Source: Haloarcula sp. CBA1129
GTDB lineage: Archaea > Halobacteriota > Halobacteria > Halobacteriales > Haloarculaceae
NCBI RefSeq assembly: GCF_008729015.1
Contig: NZ_RKSM01000001.1
Coordinates: forward strand, 2,604,001-2,668,000
Reading direction: 5' to 3'
Length of the DNA: 64,000 nt
Shown: positions 1-64,000 of the stretch, piece by piece
How the letters are laid out: every line of letters begins with the position of its first letter
Numbering within the stretch: position 1 is the stretch's first letter
The notes under the pieces: generated by a model
Databases searched by the model: none
What the model was told of the DNA's origin: nothing
The model's input: only the letters and a program-made list of their open reading frames with translations
Made by a program: the position numbers and the translations under genes

Positions 1-115
1 CGAGTTCGACCGAGAGTCGACGACTGCTCAGCGCGTCCCGGACCGTCGCCGCTTGGCGTAACGCGAGGTCCGAGCCCCGCGTCGCCAGTTGCAGTGTCTC
101 CCCGCGTGTTGTCAT
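1..115 (-). CDS. hemC: Hydroxymethylbilane synthase (porphobilinogen deaminase), N-terminal fragment
   Basis: This is the first 38 codons of a leftward gene that runs off the window. HemC joins four porphobilinogens into hydroxymethylbilane, the linear tetrapyrrole precursor of haem, sirohaem and cobalamin, in the cytosol. The visible residues read LATRGSDLALRQAATVRDAL, which is the conserved HemC start (substrate-loop Arg, then the SxLA.xQ pattern). The start is the ATG at 115. The dipyrromethane Cys and the catalytic Asp lie outside the window. The family assignment is strong despite the short piece, because this N-terminal signature is distinctive. Confidence 0.85.
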   Translation of the reverse strand, partial: MTTRGETLQLATRGSDLALRQAATVRDALSSRRLSVEL

Positions 116-171
116 ACTCGACACTCCTCGGCCAGCGCGTAAAAACGCACTTCTTCGTCGATTCGATGTCG

Positions 172-444
172 TTACGCAGTCGTCTCGGCGAGCACAGTTC
201 CGAGCACCCACTGCGAGACGAACCCCGCGATGAACGTCGTCACGCCGCCGGCGACGAGGGCGAAGTCGATCAGTTCGGTGAGGGTGTCGACGGGACCGAC
301 GCTTACAGTGAGGACTACGTACGCGTGCAGGAGCACGTACATGACTGGTAGAAAGACCGCCGTACAGAGCACGCCGGCAGCCGTCGCGCGTCGGATGACC
401 GGCGGGGCACGGCTAACGACCGGGAGGGAATCGGTCAGGGCCAT
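172..444 (-). CDS. Small two-helix membrane protein, unknown function
   Basis: A 90-residue protein with two clear hydrophobic segments, about residues 22-45 and 62-86, so probably an inner-membrane hairpin. I prefer the ATG at 444 (MALTDS) over the GTG one codon upstream. It lies between carS and hemC on the same strand, 66 nt downstream of carS and 56 nt upstream of hemC, so it may be co-transcribed with either. No catalytic or metal motif is visible and I do not recognise the family. Codon use and the acidic, halophile-like composition fit a real gene. Confidence 0.6.
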   Translation of the reverse strand: MALTDSLPVVSRAPPVIRRATAAGVLCTAVFLPVMYVLLHAYVVLTVSVGPVDTLTELIDFALVAGGVTTFIAGFVSQWVLGTVLAETTA

Positions 445-510
445 CACAATTGGTGTTGTGTGCTATGAGTGTCGTTCTATGGGAGAACGCGACAGTAACG
501 GCAGCCTCGG

Positions 511-1056
511 TTACCACGGCTCGTTTTTCAGGCCGAGCAGGTAGGCGATGCCGTTGGTGACGACGTGTAACACCGGCGTCGCAACGACGACGACGACCAG
601 CACCGAGAGCGTGAACGTCCCAGTGAACCACGACGGCGCGGCCACGAACGCACAGAGCAACGCCCCGATGACGAAGTCCAGCTGGTCCAGCCCGGGAAAA
701 GCCGCTCCGCGCTCGCGGCCCGTCCGACGTTTGAGGAAGGACGCGCCGATGTCCCCGAGCATCGCGCCGAAAGCGAGTCCAAGCCCTGCGCGGACCGGAA
801 ACGTCGGGAGGTCGGTTCCAAGTGCGGCGCTCACGCTTGGTGAGACCTGCGTGAGTCCAAGCGCGAGTAGCGTCCCGGCGACGGTGCCGATCAGCGTCCC
901 GCGCCACGTCTTACCGTCACCCAGCACTCGCCGCCCGCCCCACGTTCGGCCACCGTCTATCGGTCTGCCGCCACCGGCGAGTACCGCGGCGTTGTTCGGG
1001 ATATACGCCGGCAACATCGCCCACAGCGCCCAGACGACCGTGTCGACCGTCTCCAT
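511..1056 (-). CDS. carS: CDP-archaeol synthase
   Basis: A 181-residue polytopic membrane enzyme. It transfers CMP from CTP to 2,3-bis-(O-geranylgeranyl)-sn-glycerol 1-phosphate, making the CDP-activated precursor of archaeal phospholipids. Several features mark CarS: the start METVDTVVWALWAMLPAYIPNN, the GG.RPIDGG and G.GKTWRG motifs near residues 28-50 (nucleotide and Mg binding in the CdsA/CarS fold), and four to five hydrophobic segments. The GDIGASFLKRR motif near residue 108 is also family-typical. The ATG at 1056 gives the usual family length of about 175-185; the open frame continues upstream without homology. Essential lipid enzyme, cytoplasmic membrane. Confidence 0.92.
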   Translation of the reverse strand: METVDTVVWALWAMLPAYIPNNAAVLAGGGRPIDGGRTWGGRRVLGDGKTWRGTLIGTVAGTLLALGLTQVSPSVSAALGTDLPTFPVRAGLGLAFGAMLGDIGASFLKRRTGRERGAAFPGLDQLDFVIGALLCAFVAAPSWFTGTFTLSVLVVVVVATPVLHVVTNGIAYLLGLKNEPW

Positions 1057-1211
1057 ATCCTCGCGGTCTGGCCCCGTCGTCTTAATCTGTGTGACTCGCT
1101 GCTGCAGTGTTTGTCTCAGTCTCTGTAAACGCGAACACAGAGACAGCGACTCGCGCAGGCGGTTCCACACCTGCGGCTCACCACGGATCTAAGAAAGAGC
1201 GAGAGCTGACC

Positions 1212-1589
1212 TCAGAACGGCGCTTCGGGGCCTTCGTCTTCGTCGCCGCCGACATCGCCGCCGCGGGACTCGCCGGGGAACGAGGGGCTCATGCCGCCGC
1301 TGCCGCCGGCCATGCCTTCCTGCTGTTCCATCCCGGTTCGGGCGGTAACCTCGTTGATTTCCGGGATTTCCTTGGTCATGCGCGTCTTGATCGCCTGAAT
1401 AGTCATCGGCGAGATGCCACAGCCGGAACAGGCACCGCCGAGGCGGATTGTGACGCTGCCTTCCTCGCGGTCGATCTCCTCGATAGCCGCGCTCCCGCCG
1501 TGCATCTGGATCTGCGGGAAGTTGCGGCGCAGGAAGTTCGTGATTCGCTCTCGAAGCTCGTCTCCGCCGTCGTCTGTCTCGGTGCTCAT
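1212..1589 (-). CDS. Nfu/NifU C-terminal-domain Fe-S scaffold protein
   Basis: A 125-residue protein. Residues about 8-85 form an NifU-like domain with the CSGC motif (GGACSGCGISP), whose paired cysteines bind a bridging [4Fe-4S] cluster in an Nfu dimer. The cluster is passed to apo-proteins in the cytosol. The C-terminal 40 residues are a Gly/Met/Asp-rich tail that looks disordered. The ATG at 1589 (MSTETDDG) is chosen because residues upstream in the frame lack homology. It is divergent from the regulator at 1734, with 144 bp between them. Confidence 0.88.
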   Translation of the reverse strand: MSTETDDGGDELRERITNFLRRNFPQIQMHGGSAAIEEIDREEGSVTIRLGGACSGCGISPMTIQAIKTRMTKEIPEINEVTARTGMEQQEGMAGGSGGMSPSFPGESRGGDVGGDEDEGPEAPF

Positions 1590-1733
1590 AGTGAATTGTA
1601 TTCCGTCCCGGGAGGGCTTAGACCTTTGGACTAACATCTCTATCACGGGGGAGAAACCGTGACCCGCAAGGTCCCGTGTTGGTTACCCCGAACATACCTG
1701 AAGCTTCTACGGGCAGGGTGAGTAGCCCGACGT

Positions 1734-2258
1734 ATGACTCCCTCAGCTGACGAAACGCGGCTGTTCGAGTGTGCGACCTGTGGCGGCGTCGGCATCGGCG
1801 ACAACCGGCCGGAGTGCTGTGGCGAGCCAATGGCGGCGACCGAGACAGGGGACACGGCGGTCAGCGAGCCGTCTCTCGAAACCTTGCTACAGACCGTCTT
1901 CGAGATGTCCGGCACCGAACTGGACGTCTGTCTCTGCGTGATGGAGGGCGGTGAGCTGACCGTGGCGGAGCTGGCCGAGCAGATCGGTTACGACCGGAGC
2001 GTCGTTGCACGGCACCTCAACCATCTCGCCGACCTCGGTGTCATCGAGAAACGCCGGCGTATCAGGCCAGAAGGCGGCCATGTGTACGTCTATACGCCAC
2101 AGCCGCCCGAAACAGTCCGGGAGCGGCTCCGCGAGGAGTTTCTAGCGTGGGTTCGGCTGGCGACCGCGCAGTTAGACGCCCTCCAGCGTGAGAAAGTCGA
2201 GGCGATAGCCGACGCCGAGACCGACGAGCGGCAGTGGACCGTGTTTCAGAAGCAGTAG
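1734..2258 (+). CDS. Zinc-ribbon plus winged-helix transcription regulator
   Basis: A 174-residue DNA-binding protein. The N-terminus has C-x2-C (FECATCGG) followed by a CCGEPM motif, together a short zinc ribbon. Residues about 55-125 are a TrmB/MarR-like winged helix-turn-helix (LTVAELAEQIGYDRSVVARHLNHL, then the wing with GGHVYVYTP). The C-terminal helix is probably for dimerisation. The wing sequence strongly suggests sequence-specific DNA binding. The target is unknown. It is divergent from nfu, and the Fe-S or metal link this suggests is only inference. Confidence 0.75.
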   Translation: MTPSADETRLFECATCGGVGIGDNRPECCGEPMAATETGDTAVSEPSLETLLQTVFEMSGTELDVCLCVMEGGELTVAELAEQIGYDRSVVARHLNHLADLGVIEKRRRIRPEGGHVYVYTPQPPETVRERLREEFLAWVRLATAQLDALQREKVEAIADAETDERQWTVFQKQ

Positions 2259-2291
2259 CGGCGACCGCGACAGCTCAAGTACGGTCCAGCC

Positions 2292-2765
2292 TCAGATGCG
2301 GTCAGCGGTCACAGCGTAGACGACCGCGAGGACAGCGCCGTAGACGACGTGCCACAGCAGCGACGGCGGCGCGAAGTTCGGGAACGGCGGCGAGGCCGGC
2401 GAGCCGACGGCACCGAGCCAGATTGGCATCACGAGCGCCGCGAAGACGGCCCACGTGACGACGCCCCAGCCGACACCGAGCCCGAGCAGTTTGCCGGACG
2501 TGTCCAGATGCAGGGCACTCGCCAGCCCCGCGAAGGCCACGCCCATCACAGCCCCGTGCGAGAGGTGGACGACGAGACCAGCCGCCGGGCTCGGCGGCGG
2601 CGCGAGCCCGTACAGGGACGGGATTGCGACGGCGAGCGTCGCGGTGTTCATCACGAGAATCAACGCGCCCATGACGGCGCTTCCGGCGATACCGCCGAGC
2701 ACGCCGGCTTTCCAGTTGCCGGTACCGACATCGTACGTCTGTGTCGTTTCTGTCGTCGTTGACAT
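2292..2765 (-). CDS. Polytopic membrane protein of unknown function
   Basis: A 157-residue protein with four hydrophobic helices, roughly residues 17-45, 60-85, 92-118 and 135-155. Proline/alanine-rich loops carry small motifs such as YGLAPPPSP and LSHGAVMG. A histidine in the second helix and one in WHVVYG could hold haem or metal, but nothing proves this. It converges on the regulator at 1734 with a 33-nt gap. I recognise it as a common haloarchaeal hypothetical (DUF6789-like) but cannot state a function. Confidence 0.6.
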   Translation of the reverse strand: MSTTTETTQTYDVGTGNWKAGVLGGIAGSAVMGALILVMNTATLAVAIPSLYGLAPPPSPAAGLVVHLSHGAVMGVAFAGLASALHLDTSGKLLGLGVGWGVVTWAVFAALVMPIWLGAVGSPASPPFPNFAPPSLLWHVVYGAVLAVVYAVTADRI

Positions 2766-2913
2766 GCATGCGAACAGTCACGCCGTCTAGCAAAAGAGCC
2801 GGCGTGGCTGTTCGACCTCGTGCCACGTCCCCGGAAGAACTATACACCGGCTCTCGGCGGCCATGACTGGACAGGCAACCAACTTTCAAGCCGGGGCCGG
2901 ACGGACAGATGGT

Positions 2914-3486
2914 ATGGCAGACTCAGACACGGTGATGGCTCGGTTCGAGACGCCCGACATCGATGAGCTTCCCGAAGACCTACAGGAGCGCATCGCGGAG
3001 GAGACCGAGCGAGCCGGCTTCACGCCGAACATCTTCCCGGCGATGGCGTATCGCCCCTCGCATTTCCGGGCCTTTTTCGCCTACCACGATGCACTGGTCG
3101 AGGAGACAGCACTGGAACGCGAGGAAGTCGAGCTGATAATCGTCGCTGTCAGCGGCATCAACGACTGTCTGTACTGCATCGTCGCCCACGGCGCACTCCT
3201 GCGTATCTACGCTGATGCGCCAAAGCTCGCCGAGCAGGTCGCCGCAAATCACCGGACGGCCGATATCAACGAGACCCACAAGGCGATGCTCGATTTCGCA
3301 GTGAAACTAACTGAATCGCCTGCCCGTATCGAGGACGCGGACCTAGAGCGGCTGGAGGAACACGGCTACAGCCGCCGCGCAATCTGGGATATCGGCAGCG
3401 TCGCCGCCTTCTTCAACCTCTCGAACCGCCTCGCACAGCTCGCCGACATCCGCCCGAACGACGAGTTCTACAACCTCGGCCGCTGA
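2914..3486 (+). CDS. AhpD-like peroxidase-related protein
   Basis: A 190-residue all-alpha protein of the carboxymuconolactone decarboxylase/AhpD superfamily. The active-site signature is C-x2-C-x3-H (CLYCIVAHG, about residues 80-88) with the preceding Glu-rich helix (EREEVELI). Family members use the two cysteines for alkyl-hydroperoxide or disulfide chemistry and usually form trimers or hexamers. The N-terminal motif GFTPNIFPAMAYRPSHFRAF is typical of the peroxidase-related subgroup. I chose the ATG at 2914. An ATG at 2863 lies too close to the TATA-like TATACACC at 2841 to be the first codon of a leaderless transcript, and residues before MADSD lack homology. Confidence 0.82.
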   Translation: MADSDTVMARFETPDIDELPEDLQERIAEETERAGFTPNIFPAMAYRPSHFRAFFAYHDALVEETALEREEVELIIVAVSGINDCLYCIVAHGALLRIYADAPKLAEQVAANHRTADINETHKAMLDFAVKLTESPARIEDADLERLEEHGYSRRAIWDIGSVAAFFNLSNRLAQLADIRPNDEFYNLGR

Positions 3487-3516
3487 GGGGCGGCCGCGTG
3501 CCGACCACGGCCCGCC

Positions 3517-3684
3517 TCACGCCGCCTCGGCCGGTCGCACTGTCTCAGCGCCACAGTCCGGGCAGGTCAGGTCCTCGACCGTCGCCGCGCGCTGGGCAAA
3601 CTCGGTCCCGCAGTCGTCACAGAGGAATCGGTAGTGCTGTTCTCCGGAGTCGAATAGCTCGGAGACTGTGTTAAACACACCCAT
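3517..3684 (-). CDS. Small zinc-ribbon protein, FmdB-like
   Basis: A 55-residue protein with two CPxCG-type knuckles: C-D-D-C-G at about residues 22-26 and C-P-D-C-G at about 41-45, a complete four-cysteine zinc ribbon. The start ATG at 3684 (MGVFNTVSELFDSG) is chosen because upstream codons encode a non-conserved stretch. Such one-domain zinc proteins are abundant in haloarchaea, and a few affect motility, biofilm or lipid metabolism in Haloferax. The role here is unknown. Confidence 0.75.
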   Translation of the reverse strand: MGVFNTVSELFDSGEQHYRFLCDDCGTEFAQRAATVEDLTCPDCGAETVRPAEAA

Positions 3685-3827
3685 ACTAGTACACTCAGCG
3701 TCAAAGCCCCAAAATCTTCCGGCTGAGATACATCTTCGTCGGAGTTTAATACATATAGCATACCTCACAGCGCGTATCTATACACCTAGTAGTTCCGGTC
3801 TTGCCTATCAGGGGCATCCACAGATGT

Positions 3828-3965
3828 ATGAACAAAACACTCTACCTGATGCAGAAGGACAGCGAAACCCGGATCGAAGTCGACGACGACGGCTACGACC
3901 GGATCATGGAAAACGGGAACGTCGTCGGCCACCACATGAGCAACCCCATCGTCAAACTGACGTAA
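3828..3965 (+). CDS. 45-residue acidic micro-protein
   Basis: ATG at 3828 to TAA at 3963-3965 encodes 45 residues. Charged residues run through the middle (the segment RIEVDDDGYDRIMENG), followed by a short tail ending in NPIVKLT. G or C dominates third positions (GAC, ATC, GTC, GGC), as in neighbouring real genes, unlike the flanking AT-rich spacer. A TATA-like TATCTATA at 3774-3781 would put a transcript start about 25 nt before the ATG. It could form a small two-strand, one-helix fold. Function unknown. It is too short for ordinary gene finders. Confidence 0.6.
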   Translation: MNKTLYLMQKDSETRIEVDDDGYDRIMENGNVVGHHMSNPIVKLT

Positions 3966-4052
3966 GCCGGCACGCACACCACAGTCCAGAAGTATCGTGG
4001 CTGACGCACAACATCCGGGAGTTTTTGCCGCTGGCTGTTGAAGCCGACAGCA

Positions 4053-5033
4053 ATGAGTGACGCGGACGGCGGTCCGAAACAGGTCTCGGACCCGGCCTAC
4101 CACAGCGAGAACCACACGGCCGCCCAGACCTGCGGCTGGACCAAAAACGCCCTGCGCGGCGAGGGGAAGTGTTACAAGTACATCTTCTACGGTATCGAGT
4201 CCCACCGCTGCATCCAGATGACGCCGGTCGTCAAATGCAACGAGCGGTGCGTGTTCTGCTGGCGTGACCACGCCGGCCACGCCTACGAACTCGGTGACGT
4301 GGAGTGGGACGACCCCGCGGCGGTGGCCGACGCCTCCGTCGAACTCCAGCGGAAACTCCTCTCCGGCTTCGGCGGCAACGACGAGGTCCCACGCGAGGTG
4401 TTTGATCAGGCGATGGAACCGCGCCACGTCGCCATTTCGCTGGACGGCGAGCCGACGCTGTACCCCCACCTACCGGAACTCATCGAGGAGTTCCACGACC
4501 GCGATATCACCACGTTCCTCGTCTCTAACGGGACCAACACGGAGATGCTGGAGCGGTGTGACCCGACGCAACTGTACGTCTCCGTCGACGCCGCTGACCG
4601 GGGGACGTTCGATTCGACGGTGCAGGCGATGGAAGACGACGCTTGGGACTCGCTCATCGACACGCTGGACGTGCTCGCCGAGAAGGACGACACTCGTACC
4701 GTCATCCGGACGACGCTGGTCAAGGGCCACAACATGCACCACCCCGAGTGGTACGCGGCGATGTGTGACCGGGCTGACGCGGACTTCGTCGAGATGAAGG
4801 CGTACATGCACGTCGGCCATTCGCGGGGCCGTCTCGACCGCGACTCGATGCCCGACCACAGCGAGGTCCGGGCGTTCACACAGGAGATGGGTGAGTACCT
4901 GCCCAACCACGACGTGCTGAAAGAGGTCGAGGACTCCCGCGTGACGATGCTCGCCGAAGACGAGAACACGTGGGTCCCGAAACTGGAGAAATCGAGCGAG
5001 TTCTGGGAACAGGACGCGCTCGTGGACTACTAG
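4053..5033 (+). CDS. taw1: tRNA 4-demethylwyosine synthase (radical SAM)
   Basis: A 326-residue radical-SAM enzyme. Taw1/TYW1 condenses N1-methylguanosine-37 of tRNA-Phe with pyruvate to give imidazo-fused 4-demethylwyosine, the first step of wyosine formation. The radical-SAM cluster motif C-x3-C-x2-C is visible as CNERCVFC near residue 66. It is preceded by the family's [13 protein letters not shown] stretch and an upstream conserved Cys (TCGWTK). SGEP-type motif LDGEPTLYP and the MKAYMHVG motif follow. The ATG at 4053 is preferred over the in-frame TTG 15 nt upstream. The archaeal form lacks the eukaryotic flavodoxin domain, and this length fits. Confidence 0.93.
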
Positions 5034-5173
5034 CTGCAACGGCGATAGGGAAGCGCAATCACAGCAGTGTGATGAGACTGAACGTGTTAGGCAGCGGTTT
5101 AAATTGTGTTCGTGACGGAGCGTTAGGCGCGCTTCTGCTACCAACCCTATACCAGTTTTTTGCCGTTCCAAAA

Positions 5174-5189
5174 GTGGAATGCATTCCAC
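5174..5189. promoter_or_regulatory. Perfect 16-bp palindrome, candidate RbkR operator
   Basis: GTGGAATGCATTCCAC reads the same on both strands. It sits 41-56 nt before the rbkR start codon. A TATA-like element (GCTTATCC, about 5198-5205) lies between it and the gene, so the palindrome abuts the TFB recognition side. A dimeric winged-helix protein such as the product of the adjacent gene would bind this kind of site. RbkR-type kinases are known to regulate archaeal riboflavin genes. That this exact palindrome is the operator is inference. Confidence 0.6.
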
Positions 5190-5229
5190 CTTCGGTATGC
5201 TTATCCGGCGGGAATCCCTACCTGACTGC

Positions 5230-5928
5230 ATGGCTGAATCAACGGGACAGGGCGTCGGTCGGGACGAGCTGGCGACGCTGAAACTGCTCGCCCTCGACGG
5301 GGCGCTCGACGAGTCGACGAAAGTGTCCTGTGCCGATCTCGCGGAACGGCTGGACGCCTCGAACCAGACTGCCTCGCGGCGGCTCCAGCGGCTTGAAGAC
5401 GCCGGACTGCTGGCCCGGGACATTGTGAGCGACGGGCAGGAGGTCGAGCTCACTGGGGACGGCGAACGGCGTCTCCAGTCTGAGTACGCCGACTACCGGC
5501 GCATCTTCGAAGCCGACGCCAGCGTCGACCTGACCGGCGTCGTCACCTCGGGAATGGGCGAAGGGCGTCACTACATCACGCTGCCGGGCTACATGGAGCA
5601 GTTCATCGAACGGCTGGGGTACGAGCCGTTTGCAGGCACGCTCAACCTCGAACTTACGTCCGAAAGCGTCCGCAGGCGAGCGCGGATGAGCGCTATCGAG
5701 CCCGTCACCATCGAGGGCTGGGAGGACGACGAGCGGACGTACGGCCCTGCGTACTGCTACCCCGCCTCGATAGAGGGGAGCGACGGCGAGTACGAGCCGG
5801 CCCACGTCATCGCGCCCGAGCGGACCCACCACGGCGAGGAACAGCTCGAAGTGATCGCACCAGAGAAGCTCCGCGAGGTGCTGGAACTGGCCGACGGTGA
5901 CGAGGTGATCGTCCATGTCTCGGAGTGA
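5230..5928 (+). CDS. rbkR: CTP-dependent riboflavin kinase / regulator RbkR
   Basis: A 232-residue bifunctional protein. Residues about 15-80 are a winged helix-turn-helix ([20 protein letters not shown], then wing). Residues about 95-232 are the archaeal riboflavin kinase domain, which makes FMN using CTP. Kinase-domain marks are [24 protein letters not shown] and the C-terminal [17 protein letters not shown]. Riboflavin kinases fused to an HTH are RbkR regulators of riboflavin synthesis. The ATG at 5230 lies about 27 nt after a TATA-like element, so the transcript is probably leaderless. The gene overlaps ribB by 14 nt, which implies an operon and coupled translation. Confidence 0.9.
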
Positions 5929-6589
5929 GGACACTGCCGTCGACGCCGACAGCGTGGCCGACGCTGTCGCCGCTTTCACCCGCGGCGAGCCAGTGCTCGT
6001 CCACGACGCCGCCGACCGCGAAGGCGAGACGGACCTCGTCTATCCGGCGGGTGCCGTCACCCCCGGAGCCGTCGCCCGGATGCGGAACGACGCCGGCGGC
6101 CTCGTCTGTGTTGCCCTCTCGGACCGCGTCGCCGACGCGCTGGAACTGCCGTTCATGCAGGAGGTCCTCGACCACCCCACCGCGGCCGACCACGACCTCG
6201 CGTACGACGAGCGCTCCTCGTTCTCGCTGACGGTGAACCACCGCGACACGTTCACCGGGATTACCGATGAGGACCGCTCGCTGACGATTCAGGAACTGGC
6301 CGCCGTCGCGACCGACCCCGACCCCGAGGCCTTCAGCGAGGCGTTCCGGTCGCCGGGCCACGTCCACCTTCTCCGAGCGGCCCCGGACGGCCTGTCCGAC
6401 CGCGAAGGCCACACCGAACTCGCGCTCGCGCTCGCGGCCGCGGCCGACCTGCCCGAGGCCGCCGTCGTCTGTGAAATGCTGGACGACGAGACCGGCGCGG
6501 CGCTGCCCCCGGCGGCGGCGCGGGCCTACGCCGACCGCGAGGGCCTCGTGTACGTCGAAGGCGCAAGCCTGCTAGAGCGGTTCGACTGA
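5915..6589 (+). CDS. ribB: 3,4-dihydroxy-2-butanone 4-phosphate synthase
   Basis: A 224-residue cytosolic Mg-dependent enzyme. It turns ribulose 5-phosphate into formate and the four-carbon unit used to build the riboflavin xylene ring. Active-site residues are visible: the acidic loop [12 protein letters not shown] near residues 35-46 (family D-x-E-x-E-x-D), [14 protein letters not shown], the T/H-containing [12 protein letters not shown], and [11 protein letters not shown] plus GHTELA near the end. It starts inside the 3' end of rbkR. A rbkR-ribB operon lets FMN formation feed back on synthesis, if RbkR responds to FMN as in characterised archaea. Confidence 0.93.
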
Positions 6590-6690
6590 GCCAGCGCCTG
6601 TCAGGGCAACAGCACAGTACTGCGTCGGTTCGGTGACGGAATCTCTTCGGACCGTCAACACTCTTAACCACGGGAATCAATGGGGTAAAT

Positions 6691-6768
6691 ATGACACACG
6701 ACGAGACAGCAGGAGGCATCACCCACGGGCACCGCAACTGTCGACTTACCGAGGGGGTCGTTCGATGA
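6691..6768 (+). CDS. 25-residue upstream ORF overlapping ilvE (candidate leader)
   Basis: ATG at 6691 opens a 25-codon frame whose TGA overlaps the ilvE ATG as ATGA (6765-6768). A TATA-like TCTTAAC at 6662-6668 lies about 26 bp before this ATG, so the ATG could be the first base of a leaderless mRNA and ilvE would be translated only by re-initiation. The peptide is polar (MTHDETAGG...), with Ile-10, Leu-19 and Val-23/24. The two adjacent valines near its end are suggestive for a branched-chain amino acid gene. Translation is not proven. The frame might be a chance ORF in a 5' leader. Confidence 0.4.
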   Translation: MTHDETAGGITHGHRNCRLTEGVVR

Positions 6769-7697
6769 GCGACCGTCCGGAGATGTTCGAAGGGACCGAC
6801 CGGATTTGGATGGACGGCGAGTTCGTCGACTTCGAGGACGCACAGACCCACGTTCTCACGCACGCGCTGCATTACGGCACCGGCGTCTTCGAGGGCGTCC
6901 GCTGTTATGACACCGAGCAGGGACCGGCCATCTTCCGCTGGGAAGAGCACTTGGACCGCCTGTACAAGTCCGCGAAACCCTACGACCTCGACATCGAGTT
7001 CGGCAAGGACGAACTCACCGAAGCGACGACGGAACTCATCGAGACGGAAGGGTTCGAGTCGTGTTACATCCGCCCCATCGTCTACTACGGCTTCGACTCA
7101 CTGGGTGTGAGCCCGAAGGACTGCCCGACAAAGACAACCATCGCAGCGTGGCCGTGGGGCGCGTATCTCGGCGAGGAAGCGCTGGAGGAAGGCGTCGACG
7201 TGATGGTGTCGTCCTGGCGTAAACACGCCTCCAGCCAGATTCCGACCAACATCAAGACGACCGGCCTGTACGTCAACAGCATGCTCGCCGGCGAGGAGGC
7301 CCGCCGGAACGGCTACACCGAGGCCATCGTCCTGAACAAGGAGGGCAACGTCGCCGAAGGCCCCGGTGAGAACATCTTCATGGTCCGGGACGGCGAAATC
7401 TACACGCCCGGGCTGGCCGAGAGCATCCTCGAAGGCATCACCCGCAACACCGCAATCACGCTCGCCGAGGAGATGGGCTACACTGTCCACGAGGAGGCAA
7501 CGATCTCCCGCGGGGAACTGTACACCGCCGACGAACTGTTCTTTACCGGTACGGCAGCGGAGGTCACCCCCATCCGGAGCGTCGACGACAACGAGATCGG
7601 CGAAGGGACCAAGGGACCGGTCACCGACGAGATCCAGTCGGCCTTCTTCGACGTAATCGAGAGCGGCGACCGCGAAGAGTGGTTCCACTACGTCTGA
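6765..7697 (+). CDS. ilvE: Branched-chain amino acid aminotransferase
   Basis: A 310-residue class IV PLP aminotransferase. It moves the amino group between glutamate and the keto acids of Leu, Ile and Val in the cytosol. Visible marks are HALHYGTGVFEGVRCY near residues 35-50, RLYKSAKPYDLDI, the PLP lysine in KTTGLYVNSMLA, and the phosphate-binding EGPGENIFMV and GITRN(T). The F/Y..GTA motif reads FFTGTAAEVTPI. The ATG at 6765 (MSDRPEMFEG) is the homology-supported start; upstream codons in the frame are not family-like. It begins within the stop codon of a short upstream ORF. Confidence 0.93.
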   Translation: MSDRPEMFEGTDRIWMDGEFVDFEDAQTHVLTHALHYGTGVFEGVRCYDTEQGPAIFRWEEHLDRLYKSAKPYDLDIEFGKDELTEATTELIETEGFESCYIRPIVYYGFDSLGVSPKDCPTKTTIAAWPWGAYLGEEALEEGVDVMVSSWRKHASSQIPTNIKTTGLYVNSMLAGEEARRNGYTEAIVLNKEGNVAEGPGENIFMVRDGEIYTPGLAESILEGITRNTAITLAEEMGYTVHEEATISRGELYTADELFFTGTAAEVTPIRSVDDNEIGEGTKGPVTDEIQSAFFDVIESGDREEWFHYV

Positions 7698-7717
7698 GAG
7701 CGCGGTGAGCGGCGCTG

Positions 7718-8377
7718 TTAGTCGTCCGCGAGGTCGTCCTCGTCGGCGACCGGAATCGGCGTGGCGTTGCTCCGATCAGTATCGCCGAAGCCAGCGCTGA
7801 GGATGCGTGTCAACGCCTCTTCGACGCGTTCGTCGACTTCCTCGTAGCGGTGGGGCTCGACCTCAACGACGAAACCGGTCGTGATGTTCGGTGCTGTCGG
7901 GAGAAAGAGCACGTCCCGTCCGTCGTCGGTCGTCTGACCCGTTTTGAACGCCGTCATCCGCATCCCGTTCCACACTTCGAGTTTCACCGGCGACTGGAGG
8001 TCTTCGGTCCCCGAGACGGCCGTTTCGACCGCCATCTTCGAAGCGTTGTACACCACCCGGAGCCCGGGGACGTGATTCATCGCGTCATCGATAGCCCGTT
8101 CGACGATGTCGCCGAAGGCCGTCCGCATCAGATAGCCGATGGAGAACACGATGAGGATGAAGATAATCAGCGTCGTGAACACCCGAGCGAGTTCGACAGA
8201 CGACGTTCCCGAGGGGAGACCGAGCGCCGATAGCAGTTTGGCGTCAATCGCCGGGATAACCGCCGCGGACGCGAGGATAGAGTAGAGATAGATGATAACG
8301 TAAACCGTCACCAGCAGCGGTAACAGGATAATAAGGCCGCTCGCGAAATCGCGCTTCCACGACGTTGAGGAGGCCAT
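7718..8377 (-). CDS. DUF502 membrane protein
   Basis: A 219-residue protein with two transmembrane helices near the start (about residues 12-38 and 66-88). A soluble domain follows, carrying the DUF502 signature: the GLRVVYNASKMAVE segment and the FLPTAPNITTGFV motif. The last 25 residues are acidic and disordered-looking. DUF502 proteins are widespread in bacteria, plants and haloarchaea (the plant homologue LCV/COV1 affects vascular patterning), but no biochemical role is established. It converges on ilvE with a 20-nt gap. Confidence 0.88.
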   Translation of the reverse strand: MASSTSWKRDFASGLIILLPLLVTVYVIIYLYSILASAAVIPAIDAKLLSALGLPSGTSSVELARVFTTLIIFILIVFSIGYLMRTAFGDIVERAIDDAMNHVPGLRVVYNASKMAVETAVSGTEDLQSPVKLEVWNGMRMTAFKTGQTTDDGRDVLFLPTAPNITTGFVVEVEPHRYEEVDERVEEALTRILSAGFGDTDRSNATPIPVADEDDLADD

Positions 8378-8479
8378 ACAGGTACGTATCGGGCGCGGGA
8401 TATGAGCCCTTTCCTTTGGTGTGTGTCCGTACTGTCACCACACAGTCACCGATAAGCGAGGCGGGGAATCGCCGCCGGA

Positions 8480-9651
<1,172 letters not shown>

Positions 9652-9655
<4 letters not shown>

Positions 9656-9744
9656 TCCAGTGGCCCCCTCGTGCCATGCGAACCGGTCCCGCCAAGAGCA
9701 CTACGCGGCGTTCCGGGCCCCATTCCGTCGGTCTGTGGAGTCAT
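9652..9744 (-). CDS. 30-residue upstream ORF overlapping dgoD (candidate leader)
   Basis: On the minus strand, ATG at 9744 opens 30 codons ending in TGA at 9654-9652. Its ATGA overlaps the dgoD start codon at 9655. The minus-strand TATA-like CTATATACAC (9766-9775) is centred about 26 bp before the ATG, the right distance for a leaderless start exactly at 9744. The peptide is rich in Gly, Pro and Thr (MTPQTDGMGPGTPRSALGG...), not typical of a folded protein. The arrangement repeats that before ilvE. Translation is unproven. Confidence 0.4.
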
Positions 9745-9765
9745 GTGAGACACACATAGGAGACG

Positions 9766-9775
9766 TGTATATAGT
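9766..9775 (-). promoter_or_regulatory. TATA element for the dgoD transcript
   Basis: CTATATACAC on the minus strand fits the haloarchaeal TATA consensus. It predicts transcription from about 9744, which coincides with the upstream ORF start and is 89 nt before dgoD itself. No other good TATA lies 25-30 bp before the dgoD ATG. Confidence 0.55.
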
Positions 9776-9864
9776 CGTTGTGTGATTCCAGAACAGCCGT
9801 GTGCCGCTCTTGCGTTGACTGGTACGGTAACCGCCGTCCATCGTGCCGGGACCGTCACGATTGC

Positions 9865-10749
9865 TTATTGCTCGCGGTATCGCTCCCACGTACGGACGAG
9901 ACGGGCAAGCGTCTCGTTCACGGGGGCTGGCTCTCTGGCGGTGTCGGCGACGTAGCCGTTGATAGCGTCTATTTCTGTCTGGTGGCCGGCCGAGATGTCC
10001 TGATACATCGACGAGTGGTTGGCGGCGGTGTCGTCAACGACACGCTCGACGAGCGATACCGCACGCTCGTCCGAAAGATCGATGTCCTGCTCACGGGCGA
10101 CGGCGGCCGTCTCACGGGCGGCGTCCGCGGCGACGGCGTCGGCCGGCGAATCGGCGAGCGCGCCGTTCGCCACGCGAGCGAGCGCCGTCACGGCGTTGAT
10201 GCCGGCGTTTACGGCGAGTTTCTCCCAGAGGCGGGTCGGCATGTCGGCGGCGACGGTCGTTTCGAGACCGGCCGCACGGAACGCGGTCCCGACATCGTCG
10301 GCAACCGCGGACCGGCCGCTATTGCGGTCCCCCAGCACGATGTCACCGCGACCGGTGAACGCGACGGTGCCCGGTTCCCGAAGCCGTGCCCCGTAGGAAC
10401 ACGTCCCTGCGAGCACCGGACAGTCGATTTCAGCGGCTAACCGCGCCTCGTTTCCCATCCCGTTCTGCAGTGAGAGGCAGGCATCGAGCGTGCAGTCCGC
10501 GAGGTCCGCCGCAACGGCGGCGGTGTCGTAGGCCTTGACCGTCACTACCGCGAGGTCGGCGCTGGCCGGAACCGTCGTCTGTGCGCTGGGGTGAACCCGG
10601 AACTGCTCTGTTCCGACGACGGAGAGGCCGTCTTCGGTGACACTGCCCACGTGTGGCTCCCGTCCGACGAGTGTCACATCGTGTTCCCGGGCGAGCAGGC
10701 CACCGACGAGACTGCCGAGGCTCCCGGCACCGACGACGACAATATCCAT
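9865..10749 (-). CDS. panE: Ketopantoate reductase family protein
   Basis: A 294-residue NADPH-dependent reductase of the ApbA/PanE family. The N-terminal Rossmann motif is GAGSLGSLVGGLLA (residues 7-20), and KAYDT..A marks the ApbA fold. The catalytic lysine lies in RLWEKLAVNAGINAVTAL, followed by S.QDI..G..TEID.INGYV near the C-terminus. The reaction would be ketopantoate to pantoate for CoA synthesis; the cofactor in archaea may be NADH. Homology favours the ATG at 10749 over an upstream start. The symbol is by family, and the substrate is not proven. Confidence 0.85.
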   Translation of the reverse strand: MDIVVVGAGSLGSLVGGLLAREHDVTLVGREPHVGSVTEDGLSVVGTEQFRVHPSAQTTVPASADLAVVTVKAYDTAAVAADLADCTLDACLSLQNGMGNEARLAAEIDCPVLAGTCSYGARLREPGTVAFTGRGDIVLGDRNSGRSAVADDVGTAFRAAGLETTVAADMPTRLWEKLAVNAGINAVTALARVANGALADSPADAVAADAARETAAVAREQDIDLSDERAVSLVERVVDDTAANHSSMYQDISAGHQTEIDAINGYVADTAREPAPVNETLARLVRTWERYREQ

Positions 10750-10838
10750 ACCGACGAGCAGGGACGGCCCGGACAAAAACCTACCACCGGCGTGGCGGAA
10801 TCAGCACGCACTTGCCTGCGAGCGACGAACAGACGGGC

Positions 10839-11393
10839 ATGGGCGATTCCGACGACGCTGCGGCGGTAGTTCGGGCCATCGACGAGATCGGCATCGACCG
10901 GCTGACCGAGACAATTGTCGCGGCGTGGGAGGGACTCGGCGGCGTCGAACCGGGACCGAGTTGGCCACAGGACGAAGCCAGACACCGGTTCGAACTGTCC
11001 GCCCCCGATGAAGCGGTCGGGCTGGACCTGTTTTCGGCGGTGCTGGATGCATCCCCACGAACCCCCACAGAAGCGTTCGTCCACCTCGGGCTGGGGCGAC
11101 GAGACAACCCCGGTATCGAACGGTTCGCTGTCGAGACTATTGCGGACCACACTGAGGTCTCGGCCACCGACACCCACACGACCGGGACGGTGCCGATAAC
11201 GGCGGAGACGTTCGACGCACTGGCGCGAGTCCACGGCGAGACGCTGGTGTACGCGGTCGTCTGTGACGACGACGGGCGGGCGATTCTCGAGCGAGATTGG
11301 ACGACGCTACGGTTCTCGCTTCCGCCGTCGGCCGCCGAAACCGTGCGGGAGACAGTCGGACCGGCCGACGCCGAGCGGTTCGAACAGGTGTAG
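10839..11393 (+). CDS. Hypothetical acidic haloarchaeal protein
   Basis: A 184-residue soluble protein without transmembrane segments or recognisable motifs. It starts with MGDSDDAAAVVRAIDEIG and contains an ordered-looking region around residues 80-160 with alternating beta/alpha patterns. The divergent panE start is 89 bp upstream. The stop is 2 nt from the convergent rubredoxin-like gene. Strong third-position GC and length support a real gene. I do not recognise the family. Confidence 0.65.
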   Translation: MGDSDDAAAVVRAIDEIGIDRLTETIVAAWEGLGGVEPGPSWPQDEARHRFELSAPDEAVGLDLFSAVLDASPRTPTEAFVHLGLGRRDNPGIERFAVETIADHTEVSATDTHTTGTVPITAETFDALARVHGETLVYAVVCDDDGRAILERDWTTLRFSLPPSAAETVRETVGPADAERFEQV

Positions 11394-11395
11394 TT

Positions 11396-11698
11396 TCAAT
11401 CCTCCTGCCAGTAGTAGATGTCCTCTTTCTGTGCGCCACAGGACGGACATTCATCGGGAATATCCTCTATCTGGCCCATCTCGCCACATTCCCAGCAGCG
11501 CCACATCAGTTCTGCCTCACCGGCGGCCCCGGCGCTGAGATGCTCGCTCGACAGCGATTCGATGCCGTCCTCGACCGTGACGTAGAAGCCGTGTTCGTCG
11601 AACCCGCGGATAGTCCCGAGTTCGTTGCCGTCCTCGTCGTACACCGTCTGTCCGAACGAGTACTCCTCGCTTTCGATGTTCGTGGTCATGTCAGCCAT
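11396..11698 (-). CDS. PRC-barrel-like plus rubredoxin-like zinc ribbon protein
   Basis: A 100-residue two-part protein. Residues about 10-52 read like a PRC-barrel (FGQTVYDEDGNELGTIRGFDE). Residues 65-95 are a rubredoxin/rubrerythrin-type ribbon with C-W-E-C-G and C-P-S-C-G (four Cys, for Fe or Zn). The arrangement matches the haloarchaeal DUF7130 family. A rubredoxin-like site could serve in electron transfer or oxidative-stress defence, but the C-x2-C spacing equally suits structural zinc. Function not established. Confidence 0.8.
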   Translation of the reverse strand: MADMTTNIESEEYSFGQTVYDEDGNELGTIRGFDEHGFYVTVEDGIESLSSEHLSAGAAGEAELMWRCWECGEMGQIEDIPDECPSCGAQKEDIYYWQED

Positions 11699-11808
11699 AC
11701 ATAGGGACAGACGTGTCGGAATGTGTTAAATGCTACCGTGAAACAAAGCATGCATGATTGACGAGGCGAAACCGAACCAGCCAGTCGGCGGCTGATACGC
11801 CCGCGTCG

Positions 11809-13017
11809 CTACCGCGAGAACAGGCTGTTGTGGACCGGCGCGAAGTCGCTCTCCTGACTGTCTTCGACTACCGAGTCGGTCACAGCCTTGCCGTCGACCC
11901 CCGCGTCGAGGAAGTCAGACAGTGGCGGCCCGACGTTGTCCGGTTCGACGAGGAACGCGTCGTGTCCGTGGTCGGAGTCGATGACGTGGTGGGCGACGTT
12001 CGCGTCGGCGTCCCGGAGCGAGTCGGCCAGCGCCTCCGCCTGCTGGGAGGTGAAGTGCCAGTCAGCAGTAAAGGACATCACCAGCGCGTCACCGTCGAAG
12101 GCCGCCAGCGCGTCAGCGTCGGACTCGAACCCCGCAGCGAGGTCGTAGTTGTCCATCGCCCGCGTCAGGTAGAGGTAGCTGTTGGCGTCGAAGCGCTCGG
12201 TGAATTTCTCGGCGTTGTAATCGAGATACGACTCCACGTCACGGTACGGGAAAAAGGCCCCCGCGGCGTCGGTGGGGAACGTACGGACGGCGTCCCGGCC
12301 GGCGGCGCGACGACCGAAGCGGCGCTCCATCGACGCCTTCGAGAGATACATGACGTGGCCAAGTTGGCGGGCCAGCGCCAGCCCGTCGCTGGGCGGGTCG
12401 TCGTCCTCGCCGTAGTAGTGGCCCTGATTCCAGTTCGGGTCGGTCGTGATGGCCCGGCGGGCGATAGCATCGAGCGAGAGACACTGTGTGTCCAGTCGCG
12501 CGGCGGCAGCGATTGGGACGATGCGGTCGACGTGGTCCGGATGTCGCTTGGCCCATTCGATGACGTTCATGCCGCCGACGCTACCGCCGACGACGGCGTG
12601 GAGGTGTGGAATCCCGAGTTCGTCAAGCAGCGCCCGTTGGGCCTCGGTCCAGTCAGTGACGGTGACCGGCGGGAAGTCGGTGCCGTAGGGCTCTCCCGTC
12701 TCCGGGTTCTCGCTTTTCGGCCCCGTCGAGCCGTAACAGGAGCCCGGCACGTTCGCACAGACGACGTAGTACTCCGTGGTGTCGATGGCCTTCCCCGGGC
12801 CGACGATGTCGTCCCACCAAGCGCGGGCCTGATCGGCGCTGTCGACCCGGTCGCGGCCGGCGACGTGGGCGCTGCCGGTCAGCGCGTGACAGACCAGCAC
12901 CGCGTTGTCGCCGTCGAACTCCCCGTAGGCCTCGTAGGTGAGTTCGAGGTCAGGAATCGTCTCCCCGCAGTCGAACTCGAACTCACCGAGCGAGATGGTG
13001 TTGTGTTCGACGTTCAT
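11809..13017 (-). CDS. metX: Homoserine O-acetyltransferase
   Basis: A 402-residue alpha/beta-hydrolase-fold enzyme. It acetylates L-homoserine with acetyl-CoA, opening methionine synthesis by direct sulfhydrylation. The nucleophile elbow [13 protein letters not shown] carries the catalytic Ser. The early [15 protein letters not shown] and the late [10 protein letters not shown] hold the His, with [13 protein letters not shown] before it. The ATG at 13017 overlaps the metY stop as ATGA, which argues for translational coupling. The frame stays open further upstream, but that part lies inside metY and is not homologous. Confidence 0.93.
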
Positions 13018-14300
13018 GTGACTCGTTCGATTGTGTCGTCGATGTCTGTGATGATGTCTTCTGCGTCTTCGATGCCGACGCTGAACCGGATGAGGTCCGG
13101 CGTGACGCCGCTGGCGCGCTGTTCCGCCTCGCTGAGCTGGGCGTGAGTGGTCGATGCCGGATGGATGACCAGCGTCTTGGCGTCGCCGATATTGGCGAGG
13201 AACTGCGCGAGCTCCGTCTCCTCGCAGAACTGCCGCCCCGCGTCGAAGCCGCCTTCGAGGCCGAACGTGACGATGCCGCCGAACCCGCCAGAGAGGTACT
13301 GCTGTGCCAAGTCGTGGGTTTCGTGACTCTCCAGCCCGGGATAGGTGACCCAAGCGACCTCGGGGTGGTCGTCAAGGTGCTGTGCGACGGTCATCGCGTT
13401 CTCGCAGTGGCGCTCCATTCGCAGGGAGAGCGTCTCGGCCCCTTGGAGGGTCGCCCAAGCGTCGAACGGTTTCTGGCCGTCACCGAGCGAGCGGAGGGCA
13501 CGCTGTCGGGCGGCGACGGAGAAGGCGCGGTCGCCGAAGGCCTCGGAGAAGTTCTTGCCGAAGGCCTCGTTCTCACCGCCAAGTTCCGGGAACTTCTCGG
13601 GGTACTCCGCCCACGGGAACGAACCGCCGTCGACGAGGACGCCGCCGACAGTCGTCCCGGAGCCGTGAATCCACTTCGTCGTCGACTCCCAGAGGAGGTC
13701 CACGCCGTGGTCGAGCGGATTACAGAGCGCCGGCGTCCCGAACGTGTTGTCGACGAAAACAGGGACGCCGTGGTCGTGCGCCACTTCAGCGATCTCCTCC
13801 ATCGGCGGAACCACGAGCGAGGGGTTGCCGATGGTCTCGAAGTGGACGTAGGCCGTGTCCTCGTCGATGGCCGCGGCGTAGGCGTCCGGGTCGAGCGTGT
13901 CGACGAACCGCGTCTCGATGCCGCGGCGATTGGCGGCCTTCGAGAAGTACGAGTGGGTGCCGCCGTAGATGGACGAAGCCGTCACGATGTTGTCGCCGTT
14001 GGCTGCGAGAACGAACGTCCCGGCGTCGAGAGCAGCCATCCCAGACCCTGTCGCGACGGCGTCAGCGGCGTTCTCCAAGGACGCGATGCGGTTTTCGAGC
14101 ATCCTGACGGTAGGGTTGTCAAAGCGCGAGTAGACGTTGCCGTCGTCCTCCAGCGCGTACCGGTCGGCCGCGGTGTCGGCGTCCTCAAAGACATACGACG
14201 AGGTCTGATAGATGGGCGGCGCGCGCGCCCCTGTGACCGGGTCCGGCTCCTCCTGACCGGCATGGACACAGCGCGTCCCGAATCCGTAGTCGTTAGTCAT
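13014..14300 (-). CDS. metY: O-acetylhomoserine sulfhydrylase
   Basis: A 428-residue PLP enzyme of the Cys/Met metabolism family. It replaces the acetyl group of O-acetylhomoserine with sulfide to give homocysteine. The PLP lysine sits in [19 protein letters not shown]. Other marks are the YSRFDNPTV start of the fold, [17 protein letters not shown] and a late [14 protein letters not shown]. It is first in the metY-metX operon. A TATA-like TTATAG (minus strand, about 14327-14332) lies about 29 bp before the ATG. Confidence 0.93.
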
Positions 14301-14443
14301 GTGCAGTATGCATATATCTCTAGCTATCTATAACTCAGAGTTACGGCAATACTCTCTGATTGTGATATTCTGACATGGTCTCGGTCCGCCCGCCGGCGAA
14401 ACCGAGGGAGAGGGTATTTGTCGATGGCTGTCTTCACGCCGGT

Positions 14444-15397
14444 ATGGACCACGACACTGCCGGGCGGACGAGCCGGCAGGTTCTCGATGCTGTCGGGGAC
14501 GCTGTCATCGCCGACGACCGCTTCCTCGAAACCGTCATGACCGGGATTCTCGCCCGGGGGCACGTCCTGCTGGAAGACGTGCCGGGCACGGGGAAGACAC
14601 TCACCGCCCAGTCGTTCGCAACGGCGCTCGACCTCTCCTTCAAGCGGGTGCAGTTCACCCCGGACCTGCTGCCGTCCGACATCACCGGCTCGAACGTGTT
14701 CAACGAGGCCACCGGCGAGTTCGACTTCCAGCCCGGCCCCGTCTTCGCCAACGTCGTTCTCGCGGACGAAATCAACCGCGCACCGCCAAAGACACAGGCC
14801 GCGCTGCTTGAGGCGATGGGCGAGAAGCAGGTGACCGTCGACGGTGTGACCCACGACCTGCCCGAGCCGTTCTTCGTCATCGCCACGCAGAACCCCGTCG
14901 AGCAGGAGGGGACCTTCGGCCTGCCCGAGGCCCAGCGGGACCGCTTCATCGTCAAAACGTCGATGGGGTATCCCGACTTCGGCGGCGAGCGCGAACTCAT
15001 CGACCGGCGGGCCGACCGGACCGCGCAAGCGCCAAGCGTCACGAGCGTCATCGACGGCGACCGTCTCCCGGCGCTCCAGCGAACCGTCGAATCAGTCACC
15101 GTCGACGACACGCTCCGGGACTACGTCGTCGAACTCGGACGGGCCACCCGCGAGGACGACCGCGTCGAAGTCGGTGTCTCTCCACGGGGCATCCAGCGAC
15201 TGTTCGAAGCCACCCGCGCCGCTGCGGCCCTCGACGGCCGCGACTACGCCGTCCCGGACGATGTGAAAACCGTCGTCGAGGAGGCGTTCGCCCACCGACT
15301 CGTGCTGACCGCTGACGCGGGTGTCCGCGGTGTCGACCCGGCGACCGTCGTCGACGACGTGCTGGACAGCGTCGAAGTACCGGCCGTCAGTCCCTAG
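14444..15397 (+). CDS. MoxR-family AAA+ ATPase
   Basis: A 317-residue AAA+ chaperone-like ATPase. The Walker A motif is EDVPGTGKTLTA (about residues 45-56), Walker B is VVLADEINRAPPKTQAALLEAM, and sensor 1 is FFVIATQNPVEQEG. The helical lid contains VGVSPRGIQRL. MoxR proteins typically activate partners with DUF58 or VWA domains, and the convergent operon next door encodes a DUF58 protein. TATA-like TATTTG at 14415-14420 puts the ATG at 14444 about 27 bp away, consistent with a leaderless message. The in-frame start at 14375 lies upstream of that promoter. Confidence 0.9.
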   Translation: MDHDTAGRTSRQVLDAVGDAVIADDRFLETVMTGILARGHVLLEDVPGTGKTLTAQSFATALDLSFKRVQFTPDLLPSDITGSNVFNEATGEFDFQPGPVFANVVLADEINRAPPKTQAALLEAMGEKQVTVDGVTHDLPEPFFVIATQNPVEQEGTFGLPEAQRDRFIVKTSMGYPDFGGERELIDRRADRTAQAPSVTSVIDGDRLPALQRTVESVTVDDTLRDYVVELGRATREDDRVEVGVSPRGIQRLFEATRAAAALDGRDYAVPDDVKTVVEEAFAHRLVLTADAGVRGVDPATVVDDVLDSVEVPAVSP

Positions 15398-15401
15398 ATT
15401 C

Positions 15402-15791
15402 TCAGGTTCGTTCGGTCTCACGCTCCCGCACCGCCGCGCCGTCCGCAACATCCTCCAGCGTCTCTGTTTCGAGCAGTCGCTCCAGTTTCCGCTCGAACTG
15501 GTCGTCAGTCAGTTCTCCCTCGGCGTACCGGCGGCGCAGGCGTTCGAGCGGTGTTTCGTCGCCAGCATCGCGCGACGGCGCTGGGTCCGCCTCCTCGATA
15601 TCTTCCTCCTCGTCCGGATCACCGTACAACAGTTCCGTCAGCGGGACGATCACGACGTAGCCAACGAGCAGCGCCGCGAGCCACCACTCCTGTCCGGTGA
15701 GGAGAGCAACGAGCCAGAACCCGGTGACCGCTAGAGAGGCGAGTTCAGTCACATTGTCTCTGGCTCGCTCCAGCGGGGACTGGTCGGTCAT
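15402..15791 (-). CDS. SHOCT-domain membrane protein
   Basis: A 129-residue protein with two transmembrane helices (about residues 17-50). A long acidic linker follows, then a C-terminal SHOCT motif near residues 82-110 (LERLRRRYAEGELTDDQFERKLERLL). SHOCT is a short oligomerisation module often tethered to the membrane. It is last in the leftward operon, 45 nt after the DUF7519-like gene, and ends 4 nt from the convergent moxR stop. The role is unknown. Confidence 0.82.
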   Translation of the reverse strand: MTDQSPLERARDNVTELASLAVTGFWLVALLTGQEWWLAALLVGYVVIVPLTELLYGDPDEEEDIEEADPAPSRDAGDETPLERLRRRYAEGELTDDQFERKLERLLETETLEDVADGAAVRERETERT

Positions 15792-15836
15792 ACTGCTGGC
15801 TTGTCACCACGCCACAATGGATTGTTCGGTGCAGTC

Positions 15837-17450
15837 CTATCGTATCGCAGCCACCAGCGCCAGCACGGCGACGAGACAGACCACGAGGCCCGCCATAGCG
15901 ACCGATGGCTCGACAGCAATAGCGCCCCGGGCGACGCCGGCCAGACCCAGCGTCGCCGCCGCGCCGACGCCGCCGACCGCGACCGTTCCCCCGGTGTGGA
16001 CGAGTTCTGTGCGACGCGTCGCGGCCTCGGTACCGACTTCGCGGCCCATCGTCGTCCCGAAGGAACCGGCGTCCCAGACGACGACTGCACCGACCAGACC
16101 CGCGAGCACCAGCCACGTCGGCGCCGAAAGCGTGGCAGCGAAGGCGCTCGCACCAAACAGCCCGGCCGCGGCGAGCGTGATGCCGGCTGTCTGCTCACGC
16201 AAGTAGTTTGTCGCCAGCGCCACCCATAGCTGTCCAGTCGCGCTGATGACTGAAAACAGCGCCACGACGGCCAGCGCCAGCGTGACGGTCTCGGGACCGT
16301 ACACGTCCAGTATCGGAACGAGGAACTGCTCGACGGTCGCCGCGGCCGGCGTCGCCCGGAGCGCCGTTTCGATGGCATCGACTGCCGGCCCTGCGACCGC
16401 TACCGCGGCGAGCGTGATGACGCCGCCGCCGACGTACGGCGCGAGGACGGTCCCGACGCGGTCGGCCGAACTCTGGACCGTCCGCCGGAGGAACCAGACG
16501 GCCACCGCGACGGCTGTCCCGCCGAGGGCCAGCCACCAGAGAACGCCCCGGAGGCCCGGTGCAGCCGTGACTGCGACGAGGGGGTCGTACAGCCCGCTCG
16601 GAAGCGTGCGGGTGAGGAACTGCTGGCCGAGAGTCAGTTCGATTAGCCCGGCAACCGGCACAATGAGTAAGGCGAGCAGTTCCGTCCATCGGATGGTTCG
16701 CAAAACGGTGTTGACGGTCCCGTCGATGGCGGGGGCGTCGCTCGTTTCCGGAACGAGTTCGGCCAGCGGTAAGGCGTCAAGGCCGCGGGTCAGCGCCGCA
16801 GCGGCGAGTGCGACCAATAGGCTGAAGATGGCAATATGCGTCCGTCCGGGAACCGGGTCGAACACCGGGTCCAGAACCCGAGTGAGGACGTCACCCGTCA
16901 GCTGCTGGACGCCCGGTGTCCCGGCGTTGGACTGCAAGAAGTCGACGGCCCCCCGCGCGAACAACACGAGGGCAACGGCGAACGGAACGGCGGTCGTCCG
17001 TACGACGACGCCACCGTATGTCTCGACCCGCTCAATGTCGACGATGCCGCGGGTGGCCGCAGTTGCACCGAAGACGGCGGTCAGGCAGCCGAGGACGACA
17101 ACCACCTGCGATACCAGCGTGACAACTGCCGGTCGGACGCCGGCCTGTGAGGCAACGGGGAACAGTTCGGCGCCGAGCGAAACGACCGCGCCGCCGGTGG
17201 CGACCGAAAGCCCGACGGCGACCGGGAGCGCGAGGACGCTAGCCAGAACGGTCCCGACCGCCTGCCAGCGGTCCCAGCCGCTCAGCCACAGCGATAGCGC
17301 TAGCAGACCGCCAGTGGCCACACCGACGAGCGCGGCCCGGTCGGCACTCACGGTTCCCAGCAGACCCGCGACCAGTAGCGCTGTCACGCCGACGACGGTC
17401 GCGAAGCTGGTCCGTGGCATCCGGGACGGGAACGAGCTTGTGTCCTCCAT
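15837..17450 (-). CDS. Large polytopic membrane protein, DUF7519-like
   Basis: A 537-residue very hydrophobic protein with about a dozen or more predicted membrane helices, short polar loops and no catalytic motif that I can identify. It follows the DUF58 gene by 2 nt and so belongs to the transglutaminase/DUF58 operon. I recognise it as the haloarchaeal-specific member of these MoxR modules (DUF7519 from memory). It may form a membrane platform or channel for the module, but this is inference from context. Confidence 0.7.
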   Translation of the reverse strand: MEDTSSFPSRMPRTSFATVVGVTALLVAGLLGTVSADRAALVGVATGGLLALSLWLSGWDRWQAVGTVLASVLALPVAVGLSVATGGAVVSLGAELFPVASQAGVRPAVVTLVSQVVVVLGCLTAVFGATAATRGIVDIERVETYGGVVVRTTAVPFAVALVLFARGAVDFLQSNAGTPGVQQLTGDVLTRVLDPVFDPVPGRTHIAIFSLLVALAAAALTRGLDALPLAELVPETSDAPAIDGTVNTVLRTIRWTELLALLIVPVAGLIELTLGQQFLTRTLPSGLYDPLVAVTAAPGLRGVLWWLALGGTAVAVAVWFLRRTVQSSADRVGTVLAPYVGGGVITLAAVAVAGPAVDAIETALRATPAAATVEQFLVPILDVYGPETVTLALAVVALFSVISATGQLWVALATNYLREQTAGITLAAAGLFGASAFAATLSAPTWLVLAGLVGAVVVWDAGSFGTTMGREVGTEAATRRTELVHTGGTVAVGGVGAAATLGLAGVARGAIAVEPSVAMAGLVVCLVAVLALVAAIR

Positions 17451-17452
17451 AG

Positions 17453-18841
17453 TTACACGCTGAACAGGTCCGCGAGCGAGGCGCGGAGCGCCACATCGAT
17501 TGGGCTGTCGAGGTCCCAGTCGATAACGGTCGCGCCGGATAGTTCAGCCCGCTGGAGGCGAGCAGTGCGTTCGGTGCCTGCGACAGCTGCACCGAGTGAG
17601 TCCCCGCGGGCGAGCGACGGACTGACCAGCGTCGTCGGGTAGTCACGGACCGCAAGCGACGACACCAGCGAGACGGGCCAGTCGTCGGCGGCCGGCGAGA
17701 ACACGACCACCTGCGCGGTCGGCGGGAGCCGAGCGAGCACTGCGAGCAGGTCCGGGTCCTCGATGGTGCCGCCGTCGGCCGTCGTCACCTTCGCAGCTCC
17801 GCCCCGGGGCTGCTCTGGAGAGGCGTCCCCGGACACGTCAGCGACACTGGCCGCGTCGGCGTCCGACTGCCGGGCCGCGGCACGGCCAACGCTGTCGAAC
17901 AGCTGTCTCGCGTGAGCGGCCGCGTGGCCGCCCGAGGCGTCAACCCACGCCAGTCCGTCGGGACCGATCCCGCCGGGGACATCAGAGTCAGCGAGCCCCA
18001 CAGCACAGACGCTCGCGACGACGCTAGTCCGGGAGAGCGCGTCGAACAGGCGCTCGGCAGCATAGGCCGACAGTTCGGCTCCGGTCGGGAATCCCGGTTC
18101 CGGCGTCACGCGGGCCGGTGGCCGCGCATCGACGACCAGCACCGTCCTGACGGCCTGTTCCTCCCGGTAGTCGATGGTGGTCAGCTCGTCGGTCTTGGCG
18201 TAGCGCCGCCAGTCGATGCGGTTGACCGGGTCCCCGGGCTGGTAGCTCCGCGTCGAGTGGAACTCCAGCCCGCTCCCCCCAGTGTCGGTGGGAAGCGTTC
18301 CCGCTCGCGGGAGCGTCGCGTCGGCCATCGGCACCTCGGAGACGGTGTTCGAGCACGTCAGCGTCCCGTCACCGGCGACGGGCAGGTCGACGGTCACTTC
18401 GTCGCTGGCCGACAGCGTCCGCACCCGCACCGCGGCGGCGTCGAACGTGTAGGTCCCCCGCTTTGCCATCACAGCATAAGACAGCGTCGCGCTCTCGTCA
18501 GGCCGCAACGAGAGACAGCGCCGCGGCGACCCGTCGACGACCGCCAGTTCCTCGGGCACGCCGTCGATGACCCGCACGTCGGTCAGCGAACTGCTACCGG
18601 TGTTGGTCACGGTGAGTTCGACCGCGACCGGTTCGCCCGGCGTCGGCTGGGCGTCGGAGACGGAGCGTGCTGCTTGTAAGTCAGTTCCCGCCGGCACCCG
18701 CGAGAGCGCACCGTAGGCGACGTAGGTGAGCGGGATTGCAGTCGCCGCGAGCAACAGCGGCTCGGCAGTCAAAAGCGAGACGCTAACGAGAAACAGCGCG
18801 GCTGCGAGCCCGCCGCTCCAGCGCCGCAGACGGCGATGCAT
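17453..18841 (-). CDS. DUF58 domain protein of the MoxR module
   Basis: A 462-residue protein with two N-terminal membrane helices (about residues 10-45). A beta-rich extracytoplasmic-like region (CARDB-type, VELTVTNTGSSSLTDVRV) comes next. The DUF58 core then carries STRSYQPGDPVNRIDWRRYAKTDELTT.DY, the family signature, near residues 200-225. A VWA-like domain follows (VLVVDARPP). DUF58 proteins are standard partners of MoxR ATPases. It is spaced 2 nt from its neighbours on both sides. Confidence 0.85.
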   Translation of the reverse strand: MHRRLRRWSGGLAAALFLVSVSLLTAEPLLLAATAIPLTYVAYGALSRVPAGTDLQAARSVSDAQPTPGEPVAVELTVTNTGSSSLTDVRVIDGVPEELAVVDGSPRRCLSLRPDESATLSYAVMAKRGTYTFDAAAVRVRTLSASDEVTVDLPVAGDGTLTCSNTVSEVPMADATLPRAGTLPTDTGGSGLEFHSTRSYQPGDPVNRIDWRRYAKTDELTTIDYREEQAVRTVLVVDARPPARVTPEPGFPTGAELSAYAAERLFDALSRTSVVASVCAVGLADSDVPGGIGPDGLAWVDASGGHAAAHARQLFDSVGRAAARQSDADAASVADVSGDASPEQPRGGAAKVTTADGGTIEDPDLLAVLARLPPTAQVVVFSPAADDWPVSLVSSLAVRDYPTTLVSPSLARGDSLGAAVAGTERTARLQRAELSGATVIDWDLDSPIDVALRASLADLFSV

Positions 18842-18843
18842 TG

Positions 18844-19443
18844 TCAGCGCTCACCTCCCGATGCCCGCTCGATAGCGTCGACCGTCCGGCGGATGCGGCG
18901 GCGGCGCTCGCTCTCCGGGTCGAGCCACAGGCGGAGGCGAGCCAGCAGCGACTGGGGCTCCGTCGGCGAGAGCATCGCCGCCGCGACGGCGTCGTCGGTC
19001 CACGTCCCCGCGCGGACTGCTTGATGAGCGGACGCCTGTGAGACGCCGGCTCCAATGGCAGAGGCTGTCGTCGCCGCCGCAGTGAGTCGCTCGGTGACCG
19101 TGTCCATCGCCGCGTCATCGCCCGCAACCGCGTCGTCGATGGCCGCGTCGATGTCGGCGGCGACCAGCCGACTCTCCGTCGCCGTCACGGCTTCCGGCGG
19201 ACTGTCGACGGCCACATCGAAGGTGGTCGGCGAGCCACCGCCGAGAAGCCCACCGAGCCAGCCGGCAAGGACCGCACAGACGCCGACGGTCAGACTCCCG
19301 ACGAGGAGGGTGGTCGTCGGGGCAACACGACCGAACACGGCGACCAGCGACTCGCCGGCGACCGTCGGCACGAAAATCAGAAAGACAGCGACGGTGGTCG
19401 CCAGCAGCCCTCCAGTCCCGAACACGACCGTTCGCAGGCGCAT
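18844..19443 (-). CDS. Small membrane protein of the transglutaminase operon, DUF7269-like
   Basis: A 199-residue protein with two N-terminal transmembrane helices (about residues 8-30 and 42-70). A soluble tail follows, ending in the helical segment LWLDPESERRRRIRRTVDAIERASGGE. Its ATG shares one base with the transglutaminase stop (TGATG), so translation is coupled. No enzymatic motif is seen. The name DUF7269 is from memory of haloarchaeal modules with the same order. Confidence 0.72.
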   Translation of the reverse strand: MRLRTVVFGTGGLLATTVAVFLIFVPTVAGESLVAVFGRVAPTTTLLVGSLTVGVCAVLAGWLGGLLGGGSPTTFDVAVDSPPEAVTATESRLVAADIDAAIDDAVAGDDAAMDTVTERLTAAATTASAIGAGVSQASAHQAVRAGTWTDDAVAAAMLSPTEPQSLLARLRLWLDPESERRRRIRRTVDAIERASGGER

Positions 19444-22202
19444 CAGGGCCGCTCCTCCGTCGTGTTGTCAGTGTCGTCGGTTGCCTGTGCCTCGATGGTC
19501 CGAATCGCATCCTCGACGGCCGCCACGTGCTCCTGTGGGTCCCGCTGGCCGTACTCAACCGCCCGGAAGGCGTCCCGGACTGTCCGAACCGCGGCCGGCG
19601 GGAGGTCGTCCCGTTCAATGGCGTGGGTCGCGATCTCCCCGGGCGTCCGCGTCCAGTATCGCCGGAGCGAGACGTGGGTCAGGAAGCGCGTCCACGCCTC
19701 GCGGATGGTGACCCGAGCTGCGGACGTTTCGTCGTCCCCGTTCGATGCTGTCGCTGAGACGGTCGCCACCGCTCCGGTGGCAGCGTCTTCGGCCGCTGAA
19801 AGGCGTGCAGTGACCCACGCTCGCAATGCGTCGAGCAACGCCGCCGGCGACCGGTGGCCGGCGAGCAGGTCCCGGAGCGCTGTGACAGTGAGTTCGAGTC
19901 GTGTTCGGACGCGGCCCAGCAGACCATCGGCCACCACCGCGACGCCGACGAGCGCCCCGACGGCGAGTTCGCGTGCGGCCCGCACCCATCCCCAGACTGT
20001 CCTCGGCGTGACGTTCCGTCGACGAGCGCCGACGACCGTTCCAGCGATGAGGACGCCGAGAGCAACCCCGACTCCCGCGGCGTTGACAAACAGGCCGCCA
20101 ATCGTCGTCGTTGCCGTCTGACCGTACTTCGAGACGGTAATCTCGGTACTGGCCGCGAACGGCAGACCGACCGTCACCTGCCCGGCCGCGCCGGTCCGTG
20201 CTGTCGGCTCCCCGCCGACTGCGACTGTGGCGTTCGTGGCCGGGTCCCCGCCCATCGTTGCGTTCACCGTCTGGCCGGCCACGGGCAGGGACAGGGGCAG
20301 CGTCGGTGACGTTGCCACGGAGAGCCGTTCGAGCACGACGGTCGTGTTCCCGCTGACAGCGTCTCGCTCGACGGCAATCGAGACGTTGCCGGGCTCGGTC
20401 GGGAGCGTGACCGCTGTACGGCCTTGGCGGTCCGTCGTCGCCACCTGCTTGCCATCGAGCAGCACATCGCCGTCCCGTACCGGCACGCCGTCAACAGTCG
20501 CGGTGACAGTCACCTCGCCGCCGGTGACCTGCTCGCCGGTGACGGTCACCGACGCGCTGGTGTTCAGTTCGTAGCTCGCGTTCGTCGATTGCTGGGCCTG
20601 CGGGTCGGCAACAGCAAACGAGCGGTCGCTGACACGCGGGACGGCTGGAACAGCGAGGGCGGCTTCGTCACTCGCTGAGTCGACAGTGATCGTCAGTTCG
20701 TCTTCGTAGGGGACCGTCCCTGAAACGGTGCCGTCCGGCCCCGTCGTTCCGACCGGCTCGCCGTTGAAGTACACGTCCGCGCCGTCGACCGGTGCGCCGT
20801 CGCGGGTCACCGTTGCCGCCACCGCCGCGCCCGGTGTCGCCGTCCGGTTGAGTTCGATAACGTACTCGCCGGACTGAGAGACCGTCCCGCCGTCGCCCGA
20901 GTCGCCGGCTCCGTCGCCGTCACCGGTCCCGTCTGCACCCGCCTCGGTGCCCTCGGTTGCATCGCTCTGTGACTCCTGCCCAGCCCCGTCAGTCGGGGCT
21001 TCGGTCTGTGGCTCGTCCGTCGGCGTCCCGACGGCGAACTCCTCGTCAGGGCTGCCGGACTCCGACGCGCTGTACCCCTGACTACTGTTTTGCATCGCCT
21101 GCTGTTCGGACGCCAGACGCTCCCGGCCCGGCGTCGGATCGAACTGCACCCAGCCGACGCCCTCGAAGTACACCTCGACCCACGCGTGGGCGTTCATCCC
21201 GCGGACAGTGTACTGGTTCTGGCCGGTCTGTTCGCCGGTCGAGTAGCCGACGACGTAACGCGCCGGGATATCCTGACTCCGCAGCATCACCACCATCGAT
21301 GTAGCGAAGTACTCGCAGTACCCCTCGTCCATCTGGAAGATGAACTCCGAGGCCACGTCGTCCTCGGGGGGCTGGCTGACATTCAGCGAGTAGTTCTTGT
21401 TCGCCTCCAGCCACTGCTCGATAGCCGTCGCCGACTCGTAGGGCGAGCCGCTGTCCTCGGTCAGCCGGTCGGTGAACGGCCCTACTTGCGCCGAGGTCGA
21501 CGCCGGCACGTTCGTATAGCGCGATTCGATGGCGTCAGGGTAGTCGCGCCCGCTCGTCCGTAGCACCGCCGGGTCGTCGGGGGGCGTCACGCTGGTCGCG
21601 CTGTAGGTCGTGCCGGCGGGCAGCGGCCGCTCGGACGTGACCGCGCCGTACTCGGTGACCATCACATTATCGCGGGACACCGATTTCGGCCGCCAGACGG
21701 TCGGCAGCGACGTGGCGGATTTGGCCAGTTGCACCTCGTAATCGACTGTCGTATCGGCCATCCCGTCGACCGCCATCGGCCCCTCGTAGGCCTGCGGGGC
21801 CGCGCGCCCGTCCCACCCCGTGCCGGTGTAGGTTTCGTACGCGCCGGTCCGCCAGTACGCCGGTTCGGAACTCGTGACAGTGAAATGTGGCTCCGTGTCC
21901 TGTGACTGGAACGGGCTGTCGCCGCTGTCGAGCGACCCGCCCACACTGGTCTGGCTCCCCGGGTTCAGCGCGCCGAGTTGCCCCCCGCTGCCGCCGGTCG
22001 AGGTCCCCCCAGCCTCCCCGAACGGGTTCTCCTGTGGGAGCGGCACAAGTGACTCCATCGGGCTCTGTGACCCACTAGGCGCGAGAATCGGGAGCGTTGC
22101 CGTCGCCAGCACTACGGCGACAACACACACGGCAGTGAGCAGGACCCGGAGAGAGTCCCGGTCTGCCGATACATCATCGAACGGCGAGTCGTCGGAGACC
22201 AC
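19443..22202 (-). CDS. Membrane transglutaminase-like protein with DUF4129 tail
   Basis: A 919-residue protein. An N-terminal helix (about residues 19-42) anchors a long extracytoplasmic part. The transglutaminase core shows the full Cys-His-Asp triad: C296 in EGYCEYFATSM, H339 in GMNAHAWVEV and D355 in WVQFDPTPG. A Ser/Asp/Gly-rich linker and Ig-like repeats with many sequons lead to a second helix (about 705-730) and a cytosolic DUF4129 region at the C-terminus. This is the TgpA-like layout, but without the multi-helix N-terminus. First gene of the operon; TATA-like TTTATG lies near 22235. The substrate is unknown; cross-linking or proteolysis of cell-surface proteins is plausible. Confidence 0.88.
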   Translation of the reverse strand: MVSDDSPFDDVSADRDSLRVLLTAVCVVAVVLATATLPILAPSGSQSPMESLVPLPQENPFGEAGGTSTGGSGGQLGALNPGSQTSVGGSLDSGDSPFQSQDTEPHFTVTSSEPAYWRTGAYETYTGTGWDGRAAPQAYEGPMAVDGMADTTVDYEVQLAKSATSLPTVWRPKSVSRDNVMVTEYGAVTSERPLPAGTTYSATSVTPPDDPAVLRTSGRDYPDAIESRYTNVPASTSAQVGPFTDRLTEDSGSPYESATAIEQWLEANKNYSLNVSQPPEDDVASEFIFQMDEGYCEYFATSMVVMLRSQDIPARYVVGYSTGEQTGQNQYTVRGMNAHAWVEVYFEGVGWVQFDPTPGRERLASEQQAMQNSSQGYSASESGSPDEEFAVGTPTDEPQTEAPTDGAGQESQSDATEGTEAGADGTGDGDGAGDSGDGGTVSQSGEYVIELNRTATPGAAVAATVTRDGAPVDGADVYFNGEPVGTTGPDGTVSGTVPYEDELTITVDSASDEAALAVPAVPRVSDRSFAVADPQAQQSTNASYELNTSASVTVTGEQVTGGEVTVTATVDGVPVRDGDVLLDGKQVATTDRQGRTAVTLPTEPGNVSIAVERDAVSGNTTVVLERLSVATSPTLPLSLPVAGQTVNATMGGDPATNATVAVGGEPTARTGAAGQVTVGLPFAASTEITVSKYGQTATTTIGGLFVNAAGVGVALGVLIAGTVVGARRRNVTPRTVWGWVRAARELAVGALVGVAVVADGLLGRVRTRLELTVTALRDLLAGHRSPAALLDALRAWVTARLSAAEDAATGAVATVSATASNGDDETSAARVTIREAWTRFLTHVSLRRYWTRTPGEIATHAIERDDLPPAAVRTVRDAFRAVEYGQRDPQEHVAAVEDAIRTIEAQATDDTDNTTEERP

Positions 22203-22388
22203 GTCGGATTACCGTATCGTCCCGGCGCTGTCGGCATAAATCTGCTGTCAGCGGCGGAAAGAGTGAGACCAGACGTCGCGTTCTGGAGACGAAAGTATCC
22301 TGTCGCCATCACCCGAGCACCCAGAGAGTCACCAGTCGAAGTCAGCAGGGCCGGACAGTTCAGGTATTGACGGGTACGTACGGGTCAG

Positions 22389-22406
22389 ACCGCTATTATA
22401 AGCGGT
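22389..22406. promoter_or_regulatory. Inverted repeat straddling the TATA box of the beta-helix gene
   Basis: ACCGCT-ATTATA-AGCGGT has perfect 6-bp arms around an AT core that itself is the best TATA element (TATTATAAG, 22394-22402). The start codon is at 22437. A protein on this dyad would block TBP, so it looks like a repressor site. It could also be chance symmetry. Confidence 0.4.
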
Positions 22407-22436
22407 TATTGCGAGCGGCCGGGCAGCCGTCCATAC

Positions 22437-23780
22437 ATGACTGTTGACAGAAATAGTGGTAGTACCGGGTCACAGCAGTCGGACTGGCGGGCGACACGTC
22501 GGTCCGTGCTGTCGAGTATCGGTGCCGCGGCGGGCATCGGACTGTGCAGCGGCACCGGGCAGGCACAGGCGAGCACTAGACTGACGGGGACAGGGGCAGT
22601 GTATTTCGTCACGACCGGAGCAGGCCAGTCGAACGGCAGTGCGAACGGAAACGGAAACAGGACGAAGTACCTAGTGCTCGATGGCGGCCGCGGCAGCGTC
22701 GCGTTCTCGACCGGCGGCACTGCCGACGAAGCATTTCAGTATGCCTTCGACACCATGCCGGACAGCGGCGGGACTGTTATCGCGAGCGCTGATACCTTCC
22801 GCTTTGGCGGGCCGGCGACGATGGGCGACAACACCACACTGACCGGACAGCAGGGAACCCGTTTCGTCGCATCGCAGACGGGGACGGACGAGGACCCCGC
22901 GCCGTCGGCGTCACAGTCGAACCCGCTGCCGGCCGGCCACGACCTCATCCGCGTGCGCGGTGACAACGCCGCCGTCACCGACATCGAGTTCGACGCCAAC
23001 GGGACCCAACTGAACAATCAGGCCATTCAGGCAGATCAGTGCGACGGCGTCTACGTCGCCCGCAACCGGACGGTGAACGGCTTCCAGATGGCGCTGTCGT
23101 TCACACGGTGTACGGGTGTGACGGTCGAACACAACGAGGTCGTCAACCCGAACTGGTACGGCATCACCAGCCGGGCCGCACCGACCGGCAGCGGCCGGGA
23201 CCTGCGGCAGTCCAACGATGTAGTCATCGCCGGCAATCGCGTCGTCGGTGTGAAGTTCAACAACATCGCCCCGTACAACGTCTCGAACTTCGCCGTCATC
23301 GGGAACGTCGCCGTCGACGGCGGCCACAGCCTCATCGCCTGCTCGCCAGCTCAGCGCGGGACCATCGTCGGGAACGTCTGCCGGGACCTGACCGAATTCG
23401 CGCCCGACCCCGGCGGCGAGGCGGGCATCGAAATCGAGTACAAGGAGACACATCTTCGGGAGGAGGTAGCCGGGACTCCCAAAGCCCGGTCGGCCGACAT
23501 CACGGTCTCGGGCAATCAGGTCGACAACTGTCCGGTCGGCGTCCTCGCGCGAACCGTTCCGGCAGACGCGGATGACACCGACGTACGAGCCGAGAAGCGT
23601 CCGTACAGTTTCACCATCACGGGGAACACGGTCAGCAACGCATCGGCGGCCGGCATCCGACTCCGTTCGGGCGACGCGGGCGTGGTCGCGACGAACACGG
23701 TTCGGAACGCCGAGACCGCAATCGACATCGACGAGGAGTTCACCGCGAGCATCGAGCAGGGACTGAACGTGACCCGGTAA
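22437..23780 (+). CDS. Tat-exported right-handed beta-helix protein
   Basis: A 447-residue exported protein. The N-terminus carries a twin-arginine signal (RATRRSVLSSIGAAAGIGL, about residues 21-39) ending near AQAS. From about residue 95 to the end there are parallel beta-helix rungs, seen as repeats of the type (D/N).V.I.GNRV..., GVTVEHNEVVN and FTITGNTVSNAS. Such folds usually bind or cleave polysaccharides. No lyase or hydrolase active site can be assigned from sequence alone. It stands alone, divergent from the transglutaminase operon. Confidence 0.85.
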   Translation: MTVDRNSGSTGSQQSDWRATRRSVLSSIGAAAGIGLCSGTGQAQASTRLTGTGAVYFVTTGAGQSNGSANGNGNRTKYLVLDGGRGSVAFSTGGTADEAFQYAFDTMPDSGGTVIASADTFRFGGPATMGDNTTLTGQQGTRFVASQTGTDEDPAPSASQSNPLPAGHDLIRVRGDNAAVTDIEFDANGTQLNNQAIQADQCDGVYVARNRTVNGFQMALSFTRCTGVTVEHNEVVNPNWYGITSRAAPTGSGRDLRQSNDVVIAGNRVVGVKFNNIAPYNVSNFAVIGNVAVDGGHSLIACSPAQRGTIVGNVCRDLTEFAPDPGGEAGIEIEYKETHLREEVAGTPKARSADITVSGNQVDNCPVGVLARTVPADADDTDVRAEKRPYSFTITGNTVSNASAAGIRLRSGDAGVVATNTVRNAETAIDIDEEFTASIEQGLNVTR

Positions 23781-23837
23781 CGGCGGTTCAGGAGGGGGTT
23801 GTAAGATATAAACCGCCGGCCTGCAAACGGTACGGCA

Positions 23838-24113
23838 ATGACTGACGACGAGGAGACGGTCCAGTGCTGGCTGGTCGAACGCTCTAGTTTCGGCGACGAG
23901 CGCATGGTGACGCTCATCTACGCGCCCCCGGCGGGCGACCGCCACCTGACCAAACAGCTCTCGCCGAATCTACTCAGGCGCAAGCGGATTACGGCGGCCA
24001 TCGACGTCGAGCCGGAGCGACTCGAACCCGTAAACGACGAGGAGACACAGGAACGCTACGCGACGGAGGCCCAGCGGATGGCCGAGCGCCACGACCCAGA
24101 CGCCGAAGTCTGA
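23838..24113 (+). CDS. Conserved-looking small haloarchaeal protein
   Basis: A 91-residue soluble protein beginning MTDDEETVQCWLVERS. The first half reads as beta strands (ERMVTLIYAPPAGDRHLTKQLS) and the second as charged helix (EETQERYATEAQRMAERHD). No metal or catalytic motif. It precedes the ABC transporter genes by 95 nt on the same strand and may share their transcript. I do not recognise a function. Confidence 0.65.
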   Translation: MTDDEETVQCWLVERSSFGDERMVTLIYAPPAGDRHLTKQLSPNLLRRKRITAAIDVEPERLEPVNDEETQERYATEAQRMAERHDPDAEV

Positions 24114-24208
24114 ACGGCCGTTGTGGCGGCCAGAGTCCGCGCGTCGAGTGTTTTGATTGATATTTGGAACACGAAAGACTATACACGCGGCCGTCACAAA
24201 CCGGCCGT

Positions 24209-25144
24209 ATGGCAGCGATAGAATTGGATGGCGTCACCAAGCAGTTCGGGAGCCTCACCGCACTGCAAGGGGTCGACCTCACCGTCGAGGAGGGCGAAAT
24301 CTTCGGCTTCCTCGGCCCGAACGGGGCCGGGAAGTCGACGACTATCAATATCCTCCTTGATTTCGTCCGCGCGACCGACGGGTCGGCGACGGTGCTCGGC
24401 CACGACATCCACGAAGAACCGAAGAAAATCCGTGCCCGCACTGGAGTCCTCCCCGAAGGCTACGACGTGTACGACCGGCTCACCGGTCGTCAGCACCTCT
24501 CCTTTGTCATCGAATCGAAAGACGCCGACGCCGACGCCGACGAACTGGCCGAACGGGTCGGCATCGCCGACGCCATCGACCGCAAGGCCGGCGGCTACTC
24601 CAAGGGGATGCAACAGCGCCTCGTGCTGGCGATGGCGCTCGTCGGCGAACCCGATCTCCTCATTCTGGACGAGCCGACAACCGGACTGGACCCCAATGGG
24701 GCCCGGCTGATGCGGGAGCTCATCCGCGAGGAGAACGAACGCGGCGCGACCGTCTTCTTCTCCAGCCACATCCTCGGTCAGGTCGAGGCCGTCTGTGACA
24801 CGGTCGGCATCCTTCAGGACGGCCGTCTCATCGCGAAAGACAGCGTCGCGGGGCTGCGCGAGGCCGCTGCCGGAGACACCGTCCTCCGTGTGACGCTTTC
24901 CGACGGCGACGGCACCGACGCCGCAGTCGCGGCTATCGAGGGGCTCGACGAGGTGTCGACCGTGACTGCGGACGGGACCACGCTCACCGTCGGCTGTGAC
25001 AGCGACGCGAAGATGGGCGTTCTCAACGCTGTCGAGGAAAGCGGGAGCGAGGTCGCCAACTTCGAGACCGAGGAAGCTTCGCTCGATGAAGTGTTCGCCG
25101 CCTACACCGAGCAACAGGAAGAGCAGGCGGAGGTCGACGCATGA
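24209..25144 (+). CDS. ABC transporter ATP-binding protein
   Basis: A 311-residue ATPase. Walker A is GPNGAGKST at residues 36-44. The signature reads GYSKGMQQRLVLAMAL, where SKGMQ replaces LSGGQ as is common in ABC-2 exporters. Walker B is LLILDEPTTGLDP, and the H-loop is FFSSHILGQVEAV. The last about 80 residues are the DUF4162-like regulatory tail. The ATG at 24209 is chosen by homology. It overlaps the permease gene by 4 nt (ATGA), so the two make one exporter. The substrate is unknown; NosY/CcmA-like relatives export or translocate varied cargo. Confidence 0.92.
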   Translation: MAAIELDGVTKQFGSLTALQGVDLTVEEGEIFGFLGPNGAGKSTTINILLDFVRATDGSATVLGHDIHEEPKKIRARTGVLPEGYDVYDRLTGRQHLSFVIESKDADADADELAERVGIADAIDRKAGGYSKGMQQRLVLAMALVGEPDLLILDEPTTGLDPNGARLMRELIREENERGATVFFSSHILGQVEAVCDTVGILQDGRLIAKDSVAGLREAAAGDTVLRVTLSDGDGTDAAVAAIEGLDEVSTVTADGTTLTVGCDSDAKMGVLNAVEESGSEVANFETEEASLDEVFAAYTEQQEEQAEVDA

Positions 25145-26145
25145 GCGCCGAACAGAACCCCGTCAAGAAGTTCCTCGGCGACGTCGACACGAGCATCAAG
25201 AACTCCGAGTTCGCCGACTGGTACCCCATCTCGAAAAAGGAGTTCCGTGACACGGTCCGCTCGCCGTGGATCTGGGTCCTCTCGCTCATCTTCATCGTGC
25301 TCTTCGCGCTCCCGGCGGTGCTGGGCCTGTATTTCAACATCGGCCAGCAGTTCGCCGAGGCCGGAGCGTCGCTGACGACGGACGCATACGTCCGCTTTGC
25401 GCTGCCGATTGCAGCACCGCTGCTTCCCGCTGTGGCAATCGTCATCGGCTACGCTGCAATCGCCCGTGAGAGTGAGCGTGGCTCTCTGAAAATACTGCTC
25501 TCGCTCCCATACACGCGCGGTGAACTACTCGCCGGCAAGTTCGTCGGCCGGAGCGCCATCACGCTTATCCCGGTCACGGTCGGGTTCCTGACAACCTTGC
25601 TAGTGTTGCTCCCGTCGGAGATCGAGATTGCGTGGGAGTCGTTCCTGCTGTTCGCGCTCGCCACGATGGCATACGGCGTCGTGTTCACGGCGTTCGCTAT
25701 CGGCCTCTCAGCGGCGATGAAGACCGCTCGGCGGGCGATGGCGGCGTCGCTCGGAATCTACGTGTACCTGCAGGTGTTCTGGTCGAACCTCGGGGCAGGC
25801 CTCGGAAACCTGCTATCGGACCACGCGAACATCGGCCAAGTGACTCAACTTCACATCGAACTGTTCGTCTCGCTCCTGAGCCCCATCGCGGCGTACCGCA
25901 CGCTCGTCCAAGAGGTATTACAGGGGTCGCCGATCCGCTCGCGGCTCCTCCTCACGTCGAGTCCGCAGGTGACGTGTGAGGAAATGCTGGGTGGCACACT
26001 CGAAGTAACGCAGGCCGGTGCCGAGTGTACCAACGCCGCCTTGCCGCCTCAGTACAGCACTGTCGCAGTTATCGGCTACCTGCTGCTGTGGCTGGTCGTC
26101 CCGCTGGTCGCCGGCTACTACGTCTTTGAGAACAAGGACCTGTAG
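25141..26145 (+). CDS. ABC-2 type transporter permease
   Basis: A 334-residue membrane subunit with about six helices. The first follows the amphipathic motif YPISKKEFRDTVRSPW, typical of ABC-2/NosY-type permeases. A segment IARESERGSLKILLSLPYTRGELLAGKF is the coupling helix region that contacts the ATPase. A large extracytoplasmic loop near residues 245-300 has two cysteines. It is translationally coupled to the ATPase gene. Confidence 0.9.
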   Translation: MSAEQNPVKKFLGDVDTSIKNSEFADWYPISKKEFRDTVRSPWIWVLSLIFIVLFALPAVLGLYFNIGQQFAEAGASLTTDAYVRFALPIAAPLLPAVAIVIGYAAIARESERGSLKILLSLPYTRGELLAGKFVGRSAITLIPVTVGFLTTLLVLLPSEIEIAWESFLLFALATMAYGVVFTAFAIGLSAAMKTARRAMAASLGIYVYLQVFWSNLGAGLGNLLSDHANIGQVTQLHIELFVSLLSPIAAYRTLVQEVLQGSPIRSRLLLTSSPQVTCEEMLGGTLEVTQAGAECTNAALPPQYSTVAVIGYLLLWLVVPLVAGYYVFENKDL

Positions 26146-26217
26146 CAATCGGTCGCCGTTCCGAAGATTCTCCGTAGTACTGTAGGGGAGCGGCCGCTGT
26201 CCTTCGCGGGGACCACG

Positions 26218-28416
26218 TCACTCGAGGAAGTCGACACCGATGATCTCGAACCGGGCACCCCCATCTTCGCTGTCGGTAACACGGATCTCCCACCCGTGGG
26301 CCTCGGCGATTTGTTTGGCGATCCGGAGCCCGAAGCCGGTCCCGTCGTCAGCGGTCGAGTAGCCCGGCTCAAGCACCCGCTCGCGCTCATCGGCGGGGAT
26401 GCCCGGACCGTCGTCAGCCACGTAGAACCCGGGTCTGTCGTCGAGATGGCCGACCGAGACGGTTACCGACGGGCCGGCGTGTTCGGTCGCGTTTCCGAGG
26501 AGGTTCTCGAACAGCCCGGACAGCCGGTCGCTATCGGCCTCGATAGTCCAGTTCCGCTTCTCGTCGGCCACGTAGCGGAGCTCCGCGTCGTCGGCGTTGT
26601 CCGCGGCAATCCGCCAAGCAGCGTCGGCCGTCTCACGGAGGTCGAGAGGCTCAGTCTCCCCGATATCGACCCCTTCCCGCGCCAGTTTGAGGACGTCATC
26701 GACGATATCGTTCATCCGGCGGACGGCATTGTCGATTGACTCCAGATGCTCGCTGTCGCACTCCTCCTGAGCGAGCATCAGTCGGCTACCGGCCACTTGC
26801 AGCGGGCTCCGGAGGTCGTGAGAGACGACGTTGACGAACTCTTCCAGACGCTCGTTCTGGCGGGCCAGTTCCCGTTCGCGCTCCTTGCGCTCGGTGATAT
26901 CCCGAAAGGTCCACAGCCGGCCGAAGTGTGTTCCGTCCTCGCCGACGACAGGTGCCGTGTAGCGGTCAAACACCCGGCCGTCGGCGAGCTCGATTTCGTC
27001 GCGGGAAGTCATCTCGGGGTTGTCATACAGGGACTCGACCGCCGCGCGGACCGCCTCCGGCTCGGCGAGTTGTTCCACCGCCCACTCGAGCACGGCCGCC
27101 TCGTCGCCGCGTTCGACGATGTCCTGTGGGATGTCCCACATGTCGATGAAACGGTCGTTGTACCAAGTGATGGACCGGCTCTCGTCGGCCACGAGGATTC
27201 CGTCGATCACCGCCTCCTGTTGTGCCTTGAGAATCGACCGCTGTTTAGCGAGCTCCGTCTCACGTGCCCGCTGTTCCGTCACTTCGCGGGTGACGGCGAC
27301 CACGCCCGTGACCTGCCCATCGACTTCCAGCGGCGTGAGGCGGTACTCCAGCACCTCGTACCCGTGGCCGGAAAACTCGCCGCTCACCACCCCGCGAAGT
27401 TCGTCGCGGTCGCCGTCGATCAGCTCTTGGTATGGGTCCCCCTCGTGCTCGCTCCGGATCTTGGGCACGAGCTGGCTCGACTCGCCTTCCAGCTCGGCTC
27501 TCGTCGTCCCGTAGAACGAGGCCAGATGCTGGTTGACGACCTCGAATCGCCCCTCTCTGTCGTAGATACAGGCCGACTCCTGCATCGTGTTCACCATCCG
27601 CTCGTACCGTCGCAGCTCCTGTTCTCGCTCCCGCAGGTCGGTGACGTCGGTTATGAACCCCTCCAGAGCGGCCGGATCATCAGCCGCTCTAGGTACCCGG
27701 TGCCCGCGTTCCCACATCCACTTTGTGGTGCCGTCTGCAGTGATAATCCGATACGTGACCTCGAACTCGCCGTCGGCCGCGAGCGCCTCTTGGACCGCCT
27801 CCCACATCCGGTCACGGTCCTCCGGATGGAGTACGTCTTCGCCCCAAGTCACCGCCCCGGTTTCGAAGTCCGCCGCCGTGTAGCCGGTGAGGGGTTCGAT
27901 TTCGCCTTCGACGGTCTCCATCGGCCACCCCGACGTGTTCAGACAGCGATAGACCATGCCCGGGAGGCTACTGATGAGCGATTCTAGCCGGCGAGTTCGC
28001 TCGTCGAGCTTCCGCTGGGACCGATGCGCGTCGACAGCGTTGTGGATCCGGTTCGCGAGCAGTGCGTACCGCTCGGTGTCCGAGCCCTTCTGGAGGTAGT
28101 CGGTCACGCCCGCAGAGATCGCATCGCTCGCGATTTCCTCGGACCCTTTCCCGGTGTAGAGAATGAACGGGTGCTCCGGGTGGCGGTCGCGAACGGCTTC
28201 AAGGAACTCGATCCCGGTCTGTCCGGGCATGTCGTAGTCCGAGACGATGCAGTCGAACTGCTCCGCAGAGAGTCGCTCAATCGCCGTCTCGACACTCGTC
28301 GTCGTCTCGACGCACAACCGGTCGTCCTCGTGTTCCAGCAACGCCGCGGTCGTGTCGGCGACGTTGGCATTGTCGTCGACGTGGAGAACGCGGACCGACT
28401 CACGAGAGAGGTCCAT
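26218..28416 (-). CDS. Hybrid sensor kinase: receiver, PAS repeats, histidine kinase
   Basis: A 732-residue cytosolic signalling protein with no membrane helix. Residues 8-125 are a receiver domain with the acidic pair D14-D15 and the phospho-acceptor D60 (IVSDYDMPG). Three PAS/PAC units follow at about 140-275, 275-390 and 395-510. The HisKA domain has its phospho-His at about 533 (NVVSHDLRSPL). The HATPase N-box is ENLLGNATEHAG, with G-boxes DDGPGIP and GTGFGL. The receiver-first layout is common in haloarchaeal orphan kinases. No membrane sensor or partner regulator gene is adjacent. The signal is unknown. Confidence 0.9.
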   Translation of the reverse strand: MDLSRESVRVLHVDDNANVADTTAALLEHEDDRLCVETTTSVETAIERLSAEQFDCIVSDYDMPGQTGIEFLEAVRDRHPEHPFILYTGKGSEEIASDAISAGVTDYLQKGSDTERYALLANRIHNAVDAHRSQRKLDERTRRLESLISSLPGMVYRCLNTSGWPMETVEGEIEPLTGYTAADFETGAVTWGEDVLHPEDRDRMWEAVQEALAADGEFEVTYRIITADGTTKWMWERGHRVPRAADDPAALEGFITDVTDLREREQELRRYERMVNTMQESACIYDREGRFEVVNQHLASFYGTTRAELEGESSQLVPKIRSEHEGDPYQELIDGDRDELRGVVSGEFSGHGYEVLEYRLTPLEVDGQVTGVVAVTREVTEQRARETELAKQRSILKAQQEAVIDGILVADESRSITWYNDRFIDMWDIPQDIVERGDEAAVLEWAVEQLAEPEAVRAAVESLYDNPEMTSRDEIELADGRVFDRYTAPVVGEDGTHFGRLWTFRDITERKERERELARQNERLEEFVNVVSHDLRSPLQVAGSRLMLAQEECDSEHLESIDNAVRRMNDIVDDVLKLAREGVDIGETEPLDLRETADAAWRIAADNADDAELRYVADEKRNWTIEADSDRLSGLFENLLGNATEHAGPSVTVSVGHLDDRPGFYVADDGPGIPADERERVLEPGYSTADDGTGFGLRIAKQIAEAHGWEIRVTDSEDGGARFEIIGVDFLE

Positions 28417-28614
28417 GTTTCATCATCTCTACTGCTTGGGCGTACGCGAACAAATAAATACGGGCGAGACGGGATAGGCAGTGAAACGAGCAGTCGTTTC
28501 GGGGACACTCCCACGTTGGCCGCCGGCTACTGGAGCCGTTGAAGCTCAATTGACACGCAACCGCACGACAGCAGTGCGATTGGTATCACTTGTTGTGAGA
28601 CACAGCCGGGACCG

Positions 28615-30774
<2,160 letters not shown>

Positions 30775-30829
30775 TTACTGACGTCGCTGCAATCCGTTAC
30801 GACGGGACAGATAGTGCAGAGACCGCCAG

Positions 30830-31147
30830 CTACCGGCCGATGCTGGCGCTTGGTGCCTTGATGACGAGTTCGCCGTCGCTTCGGACAGTGACCGAGTGAC
30901 CGGCATATTCAAATGAAATACTGACAGGTGTCGAGCGGTGCGAAGAGTCGATGATCGAGTCGAGCGCTTCGGGGTCCACAGTCTCGTACAGCGGCGCGAA
31001 ATCAGTCTGTTCCCGACCGGTCATGGCGGAGATGTACTCAGTCACTGCTGCGCTCGGTCGCGTCTCACTCCAGTCGAACTGTTTTCTGGTCACATTCATT
31101 GGTCCTGAAGAATCGCTGTTACCGCTCTGCCTGTTGCTTTTACTCAT
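30830..31147 (-). CDS. HalOD1 output-domain protein
   Basis: A 105-residue protein. Its C-terminal two-thirds match the halobacterial output domain HalOD1: PSAAVTEYISAMTGREQTDFAPLYETVDPEALDSII, then SFEYAGHSVTV.SDGE. HalOD1 is thought to be an output module of haloarchaeal two-component systems; its action is not known. The start may be the first codon at 31147 or an ATG at 31099 (MNVTRKQ). It stands alone between ligA and an aminotransferase gene. Confidence 0.82.
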   Translation of the reverse strand: MSKSNRQSGNSDSSGPMNVTRKQFDWSETRPSAAVTEYISAMTGREQTDFAPLYETVDPEALDSIIDSSHRSTPVSISFEYAGHSVTVRSDGELVIKAPSASIGR

Positions 31148-31286
31148 ATGGTTCGTCTATCTACATCAAAGTAGCAAACAGTAATATAGTCTTCCCAGCA
31201 TTATCAAACTGTGAAAACGCCAGCGTGTAGAGCCGATTCGCCCCAAATCAGTCCACAGCCCCGATATTCGTCGGTTATTATCTGAG

Positions 31287-32390
31287 TTACAGGTCTGCGA
31301 CGTCTTCGATTGCGTCGGTTAGTTCCTTGATGCTCTCGACGGTGTGTTCGCCCATGTGTCCGATGCGGAAACTCTCCTCACTGATGTCGCCGTAGCCACT
31401 AGAGAACACCATGTCGTACTCCTCGGAGACGGCTTCGACCGTCTCGGCGACGTTGATATCCTGCGTGTTCTCGATGCAGGTCACTGTCTGGGACTCATAG
31501 CCCTCCTCGGGATACAGATCGAAGTGCTCGCGGGCCCACTCGCGCGTGTACTCGGCCATCTCCTGATGGCGCTGGTCGCGGGCGTCGTGGGTCTCATCGA
31601 GCATATGCTTCATCTGTTTGCGGTAGGCGAGCATGAGCGGAATCGCCGGTGTGGAGTGGGTCTGGCCCTTCCGGTCGTAGTAGTCCAGACAGCGCTGGAA
31701 GCCGCCGTACCACGACGCCGACTCCTTCTCCAGTTCCCGCTCGTAGGCCGCATCGCTGACAGCACAGACCGCGAGTCCGGGCGGCATCGCGAAGGCCTTC
31801 TGCGTGGACGTGAAGATGGCGTCGATGCCGTGGGCCTCGATGTCGATCTGATCGCCGCCGAGACAGGAGATGGCGTCGACAATGAAGTAGGTGTCCGGGT
31901 ACTCAGCGACCACGTCACCGATCTCCTCGATGGGGTTGCGGACGCCGGTCGAGGTCTCGTTCATCACTGCACCGACGGCGTCGTAGTCGCCGGATTCGAG
32001 CGCGTCGCGGATGTCGTCGGGTTTGACTGCCGTGCCCCAGTCGTACTCGACGCGGTCGACGTCCTTGCCGAGGCGCTCTGCGACGTTGGCCTGACGCTCA
32101 CTGAACGCGCCGGAGGTCGGCACGAGCATACTGTCATCGACCAGATTGAGCGTCGTCGACTCCCAGAACTCCGTGCCCGACGCCGTGAGCACGATGACAT
32201 CGTTGTCGGTGCCGAGGAACGCCTTCGTGTCCTCGACGATGGTGGTGTAGAGGTCCGTCATCCGGTCCATCCGGTGCCCGAACATCGGCTCGGCCATCGC
32301 CTCGATAACGTCCTCGCGCACCTCTGTCGGCCCCGGGAGATACAGCGTCTTGTCCTGATAATCGTCTTTGTATTCGCGTTTTTCGGTCAC
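31287..32390 (-). CDS. Alanine/serine-glyoxylate aminotransferase family protein
   Basis: A 367-residue class V PLP aminotransferase. The PLP lysine is in FTSTQKAFAMPPGLAV, the cofactor Asp in FIVDAISCLGGDQI, and the N-terminal LYLPGPTEV motif is typical of the SGAT/AGAT/PucG group. Likely reactions are transamination between Ala or Ser and glyoxylate, or 2-aminoethylphosphonate-type chemistry. Sequence reading cannot choose. It is monocistronic in appearance, with its 5' side divergent from a small gene at 32564. Confidence 0.87.
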   Translation of the reverse strand: MTEKREYKDDYQDKTLYLPGPTEVREDVIEAMAEPMFGHRMDRMTDLYTTIVEDTKAFLGTDNDVIVLTASGTEFWESTTLNLVDDSMLVPTSGAFSERQANVAERLGKDVDRVEYDWGTAVKPDDIRDALESGDYDAVGAVMNETSTGVRNPIEEIGDVVAEYPDTYFIVDAISCLGGDQIDIEAHGIDAIFTSTQKAFAMPPGLAVCAVSDAAYERELEKESASWYGGFQRCLDYYDRKGQTHSTPAIPLMLAYRKQMKHMLDETHDARDQRHQEMAEYTREWAREHFDLYPEEGYESQTVTCIENTQDINVAETVEAVSEEYDMVFSSGYGDISEESFRIGHMGEHTVESIKELTDAIEDVADL

Positions 32391-32563
32391 AGAACCACCT
32401 GTAGTAGGTTAACTCTCGAATCCGGGAGGCATGGTAGTTTTGATACCGGGCGAAGCGAATCACTGCGTCGTCTGACGCGGGCGGACTGCTCACAGAAAGG
32501 ATGACTCAGACAGCGACTGTACTCTGCAGGAAGTATTTACCAATTGAGCAGTCACATCCGTCT

Positions 32564-32722
32564 ATGGGCCGCCACACCCCACTCACGGACGCCCAGCGAG
32601 CGGCTGTCGCCGATAGGGCGGTCGAGCAAGTCGCCGATACGCTGGTCGAGATGCACGCCGACTCGCGGTCAGGTCACCACAAACCGCTCAGCGACGGCGA
32701 TACAGGCGGACACCGTACATGA
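32564..32722 (+). CDS. 52-residue small protein with leaderless-type promoter
   Basis: ATG at 32564 encodes 52 residues (MGRHTPLTDAQRAAVADRAVEQV...), an amphipathic helix followed by a polar His/Asp/Gly tail. The TATA-like TATTTA (32534-32539) is centred 26-27 bp before the ATG, ideal for a leaderless transcript. Third positions are GC-rich. Its 3' end overlaps the convergent zinc-ribbon gene by 35 nt. Function unknown. The good promoter spacing is the main support. Confidence 0.45.
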   Translation: MGRHTPLTDAQRAAVADRAVEQVADTLVEMHADSRSGHHKPLSDGDTGGHRT

Positions 32723-33224
32723 CCAGACCGGCGTAAATTGCCGGGCCAATCAGAATTGTGGCGCTGATCGCAACCGCTCCGCCGAACAGATATCCGAGAA
32801 ATACGTCGATAAACACAAGCAGGAAGGGAGCGAGAGCAAGTGCCTTCCCGCCGGTTCTGACCGCCGCCTCGGACGTTGACTGTGTCGCAGCAATTCCACC
32901 CACGCCGGCAACGATGAGGAGAAACAGCAGGGCGCCCGGCGGCGAGACGAGCGGGAGGGTAACCAGCGCGATACCGGCGAGGACGACACCGACAATTGTC
33001 GGCCCGTTTTCACTCTGCGCGAGCGCGTTCTGGATCCCATCGAGATCACCGGCGTTGAGCGCCGCTTCGAGGTCCGACGTGGTCTGGCTGCCGCCGGCGT
33101 CGAGGACTGTTGACCCGGTCCCGGCGTCGACGGGGCTGTCGAAGTCCCGGCCACAGTGCATACACCATGTCGCGGTCGCACTGACTTTCTCCGAGCAGTG
33201 AGGGCAGCGGGGATCGGCGGTCAT
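32688..33224 (-). CDS. Zinc-ribbon membrane protein
   Basis: A 178-residue protein. An N-terminal four-Cys ribbon (CPHC near residue 7, CMHC near residue 21) is followed by a disordered Asp/Gly/Thr-rich region. Three or four transmembrane helices follow (about residues 75-175). Ribbon-plus-helices proteins of this type are common in haloarchaea and of unknown role. It converges on the 52-residue gene (35-nt overlap) and diverges from the PH-like gene at 33299. Confidence 0.75.
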   Translation of the reverse strand: MTADPRCPHCSEKVSATATWCMHCGRDFDSPVDAGTGSTVLDAGGSQTTSDLEAALNAGDLDGIQNALAQSENGPTIVGVVLAGIALVTLPLVSPPGALLFLLIVAGVGGIAATQSTSEAAVRTGGKALALAPFLLVFIDVFLGYLFGGAVAISATILIGPAIYAGLVMYGVRLYRRR

Positions 33225-33298
33225 ACTGTCATGTTCGAGGGCGCACAGTTAGCGGTTACGGGGGGAGAATATACACGTGTCCGCAGTAAACGGGGTGT

Positions 33299-33925
33299 AT
33301 GGATTGGGTCGCACGGGCCGAGAGCCTCCTGTACGACGGCGAGGTGATCGAAGCGGACGTTCGCCTGAACCGTGGCGGGGTCGTCGTGACGAGTCACCGC
33401 GTCCTCGTATTCACGCCCGACCGCGAGGGGTCGAACTACCGGCAGGTCGACCGCCCCAACGTCGAGGGCGTCGACGTCACCACGAGCGGCGACTGGTCGT
33501 TCCTCGAACTCGGCGTGAAGGCGCTGGTCGTCGGTATTGTGCTGGTGGCCGCCGGGATGACCGTGAGTCTTGATAGTCTCGTCGGCAACGTCTCGCTGGA
33601 CAGCGGCGGTGCCGCAAGCGCTGTCGGCATCGGCGGGATGCTGGGGATGCTCCAGACGATGCTGACACTGATGGCGCAACTAGACGACCTGATGCGCCTG
33701 TTTGGCGGCCTCGCGCTGGCTTTCGCCGTCGTCGTCCTCGTGGTCTACCTCTGGAGCCGCGACCGGCTGCTCGTCGTACGCGTCGCCGGCGGTGACGACA
33801 TCGAACTGACTGCACCGGACGACGAGAGCGTCGTGGCGCGAATCGAAGCCGCCATCGTCCCGGGTGCGGCACCTGCCGAGGCCGGGAACGCGGACCAACC
33901 GCCGCCCGACGACCCGCTCCCGTGA
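33299..33925 (+). CDS. Membrane protein with PH-like N-terminus
   Basis: A 208-residue protein. Residues about 5-65 resemble a bacterial PH-like beta domain (ADVRLNRGGVVVTSHRVLVFTPD). Two hydrophobic regions follow, the second a clear helix near residues 140-160, with a short beta hairpin after it. The Pro/Asp-rich tail is disordered. It ends 33 nt before uvrC on the same strand and may be co-transcribed. No known activity. Confidence 0.72.
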   Translation: MDWVARAESLLYDGEVIEADVRLNRGGVVVTSHRVLVFTPDREGSNYRQVDRPNVEGVDVTTSGDWSFLELGVKALVVGIVLVAAGMTVSLDSLVGNVSLDSGGAASAVGIGGMLGMLQTMLTLMAQLDDLMRLFGGLALAFAVVVLVVYLWSRDRLLVVRVAGGDDIELTAPDDESVVARIEAAIVPGAAPAEAGNADQPPPDDPLP

Positions 33926-33958
33926 CGTTCAACCCCGCCGAGCACCAACCCCGAACTA

Positions 33959-35704
33959 ATGGACGCCGACGAGGTACGAGAGCGCGCGGGGTCGCTGCCA
34001 CGGGAGCCCGGCGTGTACCTGTTCGAACAGGGCCGGGACGACAAGCGCCGGGTTCTCTACGTCGGAAAGGCCGTCGACCTCCGGGATCGTGTGCGCTCGT
34101 ATGCCGACCCACGGAGCGAGCGCATCGCCAAGATGGTCGAGCGTGCAGAGACCATCGACTTCGCCGTCACCGACACGGAGACGCAGGCACTGTTGCTCGA
34201 AGCCAATCTGATAAAACGCCACCGGCCACCGTACAACGTCCGGCTGAAAGACGACAAGTCCTACCCGCTGGTCCAGCTGACCGACCATCCCGTCCCCCGA
34301 ATCGAGGTGACCCGAGACCCCGAGGACGGTGCGACCGTCTACGGGCCGTTCACCGACAAGAGGCGGGTCGAGACGGTTGTGAAAGCCCTGCGGGAGACGT
34401 ACGGACTACGGGGGTGTTCGGACCACAAGTACAGCAACCGGGACCGACCCTGTCTGGACTACGAGATGGGCATCTGTACCGCGCCCTGCACCGGCGAGAT
34501 TAGCGACGCCGAGTACGCCGAGGACGTGGAAGCGGTCACGCGGTATTTCGAGGGGGAAACCGGCGTGCTCGCGGACCCGCTCCGCCGCGAGATGGAGGCC
34601 GCAGCCCAGTCCCAAGAGTTCGAGCGCGCCGCGAACCTCCGGGACAAGCTCGGGGCGGTCGAGGCGCTTCACGGCGAGGGCGACACCGCAGTCAGTGACT
34701 CCGCGGGCTACCAGACGACGGACGTGCTCGGGGCCGCCATCGAGGGCGATCGAGCCATCGTCGCCCGGCTTCACGCCGAAGGCGGCAAGCTCGTCGAACG
34801 GGACCGGCACACGCTAGAGGCCCCAGACGGCGAGGGAACAGCAGGAGTCTACCGAGCATTCATTCCGCAGTACTACGCCGAACGGGAACTGCCGGACCGA
34901 ATTCTCTGTGCCGAAGCTCCTGCCGATCCGGACATCGAGGCATGGCTGGAGAGCGAGGGCGTCACGCTCGGCGTGCCCGGCGCTGGCCGGGAGGCGACGC
35001 TGGTCGACCTTGCGCTGAAAAACGCCCGCCAGCGCGGCGGGACCGACGACGAGACAGGCCGTCTGGCCGATGCGCTGGGCATCGACCGTCCGAGCCGTAT
35101 CGAAGGGTTCGACGTGAGCCACGCCCAAGGGCGGTCGGCCGTCGGCTCGAACGTCACCTTCGTCGATGAAACGCCCGAGAAGAGCGACTACCGCCGGAAG
35201 AAGCTCACCGAGCAAAACGACGACTACGCGAACATGCGCGAACTCCTCCGCTGGCGGGCCACGCGTGCCGTCGAGGGCCGGGACGACCGGCCGGACCCGG
35301 ACCTGCTGCTCATCGACGGCGGGGACGGCCAGCTCGGGGCGGCCCGCGACGCTCTCGCCGAGACTGGCTGGGACATACCGGCCGTTGCGCTGGCGAAAGA
35401 CGAGGAGCTGGTCATCACGCCCGACCGCGTGTACGACTGGGACGACGACGCCCCGCAGCTCCACCTGCTCCAGCGGATTCGCGACGAGGCACACCGTTTT
35501 GCCGTCCAGTACCATCAGACGCTACGAGACGAGGTGTCGACGACACTCGACGACGTACCCGGTATTGGTCCCGAGACGCGGAAGCGGCTGCTCCGGCGCT
35601 TCGGTAGCGTGGACAACGTCAGGACAGCTTCCGGTGAGGAACTGACGGCTATCGACGGCATCGGCGAGCAAACCGCGGAGACGATTCGGACCCGACTGCA
35701 GTGA
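33959..35704 (+). CDS. uvrC: UvrABC excinuclease subunit C
   Basis: A 581-residue nuclease that makes both incisions in bacterial-type nucleotide excision repair. The GIY-YIG domain (about residues 14-95) reads [24 protein letters not shown] Cys cluster ([15 protein letters not shown]) is near 165-180, the UVR motif ([17 protein letters not shown]) near 220-237, and the RNase H-like C-terminal nuclease starts at GFDVSHAQG near 383. Helix-hairpin-helix pairs ([25 protein letters not shown]) close the protein. The start is the ATG at 33959. UvrA and UvrB are not in the window. Confidence 0.95.
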
Positions 35705-35814
35705 TTTTGTATAGCAGATAGTAGTTTATCGAACCCAAGCGGCTGAATCCACTACGCTGTCGAAAAGGTACCAAAGAAGGTCGCTACGGGTCGAATCAAT
35801 CGGCTCGGACGCCG

Positions 35815-36531
35815 TTATGGTTCGACGACCGAATTGCGGAGTATGCCGACGCCGTCGTAGGTTATCTCGATGCTGTCACCGGGTTCGACAGTCCCGGGGT
35901 TGGCCGGGCTGCCGAAAGCGACGACGTCGCCGGGACGGAGTGTGAACCGTTCCGAGAGGTACGCGACCACCTCGTGGGGACCGAACAGCATCTCGCTGGT
36001 GTTGGCAGACTGGCGGCGCTCACCGTTGATGTCGGTATGCATATCGATATCGGTGGGATCGACGGCAGTCTCGATCCATGGTCCCAGAGGCGCGGACCCG
36101 TCGAAGGCCTTCCGCGCGGTTCGGCCCTGCTGGTCGAGCGCGTCGACATCGTTCAGTATCGTGTATCCCCTGACGGCGTCGGGAACGTCGGCCGGGTCGA
36201 GGTCGTGACACCGCTCACCGATGACCGCAGCTAACTCACCGGCGTAGGTGAGCTCGTTGGTGAACGTCGGGTACGGAATGTCCTGCTCGTGGGCGAGTAG
36301 CGCCGTCGAAGGCTTGATGAAGAAGTCCGGCTCCTCGGGCCGGTCGTAGTCCATCTGGTCGTTGGTCGCGGCGTAGTTCCGGCCGACGCAGTACAGCGCG
36401 GACGGTTCACACGGCGGGAGTAGGCGTCCATCACGGCCGACCGTGTACTGGCCGTCATCAGCGTGGACGACGCCGTCAACGTATTCGCCGGCGACTGGCC
36501 CATCGTCCGTCAGAAGACGTGCAATTCGCAT
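35815..36531 (-). CDS. Fumarylacetoacetate hydrolase family protein
   Basis: A 238-residue FAH-fold enzyme. Metal ligands are visible in the usual E-x-E...D arrangement: the N-terminal YCVGRNYAATNDQM, PDFFIKP, TYAGELAAVIG and YTILNDVDALDQQ. PGDVVAFGSPANPG closes the site. Relatives are acylpyruvases, HpaG-type decarboxylases or sugar-acid dehydratases such as XacE. The short length fits acylpyruvase best. A pentose gene cluster starts 2.4 kb away, so a 2-keto-3-deoxy-acid substrate is worth testing, but XacE proteins are longer. Confidence 0.85.
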   Translation of the reverse strand: MRIARLLTDDGPVAGEYVDGVVHADDGQYTVGRDGRLLPPCEPSALYCVGRNYAATNDQMDYDRPEEPDFFIKPSTALLAHEQDIPYPTFTNELTYAGELAAVIGERCHDLDPADVPDAVRGYTILNDVDALDQQGRTARKAFDGSAPLGPWIETAVDPTDIDMHTDINGERRQSANTSEMLFGPHEVVAYLSERFTLRPGDVVAFGSPANPGTVEPGDSIEITYDGVGILRNSVVEP

Positions 36532-36784
36532 ACAGTGTGTTCCGGAGGCCGGTCAAAAAGACGTGTCGTCCCGCATCAGGAACCGCTTGGAACATAGTTT
36601 GAGTGGGTGTCTGAGCCGTTCTGAAGGCGCTTCGTCGAATGGGACGATCATTGGAGCAGTGCCTCATAAACTGTAAGGCGCTATATGAAATAGCCACTGA
36701 CGGCAACCCCGGTCCGAGACCTGCCGGTCAGAAACACCGTACTGCCCACCGGAGTGACTTTTCGGGCAGCACGTCTCACCAGCT

Positions 36785-37377
36785 ATGGCTGTGACCCGAC
36801 GGCCACTCATGGCCGTTGTCGGACTGGTGTCGCTGCTGGTCTATCTCGTGGCGGCATGTGGAGTATTTGCTGCTTCGCCAGTGTGGGACACCGTCCGTCG
36901 CCACTGCTGGGTGCTCTGGTCGTTATCGGAATGGCAATGTTCTCGGTGTCGTGAACTACTGGGTTGCAACGGCGCAGCTCAAGCACCCACTCGATGCAGT
37001 CGAACTCGCGCAAGCGCGTGCGCCAGAAGCCTAACCACCACCACGATGCACTTGTCGATGAAATGAACGTCGAGACACCGACCACCGGCAGAGCTACCGG
37101 CACCGGACACGTTCGCCATTGGGGGCGGCGTTGGGGCCATGTCGTCGACCGACAGCTGTTCTGACTGCTGTCCGTGTCGGTGTTTGAGGCGCTGTTGGCG
37201 CAAGAACTCGCACATCTGCAGATCCGCGATACCCTGATTCAGACTGTCGCGTATAGTCTCGTACAGACGCTTATCGGGCTCATCGGCCTCGCGTTGTTTC
37301 CCATTGTGGTGCTTACCGTGCTGTCGCGCGCTCACTCCCTGTTGTGTGGCGACCCATCGTCGTGGTCGCAGTTCTGA
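36785..37377 (+). pseudogene. Decayed M48 (HtpX-like) membrane metallopeptidase
   Basis: Pieces of one protein appear in order across shifting frames: MAVTRRPLMAVVGLVSLLVYLVAA (36785), RPSPLLGALVVIGMA (36892), VVNYWVATAQLK (36949), MNVETPT (about 37063), APDTFAIGGG (about 37099), then VVDRQLF, an in-frame TGA near 37162, and ALLAQELAHLQIRDTLIQTVAYSL. In M48 peptidases the last piece carries the zinc motif HELAH; here it is QELAH, one base from CAC. At least three frameshifts and one stop interrupt it, and the C-terminal part is not recognisable. Length and order match HtpX-like haloarchaeal peptidases. Confidence 0.75.
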
Positions 37378-37973
37378 CCGGCCGGACACAACGATACTCG
37401 ATACAGGTCGTTGCCGGTCTCGTGCAGCGGTGATACGTCCACAGCGAAGCGGACAGCGAGCGTTCACGACTTCTATCGGCGTGTCTGCCGATGGGCGAAC
37501 GAATGCACCGGTCAGAGGAGCGAGCGCAGCACAATAATTCCGTGAGTGTAACGAGCGGGCGAGCAGCCGTCGGTTACTGGATTGTTCAGTGATACTGGTA
37601 GCGACGCAGTATCTTCAAAGTGGCTCTTTGAGAGAGATTAGTTCCATCAACAGTCAGATAGAGGAAATATGGGTGTATAATCGGCTGTATTCGTAACAGA
37701 TACTCTCGATGTGCGTCGGTTTCGGCAGTTTGTACGACCGACAAAGTCTCGGTTGGTGTGCAGGATCGTATACGGACATCTCGACTGGGTGAGCGACGCG
37801 CGGTCAGCCACGTTGTCGACCCCTCGAACGGGTCCAACAACCACACAAGAGATCGGCAGCAGCGACACTCTCAGCCGACAGACGGATGTAGAGTTTTTGC
37901 CAGCGCTGGACCGGATACGAGAGTGATGGCCGGATAGTGTTGTTTCCGACGGCGAACACACCATTGTCTCTAT
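37378..37973. other. Gene-poor spacer, 596 bp
   Basis: No ORF here has convincing codon use; the overlapping short frames on both strands have no domain I recognise. The first part may be the eroded 3' end of the M48 pseudogene. The base composition is more AT-rich than coding neighbours. I see no tRNA, repeat or insertion-sequence end. Confidence 0.5.
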
Positions 37974-38216
37974 ATGGACATTGAGAGCGATATAGCGGTC
38001 CTAGAAACTGCTATGTTCGGCACAGAGCTATATCCGCATATGCGAGCCAGCATCCCGCAGCGAGCGACCGAAGCGGCAGGTAGCCACACATACGGATGCC
38101 CGCTGTGTAACTGTGGTGCGGACAGTGAAGACGATATTTACTGCCATCTGTTAGTCTCACACCGGAAGAGCGCACTTGTTGCCGCGCTTCTCGAAAGAGT
38201 GGACAGCGACGAGTAG
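37974..38216 (+). CDS. Small C2H2 zinc-finger protein
   Basis: An 80-residue protein with one classical C2H2 finger: C42-x2-C45-x12-H58-x4-H63 (CPLC ... HLLVSH), the exact spacing of eukaryotic-type fingers. An N-terminal helix of about 35 residues precedes it and an acidic helix follows. Two extra Cys (47 and 57) could bind too. Stand-alone C2H2 proteins occur in haloarchaea but are little studied, and DNA, RNA or protein binding are all possible. It is the only intact gene in a gene-poor, AT-richer region. Confidence 0.65.
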   Translation: MDIESDIAVLETAMFGTELYPHMRASIPQRATEAAGSHTYGCPLCNCGADSEDDIYCHLLVSHRKSALVAALLERVDSDE

Positions 38217-38527
38217 GTCCGTCAATTTCGGAGCGGGTGACGGTATCGTCTGGTAGTTCTAAATAGTAAATTCTGGGTAGGAGTATGTAATATTTGCTAT
38301 CAGATATGTCTGATTGATAGTTGGATTTTGAAATCGGGCAGCGAACCGGGTCGCTAGTTCAGTAGGTTGACCTGAGGTGAGAGAATTGGACGTACGACAG
38401 CGGACTGACTGAGATCACTAGGTCATTATGTTTATCGCTATAAATAAAATATCGCTATATCAAATTACGGTAGATATTCCGATCGACGGCAAACAGTCCA
38501 CCAGCAGCAACTGTCAACAGTGAATCG

Positions 38528-38549
38528 ATAACATACATACACATGTTAT
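38528..38549. promoter_or_regulatory. 7-bp inverted repeat upstream of an orphan TATA box
   Basis: ATAACAT-ACATACAC-ATGTTAT has perfect arms. Its centre is about 27 bp upstream of the TTTATATA element, the position where archaeal activators or repressors often bind next to the TFB site. No protein gene follows within reach, so it would regulate an RNA. Confidence 0.4.
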
Positions 38550-38562
38550 ACTGTGAAATAGA

Positions 38563-38570
38563 TTTATATA
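38563..38570 (+). promoter_or_regulatory. Strong TATA element without a following ORF
   Basis: TTTATATA matches the haloarchaeal consensus well. It predicts a start near 38590-38594. The first ATG downstream (about 38699) is followed at once by a stop, so any transcript is noncoding or has a very long leader. Confidence 0.45.
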
Positions 38571-38591
38571 CTAGAAGGGGCCGCAGCAGCG

Positions 38592-38700
38592 ATCAGTCAT
38601 AGCGACACGGCGACAGAATACGAGTAGCACGGGACCGAGCGACAGACTGGGCAGTAGTATTTCCGGCAACACAAGCACCGCAACGTACTACTGCCACGAT
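38592..38700 (+). ncRNA. Candidate small noncoding RNA
   Basis: The ends are approximate. A transcript from the TATA element at 38563 would contain GGCAGTAGTA (38650-38659) and its exact complement TACTACTGCC (38686-38695), a 10-bp stem with a 26-nt loop. There is no ORF in between. No T-run clearly marks the 3' end. It is proposed only from promoter plus structure. Confidence 0.3.
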
Positions 38701-38964
38701 GTGACAGATCTGGCACACAGATAGTGTTGTTTTGCTGTTTGACAGCGGTAGCTATTTACCACTCAATTTCGATTCCGCCGTGAATCCGTTATCACGAATG
38801 CGGGGTTAGACCGGAGACGGTGAGTGCACCGACTGCAGTGCTTGTTGTTCAGTATTGGCACCGTGACACACCGGAGTCAACTGAGTCGTTCCGCACCGTC
38901 GAACGAAGCGACACAGCGAGGGATGGGAAACGCGTAAGTATTGGGAATGAGATGAATTAAACGT

Positions 38965-40410
38965 ATGACGCAGACGTATGAGAACTATATCGGCGGCGAG
39001 TGGACCGGAAGCGGGGAGACACAGGACGTCACGAACCCGGCAGACGAGACTGACGTCGTCAGCACGGTTCCGGTGGCCTCGGCGGCCGACGCCGACGAAG
39101 CGGTCGCGGCTGCGGCGGAAGCGACAGACGAATGGGGCGGAATGCCCGGCCCGGAACGCGGTGCGGTCCTGCGTGAGACCGGTGAAATCCTGAAATCTCG
39201 GAAAGACGAACTTGCGGAGACGCTGACCCGCGAAGAGGGGAAGCCGCTCGGCGAAGCCGAGGGCGAGGTACAGCGTGCGATTGATATCTTCTATTACTAC
39301 GCGGAGAAGGCCCGCGACTTTGGGGGTACCGTTAAACAGCCCAGCGGCGGCCGGGCCGGCCTGCAGACGAAGAAAGAACCCATGGGCGTCGCAGCGCTCA
39401 TCACGCCGTGGAACTATCCCATCGCGATTCCGGCCTGGAAAATCGCGCCGGCGCTTGCGGTCGGTAACACCGTCGTCATCAAGCCCGCGATGCAGGCACC
39501 GACCGTCGGTGCGATGATCGTCGAGGCGCTGGATGAGGCTGGGATTCCGGACGGCGCTATCAATCTAGTCTGTGGCCCCGGTAGCGAGGTCGGCGAACGG
39601 CTGACCACTCACGACGACGTCGACGTGGTGTCGTTCACCGGCAGCGCCGCTGTCGGCGAGCACGTCTACGAACAAGCGACGAGCAACGGAAAGCGCGCAC
39701 AGGCAGAGATGGGCGGAAAGAACCCGACGGTCGTCATGCCGAGTGCCAACGTGGACAAGGCGGCTGACATCGTCGGGGCCGGGGCCTTCGGCGGGACAGG
39801 GCAGGCCTGTACGGCGACCTCCCGAGCTATCGTCCACGAGGACGTGTACGCCGAGTTCCTCGACGCCGTCGTCGATTACGCCGAGTCCCTCGAGATCGGG
39901 AACGGCCTCGACCGGGCCGGCATGGGTCCCCACGTCAGCGAGGACGAGCTCGCGGGGAGCCTAGAGTACATCGACATCGCACAGTCGGAGGGGGCGACCC
40001 TCGAAACGGGCGGCGAAGAACTCACCGGCGGAGAGTACGACGCCGGGAACTTCATCTCGCCGGCCGTCTTCTCCGATGTCGAGCCCGATATGCGCATCGC
40101 ACAGGAAGAGGTGTTCGGGCCGGTGCTCGCCGTCATTCCGGTTTCCGACTTCGACGAAGGTGTCGAGGTCGCCAACGACATCGACTACGGTCTCTCGGCC
40201 AGCATCGTGACCGACCGAATCGAGGAAGAGAACGAGTTCATCGAGCGCTCCGAATCCGGCGTGGTCAAGGTCAACGAGAAGACGACCGGACTGGAGCTGC
40301 ACGTTCCCTTCGGCGGCCTCAAGCGCTCCTCTACGAACACCTACCGCGAGCAGGGAGACGCCGGACTTGAGTTCTTCAGCTACATCAAGACGGTGTACCG
40401 CAACAGCTAA
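38965..40410 (+). CDS. xacF: Aldehyde dehydrogenase, likely 2-oxoglutarate semialdehyde dehydrogenase
   Basis: A 481-residue NAD(P)-dependent ALDH. The fold marks are the N-terminal YIGGEW, PWNYPIAIPAWKIAPAL with its substrate-channel Asn, FTGSAAVGEHV, the catalytic Glu in AEMGGKNP (about residue 248) and the catalytic Cys in GGTGQACTATSRA (about 282). EEVFGPVLAV follows. The position before xylose dehydrogenase and pentonate dehydratase suggests oxidation of 2-oxoglutarate semialdehyde, the last pathway step, as XacF does in Haloferax. The substrate is inferred from context; the symbol is therefore tentative. It has its own upstream region and no close 5' neighbour. Confidence 0.85.
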   Translation: MTQTYENYIGGEWTGSGETQDVTNPADETDVVSTVPVASAADADEAVAAAAEATDEWGGMPGPERGAVLRETGEILKSRKDELAETLTREEGKPLGEAEGEVQRAIDIFYYYAEKARDFGGTVKQPSGGRAGLQTKKEPMGVAALITPWNYPIAIPAWKIAPALAVGNTVVIKPAMQAPTVGAMIVEALDEAGIPDGAINLVCGPGSEVGERLTTHDDVDVVSFTGSAAVGEHVYEQATSNGKRAQAEMGGKNPTVVMPSANVDKAADIVGAGAFGGTGQACTATSRAIVHEDVYAEFLDAVVDYAESLEIGNGLDRAGMGPHVSEDELAGSLEYIDIAQSEGATLETGGEELTGGEYDAGNFISPAVFSDVEPDMRIAQEEVFGPVLAVIPVSDFDEGVEVANDIDYGLSASIVTDRIEEENEFIERSESGVVKVNEKTTGLELHVPFGGLKRSSTNTYREQGDAGLEFFSYIKTVYRNS

Positions 40411-41062
40411 TCGAGGCGGCCACCGTCGCTGACTCCGAAGTGGTGTTTCTGTTACAAAATAGCTAGATAGGTGGAACGGTCCCAGCATCGGCACTGTCTG
40501 TCCCGTACAGACGTTCCACTCTCGTTAACAGCGCCCCAGCATCCGGGTTGCACCGGCGCTAAATGCATTAGCCCGGCCAGTCTGAGTACAGTGAAAAGTG
40601 AAGTTAGACCGATAGTCGGTGGACACAGCGCCGTTTCGTCGTCGGCAGTCATAACAGACGTCCCATCCCACCGCAGTGAACACAGCAATTGGGACAGAGT
40701 TTCGAAGCGGCCCCGGTCAACCGAACCGTTGCGCTCCGCCCACAACCGGCCGTTCATAATTATGGAACACCTTCCGTAACGGTTGTACTGTCGTTATTCT
40801 CGACACGGAAGTCCGGAGTCATAGGCGATGACGGCCCGCAGAAAGCCACGAAACAGCATTTGTCGACTCGAATTACCGACCGGCCGCTGTAGAATAACTG
40901 CAGCTGGGACCGACATTCTGTTCCACTATATCAAACAAACATCTCATCTGCCGGAACTAGCTTACGCAGTGAGTGAACTAGTATTCGCTGCTCTGGAATC
41001 GGACGAGCTGACATGGGCGTGCCAACACAAAAGATAATATCCAGCCAGTCGATGACAGTGGC
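40411..41062. other. Intergenic region with xacA promoter, 652 bp
   Basis: No credible ORF was found; short frames on both strands lack codon bias. The only clear signal is the TATA-like AAGATAATAT at 41031-41040, 26-27 bp before the xacA ATG, so that message is probably leaderless. TAATATCC here is shared with the xacD promoter. A weak 5-bp dyad TCTGT/ACAGA occurs near 40498-40512. Confidence 0.5.
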
Positions 41063-42145
41063 ATGAACGTTGACGCGCTCACGGGAGGCTTCGACCGTCG
41101 AGACTGGCAGGAACAGACAGAGACTGACAACCCGGTTCGGTTTGCGATGATCGGCGTCGGCTGGTGGACCACCGAACAGGCGATGCCCGCCGTCAACGCG
41201 GGAGACCTCTGTGAAACGACTGTGCTGGTCAGCAGTGACCGCGAGAAGGCAGCCGACGTGGCAGCTGAGTCGGAGACAGTCGAACACGCGATCACCTACG
41301 AAGAGTTTCACGACGGCGTCGCGAGCGACGCGTACGACGCTGTCTACATTGTCACCCCGAACGCTCGCCACCTCCCCTACGTCGAGACCGCGGCAGAACT
41401 AGACAAGGCGATTCTCTGCGAGAAGCCGATGGAGGCCACCATCGAGCGCGCCGAGCGGATGGTCGAGGTCTGTGACGAGCACGACGCGACGCTGATGATC
41501 GCCTACCGGATGCACACCGAGCCAGCCGTCCGGCGAGCGAAGGACCTCATCGACGAGGGGTACATCGGCGACCCGCTGTTCGTCCACGGGAACATGACCG
41601 AACCCATCCTCGAACTCGTCCCCGACCCCGACCAGTGGCGGCTGGACTGGGAGCTTTCGGGGGGGTGTGCCGTGATGGACATCGGCCTCTACCCACTGAA
41701 CACGAGCCGATTCCTGCTGGATGCTGACCCCGTGGCCGTCCGGGGGACCGTCGCATCGGTTCAGGAAGAGTTCGCCGACGTGCCAGACGAACACGGCGCG
41801 TTCCAGCTAGACTTCCCCGGCCATGTGTACGCGGTGTGTACCGCCAGCCAGAACGCCCATCTCGATAACCACATCTCCGTACTCGGAACTGAAGGCAAGG
41901 TCCGTGTCGAACCGGCCTTCTACCCTTGGGACGACCGTGCGCTCCAGCTTTCCCACGAGGGGACGACAGTCGACATCGACTTCGAACAGATCGACCAGAT
42001 GGAAGAGGAGTTCGAGTACTTCGCCCACTGTCTGCTGACCGACACCGACCCCTACGCCGATGGCGAACACGGCCTCGTCGATATCAAGACGATTAAGGCC
42101 ATCTACGAGGCCTCCGAGGCGGAGTCGACGGTTACTCTGGAGTGA
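41063..42145 (+). CDS. xacA: D-xylose 1-dehydrogenase (NADP), Gfo/Idh/MocA family
   Basis: A 360-residue cytosolic oxidoreductase that makes D-xylono-lactone from D-xylose, the first step of oxidative pentose breakdown. The N-terminal Rossmann region reads FAMIGVGWWTTEQAMPAV. The catalytic Lys is in ILCEKPMEA (the family EKP motif), and the C-terminal domain carries YRMHTEPAVRRAKDLIDEG and GGCAVMDIGLYPLNTSRFLL. From memory, the start MNVDALTGGFDRRDWQEQ is that of the Haloarcula marismortui xylose dehydrogenase. It has its own TATA at 41031-41040. The next gene starts 45 nt after its stop, and a run of six T (42160-42165) lies between them. Confidence 0.93.
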   Translation: MNVDALTGGFDRRDWQEQTETDNPVRFAMIGVGWWTTEQAMPAVNAGDLCETTVLVSSDREKAADVAAESETVEHAITYEEFHDGVASDAYDAVYIVTPNARHLPYVETAAELDKAILCEKPMEATIERAERMVEVCDEHDATLMIAYRMHTEPAVRRAKDLIDEGYIGDPLFVHGNMTEPILELVPDPDQWRLDWELSGGCAVMDIGLYPLNTSRFLLDADPVAVRGTVASVQEEFADVPDEHGAFQLDFPGHVYAVCTASQNAHLDNHISVLGTEGKVRVEPAFYPWDDRALQLSHEGTTVDIDFEQIDQMEEEFEYFAHCLLTDTDPYADGEHGLVDIKTIKAIYEASEAESTVTLE

Positions 42146-42190
42146 GTGGCGGCACGAAATTTTTTCAGCGGGCCGGGCACAGGAGTGGGT

Positions 42191-43051
42191 ATGGTACAGT
42201 CAACGTGGGACGACTGGTTCGTCCGTGACGAAATAGAAGCAACAAATCCCGGCGACGGTGTCGTAATCTGGTATCTTGGCTGCAACGGCTTCGTGCTTCG
42301 CTCACAGTCGACGACGCTGTACATCGACCCCTACTTCGGGACTGGCGACCCGCCGAACCTCATCCGCATGATTCCAGTGCCGATGGACCCCGCCGACGCG
42401 ACCGAGTGTGATGCGACACTCGTCACGCACGAACACATCGACCACATGCATCCGCCGTCGTACGGCCCGCTGGTCGAGAACTTAGGGGCAGACCTGTACG
42501 CGCCGTCGGCATCGTATGACTCCCCGGACTACGACGGCGAGATGCGGGTGCCCGACGAGCAGCGCAACGAGATCGCTGTCGGTGACGAGTTCGCTGTCGG
42601 CGATTTCACCGTACATGTGACCGGGACGAACGACCCTGACGCCATCGAACCGGTGGGGTACGTCATCGAGCACGACGCCGGGACGTTCTTCCACGCCGGC
42701 GATAGCCGGCCCGCAGAGGCATTTTCCGGCATCGGAGAACGGTTCGACATCGACGTAGGCGCGCTGGCGTTTGGCACCGTCGGCTCGATCTACGAGCCCG
42801 AGCCGGACTGCGGTGTCAGAACAAAGTGGTATATGGACGAAAACGAGATCATCGAGGCCACAAACCAGCTCCAACTGTCCCGGTTGCTTCCCTCACATCA
42901 CGATATGTGGCAGGGCGAAGCCGGCGACCCGAAAGTGCTCCACGAACACGCGGTGTCCTTCGACTACCCCAGAGTCATCGAACCGCTGTACATCGGCTGT
43001 TCGGTTCGGCTGGGAGAGCCCGGTATTCGTCGCCTTGACGCGCTGGACTGA
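42191..43051 (+). CDS. Metallo-beta-lactamase-fold hydrolase, UlaG-like (candidate pentonolactonase)
   Basis: A 286-residue MBL-fold enzyme. The metal motif H-x-H-x-D-H is visible as THEHIDHMHPP (about residues 80-90). GHVIEHD, FHAGDSRPAE and LLPSHHDMW supply further ligands. It resembles UlaG (ascorbate-6-phosphate lactonase). Placed between xylose dehydrogenase and pentonate dehydratase, it fills exactly the slot of the lactonase that opens xylono- or arabinono-lactone. That role is inference from position and from the lactonase activity of UlaG. The ATG at 42191 is chosen because the upstream codons look non-homologous. Confidence 0.8.
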   Translation: MVQSTWDDWFVRDEIEATNPGDGVVIWYLGCNGFVLRSQSTTLYIDPYFGTGDPPNLIRMIPVPMDPADATECDATLVTHEHIDHMHPPSYGPLVENLGADLYAPSASYDSPDYDGEMRVPDEQRNEIAVGDEFAVGDFTVHVTGTNDPDAIEPVGYVIEHDAGTFFHAGDSRPAEAFSGIGERFDIDVGALAFGTVGSIYEPEPDCGVRTKWYMDENEIIEATNQLQLSRLLPSHHDMWQGEAGDPKVLHEHAVSFDYPRVIEPLYIGCSVRLGEPGIRRLDALD

Positions 43052-43153
43052 GTGAAACCGTGGTTCCGGTCGCTGCTGTGTCGGCCACTCAAACAGAGAC
43101 AGCGTATCTGTCGCGGGGTAGCTTTAATATCCCCACCACAGTATGTCCGGCAA

Positions 43154-44329
43154 ATGTCGCCAACGATAACGAAAATCGAAAGCCGAGAGTTCGAGTACCC
43201 CCTCGAAGACGTAGGGACGGACAAACACGGCTTCAATCTGGTTTATGCGCCGGGTGAGACAACCACGCGGAAACTATTCGGTGTCCAGATTCATACTGAC
43301 GAGGGAATCACGGGCGAGTACGTGGGTGGAAACTCACCAGCAGCCGCCCAGTACAACATCATCGCGGAGTACCTCATCGGCAAGGACCCGCTGAAACGCG
43401 AGAAACACTGGTCCGAATGCAAGCGCGCACTCCGGAAATATGATCGGATGGGCATCGGCCCCATCGACATCGCGCTGTGGGACTTCGCGGGGAAGTACTA
43501 CGACGCACCGATTCACGAACTGCTGGGGACCTACCGCGAGCGTATCCCCACCTACGCGTCAACGTACCACGGCGACGACGCCGGTGGGCTTGACTCGCCA
43601 GCGGCCTTTGCTGACTTCGCCGAGGAGTGCCGGGACGAGGGCTTCGGTGGCTTCAAGATTCACGGCTGGGGCGGCGGCGACGACGCCCGAAGTCTCGACC
43701 GCGAGGTCGAGGCGGTCCATGCTGTTGGCGAAGCGGTCGGCGACGAGATGGACCTGATGCACGACCCCGCCTGCGAACTGGAGACGTTCGCCGACGCGCT
43801 GGAACTGGGTCGGGCGCTTGACGAACAGGACTTCTTCTGGTACGAGGACCCGTTCCGGGACGGCGGCATCTCACAGCACGCCCACAAGAAACTGGCTCAG
43901 AAGCTCGATACGCCGATTCTCCAGACCGAACACATCCGCGGACTGGAGATCAAGTCCGACTTCGCTGCCAGCGAGGCGACCGACTTCCTGCGGGCTGACC
44001 CCGAGTACGACGCGGGCATCACCGGTGCGATCAAGGTGGCCCGCATGGCCGAGGCCTTTGGGCTCGACGTTGAGTTCCACGCACCCGGCCCCGCCCAACG
44101 CCACTGTATCGCCGCCTGCCGGAACTCGAACTACTACGAGATGGCGCTGGTCCACCCGGACTGCCAGAACACCCAGCCGCCGGTGTACGAGGGCGGCTAC
44201 TCCGATCTGATGGACGCCGTCGACGACGACGGAACAGTTGGCGTCCCTGACGGCCCCGGCCTAGGCGTGGAGTACGACTGGGACTACATCGAGGGCAACA
44301 CCACCGGAAGCGTCCACACCTACGAATAA
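43154..44329 (+). CDS. xacD: Xylonate/arabinonate dehydratase, enolase superfamily
   Basis: A 391-residue Mg-dependent dehydratase. It converts D-xylonate or L-arabinonate to the 2-keto-3-deoxy acid. The catalytic Lys is in GFGGFKIHGWG (about residue 170). Metal ligands are seen in MHDPACELET, FFWYEDPFRD and ILQTEHIRG, and the C-terminal GPAQRHCIAACRNSNYYE motif is typical of this branch. The TATA-like GCTTTAATAT (43121-43130) is centred 27 bp before the ATG at 43154, so it has its own leaderless promoter despite lying only 102 nt after the lactonase candidate. Confidence 0.9.
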   Translation: MSPTITKIESREFEYPLEDVGTDKHGFNLVYAPGETTTRKLFGVQIHTDEGITGEYVGGNSPAAAQYNIIAEYLIGKDPLKREKHWSECKRALRKYDRMGIGPIDIALWDFAGKYYDAPIHELLGTYRERIPTYASTYHGDDAGGLDSPAAFADFAEECRDEGFGGFKIHGWGGGDDARSLDREVEAVHAVGEAVGDEMDLMHDPACELETFADALELGRALDEQDFFWYEDPFRDGGISQHAHKKLAQKLDTPILQTEHIRGLEIKSDFAASEATDFLRADPEYDAGITGAIKVARMAEAFGLDVEFHAPGPAQRHCIAACRNSNYYEMALVHPDCQNTQPPVYEGGYSDLMDAVDDDGTVGVPDGPGLGVEYDWDYIEGNTTGSVHTYE

Positions 44330-44371
44330 CGCCACGGACAGCCGTTCTCTCTGTGCCTGCCGGATAGTGGC

Positions 44372-45298
44372 TTACTCAGCCGCGTAGGCTTCGATGCCGG
44401 TTTCGAGAATCTCGCGGTAGCGTGTCACGTCGATGTCGACAGCGACGCGGTTGTTCGGGTCGTTGCCCGTCGTGCCGTGCTCATCACAGATGACGGCCCC
44501 GTGGCAAGGACCGCCGGTCGTGTCTACATCGAGGTAGTACTCCTCGAAGGTGAGTACCGACTCGTCAATGATGTCGGCGACGACAGCGGCGTCGTGGATA
44601 GCCGGTGCGTCGGCCGTCGGATAGGTCCCGGAGTCGGGCCGGTAGTCGAGCCACTCGGCGATTGTCCCGCGGACACCGCCGGCCGTGCGGAACGCCTCGA
44701 TGAACTCGGGGGAGACGGTAGCACGGTTGGTCACGTCTAGACCGACCATCCGCGTGTTCGCGTCCTGCAGAACACGACTGGCCGCTGCAGGGTCGTTGTG
44801 GAAGTTGGCTTCGGCCATCGGCGTCACGTTCCCGGTCGTCATCGCCGCCCCGCCCATGAGATATATGTCGTCGACGAGGTCGGGGAGGCGCGGTTCTTTC
44901 GCCAGCGCAATCGCCAGATTCGGGAGCGGGCCGACGGCCGCAATCGTCAGTTCCTCCCCGTACTCGTGGGCGGCTTCGACGATTGCGTCGGCTCCATGGA
45001 TCTTCCGTGTGTCGCCGTCGACGTCGGGGATGTCCCCGTGGAGTCCGTTCTCGCCGTGAATCCACTCAGCGGTCGTGAGGTCGTCGACGAGCGGACGGCC
45101 ACACCCACGAGCTACCGGAACGTCGTAGCCACCGAGCCCCAGTATCGCGTGGGTGTTTCGCGTCGTGTTCTCGATAGTCGTGTTCCCGCAGACAGTCGAG
45201 AGACCGACAACATCGATTGCATCGTGACCGAGCGCCATCGCCAGCATGACCGCGTCGTCGCAGCCAGGGTCCGTATCGAAGAACACTTTGCGTGACAT
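44372..45298 (-). CDS. Nucleoside hydrolase, IunH type
   Basis: A 308-residue Ca-dependent hydrolase that cleaves ribonucleosides to base and ribose. The metal-binding start is FFDTDPGCDDAVMLAMAL (D8, D10, D14, D15). VARGCGRPLV, the ENGLHGDIPDV segment and a late HDAAVVADI carry the other ligands. It converges on xacD with a 42-nt gap. TATA-like TTTTAAGACC (minus strand, 45321-45330) is centred about 27 bp upstream of the ATG at 45298. The location beside pentose genes suggests sugar salvage, but ribose does not enter the Xac route. Confidence 0.9.
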   Translation of the reverse strand: MSRKVFFDTDPGCDDAVMLAMALGHDAIDVVGLSTVCGNTTIENTTRNTHAILGLGGYDVPVARGCGRPLVDDLTTAEWIHGENGLHGDIPDVDGDTRKIHGADAIVEAAHEYGEELTIAAVGPLPNLAIALAKEPRLPDLVDDIYLMGGAAMTTGNVTPMAEANFHNDPAAASRVLQDANTRMVGLDVTNRATVSPEFIEAFRTAGGVRGTIAEWLDYRPDSGTYPTADAPAIHDAAVVADIIDESVLTFEEYYLDVDTTGGPCHGAVICDEHGTTGNDPNNRVAVDIDVTRYREILETGIEAYAAE

Positions 45299-45662
45299 AC
45301 CTCCGAAGTTCCGCCCATCGGGTCTTAAAAGCTGGTACGTGCTGATCGTGACACACGCATCGCTGTAGACAGACAGGCAGTGTTCTATGGGCAGTCTGTC
45401 GGGCCGTCGTCGCCACCACAATCGGTGTGTCGGAATGTGTGGCCGACAGATCAGGTGTGTCCGTCAAAGCCGTCTTATAGTGGCTAGGCAGTACAGTATC
45501 AAACGACAGCTCCGGATATGTTCACCTCTGGAGATGGGGCAGAGTTGCACCTCCCAAAGACAATGCAGAGTTAGTGGTTTGTTACAGAAAACAGTCACTA
45601 TCTGAGAATAGTCTGTCTATGGTAAATTTTAACTAGTCGGTGCTTATACCGTACAGGAAGTA
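45299..45662. other. Intergenic region between two divergent promoters, 364 bp
   Basis: Divergent starts lie at both ends. The right end holds a TATA-like GCTTATACC (about 45642-45650) close before the ATG at 45663 and an AT-rich stretch GGTAAATTTTAAC (45620-45632) farther upstream. No ORF or repeat stands out. Confidence 0.5.
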
Positions 45663-48600
45663 ATGAATAAAAATTGCATATGGGCAGTCGCGTTCAGCAT
45701 ACTGCTCGTTTTCTCGGTTGTCAGCACCGGCTTCCTCGGAAGTGCCGCTGCTGCACCGAGCAAGCAAACCGAGTTGACAACGGCGAATAGTCAGACAGCA
45801 ACACAGATGGCCTCGGCTGGTGGGGCGACCTGTCAGCTCGACCAGAGCTGTCCAGTTCCTGATGATTCAGTCGATCTCAACAACAGCGGTGCCGGCGTCG
45901 ACGTGCTGATCGACGGGAGCCATCAGGGCTCGACGTTCACCAAGTTCGCAAACCGCCTCAGCGAACGCGGCTACGACGTCGACACGAAACGGTCGACGAC
46001 CGGCGGGCTGACCTCGTGGAACAGTTCGGCCGCGAGCGGGCTGTCGGACTACGACGTGGTCATCATCCCCGTCCCCCAGACAGCCTATAGCGAGGCCGAG
46101 CAGGCAGCAATCGACGAGTACGTCAGAAACGGCGGTAGCCTGTTCGTCGTCGGGGACTGGACCTCGCCGCTGCAGGGCCACGCCGGCAAGCTCAACGACA
46201 TCACCGATCCGTACGGACTCCACTTCAACGGCGAGAGCGACAAGTGGCTCCGAAATGTTCAGGACCCGACCAACAAGACCGTCGAGGACTACGAGTGGCG
46301 GGTCATCCTGCACAACACGGGCCGGCATCCGATAATGAACAACGTCGACACCGTGGAGTACGATGGCGTCAGTCTCAACGTCACCGACACGGACAACGGG
46401 ACGCAGGCCCCGCTGCTGTACGGTGACAGCGATACCTACGAGTACACCTACTCCACGACAGAGAAAGAGTACCCCCGTGGCGAGCGCATCGTCGGCGCGG
46501 CCGCGACGTGGGACATCGGTGACAACGGCCGTGTCGTCGCCTTCGGCAGCCAGAAGTCGGTCACCACGTATCTCACCGACGAGTGGCAGGCCGAACACCA
46601 GCAAACCGATACGCGACCGTTCCTCTTCCGAACGGTGAAGTGGCTGGCCTCGTCGGGTCACGTCGAGCGACCTGACAAGCCGGTCGCCGTCACCGGCGAG
46701 CGAATCAAGGGCGGCGAGACGCCGGCAAACGAGACGATTGTCCTGAAAAACAGCGAAGTCGCCGCCGCCATCGGTACTGAGAGCAATGGACCGTTCGGTA
46801 CGCTCCCGGGCGGAATCTACGACGCCAACGCGTACGGGCTGACAACCGACCAAATCGGCGTCGCCGAGTTCGCGTTCAACAACTTCGGGACGTGGCCGGT
46901 CTATGAGTCCTTCGAGCGCCAGAACGCCACCGGGCCGAACGGCGCGGCGGTCGTCACCGCGACCGGCCACGTCAGTACGAACCCGAACGTCTCCGTCACG
47001 ACGACGTACACGCTACCGGCCAACTCCAGCCACATCTGGATGAACACCACGATGGAGAACGGCGGCGACCAGCGCCTCCCGATCAACGACTCCGAACGGC
47101 TTCAGAGCGGGGCCGCACTGAGTTCAGAAGGCCAATCCACTTGGCTCCCCGGTTCGGGGAGAGTCGAGGAGACGCGCTCGCCGCCAGTGAGCGCCGACAC
47201 ACTCGACCAGCCATGGGCCGCACTCACCGGTGACCGTGTGAGCTACGGCGTCTGGGGCGGGAACGGCTCCTTTACCTCGTACACTGGTTCCACGACATGG
47301 ATCGACCCGTGGCTCGAACACCGACTTGACCCCGGCGAAACGCGCTCAGCGGAGTTCGCCCTCTTCGTCGGCGAAGACGGCTCAAGTAGCGCGACCAGCG
47401 AGTACTACAACCAGCAGCAGGGAACCGAGACGGGAACTGTGACCGGGACCATCGAAAGTACGGACAACGAGTCTGTCTCACAGGCAACAGTCACCGCCTC
47501 GAAGGGTGACCGCGCGTTCACCTACACCGTCGGGTCGGAGACCGGAACGTACGACCTCGAACTCCCCGCCGGCGAGTACACGCTGACGGCCGACGCCAGC
47601 GGATTTGCGGCATCAGAGCCACAGTCCGTCACCGTCAGCAGCGGTGAAACGGCAACCGCCGACTTCGACTCGTTGGAGGGGCCAGCCCCCGTCAACGTCA
47701 CCGCAACGATAGATGACGAGGGCGAGGTCAGTCCCGCCGACGCCCGGATTACGGTACTCGACGACGGCACCGCAGTCCAGACCGTCTACACCCAGACGAC
47801 GCCGGCCGGCACGGCTTCGTTCCAGCTCCCGCCGGGGAACTACACGCTGGTGTTCAACCACGGAACCGGGTACATCGCCGAACCGGTCGAGAAGAACGTC
47901 TCGGTGACGCCGGGTGAATCGGTCAGCGTCAACGCGACGTTCACCGAGGAACTCGACCCCAGCGAGCGCAACTGGGTCGGCATCGACCCCCACGCCCACA
48001 GCAGCGTCAGCTTCGACGGCAAGACGCCCATCGACAACTTCGTCGCCATCCAGAAATCGGCGGGTGTCGACGCAGTGTTCATCTCCGATCATAACGCCAT
48101 CGGCGGCTGGGGATCGATGGAGTCACAGGCCGAGGAGCGCGATATCATGTTCATCCGGAGTGAGGAGATCACCACCGGCGACCTCGGACACTTCAACCCC
48201 TACCCGATGCACGGCGAGGAGATGGTCGACTCCGACGGGACCCTCGTGGAGTTCATCGAGGAGTCCCGCAGTAGACACAACGCAACGGTGTTCCAGATCA
48301 ACCATCCGGGCGACCGCTTCGTCAGCCTCGACAGCGCGCCCGGCCAGCACGAGAAGTACCTCCCGATGGTCGACGCCATCGAGGCGTACAACGGCCCGTA
48401 CGGCGAGTCCGACGCTGCCAGCGTGCAGGGGCTGTTCACTCTCTGGAACGAAGGCTACGAGATCACGGCGACCGGTGTCAGCGACGATCACTGTTCACAG
48501 TGCTTCCCGGCGAAATACGGCAGCGCCCGCACCCGGGCATACGTCGAGGGGACCGTCACGCCCGAGAAGTGGGCCCAGTCGGTGAAAGACGGGCACACGT

Positions 48601-49115
48601 ACGCGACGTACGGTCCGGCCGTCGAGTTCACTGTCGACGACCGGATGCCCGGTGAGACCGTGAACACGACCGCCGGGTCGTCCGTGGAGGCGTCCGCAAC
48701 GGTTCGGAACCTCGATGAACTCGCGTACGCTGAGGTCATCCGGAACGGCACGACCGTCTCGAACGTCACGCTCGACGGCACGAACGACACCATGAGTACT
48801 GACGTGGACATCGACGGGAACGCTTGGGTCGCCTTCCGCGTCGTCGACGAGGACGGCGACCGAGCGCTGACCAGCCCGGTCTGGATTTCGACCGACCAGC
48901 AAGCCGAATCCGGAACTGACGGCAACGGCGAATCCGGCGGTGCCACGGCGGCCGGTACACCAGACACAGAGGGCGAATCAGCGGGAACGGCGGCAGCTGA
49001 CACTGCAGCCACAGAGTCGGAGACGGCCGCCGCGTCCGGGCCCGGGTTCACCGCCGTCGTGACACTGCTCGCGCTCGTCGGCGCAGCGCTGCTCGCAACG
49101 CGACGGGGGACCTGA
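45663..49115 (+). CDS. Secreted surface protein with PHP phosphoesterase-like domain and PGF-CTERM anchor
   Basis: A 1150-residue exported protein. The Sec signal peptide is residues 1-31 (AFSILLVFSVVSTGFLGSAAAA). Residues about 75-335 resemble a GATase-like/DUF4350 domain. Carboxypeptidase-regulatory-like beta domains lie near 600-750, with many N-x-S/T sequons throughout. From about 770 to 1010 is a PHP-type metal phosphoesterase region of the CehA/McbA family: GIDPHAHSSVSFD, ISDHNAIGGWG, INHPGDRF and GVSDDHCSQC. The C-terminus is a PGF-CTERM tail (SGPGFTAVVTLLALVGAALL then ATRRG), so archaeosortase A should trim it and attach lipid. The substrate is unknown. A His-rich lipoprotein gene follows after 3 nt. 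Confidence 0.9.
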   Translation: MNKNCIWAVAFSILLVFSVVSTGFLGSAAAAPSKQTELTTANSQTATQMASAGGATCQLDQSCPVPDDSVDLNNSGAGVDVLIDGSHQGSTFTKFANRLSERGYDVDTKRSTTGGLTSWNSSAASGLSDYDVVIIPVPQTAYSEAEQAAIDEYVRNGGSLFVVGDWTSPLQGHAGKLNDITDPYGLHFNGESDKWLRNVQDPTNKTVEDYEWRVILHNTGRHPIMNNVDTVEYDGVSLNVTDTDNGTQAPLLYGDSDTYEYTYSTTEKEYPRGERIVGAAATWDIGDNGRVVAFGSQKSVTTYLTDEWQAEHQQTDTRPFLFRTVKWLASSGHVERPDKPVAVTGERIKGGETPANETIVLKNSEVAAAIGTESNGPFGTLPGGIYDANAYGLTTDQIGVAEFAFNNFGTWPVYESFERQNATGPNGAAVVTATGHVSTNPNVSVTTTYTLPANSSHIWMNTTMENGGDQRLPINDSERLQSGAALSSEGQSTWLPGSGRVEETRSPPVSADTLDQPWAALTGDRVSYGVWGGNGSFTSYTGSTTWIDPWLEHRLDPGETRSAEFALFVGEDGSSSATSEYYNQQQGTETGTVTGTIESTDNESVSQATVTASKGDRAFTYTVGSETGTYDLELPAGEYTLTADASGFAASEPQSVTVSSGETATADFDSLEGPAPVNVTATIDDEGEVSPADARITVLDDGTAVQTVYTQTTPAGTASFQLPPGNYTLVFNHGTGYIAEPVEKNVSVTPGESVSVNATFTEELDPSERNWVGIDPHAHSSVSFDGKTPIDNFVAIQKSAGVDAVFISDHNAIGGWGSMESQAEERDIMFIRSEEITTGDLGHFNPYPMHGEEMVDSDGTLVEFIEESRSRHNATVFQINHPGDRFVSLDSAPGQHEKYLPMVDAIEAYNGPYGESDAASVQGLFTLWNEGYEITATGVSDDHCSQCFPAKYGSARTRAYVEGTVTPEKWAQSVKDGHTYATYGPAVEFTVDDRMPGETVNTTAGSSVEASATVRNLDELAYAEVIRNGTTVSNVTLDGTNDTMSTDVDIDGNAWVAFRVVDEDGDRALTSPVWISTDQQAESGTDGNGESGGATAAGTPDTEGESAGTAAADTAATESETAAASGPGFTAVVTLLALVGAALLATRRGT

Positions 49116-49118
49116 GCC

Positions 49119-49853
49119 GTGCCAGACACCAGCCAGCGACGGAGTCGGCGTGGGTTCCTCGGAACCCTCGCGCTGGCTGCGGTGGCCAGCGCGGGCTGTA
49201 GCAGCCTCGGCGGCACCCAGAACAGCCAGTCCGGCGACACCGGGGCCGGCGGCTCGACGGCAACGCCCGAAGCGAGTGAAATGCCAGCGGCAGACGATGG
49301 GGCACACCACGACGAGTCACACGGCCACACGCACGCCGACGGCGGTCACGACCACGGCGAGGGACACAGCCACGACAGCGAACACGCAGATAGCGACGAC
49401 GAAGCCGACGGTGCTACCGACACCGAGCTGGCCGCGTTCGAATCCAATCTGCGGAAGTGGTTCGTCGACATCGACTCACTCGCTGTCGAAGACAGCCGCA
49501 TCAGGCTGACCTACGTCACGAAGAGCACGCGCAGCCACGAACTCGCGGCCGGCATCGAGACGGTTGTCGTTTCGTTCATCCAAGCGTACACGGACGACTG
49601 GGAGGTCGATGGCCTCGATGCGGAGGTAATCGAACCGTCCGGCGAGGTGATGGGCTACTGGCGGACTGAATCGCGGTGGATCGAACCGGTCGTCGAGGGG
49701 CACGAGACGCGGACAGCGCTTCTTGAACGGACGCTCGACACGTATCACGGCCGCCTCACTCGCGAGCACGACCACGGCGAGCGCGACACCGACCACAGCG
49801 AGAACGAGAGCAGTCACCAGCACCACAACGGGACCGAGCACGCAGACCACTGA
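49119..49853 (+). CDS. Histidine-rich Tat lipoprotein
   Basis: A 244-residue exported lipoprotein. A twin-arginine signal (RRSRRGFLGTLALAAV) ends in the lipobox ASAGC, with C27 the predicted lipid site. Two clusters rich in His with Asp/Glu flank a folded middle: about ten His in residues 62-90 and nine in 209-244, typical of Zn, Mn, Ni or Cu buffering or delivery loops. The middle (about 100-210) is not recognised. It starts with GTG at 49119, just 3 nt after the PHP gene stop, so the two are one operon. Metal supply to the PHP site is an attractive but unproven idea. Confidence 0.8.
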   Translation: MPDTSQRRSRRGFLGTLALAAVASAGCSSLGGTQNSQSGDTGAGGSTATPEASEMPAADDGAHHDESHGHTHADGGHDHGEGHSHDSEHADSDDEADGATDTELAAFESNLRKWFVDIDSLAVEDSRIRLTYVTKSTRSHELAAGIETVVVSFIQAYTDDWEVDGLDAEVIEPSGEVMGYWRTESRWIEPVVEGHETRTALLERTLDTYHGRLTREHDHGERDTDHSENESSHQHHNGTEHADH

Positions 49854-49938
49854 CGGGGCGGTATCGTCACTGCCGCCACTGTCGTTCTGGGAGGGAGAAC
49901 TGATGGTGCGATTCGGTCCGAAAAGCGCTTGACAGTCG

Positions 49939-50133
49939 TCAGACCTTCAGTAACGACAGCAGGCTGACGCCGACATCGAAGTACTCGATGAGGCGATAGC
50001 CGACGAGGATGCCGAGGATACCCATCACACCGGCGAGGTTCGGCGGGGCCGGAATGGGGACATCCAGCAGGCCGAACACGACGCCGGTGGCGACGCCAGT
50101 CATCGTCGCGACAATAACGAGTGAGAGATTCAT
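49939..50133 (-). CDS. XapX-domain membrane protein
   Basis: A 64-residue protein with two membrane helices joined by the XapX motif (GVVFGLLDVPIPAPPNLAGVMGILGILVGYR). XapX proteins occur in bacteria and haloarchaea; function unknown. It converges on the lipoprotein gene with an 85-nt gap and has a long AT-rich upstream region. Confidence 0.85.
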   Translation of the reverse strand: MNLSLVIVATMTGVATGVVFGLLDVPIPAPPNLAGVMGILGILVGYRLIEYFDVGVSLLSLLKV

Positions 50134-50611
50134 CGGTCGGTCACCACTGTCCCGAATCGAGGGGCCACGCAGGTGCGTGTCGGGACGCCCCGAGAGCGGC
50201 CCGTGGGTGTGTTTGAAGTGTGTGTCATTGGTGGCGTAGAGAACGGGCTCAAGCGGTAAGTATGCTCCTCATCGGTCGAGCAGTGGTGAAAAGTACCACA
50301 CACCAATCCCGGACAATTCTGTACGACCGGAAGGTACGTCCAAATATCGTAGACGGGCATCTTTTAGTTCCTCGTCAATATCCTATCACTACAGATAGAG
50401 AGAATATAACCATATAAGCAATGAGTAAAAGTATAAATCGACTGAGTGAATACAGACTGTATTTTATGTAGATAGGTGTCCAATACGTGAAGATATTAGA
50501 GACAGAGTAGGCACAAATTGAATTACAACAGTGGACTGAACACTGGCTACCACAGCCAGAAGAGCCTCCGGGAGGCTGGCGTTTATAAGCAAGCCACGGG
50601 AAGTGATGACG
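50134..50611. other. AT-rich intergenic region with dehydrogenase promoter, 478 bp
   Basis: No credible ORF. The middle (50390-50480) is clearly AT-rich. Close to the dehydrogenase gene lie a perfect hairpin CTGGCT-ACCAC-AGCCAG (50543-50559), a near-perfect palindrome (50563-50577) and TATA-like TTTATAAG (50582-50589). No tRNA or insertion sequence. Confidence 0.5.
50563..50577. promoter_or_regulatory. 15-bp palindrome next to the TATA of the dehydrogenase gene
   Basis: AGCCTCC-G-GGAGGCT has 7-bp perfect arms around one base. It ends 4 bp before the TATA-like TTTATAAG (50582-50589), at the TFB-recognition side, and about 42 bp before the predicted start at 50612. It is a candidate operator. 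The adjacent hairpin at 50543-50559 could be part of a second site. Confidence 0.5.
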
Positions 50612-51652
50612 ATGCAAGCCGTTCAGTTCGATAGTCACGGCGACCGTGATGTACTTGAGTATAGCGAGTTTCCAGACCCCGAACCCGGCCGCGACGAGGT
50701 GGTCATCGACGTGAAGGCGGCCGCGCTGAACCACCTCGACATCTGGACCCGGCGCGGGCTCCCCGGCGTCGACCTCGATATGCCACACATCCCGGGCAGT
50801 GACGCCGCGGGTGTCGTCGACGAGGTCGGCGACGGCGTCTCGCGGTTCGAACCGGGCGACCGCGTCGCCGTCCTCGCCGGCAAGAGCGGCGGCGGCGACG
50901 AGTTCTCACGGAAGGGCGACCCGACACTCGCCCCGGACTTCCACATCATCGGCGAACACGTCCGAGGCGTCCACAGCGAGTACGCCGCCGTCCCGGCCGA
51001 GAACCTCACACCGGTCCCGGAGGGCGTCGACTGGGAGACGGCCGCCGCGTCGCCACTAGTGTTCCAGACCGCTTGGCGGATGCTTCGCGACCGTGGCGAC
51101 CTGAAGGCCGGCGAGTCAGTGCTGGTACTTGGCGCATCGGGCGGCGTCGGCCACGCGGCCGTGCAGGTCGCCGACCACGCCGGCGCTGAGGTGTTCGCCA
51201 CCGCCAGTAGTCAGGAGAAACTCGACTACGCCGAGGAACTGGGCGCAGACCACACCATCAACTACGAGGAGACGGATTTCGCGAGCGAGATCCGGGACCT
51301 GACCGACGGCCGCGGCGTCGACATGGTCGTCGACCACATCGGCGCACAGACTTGGCAGGACTCGCTCAAGAGCCTCGTCAAGGGCGGTCGCGTGGTCACC
51401 TGCGGCGCGACCACCGGCGGCAACCCGGAGACGGACATCAACCGCATCTTCTGGAACCAGCTACAGGTCATCGGCTCGACGATGGCGACGCCCGGCCAAG
51501 CCGACGAAGTACTTGACCTAGTCTGGCAAGGAGAGATGGAACCGCGAGTCCGCGAGACGCTGCCCATGAGCGAGATCGCCCGGGCACACGAGATCATCGA
51601 GGACCGCGAGGGCTTCGGGAAGGTCGTCGTCGTTCCCGACAGCGAGCTGTAA
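50612..51652 (+). CDS. Medium-chain dehydrogenase/reductase lacking the Cys zinc lobe
   Basis: A 346-residue MDR-family NAD(P)-dependent oxidoreductase, zinc-type ADH or quinone-reductase-like. The cofactor motif is LVLGASGGVGHAAVQVADHAG (about residues 170-190), and GSDAAGVVDEVGDGVSRFEPGDRV is the usual catalytic-domain stretch. The segment that normally carries four structural-zinc Cys (between DRV and FHIIGEH) contains none, and the usual GHE is GSD. So it may be a zinc-free member. TATA-like TTTATAAG at 50582-50589 is centred about 27 bp before the ATG at 50612. An ATG at 50606 and GTG at 50603 are alternatives. Confidence 0.85.
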   Translation: MQAVQFDSHGDRDVLEYSEFPDPEPGRDEVVIDVKAAALNHLDIWTRRGLPGVDLDMPHIPGSDAAGVVDEVGDGVSRFEPGDRVAVLAGKSGGGDEFSRKGDPTLAPDFHIIGEHVRGVHSEYAAVPAENLTPVPEGVDWETAAASPLVFQTAWRMLRDRGDLKAGESVLVLGASGGVGHAAVQVADHAGAEVFATASSQEKLDYAEELGADHTINYEETDFASEIRDLTDGRGVDMVVDHIGAQTWQDSLKSLVKGGRVVTCGATTGGNPETDINRIFWNQLQVIGSTMATPGQADEVLDLVWQGEMEPRVRETLPMSEIARAHEIIEDREGFGKVVVVPDSEL

Positions 51653-51674
51653 GACCGGTCCCGAATTTTCGCCG

Positions 51675-52886
51675 TCACTCCGTTCCGAAGCGGGCCGTCG
51701 CAAACTCCTCGAAGGGAGCCGAGTACTGCATCAACATTGTTCCGAGAATACTCATCACGAGCACATAGGCGACCGTAAAGGAGTAGACGGCGTTGGCTAG
51801 CTCGGACGACAGCGACGTGCCTGCGCCGGTCAGTGCGACAGCGGCAATAATCAGCGAGAACTCGCCGCGAGTGACCATGCCAAGGCCGACGCGCATCGAC
51901 CGGCGCGGGTCGAGGTCGTAGGCACGGCCACCCAGATAGCCCGAGACGATTTTCGTCGGCGTCGTCACGACGACAGCGGCAACGACCAGCCCCGCGACAC
52001 CGGCGAACAATCGGGGATCGGTCTCCACGCCGATCCAGAAGAAGAACACCGCCGCAAACGTGTCACGGACGGGCTCCAACAGGTTCTCCAGTTTGTGCGT
52101 GTGGGTCGTCGAGGCGAAGGCCATCCCGACGAAAAAGGCGGCGACGGCCTCGCTGACGCCGATGGCGAGCGCGACGCCGGAGATGAGGACCGTGATGCCG
52201 ACGGCCCGTATCACCGTGAACTCGTTCGAGTTCGTCTGTAAGGCCCGCTCGAACCACGGCGTCCCGTAGCGGGCAAGGAGCAAGAGCGCGACGATGAACG
52301 ATAGCGCGATGCCGATGGAGGTCGCGGCAGCCCCGACGTCGGACCCACCAGCGACGAGCGCGGCGGCTATCGTGAGATACACAGCGATGACCAGATCCTC
52401 GAACACGAGCGTCCCGAGCATCGGGTCTGCCTCGTCGTTGGCGATCCAGCCGAGGTCGATGAGCGACTTCGTGATGATGGCCGACGAGGAGATGTAGACG
52501 ATCCCGGCGACCAGAAAGGCCGCAAGCGGGTCTCGAAACAGCGCGAACCCGAGCAGGAGTCCGGCACCGAAGTTGATGCCGAGGTCAGTGATTCCCGCTC
52601 TGGTGATGCGCTCCCAACTCTCCAGCAGCCGGTCGAGATTGAACTCCAGTCCGAGGAAAAACAGCAGGAAGACGATACCGAGCTCAGCACCGAGTTCGAC
52701 GAACTCGGTCGACTCGACGACCGGGAGGCCGTAGCCGGCGACGGAGAACTGCCCCGCAACTGACGGCGACAGTACCATCCCGATGATGATGTAGAACGGG
52801 ATCACCGACTTGTTCAGCCACACGGCCACAAGGGTGGCGAACGCGACGGCGGCGAACAACACGCCGATACCGAGTAAGTCAGCCAC
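51675..52886 (-). CDS. khtU: K+/H+ antiporter, CPA2/Kef family (KhtU-like)
   Basis: A 403-residue membrane protein with about 12 helices. It carries the CPA2 core: LFFLGLEFNLDRL, a GIVYISSSAIITKSLIDLGW segment with charged residues, VFEDLVIAVYL, and FFFWIGVETDP. Its partner gene encodes a KhtT-like regulatory protein 38 nt upstream, hence KhtU-type K+ (or NH4+) efflux. The GTG at 52886 (MADLLGIG...) is the likely start. A longer frame begins with TTG at 52916, but its extra residues are basic and unlike relatives. Confidence 0.82.
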   Translation of the reverse strand: MADLLGIGVLFAAVAFATLVAVWLNKSVIPFYIIIGMVLSPSVAGQFSVAGYGLPVVESTEFVELGAELGIVFLLFFLGLEFNLDRLLESWERITRAGITDLGINFGAGLLLGFALFRDPLAAFLVAGIVYISSSAIITKSLIDLGWIANDEADPMLGTLVFEDLVIAVYLTIAAALVAGGSDVGAAATSIGIALSFIVALLLLARYGTPWFERALQTNSNEFTVIRAVGITVLISGVALAIGVSEAVAAFFVGMAFASTTHTHKLENLLEPVRDTFAAVFFFWIGVETDPRLFAGVAGLVVAAVVVTTPTKIVSGYLGGRAYDLDPRRSMRVGLGMVTRGEFSLIIAAVALTGAGTSLSSELANAVYSFTVAYVLVMSILGTMLMQYSAPFEEFATARFGTE

Positions 52887-52924
52887 GACGGTGGCCCTCC
52901 GACGAGTCGGGTGCAAGCATCTCT

Positions 52925-53413
52925 CTACAGCTCTCCGGCCAGAAGCTTCTCGAACCGCTCGCAGTTGTCGCGCTCACCGATGACGACGACGGTGTCGCCG
53001 GCCTCGATTTCGGCGTCGGACGCAGGGGCGGCGATGACGTCGTCGCCGCGCTGTATCGCGACGACGGTGATGCCGGTGCGCTGGCCGACATCAGCGCCAG
53101 CCAGCGTCTCGCCAACCAGCGGCGAGCCCGCCTCGACGGCGTACCACTCGAGCAGCGTGCCCTCCGACAGCATCGTCTCGACGTGATTGGATTCGACCGG
53201 CTGGAAGTACGCGCCTTCGAGTATCGTGCCGACTATCCGTGCCAGCCGGTCAGAGAGTTCGAGCAGTTTCTCCGAGTCGGCGTCTTCGTTCTCTTTCAGG
53301 TACAGTTCGCGAGTCCCCGTGTTGTGGGTCACGACGACCAGTTGCTGGCCATCGCCGATGTCCACCTCGTGTTTTTTTCCCACACCGGGCAGGTCGCTCT
53401 CGGTCACGTCCAT
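52925..53413 (-). CDS. khtT: TrkA-C domain regulator of the antiporter (KhtT-like)
   Basis: A 162-residue cytosolic protein. The N-terminal half follows KhtT (MDVTESDLPGVGKKHEVDIG, then VVVTHNTGTRELYL). The C-terminal half is a TrkA-C domain (LVGETLAGADVGQRTGITVVAIQRGDDVIAAP) that binds a nucleotide such as c-di-AMP in characterised KhtT proteins. It probably gates the antiporter encoded just downstream. The start is the ATG at 53413; upstream codons in the frame lack homology. Confidence 0.82.
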   Translation of the reverse strand: MDVTESDLPGVGKKHEVDIGDGQQLVVVTHNTGTRELYLKENEDADSEKLLELSDRLARIVGTILEGAYFQPVESNHVETMLSEGTLLEWYAVEAGSPLVGETLAGADVGQRTGITVVAIQRGDDVIAAPASDAEIEAGDTVVVIGERDNCERFEKLLAGEL

Positions 53414-53546
53414 AGCCCGAGATTGCGGTCCAGCATGTATAAGACCCGGTGCCAGATGCTCTGCGCAGACAGTCGTCGATAGCCGATACGACGGGGGACC
53501 CAAAGGTATTAGTGGGTTCCTGCCAACGTTCAGGCAAGCCAACTTT

Positions 53547-53574
53547 CGCTAAAACAAGCTGATTTGTTTTAGCG
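53547..53574. promoter_or_regulatory. 11-bp inverted repeat at the cbiX promoter
   Basis: CGCTAAAACAA-GCTGAT-TTGTTTTAGCG has perfect 11-bp arms and a 6-nt spacer. It ends 13 nt before the cbiX ATG. TAAAAC in the left arm is a possible TATA element about 26 bp before a start near 53579. The size and symmetry suit a metal or cobalamin regulator site, or an mRNA hairpin at the ribosome entry. CCAA/TTGG adds four pairs outside a bulge. Confidence 0.55.
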
Positions 53575-53587
53575 TTGGGAGCTACCA

Positions 53588-54361
53588 ATGCCACACGACA
53601 CACTCCTGCTCATCGGTCGGGACACGTCACGCGCTACGCCCTACGAGACACACGCTCGTCGTCTGCGCGAGCGCGGGGTAGCCGCTGACGTCACGGTGCT
53701 GACCTACGACCACGAACCTCGCCGGGAGTTACGCGACGAACTGGTAGCCATCGATGCCGACCGCGTGTTCGCGCTGCCGATGACCGTCGCTCACGACCAC
53801 ACGACAGTCACGGACGTCCCGGCAGCACTCGACGAAATCGACGCCGAGACACACTACTGTGAACCAGTCGGGCGAAGCCCGCTGCTGACCGAAGCGCTCC
53901 GGGACCGCAGCAGTGGCGCGGTCCCGGAGGCCGCTGACTCCTCCGTCGCGCTCGTCGCCTTCGGCTCCAGCGGCAAGCCGTATCAACGTCAGGTAACGGA
54001 GTATCACGCCGAGCGCCTGCGCGAGCGCTCGGCCTTCGGCGAGGTCGAGCCCTGCTATCTGCTGCAAAACCCCGCTGTCGAATGTGTCCGGTACAATCTC
54101 ACTCACGACCACGCCGTCGCCGTGCCGCTCTTTCTCGCGCCAACCGACGCGACCGAGACGCAGATTCCCGCCAAGCTCGACCTCGACAGGGGCGGACTCG
54201 CCTACACTGACACGCTGGGCGACCACCCGCTCGTCACCGAGGCCGTCGCAACCGCTGTCGAGACGGCACGGACGATGGCAGAGACACGTACACCACAGAC
54301 GTTCGAGGCGACGCTGGCCGCGACAAACCGGCCGCTGGCGACCGACGGCGAGGGCGATTAG
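53588..54361 (+). CDS. cbiX: CbiX-like sirohydrochlorin cobaltochelatase
   Basis: A 257-residue protein of the CbiX/SirB chelatase family. It would insert Co2+ into sirohydrochlorin at the start of the early-insertion (anaerobic) cobalamin route. Two similar half-units are visible, each with a strand ending in a small loop (TLLLIGRDTS, LVAFGSSGKP). The metal ligands are less clear than in short CbiX proteins; likely ones are His in MTVAHDHTTV and HDHAVAVPLF. It is first of the rightward genes in the cobalamin island. Confidence 0.75.
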   Translation: MPHDTLLLIGRDTSRATPYETHARRLRERGVAADVTVLTYDHEPRRELRDELVAIDADRVFALPMTVAHDHTTVTDVPAALDEIDAETHYCEPVGRSPLLTEALRDRSSGAVPEAADSSVALVAFGSSGKPYQRQVTEYHAERLRERSAFGEVEPCYLLQNPAVECVRYNLTHDHAVAVPLFLAPTDATETQIPAKLDLDRGGLAYTDTLGDHPLVTEAVATAVETARTMAETRTPQTFEATLAATNRPLATDGEGD

Positions 54362-54439
54362 GGCTGTCGGAGCGCCAGAGCCGAACACACACCGGACGAG
54401 AGGAAGCGATTTGTACCCACGGTACATTCTGACACGTAG

Positions 54440-54907
54440 ATGGTTCGCCGACGAGTGGCGCAGACGCGGGGGCAGGTCAAAGAGAAGCTAGTGGCCGCGC
54501 TGGTCGAGGAGCACTCTCCTCAGGAGGTCGCGGCCAGTTTCAGCATCGGCGTGTTCCTCACTGCGTTACCGACGCTCGGCACTGGATTTCTCGCCTTCCT
54601 CATTCTTGCGTACCTGTTCAAACAGCTCAGCAAGGTCGCGCTGTTCGCGTCCGTCCTGATACTCAACCCACCGGTCAAATGGGGCGTGTACGCGACGAGC
54701 TTCTGGCTCGGCAACCGGATTCTGGGACCGGTACCCGGACTGTCGTTTACTGGCGTCTCCGTCTCGATGGGCGGTGAGGTGCTCGTACGTCTGTGGACCG
54801 GGAACATCATCTTGGCTGTCGTGTTCGCCGCTATCGGGTACGTGATCGCGTTCCGTTTGATCAACGAGTACAGGCGGCGACAGAAGGACTCAGTCGCGGT
54901 CAGCTAA
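54440..54907 (+). CDS. DUF2062 membrane protein
   Basis: A 155-residue protein with three to four membrane helices. The DUF2062 pattern is present: SPQEVAASFSIGVFLTALPTLG, then helices with NPPVKWGVYA. DUF2062 has no settled function. It sits between cbiX and the divergent cbiE and is 78 nt after cbiX. It may be only a neighbour, but a cobalt or corrin transport role cannot be excluded. Confidence 0.85.
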   Translation: MVRRRVAQTRGQVKEKLVAALVEEHSPQEVAASFSIGVFLTALPTLGTGFLAFLILAYLFKQLSKVALFASVLILNPPVKWGVYATSFWLGNRILGPVPGLSFTGVSVSMGGEVLVRLWTGNIILAVVFAAIGYVIAFRLINEYRRRQKDSVAVS

Positions 54908-54925
54908 TCGGGAACGGCTACGGTC

Positions 54926-55687
54926 TCAGTCCCGCCGGACGACGAACACCGACAGGTCTGAAAACCGCGTGTCGTCCCTGCTGTCACCGCCAGCATCTTG
55001 TGCAAGGTCACCGAGCGTGGTCGCGGTCCGGGCCTCGTCGTCGTGGGTAAGTCGTTCGTACACCAGCGCCGGCAGGTCAGGGTCGCCACCAGCATCGATG
55101 AGGTCTACCGCGATGTCTTCGGGCATCAGGTCGAACGGGCGCGGGAGGACGAGCAGGTGTCGCTCGCCCACATCGCTCCGGAGGCGGTCGAGGTCCGCCG
55201 AGAGGTCGCCGCTCTTGTGCAACGTGACAAACGTTGTGTCCTCCATCGGCGTCCGGGCGCGACTGGCCGCGATCTGGAGCGACGAGATACCCGGCACCAC
55301 GCGGACCGGCCGGTCGACGGCGCGCTGGACCTTCCCGACGAACTGGTAGCCCGAGTGGTTCGGGTCACCCATCGCGACCGCAGTCCCGCGTTCACCGTCG
55401 GCTACGCGCTCAGCGAAGGTGTCCAGCGTGTCGAGTTCGTCCCGGTAGCCACAGGTCAGCAGGTCCGCGTCGGTCCGGTCGGCGACAAAGTCGACGACGG
55501 TCTCGAAGCCGACGACCACGTCGGCCTCGCGGATGGCCTGCTCGCCCCGCGGCGTCAGGAAATCAGGGTTCCCCGGGCCGATGCCGACGGCGTGGACCGG
55601 CCGGTCCGCGTCGGGGTCCTCGGGCGCGCTCGCCGCGATATCTGCCGGGTCTGGTCCCGAGTCGAGGTCGTAGTCGCCGCTACTCAT
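54926..55687 (-). CDS. cbiE: Cobalt-precorrin-7 (C5)-methyltransferase
   Basis: A 253-residue SAM-dependent methyltransferase of corrin ring synthesis, cytosolic. The family signature VGIGPGNPDFLTPRGEQAI is at about residues 35-53. AMGDPNHSGYQ and the VPGISSLQIAASR motif are typical of CbiE. The acidic N-terminal 30 residues are haloarchaeal decoration. The ATG at 55687 overlaps the cbiC stop by 8 nt. A separate CbiT decarboxylase is not fused here. Confidence 0.87.
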   Translation of the reverse strand: MSSGDYDLDSGPDPADIAASAPEDPDADRPVHAVGIGPGNPDFLTPRGEQAIREADVVVGFETVVDFVADRTDADLLTCGYRDELDTLDTFAERVADGERGTAVAMGDPNHSGYQFVGKVQRAVDRPVRVVPGISSLQIAASRARTPMEDTTFVTLHKSGDLSADLDRLRSDVGERHLLVLPRPFDLMPEDIAVDLIDAGGDPDLPALVYERLTHDDEARTATTLGDLAQDAGGDSRDDTRFSDLSVFVVRRD

Positions 55688-56408
55688 CGAGCGTGAGTTC
55701 TCCGTCCCGGCTGTCACTTGCCACGTGCACCAGTTCGTTCGTCAGCCCCGCGGCCAGTCCGCTCCCGCCGCGGCGGCCGACGTTCGTAATCGCCGGAACG
55801 CCGTGCTCGGCGGCGACCTCCCGGAGCCGCTGTCGACTCTCGGCGGCCTTGACGAAGCCGACCGGCGTGGCGACGACGACGGCCGGACGGGTCCCGTCTT
55901 CGATGCAGTCAGCCAGTGCGAGCGCCGCCGTCGGCGCGTTCCCGACGACGGCGATGGCCCCGTCGTAGACGCCCTGCTTGTCGAGTTCCAGCACCGAGGC
56001 CGCCGTTCGGGTCATACCGGTCTCGGCGGCCAGTTCCGCGCCGTTGCCGATGGCCTTCTTCACCGGGCAGTCATGCCCGCGACCGGTGATACCCGATTTG
56101 ACCATCGTGATGTCGGTGACGATAGGCTGTTCGTCCAGCACCGCTCGTGCACCGGCGCGGACCGGCTCATCGTCGTCCTCACCGGTAAAGCGCATCAGGT
56201 ACTGGAATTCGGGGTCGCCGGTCGCGTGGACCGATTTCTGCCGGATACGGTCGGCCAGCGTCTCGTCGGGGACGAGTTCACGCACGCGGTCCATCGACGT
56301 TTCGGCGATGTCCATCGCGTTCGAGGTGGTCGCGCCGAGGTCGGCGTACTCCTCGAAGTCGTCCTCGCTGTTCGTGTCGTCTGTCGCATCAGTTGTGTTA
56401 GTCGTCAT
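55680..56408 (-). CDS. cbiC: Precorrin-8X methylmutase
   Basis: A 242-residue enzyme that moves the C11 methyl group to C12, giving (cobalt-)hydrogenobyrinic acid. Conserved marks are RQKSVHATGDPEFQYLMRF (catalytic His), ITDITMV-type substrate contacts, TRTAASVLEL and the GVVGNAPTAALAL-like nucleotide-free loop. A 35-residue acidic tail leads in. It overlaps cobN by 11 nt and cbiE by 8 nt, so cobN-cbiC-cbiE are one coupled operon. Confidence 0.88.
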   Translation of the reverse strand: MTTNTTDATDDTNSEDDFEEYADLGATTSNAMDIAETSMDRVRELVPDETLADRIRQKSVHATGDPEFQYLMRFTGEDDDEPVRAGARAVLDEQPIVTDITMVKSGITGRGHDCPVKKAIGNGAELAAETGMTRTAASVLELDKQGVYDGAIAVVGNAPTAALALADCIEDGTRPAVVVATPVGFVKAAESRQRLREVAAEHGVPAITNVGRRGGSGLAAGLTNELVHVASDSRDGELTLDE

Positions 56409-59400
56409 CTGAAGGCACCTCCGTTCGTTCCGCACCGCTATTCCGCGCTTCGAGGTCGCCATCCACTTCCAGATTCAAGTCCCTAAGTCGGTCGCGCGTC
56501 TCGTCGTCGGCGTCCCAGAGGCCGCGGTCGATGGCCTCAAGCAGGGTCTCGGTAATCGAGTCCAACGCCCACGGGTTCACATCCCGGAGCCAGTCCTGTC
56601 GGTCCTCGTCGAAGGCGTAGCGCTCGGCCACGTCCTCCCAGAGGGTGTCGCTGACCACGTCGGTCGTCGCGTCCCAGCCGAGCACCACGTCGACCGTGGT
56701 CGAGAGGTCGCCAGCGCCCTTGTAGCCGTGTTCCTCCATCGAGTCGAGCCACGCGGGGTTCAGCACGCGGGCCCGCATCGCTTTCCGGACCTTCTCCTCG
56801 TTCGTGTAGACGTCGACGTTATCGGGGTCCGAGGAGTCCCCGACGTAGGAGTTCGGTTCCTCGCCGGCGATTTCCGTGACGGCGGAGATGAAGCCGCCGT
56901 GGAAGGCGTACCAGTCCGAGGAGTCGAACTCGTCCTGTTCGGCGGTGTCCTCGATTTTGACCGTCGCATCGACCGAGGAGAGGCGGCGCTCGAAGGCGTC
57001 GTGGGCGTCGCTGACGCGGCCGCGGGACCCCATCGCGTAGCCGCCCCACTGGACGTACACGTCGGCGAGGTCCGAGCGGTCGTCCCAGTTCCCTTCGTCG
57101 ACGGCCTTGTTCGTCCCGGCACCGTAGCCGCCGGGCCGGGTGGTGAAGACGCGGTGTTTCGCCGCGCTTTCGGCGTCGCTCTCGTCCATGCCATCAGCCA
57201 CGAGGTCGTCGGTCTCCTCCTCGACGTGTTTCTTCACGTAGTTCATCTCGTGGGGTTCGTCGAGGTCGACGACGGCGTCGACGGCGTCGTGGACCACGCC
57301 CGCCGCCGCGGGGAAGGCGTCCCGGAACAGTCCGGAGACGCGCGTCGTCACGTCGATGCGCGGACGGCCGAGCTCATCGAGTGAAATCGGTTCCACGTCC
57401 TCGACGCGGCCGGCGTCGGACCAGACCGGTTCGACGCCCATCAACGCGAGCACCTGCGCGATGGTCTCGCCGCGGGTCCGGACCGTCGGCGTGCCCCAGA
57501 CGACGACGCCGATCTCCTCTGGATACTCGCCTTCGTCCGTCTCGTGCCGTTCCAGCACGCCGTCGGCGACCTCGCTGCCCACATCCCACGCCGTCTTGGC
57601 CGGGACCTTCCGCGGATCGAGCGTGTAGAAGTTCCGGGCCGTCGGGAGCAGGTCGACGCCGCCACGCGTCGGCGCGCCAGAGCCGCCGGGTGGGACGTAC
57701 TCGCCCGCCAGCGCGTCGGCAGTCCGCGGTATCTCGTCGGCCGCGCCGGCCACCCGCGGGGCCGCTTCTTCGCAGATGTAGGCCAGCGCGGCACGGAGGT
57801 CTTCGTGTGCGCCCGACCGTACGCGGGCGTCTCCGAGCGGTTCGATGTCGACCACGAGGAGGTTCATGTTCACCTCGGAGTCACTGTCTTCGAGTTCGCT
57901 CTCTGGCACGTCGAAATCGTACTCCGCGAGCGTCCGGACGAGGTCCTTGCTGGTCTCGTGGACGCGGTCAGCGGCTTCGGCGTAGGTCATTCCCAGCGCC
58001 TCGTCGTACTCGCCCGGTGCGTTCCGGAGCTTGTCGTAGTCGACGCCGAGCACGCCCGCAACACTCTCGCGCAGCGACGGCGCGCCGGGGTTTTCGAGTC
58101 GCGTGAGCGCGACGAGATAGTCGACCAATCGGTCGTCGGCCGGCGGCTCGCCCATCGTGTGCAGGCCCTTCCGGATCTGGGTCGTCTTCACGTCAGTGAG
58201 GTACTCGTGGACGCGCTCGACGAGGTCGTCGATGTCGAGGTCCTCGCCAGCGACTTCGCCTTCGGCCAGTGTCGACCCCGCCTCGTCCGGGCCGCGTACG
58301 TCGGCTTTCTCGTCGATTTCACCGGCAATACCGAGTTCGACGGCGAGGTCCAGTTCGTCGACAGTCGCTCGAATCTGTTCGGCGAGGTGTTCGCCGTCGT
58401 CGGTCCGAGCGTCCTCCATGCCCGCTTCACGGTAGCGGTCGGCCAGTTCCTCCAAGTCGGCGAGGTCGTCGTACGTGCCGGCGTTGGCCATCACCGGCGT
58501 CAGGTAGTCGACGATGGCGGCATAGGACCGGCGCTTGGCCTGCGTGCCTTCGCCGGGGTTGTTGACGATATAGGGGTAGACGTTCGGGATGTCGTCGATG
58601 AGCTGGTCCGGCGCGCTCTCGCCGTCCAAGCCGACAGTCTTGCCCGGCAGCCATTCCAGACTGCCGTGGGTCCCGAGGTGGACGACGGCGTCGGTATCGT
58701 AGCTGTTGCGGAGCCAGCGGTAGAAGGCGACGTAGTCGTGTGGCGGCTGGAGGTCGGAGTCGTGGTACACCTTCGATGGGTCCATGCCGAAGCCACGCGG
58801 CGGCTGGACCGTCACGAGTACGTTGCCGAACTCAACGCCGGGAATCGCGAACGGTCGATCCGGCGGGTCGCCCCACTCGTCGATGACGTTCTCGCGGAAG
58901 TCGGCGTCGAGCGTCTCGAACCACTCACCGTACTGGGTCGGCGAGACGGTGTCGACGCTCAGGTCGCGCACGTCTTCGGGTGCGACCCAGCGGTCGTCAA
59001 GCGTCAGCTGGGCGGTGAGGCGTTCGACCAGCGACTGGCCGCTGTCGGGCATCGTATCTCCTAAATTATACCCACGCCCGTCCAGTTCTTCGAGCAGATT
59101 GACGGTACTTTCCGGCGAATCGAGCCCGAAGGCGGTCCCGATGCCGTCGTCGCTGGGCGGGTAATTGTGGAGGACGACGGCCACGTTCTTCTCGTCGTTT
59201 GGCGTGTGGCGCAGTTCGGCCCAGTTGACCGCCAGCCGGGCGACGTGGTCGATTCGGTCGTCGATGGGGAAGTGCTGTTTCGGCGCGCTCCCGATGCCGG
59301 CGGCGTCGTCGGTGCGTTCCTTCCCCGAGATGGGGTGGGTGATGACGTTGCCGTCGAACTCCGGCAGGGCGACCGAGAGCGCGAGTTCGAAGCCCATCAC

Positions 59401-60285
59401 GCCCGTGTCGCTGCTGTCGTAGCGCGAGCGAGAGCGCATCGTTGTCACGGTCTGGATGACCGGCACGCCGAGTTTGTCGAGGAACACGTCCTCCGCACTC
59501 TGGCCCTCGTCGTCAGCACTGCGGCCCCGTTCGTCCATCGACAGCGAGAACATGAACGACGAACAGACGGCATCGACCAGCGGATTCCCTGCGTCGTCCA
59601 GCAGCCACTCTTCGGTGACCTGCTCGGCGTTCCACTGGCCGTCGGCGTCGGTCGCCGGCTCGCAGAATATCGGGAGCGCGTTCGCCCCCTGAGCCTCGAT
59701 AGCCCGGACCTGTGCGTCGACGTACCGGGTGTTTTCGTGTGTCCAGTGGGACTCGTAGAACCAGACGGCGACGGTCGGCTTCGCCGGGTCGAACGTCGCC
59801 CGCAGGTCCTCGATGCTCGCGCCCGGATGGTCGGGGTGGTAGACCCCTTCTGTCGGGAGCGTCACCGGATCGTCGAACGCGGGGTCGGCGTCGCCGTACT
59901 GCGCCACGAGGTAGCGGGCGCAGTTGGCGACGTTGCTCGCCCCGCCCTTGTCGAGGTAGTCGTACACGGTGTCGCGGTGCTCGTCCGGAACCGACGTGTC
60001 CTCGAAGGCGAAGGCGTCGCCCGTCGCTTTCACCACGAGCGGGACGCCGGCCTCGCGCAACCGCTCGACGGCGAGGTCGTAGCCGGGCATGCTGTCCTCG
60101 GCCCCGTGGAGCCAGAGGACGACGGCGTCGGCGTCGGTCAGTTCGTCGACGAACGCCTCGACCGCTGGCTCGTCGTCGAGGTCGCTCTCCGAGCGCACGA
60201 CGAGGTCCGCATCGACCTCGCCCGCGGCCCGCTGGACGGCCCCGAGTTCGTTCTCCGTCGCGGTGTAGAGTCCTAGCTGTGGCAT
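56398..60285 (-). CDS. cobN: Cobaltochelatase subunit CobN
   Basis: A 1295-residue large subunit that binds the corrin and inserts cobalt with ATPase partners, the late (aerobic) cobalt step. Typical stretches appear along the length: FYESHW near residue 180, MRSRSRYDSSDTGVMGFELA, AGIGSAPKQHFPIDDR, VQPPRGFGMDP, LGTHGSLEWLPGKTVGL (metal/porphyrin site), VNNPGEGTQAKRRSYA and, near the C-terminus, PWALDSITETLLEA. It is full length and unbroken. It is divergent from the AAA+/VWA partner, only 35 bp between start codons. Confidence 0.95.
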   Translation of the reverse strand: MPQLGLYTATENELGAVQRAAGEVDADLVVRSESDLDDEPAVEAFVDELTDADAVVLWLHGAEDSMPGYDLAVERLREAGVPLVVKATGDAFAFEDTSVPDEHRDTVYDYLDKGGASNVANCARYLVAQYGDADPAFDDPVTLPTEGVYHPDHPGASIEDLRATFDPAKPTVAVWFYESHWTHENTRYVDAQVRAIEAQGANALPIFCEPATDADGQWNAEQVTEEWLLDDAGNPLVDAVCSSFMFSLSMDERGRSADDEGQSAEDVFLDKLGVPVIQTVTTMRSRSRYDSSDTGVMGFELALSVALPEFDGNVITHPISGKERTDDAAGIGSAPKQHFPIDDRIDHVARLAVNWAELRHTPNDEKNVAVVLHNYPPSDDGIGTAFGLDSPESTVNLLEELDGRGYNLGDTMPDSGQSLVERLTAQLTLDDRWVAPEDVRDLSVDTVSPTQYGEWFETLDADFRENVIDEWGDPPDRPFAIPGVEFGNVLVTVQPPRGFGMDPSKVYHDSDLQPPHDYVAFYRWLRNSYDTDAVVHLGTHGSLEWLPGKTVGLDGESAPDQLIDDIPNVYPYIVNNPGEGTQAKRRSYAAIVDYLTPVMANAGTYDDLADLEELADRYREAGMEDARTDDGEHLAEQIRATVDELDLAVELGIAGEIDEKADVRGPDEAGSTLAEGEVAGEDLDIDDLVERVHEYLTDVKTTQIRKGLHTMGEPPADDRLVDYLVALTRLENPGAPSLRESVAGVLGVDYDKLRNAPGEYDEALGMTYAEAADRVHETSKDLVRTLAEYDFDVPESELEDSDSEVNMNLLVVDIEPLGDARVRSGAHEDLRAALAYICEEAAPRVAGAADEIPRTADALAGEYVPPGGSGAPTRGGVDLLPTARNFYTLDPRKVPAKTAWDVGSEVADGVLERHETDEGEYPEEIGVVVWGTPTVRTRGETIAQVLALMGVEPVWSDAGRVEDVEPISLDELGRPRIDVTTRVSGLFRDAFPAAAGVVHDAVDAVVDLDEPHEMNYVKKHVEEETDDLVADGMDESDAESAAKHRVFTTRPGGYGAGTNKAVDEGNWDDRSDLADVYVQWGGYAMGSRGRVSDAHDAFERRLSSVDATVKIEDTAEQDEFDSSDWYAFHGGFISAVTEIAGEEPNSYVGDSSDPDNVDVYTNEEKVRKAMRARVLNPAWLDSMEEHGYKGAGDLSTTVDVVLGWDATTDVVSDTLWEDVAERYAFDEDRQDWLRDVNPWALDSITETLLEAIDRGLWDADDETRDRLRDLNLEVDGDLEARNSGAERTEVPSDDD

Positions 60286-60320
60286 AACGTTATTAAATCT
60301 CCGTTTGCACTAATACAAGT
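60286..60320. promoter_or_regulatory. 35-bp divergent promoter of cobN and the ChlI-ChlD gene
   Basis: The two start codons are 35 bp apart. On the plus strand, TTATTAAAT (60290-60298) is centred 26-27 bp before the right start; on the minus strand, TATTA (60311-60315) is centred about 28 bp before cobN. Each TATA lies close to the other gene's first codon. Both messages must be leaderless, and initiation complexes would collide. Confidence 0.6.
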
Positions 60321-62474
60321 ATGGTTGTATTCGGCGCGGGCAAAAAAGCTTCGCAGGGGGCCTCGTTCGCGGCCGTCGTCGGCCAGCGGGACCTCAAGGA
60401 CGGACTGCTGGCCGTCGCGACGGACGACGACCTCGACGGACTGCTGGTCCGCGGCGAGAAGGGGACTGCGAAATCGACGGCCGTCCGCGCTCTCGCCGAC
60501 CTGCTGCCCGAACAGCGCGCAATCGCGGACTGCCCCTACGGCTGTCCGCCGGACAGGCCGGAAGCCCAGTGTGGGGACTGCCGGACACGGGCGGACCCGC
60601 CCGTCGAGACGCGGTCGGTTCCACTTGTCACGCTCCCCCTCGGCGCGACCCGGGACCGCGTCGTCGGGACGCTGTCTGTCGCCGACGCCCTTGACGGCGA
60701 CCACGAGTTCGACCCCGGCCTGCTCGCCCGCGCGAACCGCGGCATCCTCTACGTCGACGAGGTGAACCTGCTGGACGACCACCTCGTCGATGTACTGCTC
60801 GACGCCGCCGCGAGCGGTCAGAACCGCGTCGAGCGCGACGGCGTCACCGTCACCCACCCCGCCGAGTTCACGCTGGTCGGGACGATGAACCCCGAGGAGG
60901 GCGATCTGCGCCCCCAGCTACGGGATCGCTTTGCTCTCCAGACCGAGGTGTCCGCCTGCGAGGACGTAGGCGACCGCGTCGCCATCATCGATCAGGCGCT
61001 GGGGGAGGACGACGAGGAGTCACGGGCCGAACCCGACCGCGATCCCGGAGAACGATTGCGAACCGCTCGCGAGCTGCTGCCCGAGGTCGACCTCGCCCGA
61101 GAGTTCCGCGAGCAGATCGCCGAACTCTGTCGGGACGCCGGCCTCGACGGCCACCGCGGGGACATCGCCACGGCGCGGGCGGCCCGGACCTTCGCCGCGC
61201 TGGATGGGCGAACGACAGTCCTCGAATCAGACATCGAGCGGGCCGCCGAGTTCGCCTTGCCCCACCGACTCACGTCCAGACCGTTCGAGGATTCGCCGGA
61301 CATGGACGACGTGCTCGACGACCACTTCGAGGACGAGGAGGACGAATCCGAGGAAGGGTCCGCCGAGGAAGGGGAGAGCGATGGCGAGGAAAGTGGCGCG
61401 GACGGTGACGACGAAGGGGCCGACGGCGACCCGGCAGATGACGGGGCCGACTCTGAGAGCGGTGGAGATGCGAACGAACAGCAGGAACAGCAGCCGGATG
61501 ACGGCGAGCAGTCCGATGAGGACGGCGACAACGAGTCGGGCGAGCGGGGCGAACAGCCGACGCCCGCTTCGGCAGATAGCGACGGCGAGCGACAGGAGAG
61601 AGAGGCCGGCGACAGCGACGGGGCGGCTGGAGGCGACGGTGAAGAAGGTGACTCCGACCAGTCCGACGACCCAGAAAACGCGACACCGCTGTTGCCGGGC
61701 CAGTCCAGAGCCGAAGTCGGCGACAGCGGCGCACCCGACGTAGACGCCCCGACCGTCGACACCGACGGCGGGATGTCGAGCGGGCGTGCGGACGCGACGG
61801 GCACAAAGCGAGGGGCAACAGTGCGGACCGAGCGTGCCGGTCGCGACGACGAGGTTGACGCCGCAGCGTCGGTCCGTGCGGCAGCCAGTCGCGGGAGCGG
61901 CCGCGTCGAATCACGGGACCTCCGCAAGTCGGTCCGAGCGGGCGACGCCGAGACGTTGGTGGTGTTCGCCGTCGACGCGAGCGCGTCGATGCGCCCGGCG
62001 ATGAAGGCTGCGAAAGGCACCGTACTGGAACTGCTGAAAGACGCCTACCAAGCCCGCGACGAGGTGGCGTTCGTCACCTTCGCCGGCGAGGGCGCAGATG
62101 TGGTCCTCCCGCCGACTGACAGCGTCTCGCTGGCGGCCCGGCACCTGAAGGACCTCCCGACAGGCGACCGGACGCCACTGCCGGACGGCCTGACCGCTGC
62201 CCGTGACGTGCTCGACCGAGCCGACCCGGACGCCGGCGTCGTCATCGTCGTGACCGACGGGCGGGCGAACACCGCCGACGGGAGTCCGGTCGAAGAGACC
62301 GGAACCGCGGCCAAGGCGCTCGGTGAGGCGGCCGACCGAACCATTGTCGTGGATGCCGGCGACGGGAGCCGTGCCGGCCTGCTGGATGTCGTGGCCGAGG
62401 AAACGAGCGCCTCGGTGGTGCCACTCGATGCGCTGACCGCGGAGCGAGTGGACGCCGTCGCTGGCGAACGATAA
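60321..62474 (+). CDS. Chelatase ATPase: fused ChlI-like AAA+ and ChlD-like VWA protein
   Basis: A 717-residue protein that would energise CobN. The AAA+ half (about residues 20-330) has Walker A GEKGTAKST (45-53), Walker B GILYVDEVNLL and a Cys-rich insert (CPYGCPPDRPEAQCGDC, about residues 70-87). An acidic, low-complexity linker of about 150 residues (Asp/Glu/Gly/Ser) follows. The VWA half has the MIDAS motif FAVDASASMRPAM (about 550) and VTDGRANTA. This is the ChlI-ChlD fusion found with archaeal CobN. It lacks separate CobS and CobT genes nearby. Confidence 0.9.
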   Translation: MVVFGAGKKASQGASFAAVVGQRDLKDGLLAVATDDDLDGLLVRGEKGTAKSTAVRALADLLPEQRAIADCPYGCPPDRPEAQCGDCRTRADPPVETRSVPLVTLPLGATRDRVVGTLSVADALDGDHEFDPGLLARANRGILYVDEVNLLDDHLVDVLLDAAASGQNRVERDGVTVTHPAEFTLVGTMNPEEGDLRPQLRDRFALQTEVSACEDVGDRVAIIDQALGEDDEESRAEPDRDPGERLRTARELLPEVDLAREFREQIAELCRDAGLDGHRGDIATARAARTFAALDGRTTVLESDIERAAEFALPHRLTSRPFEDSPDMDDVLDDHFEDEEDESEEGSAEEGESDGEESGADGDDEGADGDPADDGADSESGGDANEQQEQQPDDGEQSDEDGDNESGERGEQPTPASADSDGERQEREAGDSDGAAGGDGEEGDSDQSDDPENATPLLPGQSRAEVGDSGAPDVDAPTVDTDGGMSSGRADATGTKRGATVRTERAGRDDEVDAAASVRAAASRGSGRVESRDLRKSVRAGDAETLVVFAVDASASMRPAMKAAKGTVLELLKDAYQARDEVAFVTFAGEGADVVLPPTDSVSLAARHLKDLPTGDRTPLPDGLTAARDVLDRADPDAGVVIVVTDGRANTADGSPVEETGTAAKALGEAADRTIVVDAGDGSRAGLLDVVAEETSASVVPLDALTAERVDAVAGER

Positions 62475-62543
62475 CCCCCCGGTGGAGCTGTATCAGGCGG
62501 AAGTTTTACAATCTTACTTGTTCTTAAGACAAACGAGATTTCA

Positions 62544-62750
62544 ATGCAGGATGACACTGACACCGCACGCGCCACGGACAGCGTGTACGACCGCATCGAA
62601 CGCGCCAAAGGGGCACTGACCGGCCCACAGGTCGCCATTGCCGTTGCACTGGTGGCGGCGCTCGGCTTCACGCTACTGTTCGTGCAGGACCCGATGCTGC
62701 ACGACTCACTGCACAACTTCCGACACAGCGCCGGGATCACCTGCCACTGA
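62544..62750 (+). CDS. cbtB: Cobalt transporter subunit CbtB
   Basis: A 68-residue one-helix membrane protein (about residues 30-48). Its C-terminal tail is His-rich (HDSLHNFRHSAGITCH), the typical CbtB metal site. The stop and the cbtA ATG share a base (TGATG). An AT-rich stretch with a bulged dyad around CTTAAG (62519-62534) lies before the gene. CbtAB is a predicted cobalt importer found near cobalamin genes. Confidence 0.9.
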   Translation: MQDDTDTARATDSVYDRIERAKGALTGPQVAIAVALVAALGFTLLFVQDPMLHDSLHNFRHSAGITCH

Positions 62751-63460
62751 TGGCGACTGACTACCTCGAACGCGGCGCGGTGGCCGGCGTGGCAGGTGGG
62801 CTGGTCTACGGCCTCTTCGTTGCGACGGTCGGGAACAGCTTCACTGCCGGACTGGAGACGTTCGAACACAGCCACGGCGGGGGCGGTCCCGTCGTCTCGG
62901 AACTCACGACGACCGTCGCGAGCATCGGCGGCGGCGTCCTCTGGGGAATCCTCTTCGGCGTCGCAGTGTTCGGGATGGCGTACTTCTTCCTCGAACCGGC
63001 GATTCCCGGCTCCGGTGCGACGAAGCGACTGGCGCTTGCGGGGGCTGGCTTCCTCACCGTCTCCGGTGCGCCGTGGCTCGTCCTCCCGCCACAGCCGCCG
63101 GGCGTCGAGCAGGCGCTTGGAACGGAGACGCGACTCGCTTGGTACGCCGGCCTGATGGCGCTGGGCGCACTGGTCGCGGTACTCGCCGGGCTCGCATACC
63201 GGCGGACGGAGCGTCGCCACACCGCAGTCAGACTCGGGGCCGCGGCGCTGCCGCTCGCACTGCTTGCAGTTCCTGTCGTACTCGCACCAGCGAACCCGGT
63301 CCACGGCGACGTGCCCGCCGCGTTGGTCGCAGCCTATCGCTGGACGGTCGTGTTCGGCCAGTTGCTGCTGTGGGCCACGATTGCTGGTGTTCACGCATGG
63401 CTCGGAGACGGCGATACCCCAGCCATGGACGACTTGGACTATCCCGCGACGGCAGACTGA
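62750..63460 (+). CDS. cbtA: Cobalt transporter subunit CbtA
   Basis: A 236-residue membrane protein with five to six helices and a His motif FEHSHGGGG (about residues 38-46) in the first loop, as in CbtA. The segment GAPWLVLPPQPPGVEQAL is family-typical. Translationally coupled to cbtB. It supplies cobalt, in cobalamin-producing cells, to the chelatases encoded alongside. Confidence 0.9.
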   Translation: MATDYLERGAVAGVAGGLVYGLFVATVGNSFTAGLETFEHSHGGGGPVVSELTTTVASIGGGVLWGILFGVAVFGMAYFFLEPAIPGSGATKRLALAGAGFLTVSGAPWLVLPPQPPGVEQALGTETRLAWYAGLMALGALVAVLAGLAYRRTERRHTAVRLGAAALPLALLAVPVVLAPANPVHGDVPAALVAAYRWTVVFGQLLLWATIAGVHAWLGDGDTPAMDDLDYPATAD

Positions 63461-63472
63461 CGACGACGCGAC

Positions 63473-64000
63473 TCAGATTTTTCCGGCAACCGTCCCGAGG
63501 TTCAGTGCCAGCCCGACGATAGCGACGACGGCGGCAATAGCGAGGTCCGCCGTCGTCCCGCCGACACTAAACGGGGCTGTGCCGGCCGATACCAGCGCGC
63601 TGAACCCGATGCCAGCGACGACGAGCGCCACGCCGGCCAGTCCGACGAGCATCGTCCCGGTCGGACCGAACTGACCGGCCGACCGGGTCGCCTCGTACCG
63701 GTCCAGTGCGTTGTGCATCGTCTCCGTGACCGACTCCTCTACGTCCGCCATCTGCCCCGAAAGGTAGGTGTTCAGCGTCTCCTCGTGCTCGTCGAGCTCC
63801 GCGGCGCGCTCGGACAATTGGGCATCGTACTCCGTCAGTTCGGCCTCGCGCTCGTCGAGATCGGTCTCCCGGTCGTCGAGGGCGGCTTCGCGTTCGTCGA
63901 GTTGGTACTCCCGCTCGTCCAGTTCCGTCTCTCGCCGGTTCAGTTCCTCCTCCCGAGCGTCGACCTTCTCTTCACGCCGGTCGAGTTCCGCACTCCGCTG
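63473..64000 (-). CDS. Coiled-coil membrane protein, C-terminal part (gene runs off the window)
   Basis: The frame is open from the window end to the stop at 63473. The last 100 residues hold two helices (about 50-95 residues from the end, then the terminal 25) that enter the membrane. Before them, at least ten consecutive seven-residue repeats fit LDERExE, with Leu at position one (LDEREAE, LNRRETE, LDDRETD), a perfect heptad coiled coil of charged residues. I do not know the family. It ends 13 nt after the convergent cbtA stop. The start lies outside the window. Confidence 0.7.
   Translation of the reverse strand, partial: QRSAELDRREEKVDAREEELNRRETELDEREYQLDEREAALDDRETDLDEREAELTEYDAQLSERAAELDEHEETLNTYLSGQMADVEESVTETMHNALDRYEATRSAGQFGPTGTMLVGLAGVALVVAGIGFSALVSAGTAPFSVGGTTADLAIAAVVAIVGLALNLGTVAGKI

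Follow-up and report, generated by a model that had tools for sequence, protein, structure and literature searches.

A 32-bp element upstream of rbkR in Haloarcula sp. CBA1129 is probably the operator by which the regulator RbkR acts on the promoter of its own operon, rbkR-ribB. This reading rests on conservation of the element at rbkR and on a motif trained on rbkR promoters, which also precedes arfA and riboflavin synthase genes of other haloarchaea; as the operator predicted for a known family of regulators it is well supported by sequence comparison. The centre of the element is a perfect 16-bp palindrome, which a preliminary description of the window (the whole 64-kb stretch of DNA analysed here) had put forward as the site of autoregulation of rbkR-ribB. 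That interpretation is right in direction, and conservation together with the arfA and ribC sites gives the proposed autoregulation in silico support. The 16-mer did not hold as the definition of the site, and the motif needs to be redefined as the 32-bp array.

The features of the locus are given in Table 1. The family is characterized by a winged HTH at the N-terminus, joined to a CTP-dependent riboflavin kinase domain, and RbkR has this architecture, with matches to Pfam HTH_20 at residues 26-62 (4.2e-8) and to CTP-dep_RFKase (PF01982) at residues 105-230 (1.2e-43). Residues 32-230 align with the T. acidophilum 3cta/5trd chain (E 5.1e-34). Against the NCBIfam equivalog NF010762 the protein scored 224.9 bits, short of the cut-off of 279. 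Seven diverse members compared share a nearly invariant putative recognition helix. The start of ribB overlaps the end of rbkR by 14 bp, and upstream of rbkR lies a tyw1-like gene of the same orientation. The position of the TTAT core is conserved, with 1.85 bits in the TATA columns of 73 aligned representatives. A passage of PMC4983044 describes TTWT as the haloarchaeal form of the TATA core and leaderless transcripts as the commonest in Haloferax volcanii (72 percent). The distance between TATA box and ATG implies that the rbkR transcript is probably leaderless.

Table 1. Features of the rbkR-ribB locus, in positions of the window
Feature	Position	Strand	Remarks
Operator (predicted), four half-sites	5166..5197		Conserved at rbkR, 80/82 genera
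Half-site 1, TTCCA	5166-5170		One of four alternating half-sites
Half-site 2, TGGAA	5175-5179		One of four alternating half-sites
Half-site 3, TTCCA	5184-5188		One of four alternating half-sites
Half-site 4, CGGTA	5193-5197		One of four alternating half-sites
16-bp palindrome	5174..5189		Operator centre, junction of half-sites 2 and 3
TATA-box core, TTAT	5201..5204	+	Matches haloarchaeal TTWT; 26-29 bp before ATG
rbkR	5230..5928	+	Winged HTH and CTP-dependent riboflavin kinase, 232 aa
ribB	5915..6589	+	TIGR00506, 6.4e-64, above its cut-off

The palindrome, GTGGAATGCATTCCAC, is exact and has a TATA element nearby, as first described; the gap to the ATG of rbkR is 40 bp and not 41. It is the sole perfect 16-bp palindrome of the window, and its 16-mer occurs once in the 4.05-Mb genome. 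No long credible ORF accounts for the site, and the tyw1-like gene stops at 5033, which agrees with the earlier statement that nothing coding explains it. In first-order Markov sequences matched in composition, perfect 16-bp palindromes numbered 2.8 per 64 kb on average, with at least one in 58 of 60 sequences. The palindrome by itself therefore proves nothing: it is not above chance, and it was rejected as a stand-alone statistical signal. The significance of the site rests on cross-genus conservation, not on the perfection of the palindrome. We give next to no credence to the readings of the palindrome as a chance occurrence, as an RNA hairpin or as part of a riboswitch: about 2.8 such palindromes are indeed expected per window, but the element is conserved across genera between flanks at background level. 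It also lies upstream of the predicted TATA box, so that it is probably not transcribed. FMN riboswitches are RNA leader elements that confer FMN-dependent control on riboflavin genes. They resemble the present system in the control of riboflavin genes by FMN, which is predicted here, and differ from it in being part of an RNA leader, whereas no Rfam family, the FMN riboswitch included, was matched up to E 1 between 4900 and 5400; an RNA element was rejected on this ground.

Conservation was assessed on one rbkR locus from each of 82 genera. A 43-bp element scored above 18 in 76 of these loci and a free scan added four, so that an operator-like element centred on the palindrome precedes rbkR in 80 of the 82 genera, as the preliminary description would require; two loci (L072 and L098) had no recognisable site in the free scan. 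The distance from the element to the start codon is practically identical in 75 genera, 6-7 bp shorter in two, and in three loci of families f5 and f11 the element lies at or over the start codon. Mean information in 73 aligned representatives was 1.18 bits for the operator columns versus 0.03 for the distal flank. Among 24 Haloarcula loci the operator was 91 percent majority-identical, and the sequence that precedes it 54-63 percent. The exact 16-mer is far less widespread: it was found in 11 of these 24 promoters, in five of the 26 named records taken from Haloarcula and further haloarchaea, with H. japonica and H. argentinensis among the five, and among the 82 genus representatives in the window's own locus only. 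Confined to part of Haloarcula, it was rejected as the motif; what could define a haloarchaeal RbkR motif, as had been suggested of the palindrome, is the conserved 32-bp array.

Some loci depart from the common arrangement. At L107, L109 and L110 (families f11 and f5) the rbkR operator covers the start codon instead of lying upstream of the TATA box, and at L107 the array seems to run further upstream with extra half-sites. Second, divergent rbkR-like genes were seen in two genomes, at G180:C2 (L111) and G370:C7 (L112), the latter genome having a further truncated one; the gene at L111 has an operator-like site of its own, and none is clear at L112.

The array has the consensus TNNCR N4 YGNNA N4 TNNCR N4 YGNNA, the orientation alternating every 9 bp, and stops 3 bp short of the TATA box. 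A scan for dyad axes in 76 sequences showed three axes, spaced by 9 bp, with distinctly higher complementarity (0.52, 0.57 and 0.50). The middle one, that of the 16-bp palindrome, had the highest mean of all axes tested; a weaker fourth axis was located at the TATA box (0.41), and the remaining ones did not exceed 0.35. The first T of half-sites 1 to 4 is kept in 71, 76, 71 and 75 of the 76 sequences, and the C at position 4 in 73, 75, 74 and 75, while the central palindrome is perfect in just two. Bases of different half-sites covaried weakly (H1-H3 position 2, p 0.0025; H1-H3 position 5, p 0.006; H1-H2 position 3, p 0.007), and these p values, drawn from 30 comparisons in which relatedness is ignored, carry no weight as evidence. 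Neither 10 nor 35 promoters, operator-bearing ones kept in, yielded a clear BRE consensus, so that only its position suggests that half-site 4 overlaps the BRE.

Sites at other riboflavin genes were searched with a sequence-only model (R1) built on 53 of the 76 rbkR promoter sequences. On the genome of the window it recovered the rbkR site (E 4.6e-7) and nothing convincing beyond it, the second match (E 0.138) falling inside a carboxylase-like ORF. Among 80 other genomes, 75 were matched with E no higher than 0.05, almost always at rbkR; extra matches were located at the start codons of riboflavin synthase genes (L119, L121) and before arfA-like genes (L122, L123). An rbkR-trained matrix was then applied to arfA, ribC and ribH of 40 genomes, the gene set being incomplete for some of them. 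It gave more than 5 bits for 11 of 38 ribC genes (controls, 0/951), for 13 of 43 arfA genes (controls, 3/428, counted without separating real operators of those loci) and for one of 32 ribH genes. The search before further riboflavin genes proposed in the preliminary description, done here with the array in place of the 16-mer, thus gave sites at a part of the ribC genes and at a single ribH gene. A second model (R2), combining 30 rbkR with 20 arfA/ribC sites, was applied to 40 further genomes whose arfA and ribC had previously been unexamined; 14 of its 18 non-rbkR sites lay directly before arfA or ribC, or 16 of 23 when five further sites were added.

The same site is therefore found before other riboflavin genes in relatives and not in the window's own genome, where none was found at arfA (-13.8), ribC (-11.2) or ribH (-19.6); nor did any arfA or ribC site score above 0 in five Haloarcula genomes, this one included. 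The sole link to RbkR in the window's genome is thus that the site precedes its gene, and the RbkR response would be limited there to rbkR-ribB. Weak matches away from riboflavin genes (L118 and L120 with R1; L308, L309, L310, L313, L316, L318 and L319, seven of the 23) are unexplained or due to chance. With an E of 5.7e-4, one of them, L118 (G060:C1:1362746-1362779), matches the operator well; it lies between genes resembling an epimerase and an alcohol dehydrogenase, and no riboflavin gene was seen there.

Operators also occur at divergent riboflavin synthase genes, whose products share 40-49 percent identity with that of Haloarcula. Those at L224 (G164), L230 (G031), L231 (G104), L232 (G178) and L233 (G182) belong to second copies in their genomes; at L306 (G238) the operator is followed by the divergent synthase gene and then by a ribH-like gene. 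Genome G044 (family f8), given as 99 percent complete, has rbkR, ribC and ribH and no match to GTP cyclohydrolase III (PF05165).

Since binding of RbkR to the element is a prediction and haloarchaea have many winged-HTH proteins, the site might belong to a different transcription factor controlling riboflavin genes. We consider this quite improbable: the element marks rbkR itself in nearly all genera, its secondary sites fall on riboflavin genes, and RbkR is present in every genome of the class examined (391/391).

If RbkR is the ligand of the array, a pair of dimers may occupy the two 14-bp inverted repeats; alternatively, a single dimer may first bind the central palindrome. Bound RbkR would cover the zone just upstream of the TATA box where TFB binds, leading to repression, and the kinase domain would tune the binding according to its CTP and FMN state. 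Repression at rbkR is, in our judgement, reasonably likely. Assuming leaderless starts, the 42 arfA/ribC sites scoring above 0 are placed upstream of the TATA zone (19), over the TATA zone (20) or over the start (3). This freedom of placement, with 23 of the 42 overlapping the TATA zone or the start, favours steric repression, as do the rbkR operators over the start codon in three f5/f11 genomes.

RbkR might instead bind the same site as an activator, recruiting TBP/TFB to a weak promoter from just upstream of the TATA box at low FMN and being released by FMN. The spacing between operator and TATA box is rigid in 75 of the 82 genera, and placement is nearly the same at six ribC promoters (L181, L300, L301, L303, L312 and L320). 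In a study of RbkR from 2017, FMN reportedly suppressed and CTP stimulated DNA binding; these effects fit activation more readily than repression by the end product, the loss of binding with FMN being what an activator would need. Activation is nevertheless hardly workable at the 23 arfA/ribC sites and the three f5/f11 rbkR sites that overlap the TATA box or the start, and we regard it as possible at rbkR, although doubtful. One operator with two signs, by which RbkR would activate rbkR-ribB and repress wherever the array covers the TATA box or the start, appears unlikely. The repressed set may then comprise many arfA and ribC promoters and rbkR of the f5/f11 lineages, and relocation of the array within Halobacteria would have reversed how the regulator controls its own gene. 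The analysis exposes a testable conflict between the placement of the sites, which suggests repression, and the reported ligand logic of RbkR, which suggests activation.

The 2017 study is said to have described RbkR regulons and operators in 94 archaeal genomes, the operators varying between lineages. The present system would share with those regulons the domain architecture of the regulator, a riboflavin regulon that includes rbkR itself and the location of operators at promoters; it differs in that the operators there reportedly vary by lineage, whereas an array of four half-sites alternating every 9 bp is described here for Halobacteria. PMC8305020 refers to that study for HVO_0326, the rbkR gene of Haloferax volcanii, and notes in its Table 6 that MJ0056 has no N-terminal HTH; this CTP-dependent riboflavin kinase, alignable with residues 101-228 of RbkR, is an enzyme only. 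A predicted RbkR regulon in Pyrococcus is mentioned in a part of PMC10746257. Among the papers searched, these two alone use the name RbkR, and the matches listed showed no haloarchaeal operator; this does not show that the motif is unpublished, and it may already be contained in the 2017 study.

A single palindrome has thus led to a defined and testable haloarchaeal operator and to a predicted riboflavin regulon comprising rbkR-ribB, arfA and riboflavin synthase genes. The distribution of sites suggests that in Haloarcula this regulon has been reduced to the operon of the regulator itself.

Follow-up and report, generated by a model that had tools for sequence, protein, structure and literature searches.

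What might a surface enzyme with a metal-dependent phosphoesterase domain have to do with a histidine-rich lipoprotein encoded directly behind it? The question is raised by two adjacent genes of Haloarcula sp. CBA1129, located in the window analysed here (the whole stretch of 64,000 nucleotides). An earlier note, made from the letters of the sequence, had described the first product as an 1150-residue PGF-CTERM protein with PHP-type metal motifs and had proposed that the second, a Tat lipoprotein, loads or buffers its metal outside the cell. The features of the first gene are as follows.

45663–49115, plus strand: predicted surface PHP-type metallophosphoesterase, 1150 aa, with Sec signal and PGF-CTERM anchor
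45903–46643, plus strand: GATase-like/GIFT-like N-terminal domain, aa 81–327 (PF09822 ABC_transp_aux, PF03345 OST48_N)
47436–47666, plus strand: CarboxypepD_reg beta-sandwich domain, aa 592–668 (PF13620, E 2.5e-15)
47970–48887, plus strand: CehA/McbA-type PHP catalytic domain, aa 770–1075 (NF038032, nine ligands)
49029–49106, plus strand: PGF-CTERM sorting signal, aa 1123–1148 (TIGR04126, 31.6 bits, cut-off 24.5)

The large protein proved to be as described, matching TIGR04126 and NF038032 and carrying nine metal ligands. Its N-terminal signal scored 24.0 bits with TIGR04207, just below the cut-off of 24.6, and the protein combines PGF-CTERM with an N-terminal signal, as archaeosortase-type surface anchoring demands. 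Fold assignment in the N-terminal 600 residues comes from Pfam matches only, with aa 81–327 matching PF09822 at E 6.8e-11 (above cut-off) and PF03345 at E 1.6e-8 (just below cut-off). An AlphaFold model of the 1150-aa protein (pLDDT 40.7) was set aside, and phmmer searches with each of the two proteins singly found no match in the PDB.

The catalytic domain covers 314 of the 315 profile positions of NF038032 (218.8 bits against a cut-off of 80, E 1.2e-64). Its metal site is intact, contrary to the loss of ligands that the earlier note had considered as an objection to its own reading: all nine expected residues are present (H777xH779, D809-H810, E835, H843, H881, D941xH943), and among relatives down to 23% identity eight are invariant and D809 is kept in 90%. 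Family membership is claimed for NF038032 only, "PHP" being used as the name of the fold superfamily; the Pfam PHP model PF02811 gave 21.2 bits on the whole protein and did not reach its gathering cut-off of 26.4. Membership of the 3',5'-nucleoside bisphosphate phosphatases (NF041577) was considered and rejected, the score being 21.5 bits against a cut-off of 400. Solved structures related to the domain in profile searches include 7ug9, a 5'-3' exoribonuclease, along with further phosphoesterases that depend on metal. By itself the enzyme domain is ordinary, and the CehA/McbA fold alone is no proof of phosphoester chemistry, because the known activity of CehA and McbA is carbaryl hydrolysis.

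The second gene follows on the same strand.

49119–49853, plus strand: predicted His-rich Tat lipoprotein, 244 aa, with RR pair and lipobox Cys27, adjoining the PHP gene
49305–49385, plus strand: His cluster 1, aa 63–89, 10 His, retained in the genus and missing from the most distant orthologue (genome G068, another genus)
49425–49751, plus strand: conserved alpha-beta core domain, aa 103–211 (AlphaFold model; relatives in haloarchaea)
49767–49850, plus strand: C-terminal His tail, aa 217–244, 8 His, conserved in all 16 pairs

The co-occurrence check suggested by the earlier note found the genes always paired. Both occur in 15 of the 32 genomes of the genus, always adjacent, and the other 17 have neither; a 16th copy of the pair lies in G068. 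Neither member was ever found singly (16/16 copies hold both), and 6–18 nt separate the aligned coding ends across pairs, the lipoprotein ORF beginning here 3 nt past the stop codon of the PHP gene. The large-protein orthologues of the genus (n = 15) share 82–100% identity, with dN/dS values of 0.09–0.19 within the genus, and low dN/dS indicates purifying selection on both genes of the pair. Two in-frame TGA codons are present in the PHP gene of G068. A contig scan with two peptide patterns only returned matches that were all from Haloarcula, and among PLSDB plasmids there were two partial matches, the best from Halomarina (36%). Judged by this pattern of occurrence, the two genes form a real conserved unit.

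The lipoprotein lies where the earlier note had placed it and starts with RRSRRGFLG, followed by the lipobox Cys27; R10, R11 and C27 are invariant in 16 orthologues. The Tat model TIGR01409 scored 16.2, just below its cut-off of 16.7, so that predicted Tat export rests mainly on the invariant RR pair and the lipobox cysteine. Two histidine clusters had also been noticed, correctly, although the total is 21 and not about 19, with 10 at aa 63–89, 8 at aa 217–244 and 3 in the core. This content (8.6%, against 2.0% for the genes of the window; binomial P ~4e-8) tops all 46 long ORFs of the window. In the tail H219, H226, H233 and H244 are invariant in 16/16 lipoproteins, while the spacer residues vary.

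The conserved folded core was not taken up by the earlier note. It is modelled by AlphaFold with a pLDDT of 94 and a pTM of 0.87, and relatives of it occur in 160 of 392 haloarchaeal genomes. No match at E ≤ 0.001 was found for it in the PDB; in VIA-align the best Z value was 8.2, to CamS-type sex-pheromone lipoproteins, followed by ~7 to CDF transporter C-terminal domains, values that fall within the range of common arrangements. These weak fold matches point to no metal site, and no known metal-binding fold was matched.

The lipoprotein could be read in another way: its core might dock the enzyme at the membrane, in a structural role or in the handling of substrate, with the His tail as a passive low-complexity acidic/His linker. 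This reading is less likely than not. In its favour, judged by the invariant columns of the 16 orthologues, conservation is far stronger in the core than in the His clusters, the core family is widespread and its other sampled members lack His tails, the best, weak fold matches are to CamS-type lipoprotein domains (Z ~8), and cluster 1 is lost in G068. What it accommodates poorly is that the four tail histidines stay invariant in 16 orthologues despite changing spacers. Among the core-family members compared, His-rich tails were seen only in those adjoining a PHP gene. Metal binding is common among His-rich exported proteins, and the lipoprotein might also guard against or sense excess Cu or Zn independently of the enzyme; the 16/16 pairing with the PHP gene, and a neighbourhood in which no metal transporter or regulator was seen, make this very improbable. 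The earlier interpretation is partly supported: the conserved two-gene unit, the intact PHP site and four invariant tail histidines stand, while the most distant orthologue lacks cluster 1.

Indications of the substrate come from the surroundings of the pair.

44372–45298, minus strand: inosine-uridine preferring nucleoside hydrolase (PF01156, E 9.6e-82), divergent from the pair
45299–45662, no strand: shared intergenic region, with a TATA-like AAATTTTAACTA at 45624–45635, 28 nt 5' of the ATG
49939–50133, minus strand: XapX-family small protein (TIGR03510, E 3e-19), convergent

An orthologue of the nucleoside hydrolase (83–94% identity) occupies the same position in 15/15 carriers of the genus, and the 17 non-carrier genomes do not have this hydrolase, their best match being at 47%. 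In an alignment of the 15 carriers AAATTTTAACTA is near-invariant and forms the most conserved block of the intergenic region; a scan for sigma-70 promoters and terminators is uninformative for archaea. The uptake system of Haloarcula is unlinked to the pair, which counts against a nucleoside role. XapX was dropped as evidence for a nucleoside function, since members of the family are frequent in the order and usually have no nucleoside genes nearby. Within the genus it occurs in exactly the 15 carriers, and among haloarchaea in 207 of 342; a BLAST scan for nucleoside genes within ~1.5 kb of the 30 best XapX loci gave no hit, the 11 loci inspected had other neighbours, and the Haloarcula protein is only slightly closer to its counterpart in the G068 genus than to the remaining XapX proteins. 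It is probably uninformative on the function of the pair.

In G068 the pair sits directly downstream of a Bmp/PnrA-type ABC transporter and on its strand, flanked by the gene for the transporter's last permease and by a cytidine deaminase gene; genes resembling those for uridine phosphorylase and MTA phosphorylase belong to the locus as well. The empty site can be seen in four relatives, whose version of this locus includes R15P isomerase and deoC but not the pair; in G068 the pair is an insertion into a nucleoside uptake/degradation locus. Genes for the uptake or cleavage of nucleosides are linked to the pair in two locus types. The 15/15 linkage in Haloarcula may represent few events, because the carriers may be one clade, and the nucleoside context would then depend on two loci. 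In both lineages the neighbouring genes favour nucleotides or nucleic acids as substrate, which narrows the earlier suggestion of phosphodiesters, extracellular DNA or phospholipid.

A different specificity (lipid phosphodiesters, teichoic-like or glycan phosphates, general phosphate scavenging), with accidental nucleoside neighbours, is somewhat unlikely. PHP and CehA enzymes act on diverse substrates, and related secreted CehA proteins, with no nucleoside genes seen, are found near sugar ABC transporters (three loci, L189–L191) or with a dockerin-like tail (G062). The large protein moreover contains GATase/OST48-like, CarboxypepD_reg and PEGA-like regions, which are often carbohydrate-associated. 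Against such a specificity speaks the position of the pair among nucleoside genes in two locus types, one of them a visible insertion.

We tentatively propose, at somewhat less than an even chance, that the two genes work as one unit, which scavenges phosphorylated nucleosides for the cell at its surface and in which the lipoprotein buffers the metal. The large protein would be exported unfolded via Sec and anchored by PGF-CTERM, and its PHP site, with two or three divalent metal ions, would cleave phosphoesters of extracellular nucleotides or oligonucleotides. Nucleosides and phosphate would then be imported, and the nucleosides split intracellularly by the nucleoside hydrolase in Haloarcula or by phosphorylases in the second genus. 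The Sec-exported enzyme would have to pick up its metal outside the cell, and the Tat lipoprotein, in the same membrane, could concentrate or donate it through the conserved C-terminal His tail. The fuller version, in which the lipoprotein loads Zn or Mn into the enzyme extracellularly and the unit was moved into nucleoside-salvage loci for nucleotide use, is decidedly speculative. What can be read from the sequence is the architecture, the complete set of ligands, the constant pairing of the genes, the purifying selection and the nucleoside context in two lineages; the substrate, the direction of metal flow, contact between both proteins and joint transcription we infer.

It is also conceivable, if rather unlikely, that the enzyme is not a mononucleotide phosphatase and instead attacks nucleic-acid ends or oligonucleotides as an exonuclease, downstream of an Hvo_1477-type secreted thermonuclease. 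The Haloferax surface thermonuclease lets extracellular DNA serve as phosphorus source and has homologues in Haloarcula marismortui (PMC3929857), and PHP exonucleases are known (PMC5636811; 7ug9), but no sequence feature here tells exonuclease from phosphatase.

The pairing of a surface PHP enzyme with a His-rich lipoprotein appears new to the literature, and its parts resemble several known systems. The catalytic domain matches CehA/McbA (NF038032) over its full length with all metal ligands in common; here, however, it forms part of a surface protein of 1150 aa that also has GATase-like and beta-sandwich domains and PGF-CTERM and is paired with a lipoprotein. RNase AM/YciV (7ug9) and the NF041577 phosphatase share the PHP fold and metal motifs and, unlike the Haloarcula enzyme, are cytosolic. 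Likened by description and not by sequence, Sb-PDE of Sphingobium sp. TCM1 is a secreted PHP phosphodiesterase with Sec export, ~2 Zn and nine conserved metal ligands; it is a single domain of 441 aa, degrades haloalkyl phosphate diesters and has no anchor or lipoprotein partner reported (PMC5460133). Sb-PDE acquires its metal with no partner protein dedicated to the task, which was counted against the metal-donor idea.

His-rich zinc-binding lipoproteins and substrate-binding proteins form the ZnuA/AdcA type. Export, lipid-anchored or periplasmic location and a His-rich stretch are common to these and to the lipoprotein, whose core nevertheless gave no match to them and which has no metal ABC transporter linked. 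If the lipoprotein does supply metal, it would offer a simple case of exported-enzyme metallation outside an archaeal cell.

The G068 locus, with its phosphorylases and deoC, and R15P isomerase in relatives, is of the kind of the haloarchaeal nucleoside degradation loci of the non-carboxylating pentose bisphosphate pathway, which act intracellularly and for which no surface phosphoesterase is described (PMC9700705). Where haloarchaea live, extracellular DNA is plentiful and phosphate scarce. The degradation route of Haloarcula is listed as unclear in PMC9700705, and the surface pair with its linked nucleoside hydrolase provides testable genes for the step from extracellular nucleotide to nucleoside. 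The Hvo_1477-type thermonuclease, needed for haloarchaeal growth on DNA (PMC3929857), is likewise a haloarchaeal surface enzyme, with nucleic acid as nutrient for its own role; it belongs to an unrelated nuclease family and would act before the PHP enzyme.

The two neighbouring genes considered here are laid out in the window as follows:

45663-49115, + strand, PHP-type metallohydrolase gene, an ORF of 1150 residues
49119-49853, + strand, His-rich Tat lipoprotein gene, an ORF of 244 residues, 3 nt downstream of the PHP gene

Co-occurrence, the check that the earlier note had proposed for its coupling of the two genes, came out in favour of the pairing: both are present at full length in the same 15 of 32 Haloarcula genomes, always side by side and in constant order, and both are absent from the other 17. 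The gap between their aligned coding ends is 6-18 nt in the 15 carriers, and because of this spacing the two genes are likely to be jointly transcribed. Also, 28 nt upstream of the PHP start, a TATA-like element shows almost no variation among the 15 carriers. Within the genus, the PHP gene has a dN/dS of 0.09-0.19 and the lipoprotein gene one of 0.23-0.36. A 16th pair occurs in G068, a genome from another genus of the family, with ~65% identity in the PHP protein and 38% in the lipoprotein. An open-access library of papers, incomplete in coverage, yielded no published account of a pair like this. The assembly of the window's genome is 4.05 Mb, and every named relative recovered by sequence was a Haloarcula.

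The N-terminus of the large protein matches the haloarchaeal signal peptide model TIGR04207 at 24.0 bits, slightly below the cut-off of 24.6. A GATase/OST48-like domain lies at its N-terminal end (PF09822, E 6.8e-11), and the protein also contains a CarboxypepD_reg domain (PF13620, E 2.5e-15), a CehA/McbA metallohydrolase domain (NF038032, E 1.2e-64, 314 of 315 positions covered) and a PGF-CTERM recognised by profile match. The generic Pfam PHP model scored under its cut-off, so "PHP" serves as a superfamily name only. Nine conserved PHP ligands have been described in DnaE1 (PMC5636811), and in the window protein nine residues stand at the positions of the ligands known from PHP enzymes (H777, H779, D809, H810, E835, H843, H881, D941 and H943). 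The ORF, the profiles and these positions bear out the 1150-residue PGF-CTERM protein with PHP-type metal motifs first read from the DNA, and the loss of ligands that would have left its site inactive did not occur. All nine are retained in the genus orthologues and in one 34% relative; within a wider set that extends to cytosolic relatives (23-26% identity), D809 shows 90% conservation and the other eight do not vary. A profile from this set matches solved PHP phosphoesterases, including 3e0f, 3e38, 2yb1 and the 5'-3' exoribonuclease 7ug9, with the HxH and DH/EH motifs in register in the alignments to 3e0f and 3e38, and GH, NHP and SDxH also in register in that to 3e38. At the sequence level, architecture, pairing and ligands can be considered settled.

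The catalytic domain has a member in 288 of 293 haloarchaeal genomes, mostly as a short protein, and the long protein is matched in 18 of 146 family genomes and in 17 of 392 genomes sampled from the order. Judged by this distribution, the domain by itself is ordinary and the surface form is the uncommon part. Genome G062 (L086:5269-7311) encodes a secreted CehA/McbA protein whose C-terminus is dockerin-like and which lacks a neighbouring His-rich lipoprotein.

The lipoprotein carries an RR motif and a lipobox with Cys27, so that its description as a Tat lipoprotein 3 nt downstream with His clusters stands, save for the count, which is 21 His (four times the window average) rather than about 19. 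The core of the lipoprotein (aa 103-211) has relatives in 160 of 392 haloarchaeal genomes, and this family consists mainly of small proteins around 120 aa long. The core is modelled very well (pLDDT 94), as an alpha-beta-beta repeat, and fold comparison gave weak matches only, pointing to no function. In several genomes one 121-aa uncharacterised member (L030:1468-1833; equivalents in L028 and L023), with no Pfam match, adjoins a gene that was annotated by eye as aldehyde ferredoxin oxidoreductase-like. In another genus of the taxonomic family, two genomes carry two tandem core-domain lipoproteins that lack His tails (L116 and L117, 667-1914). Among the core-family proteins compared, His-rich ends are confined to the PHP-paired members (14-22 His versus 2-6 in the others). 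His cluster 1 occurs in every lipoprotein of the genus and is missing from that of G068; all 16 paired lipoproteins keep H219, H226, H233 and H244 of the C-terminal tail. This is the pattern one would expect if the tail had an enzyme-linked role, for which the simplest guess would be metal binding.

Divergently from the pair, 15 of 15 genus carriers encode a nucleoside hydrolase (PF01156, E 9.6e-82), 83-94% identical among them; the 17 non-carriers either lack a paralogue or have only distant ones, the best at 47%. In the intergenic region, at about 45390-45450, inverted arms TCTGTCGGGCC / GGCCGACAGA with ~40 bp between them were recognised by eye in most carriers and went unreported by a repeat finder; they are possibly an operator. 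XapX, which follows the pair on its 3' side in the genus, was discarded as a clue to function, its family being common and located elsewhere in most haloarchaea. Farther downstream (50603-54361), quinone oxidoreductase-like, KefB-like plus TrkA-like and CbiX-like genes keep the same order in the other genus carriers inspected.

In G068 the pair shares a strand with an ABC transporter whose binding protein is of the Bmp/PnrA type (PF02608), and it is placed between the last permease of this transporter and a cytidine deaminase; uridine phosphorylase-like and MTA phosphorylase-like genes come next. In Haloarcula a related Bmp-type transporter lies elsewhere on the chromosome. Four genomes of G068's genus have the same locus without the pair, with R15P isomerase and deoC beyond, and G067 has 153 bp at the site occupied by 4.3 kb in G068; by this comparison the pair was therefore gained at, or lost from, this nucleoside locus as a single unit. 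The G068 PHP frame (L085:5509-8904) contains two in-frame TGA codons, where the window protein has Cys57 and Trp327, and is probably decaying; the lipoprotein frame beside it is open.

Absence of an RR motif suggests Sec export of the enzyme, which would then have to acquire its metals extracellularly. The lipoprotein would sit in the same membrane, having been exported in folded form by Tat if its RR is used, and its tail may buffer or pass on Zn or Mn there; metal supply by the lipoprotein is plausible. The enzyme is proposed to release nucleosides and phosphate from nucleotides or oligonucleotides outside the cell, in agreement with the linked uptake and cleavage genes; for a nucleotide substrate, the two locus types give moderate support.

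Haloferax uses extracellular DNA as a phosphorus source via the surface nuclease Hvo_1477, which has homologues in Haloarcula marismortui (PMC3929857), and the nucleoside degradation route is unclear for some haloarchaea, Haloarcula included (PMC9700705). A secreted PHP phosphodiesterase of Sphingobium holds about 2 Zn in each subunit and needs no known partner (PMC5460133). It favours extracellular PHP chemistry and argues against a metal donor being strictly required.
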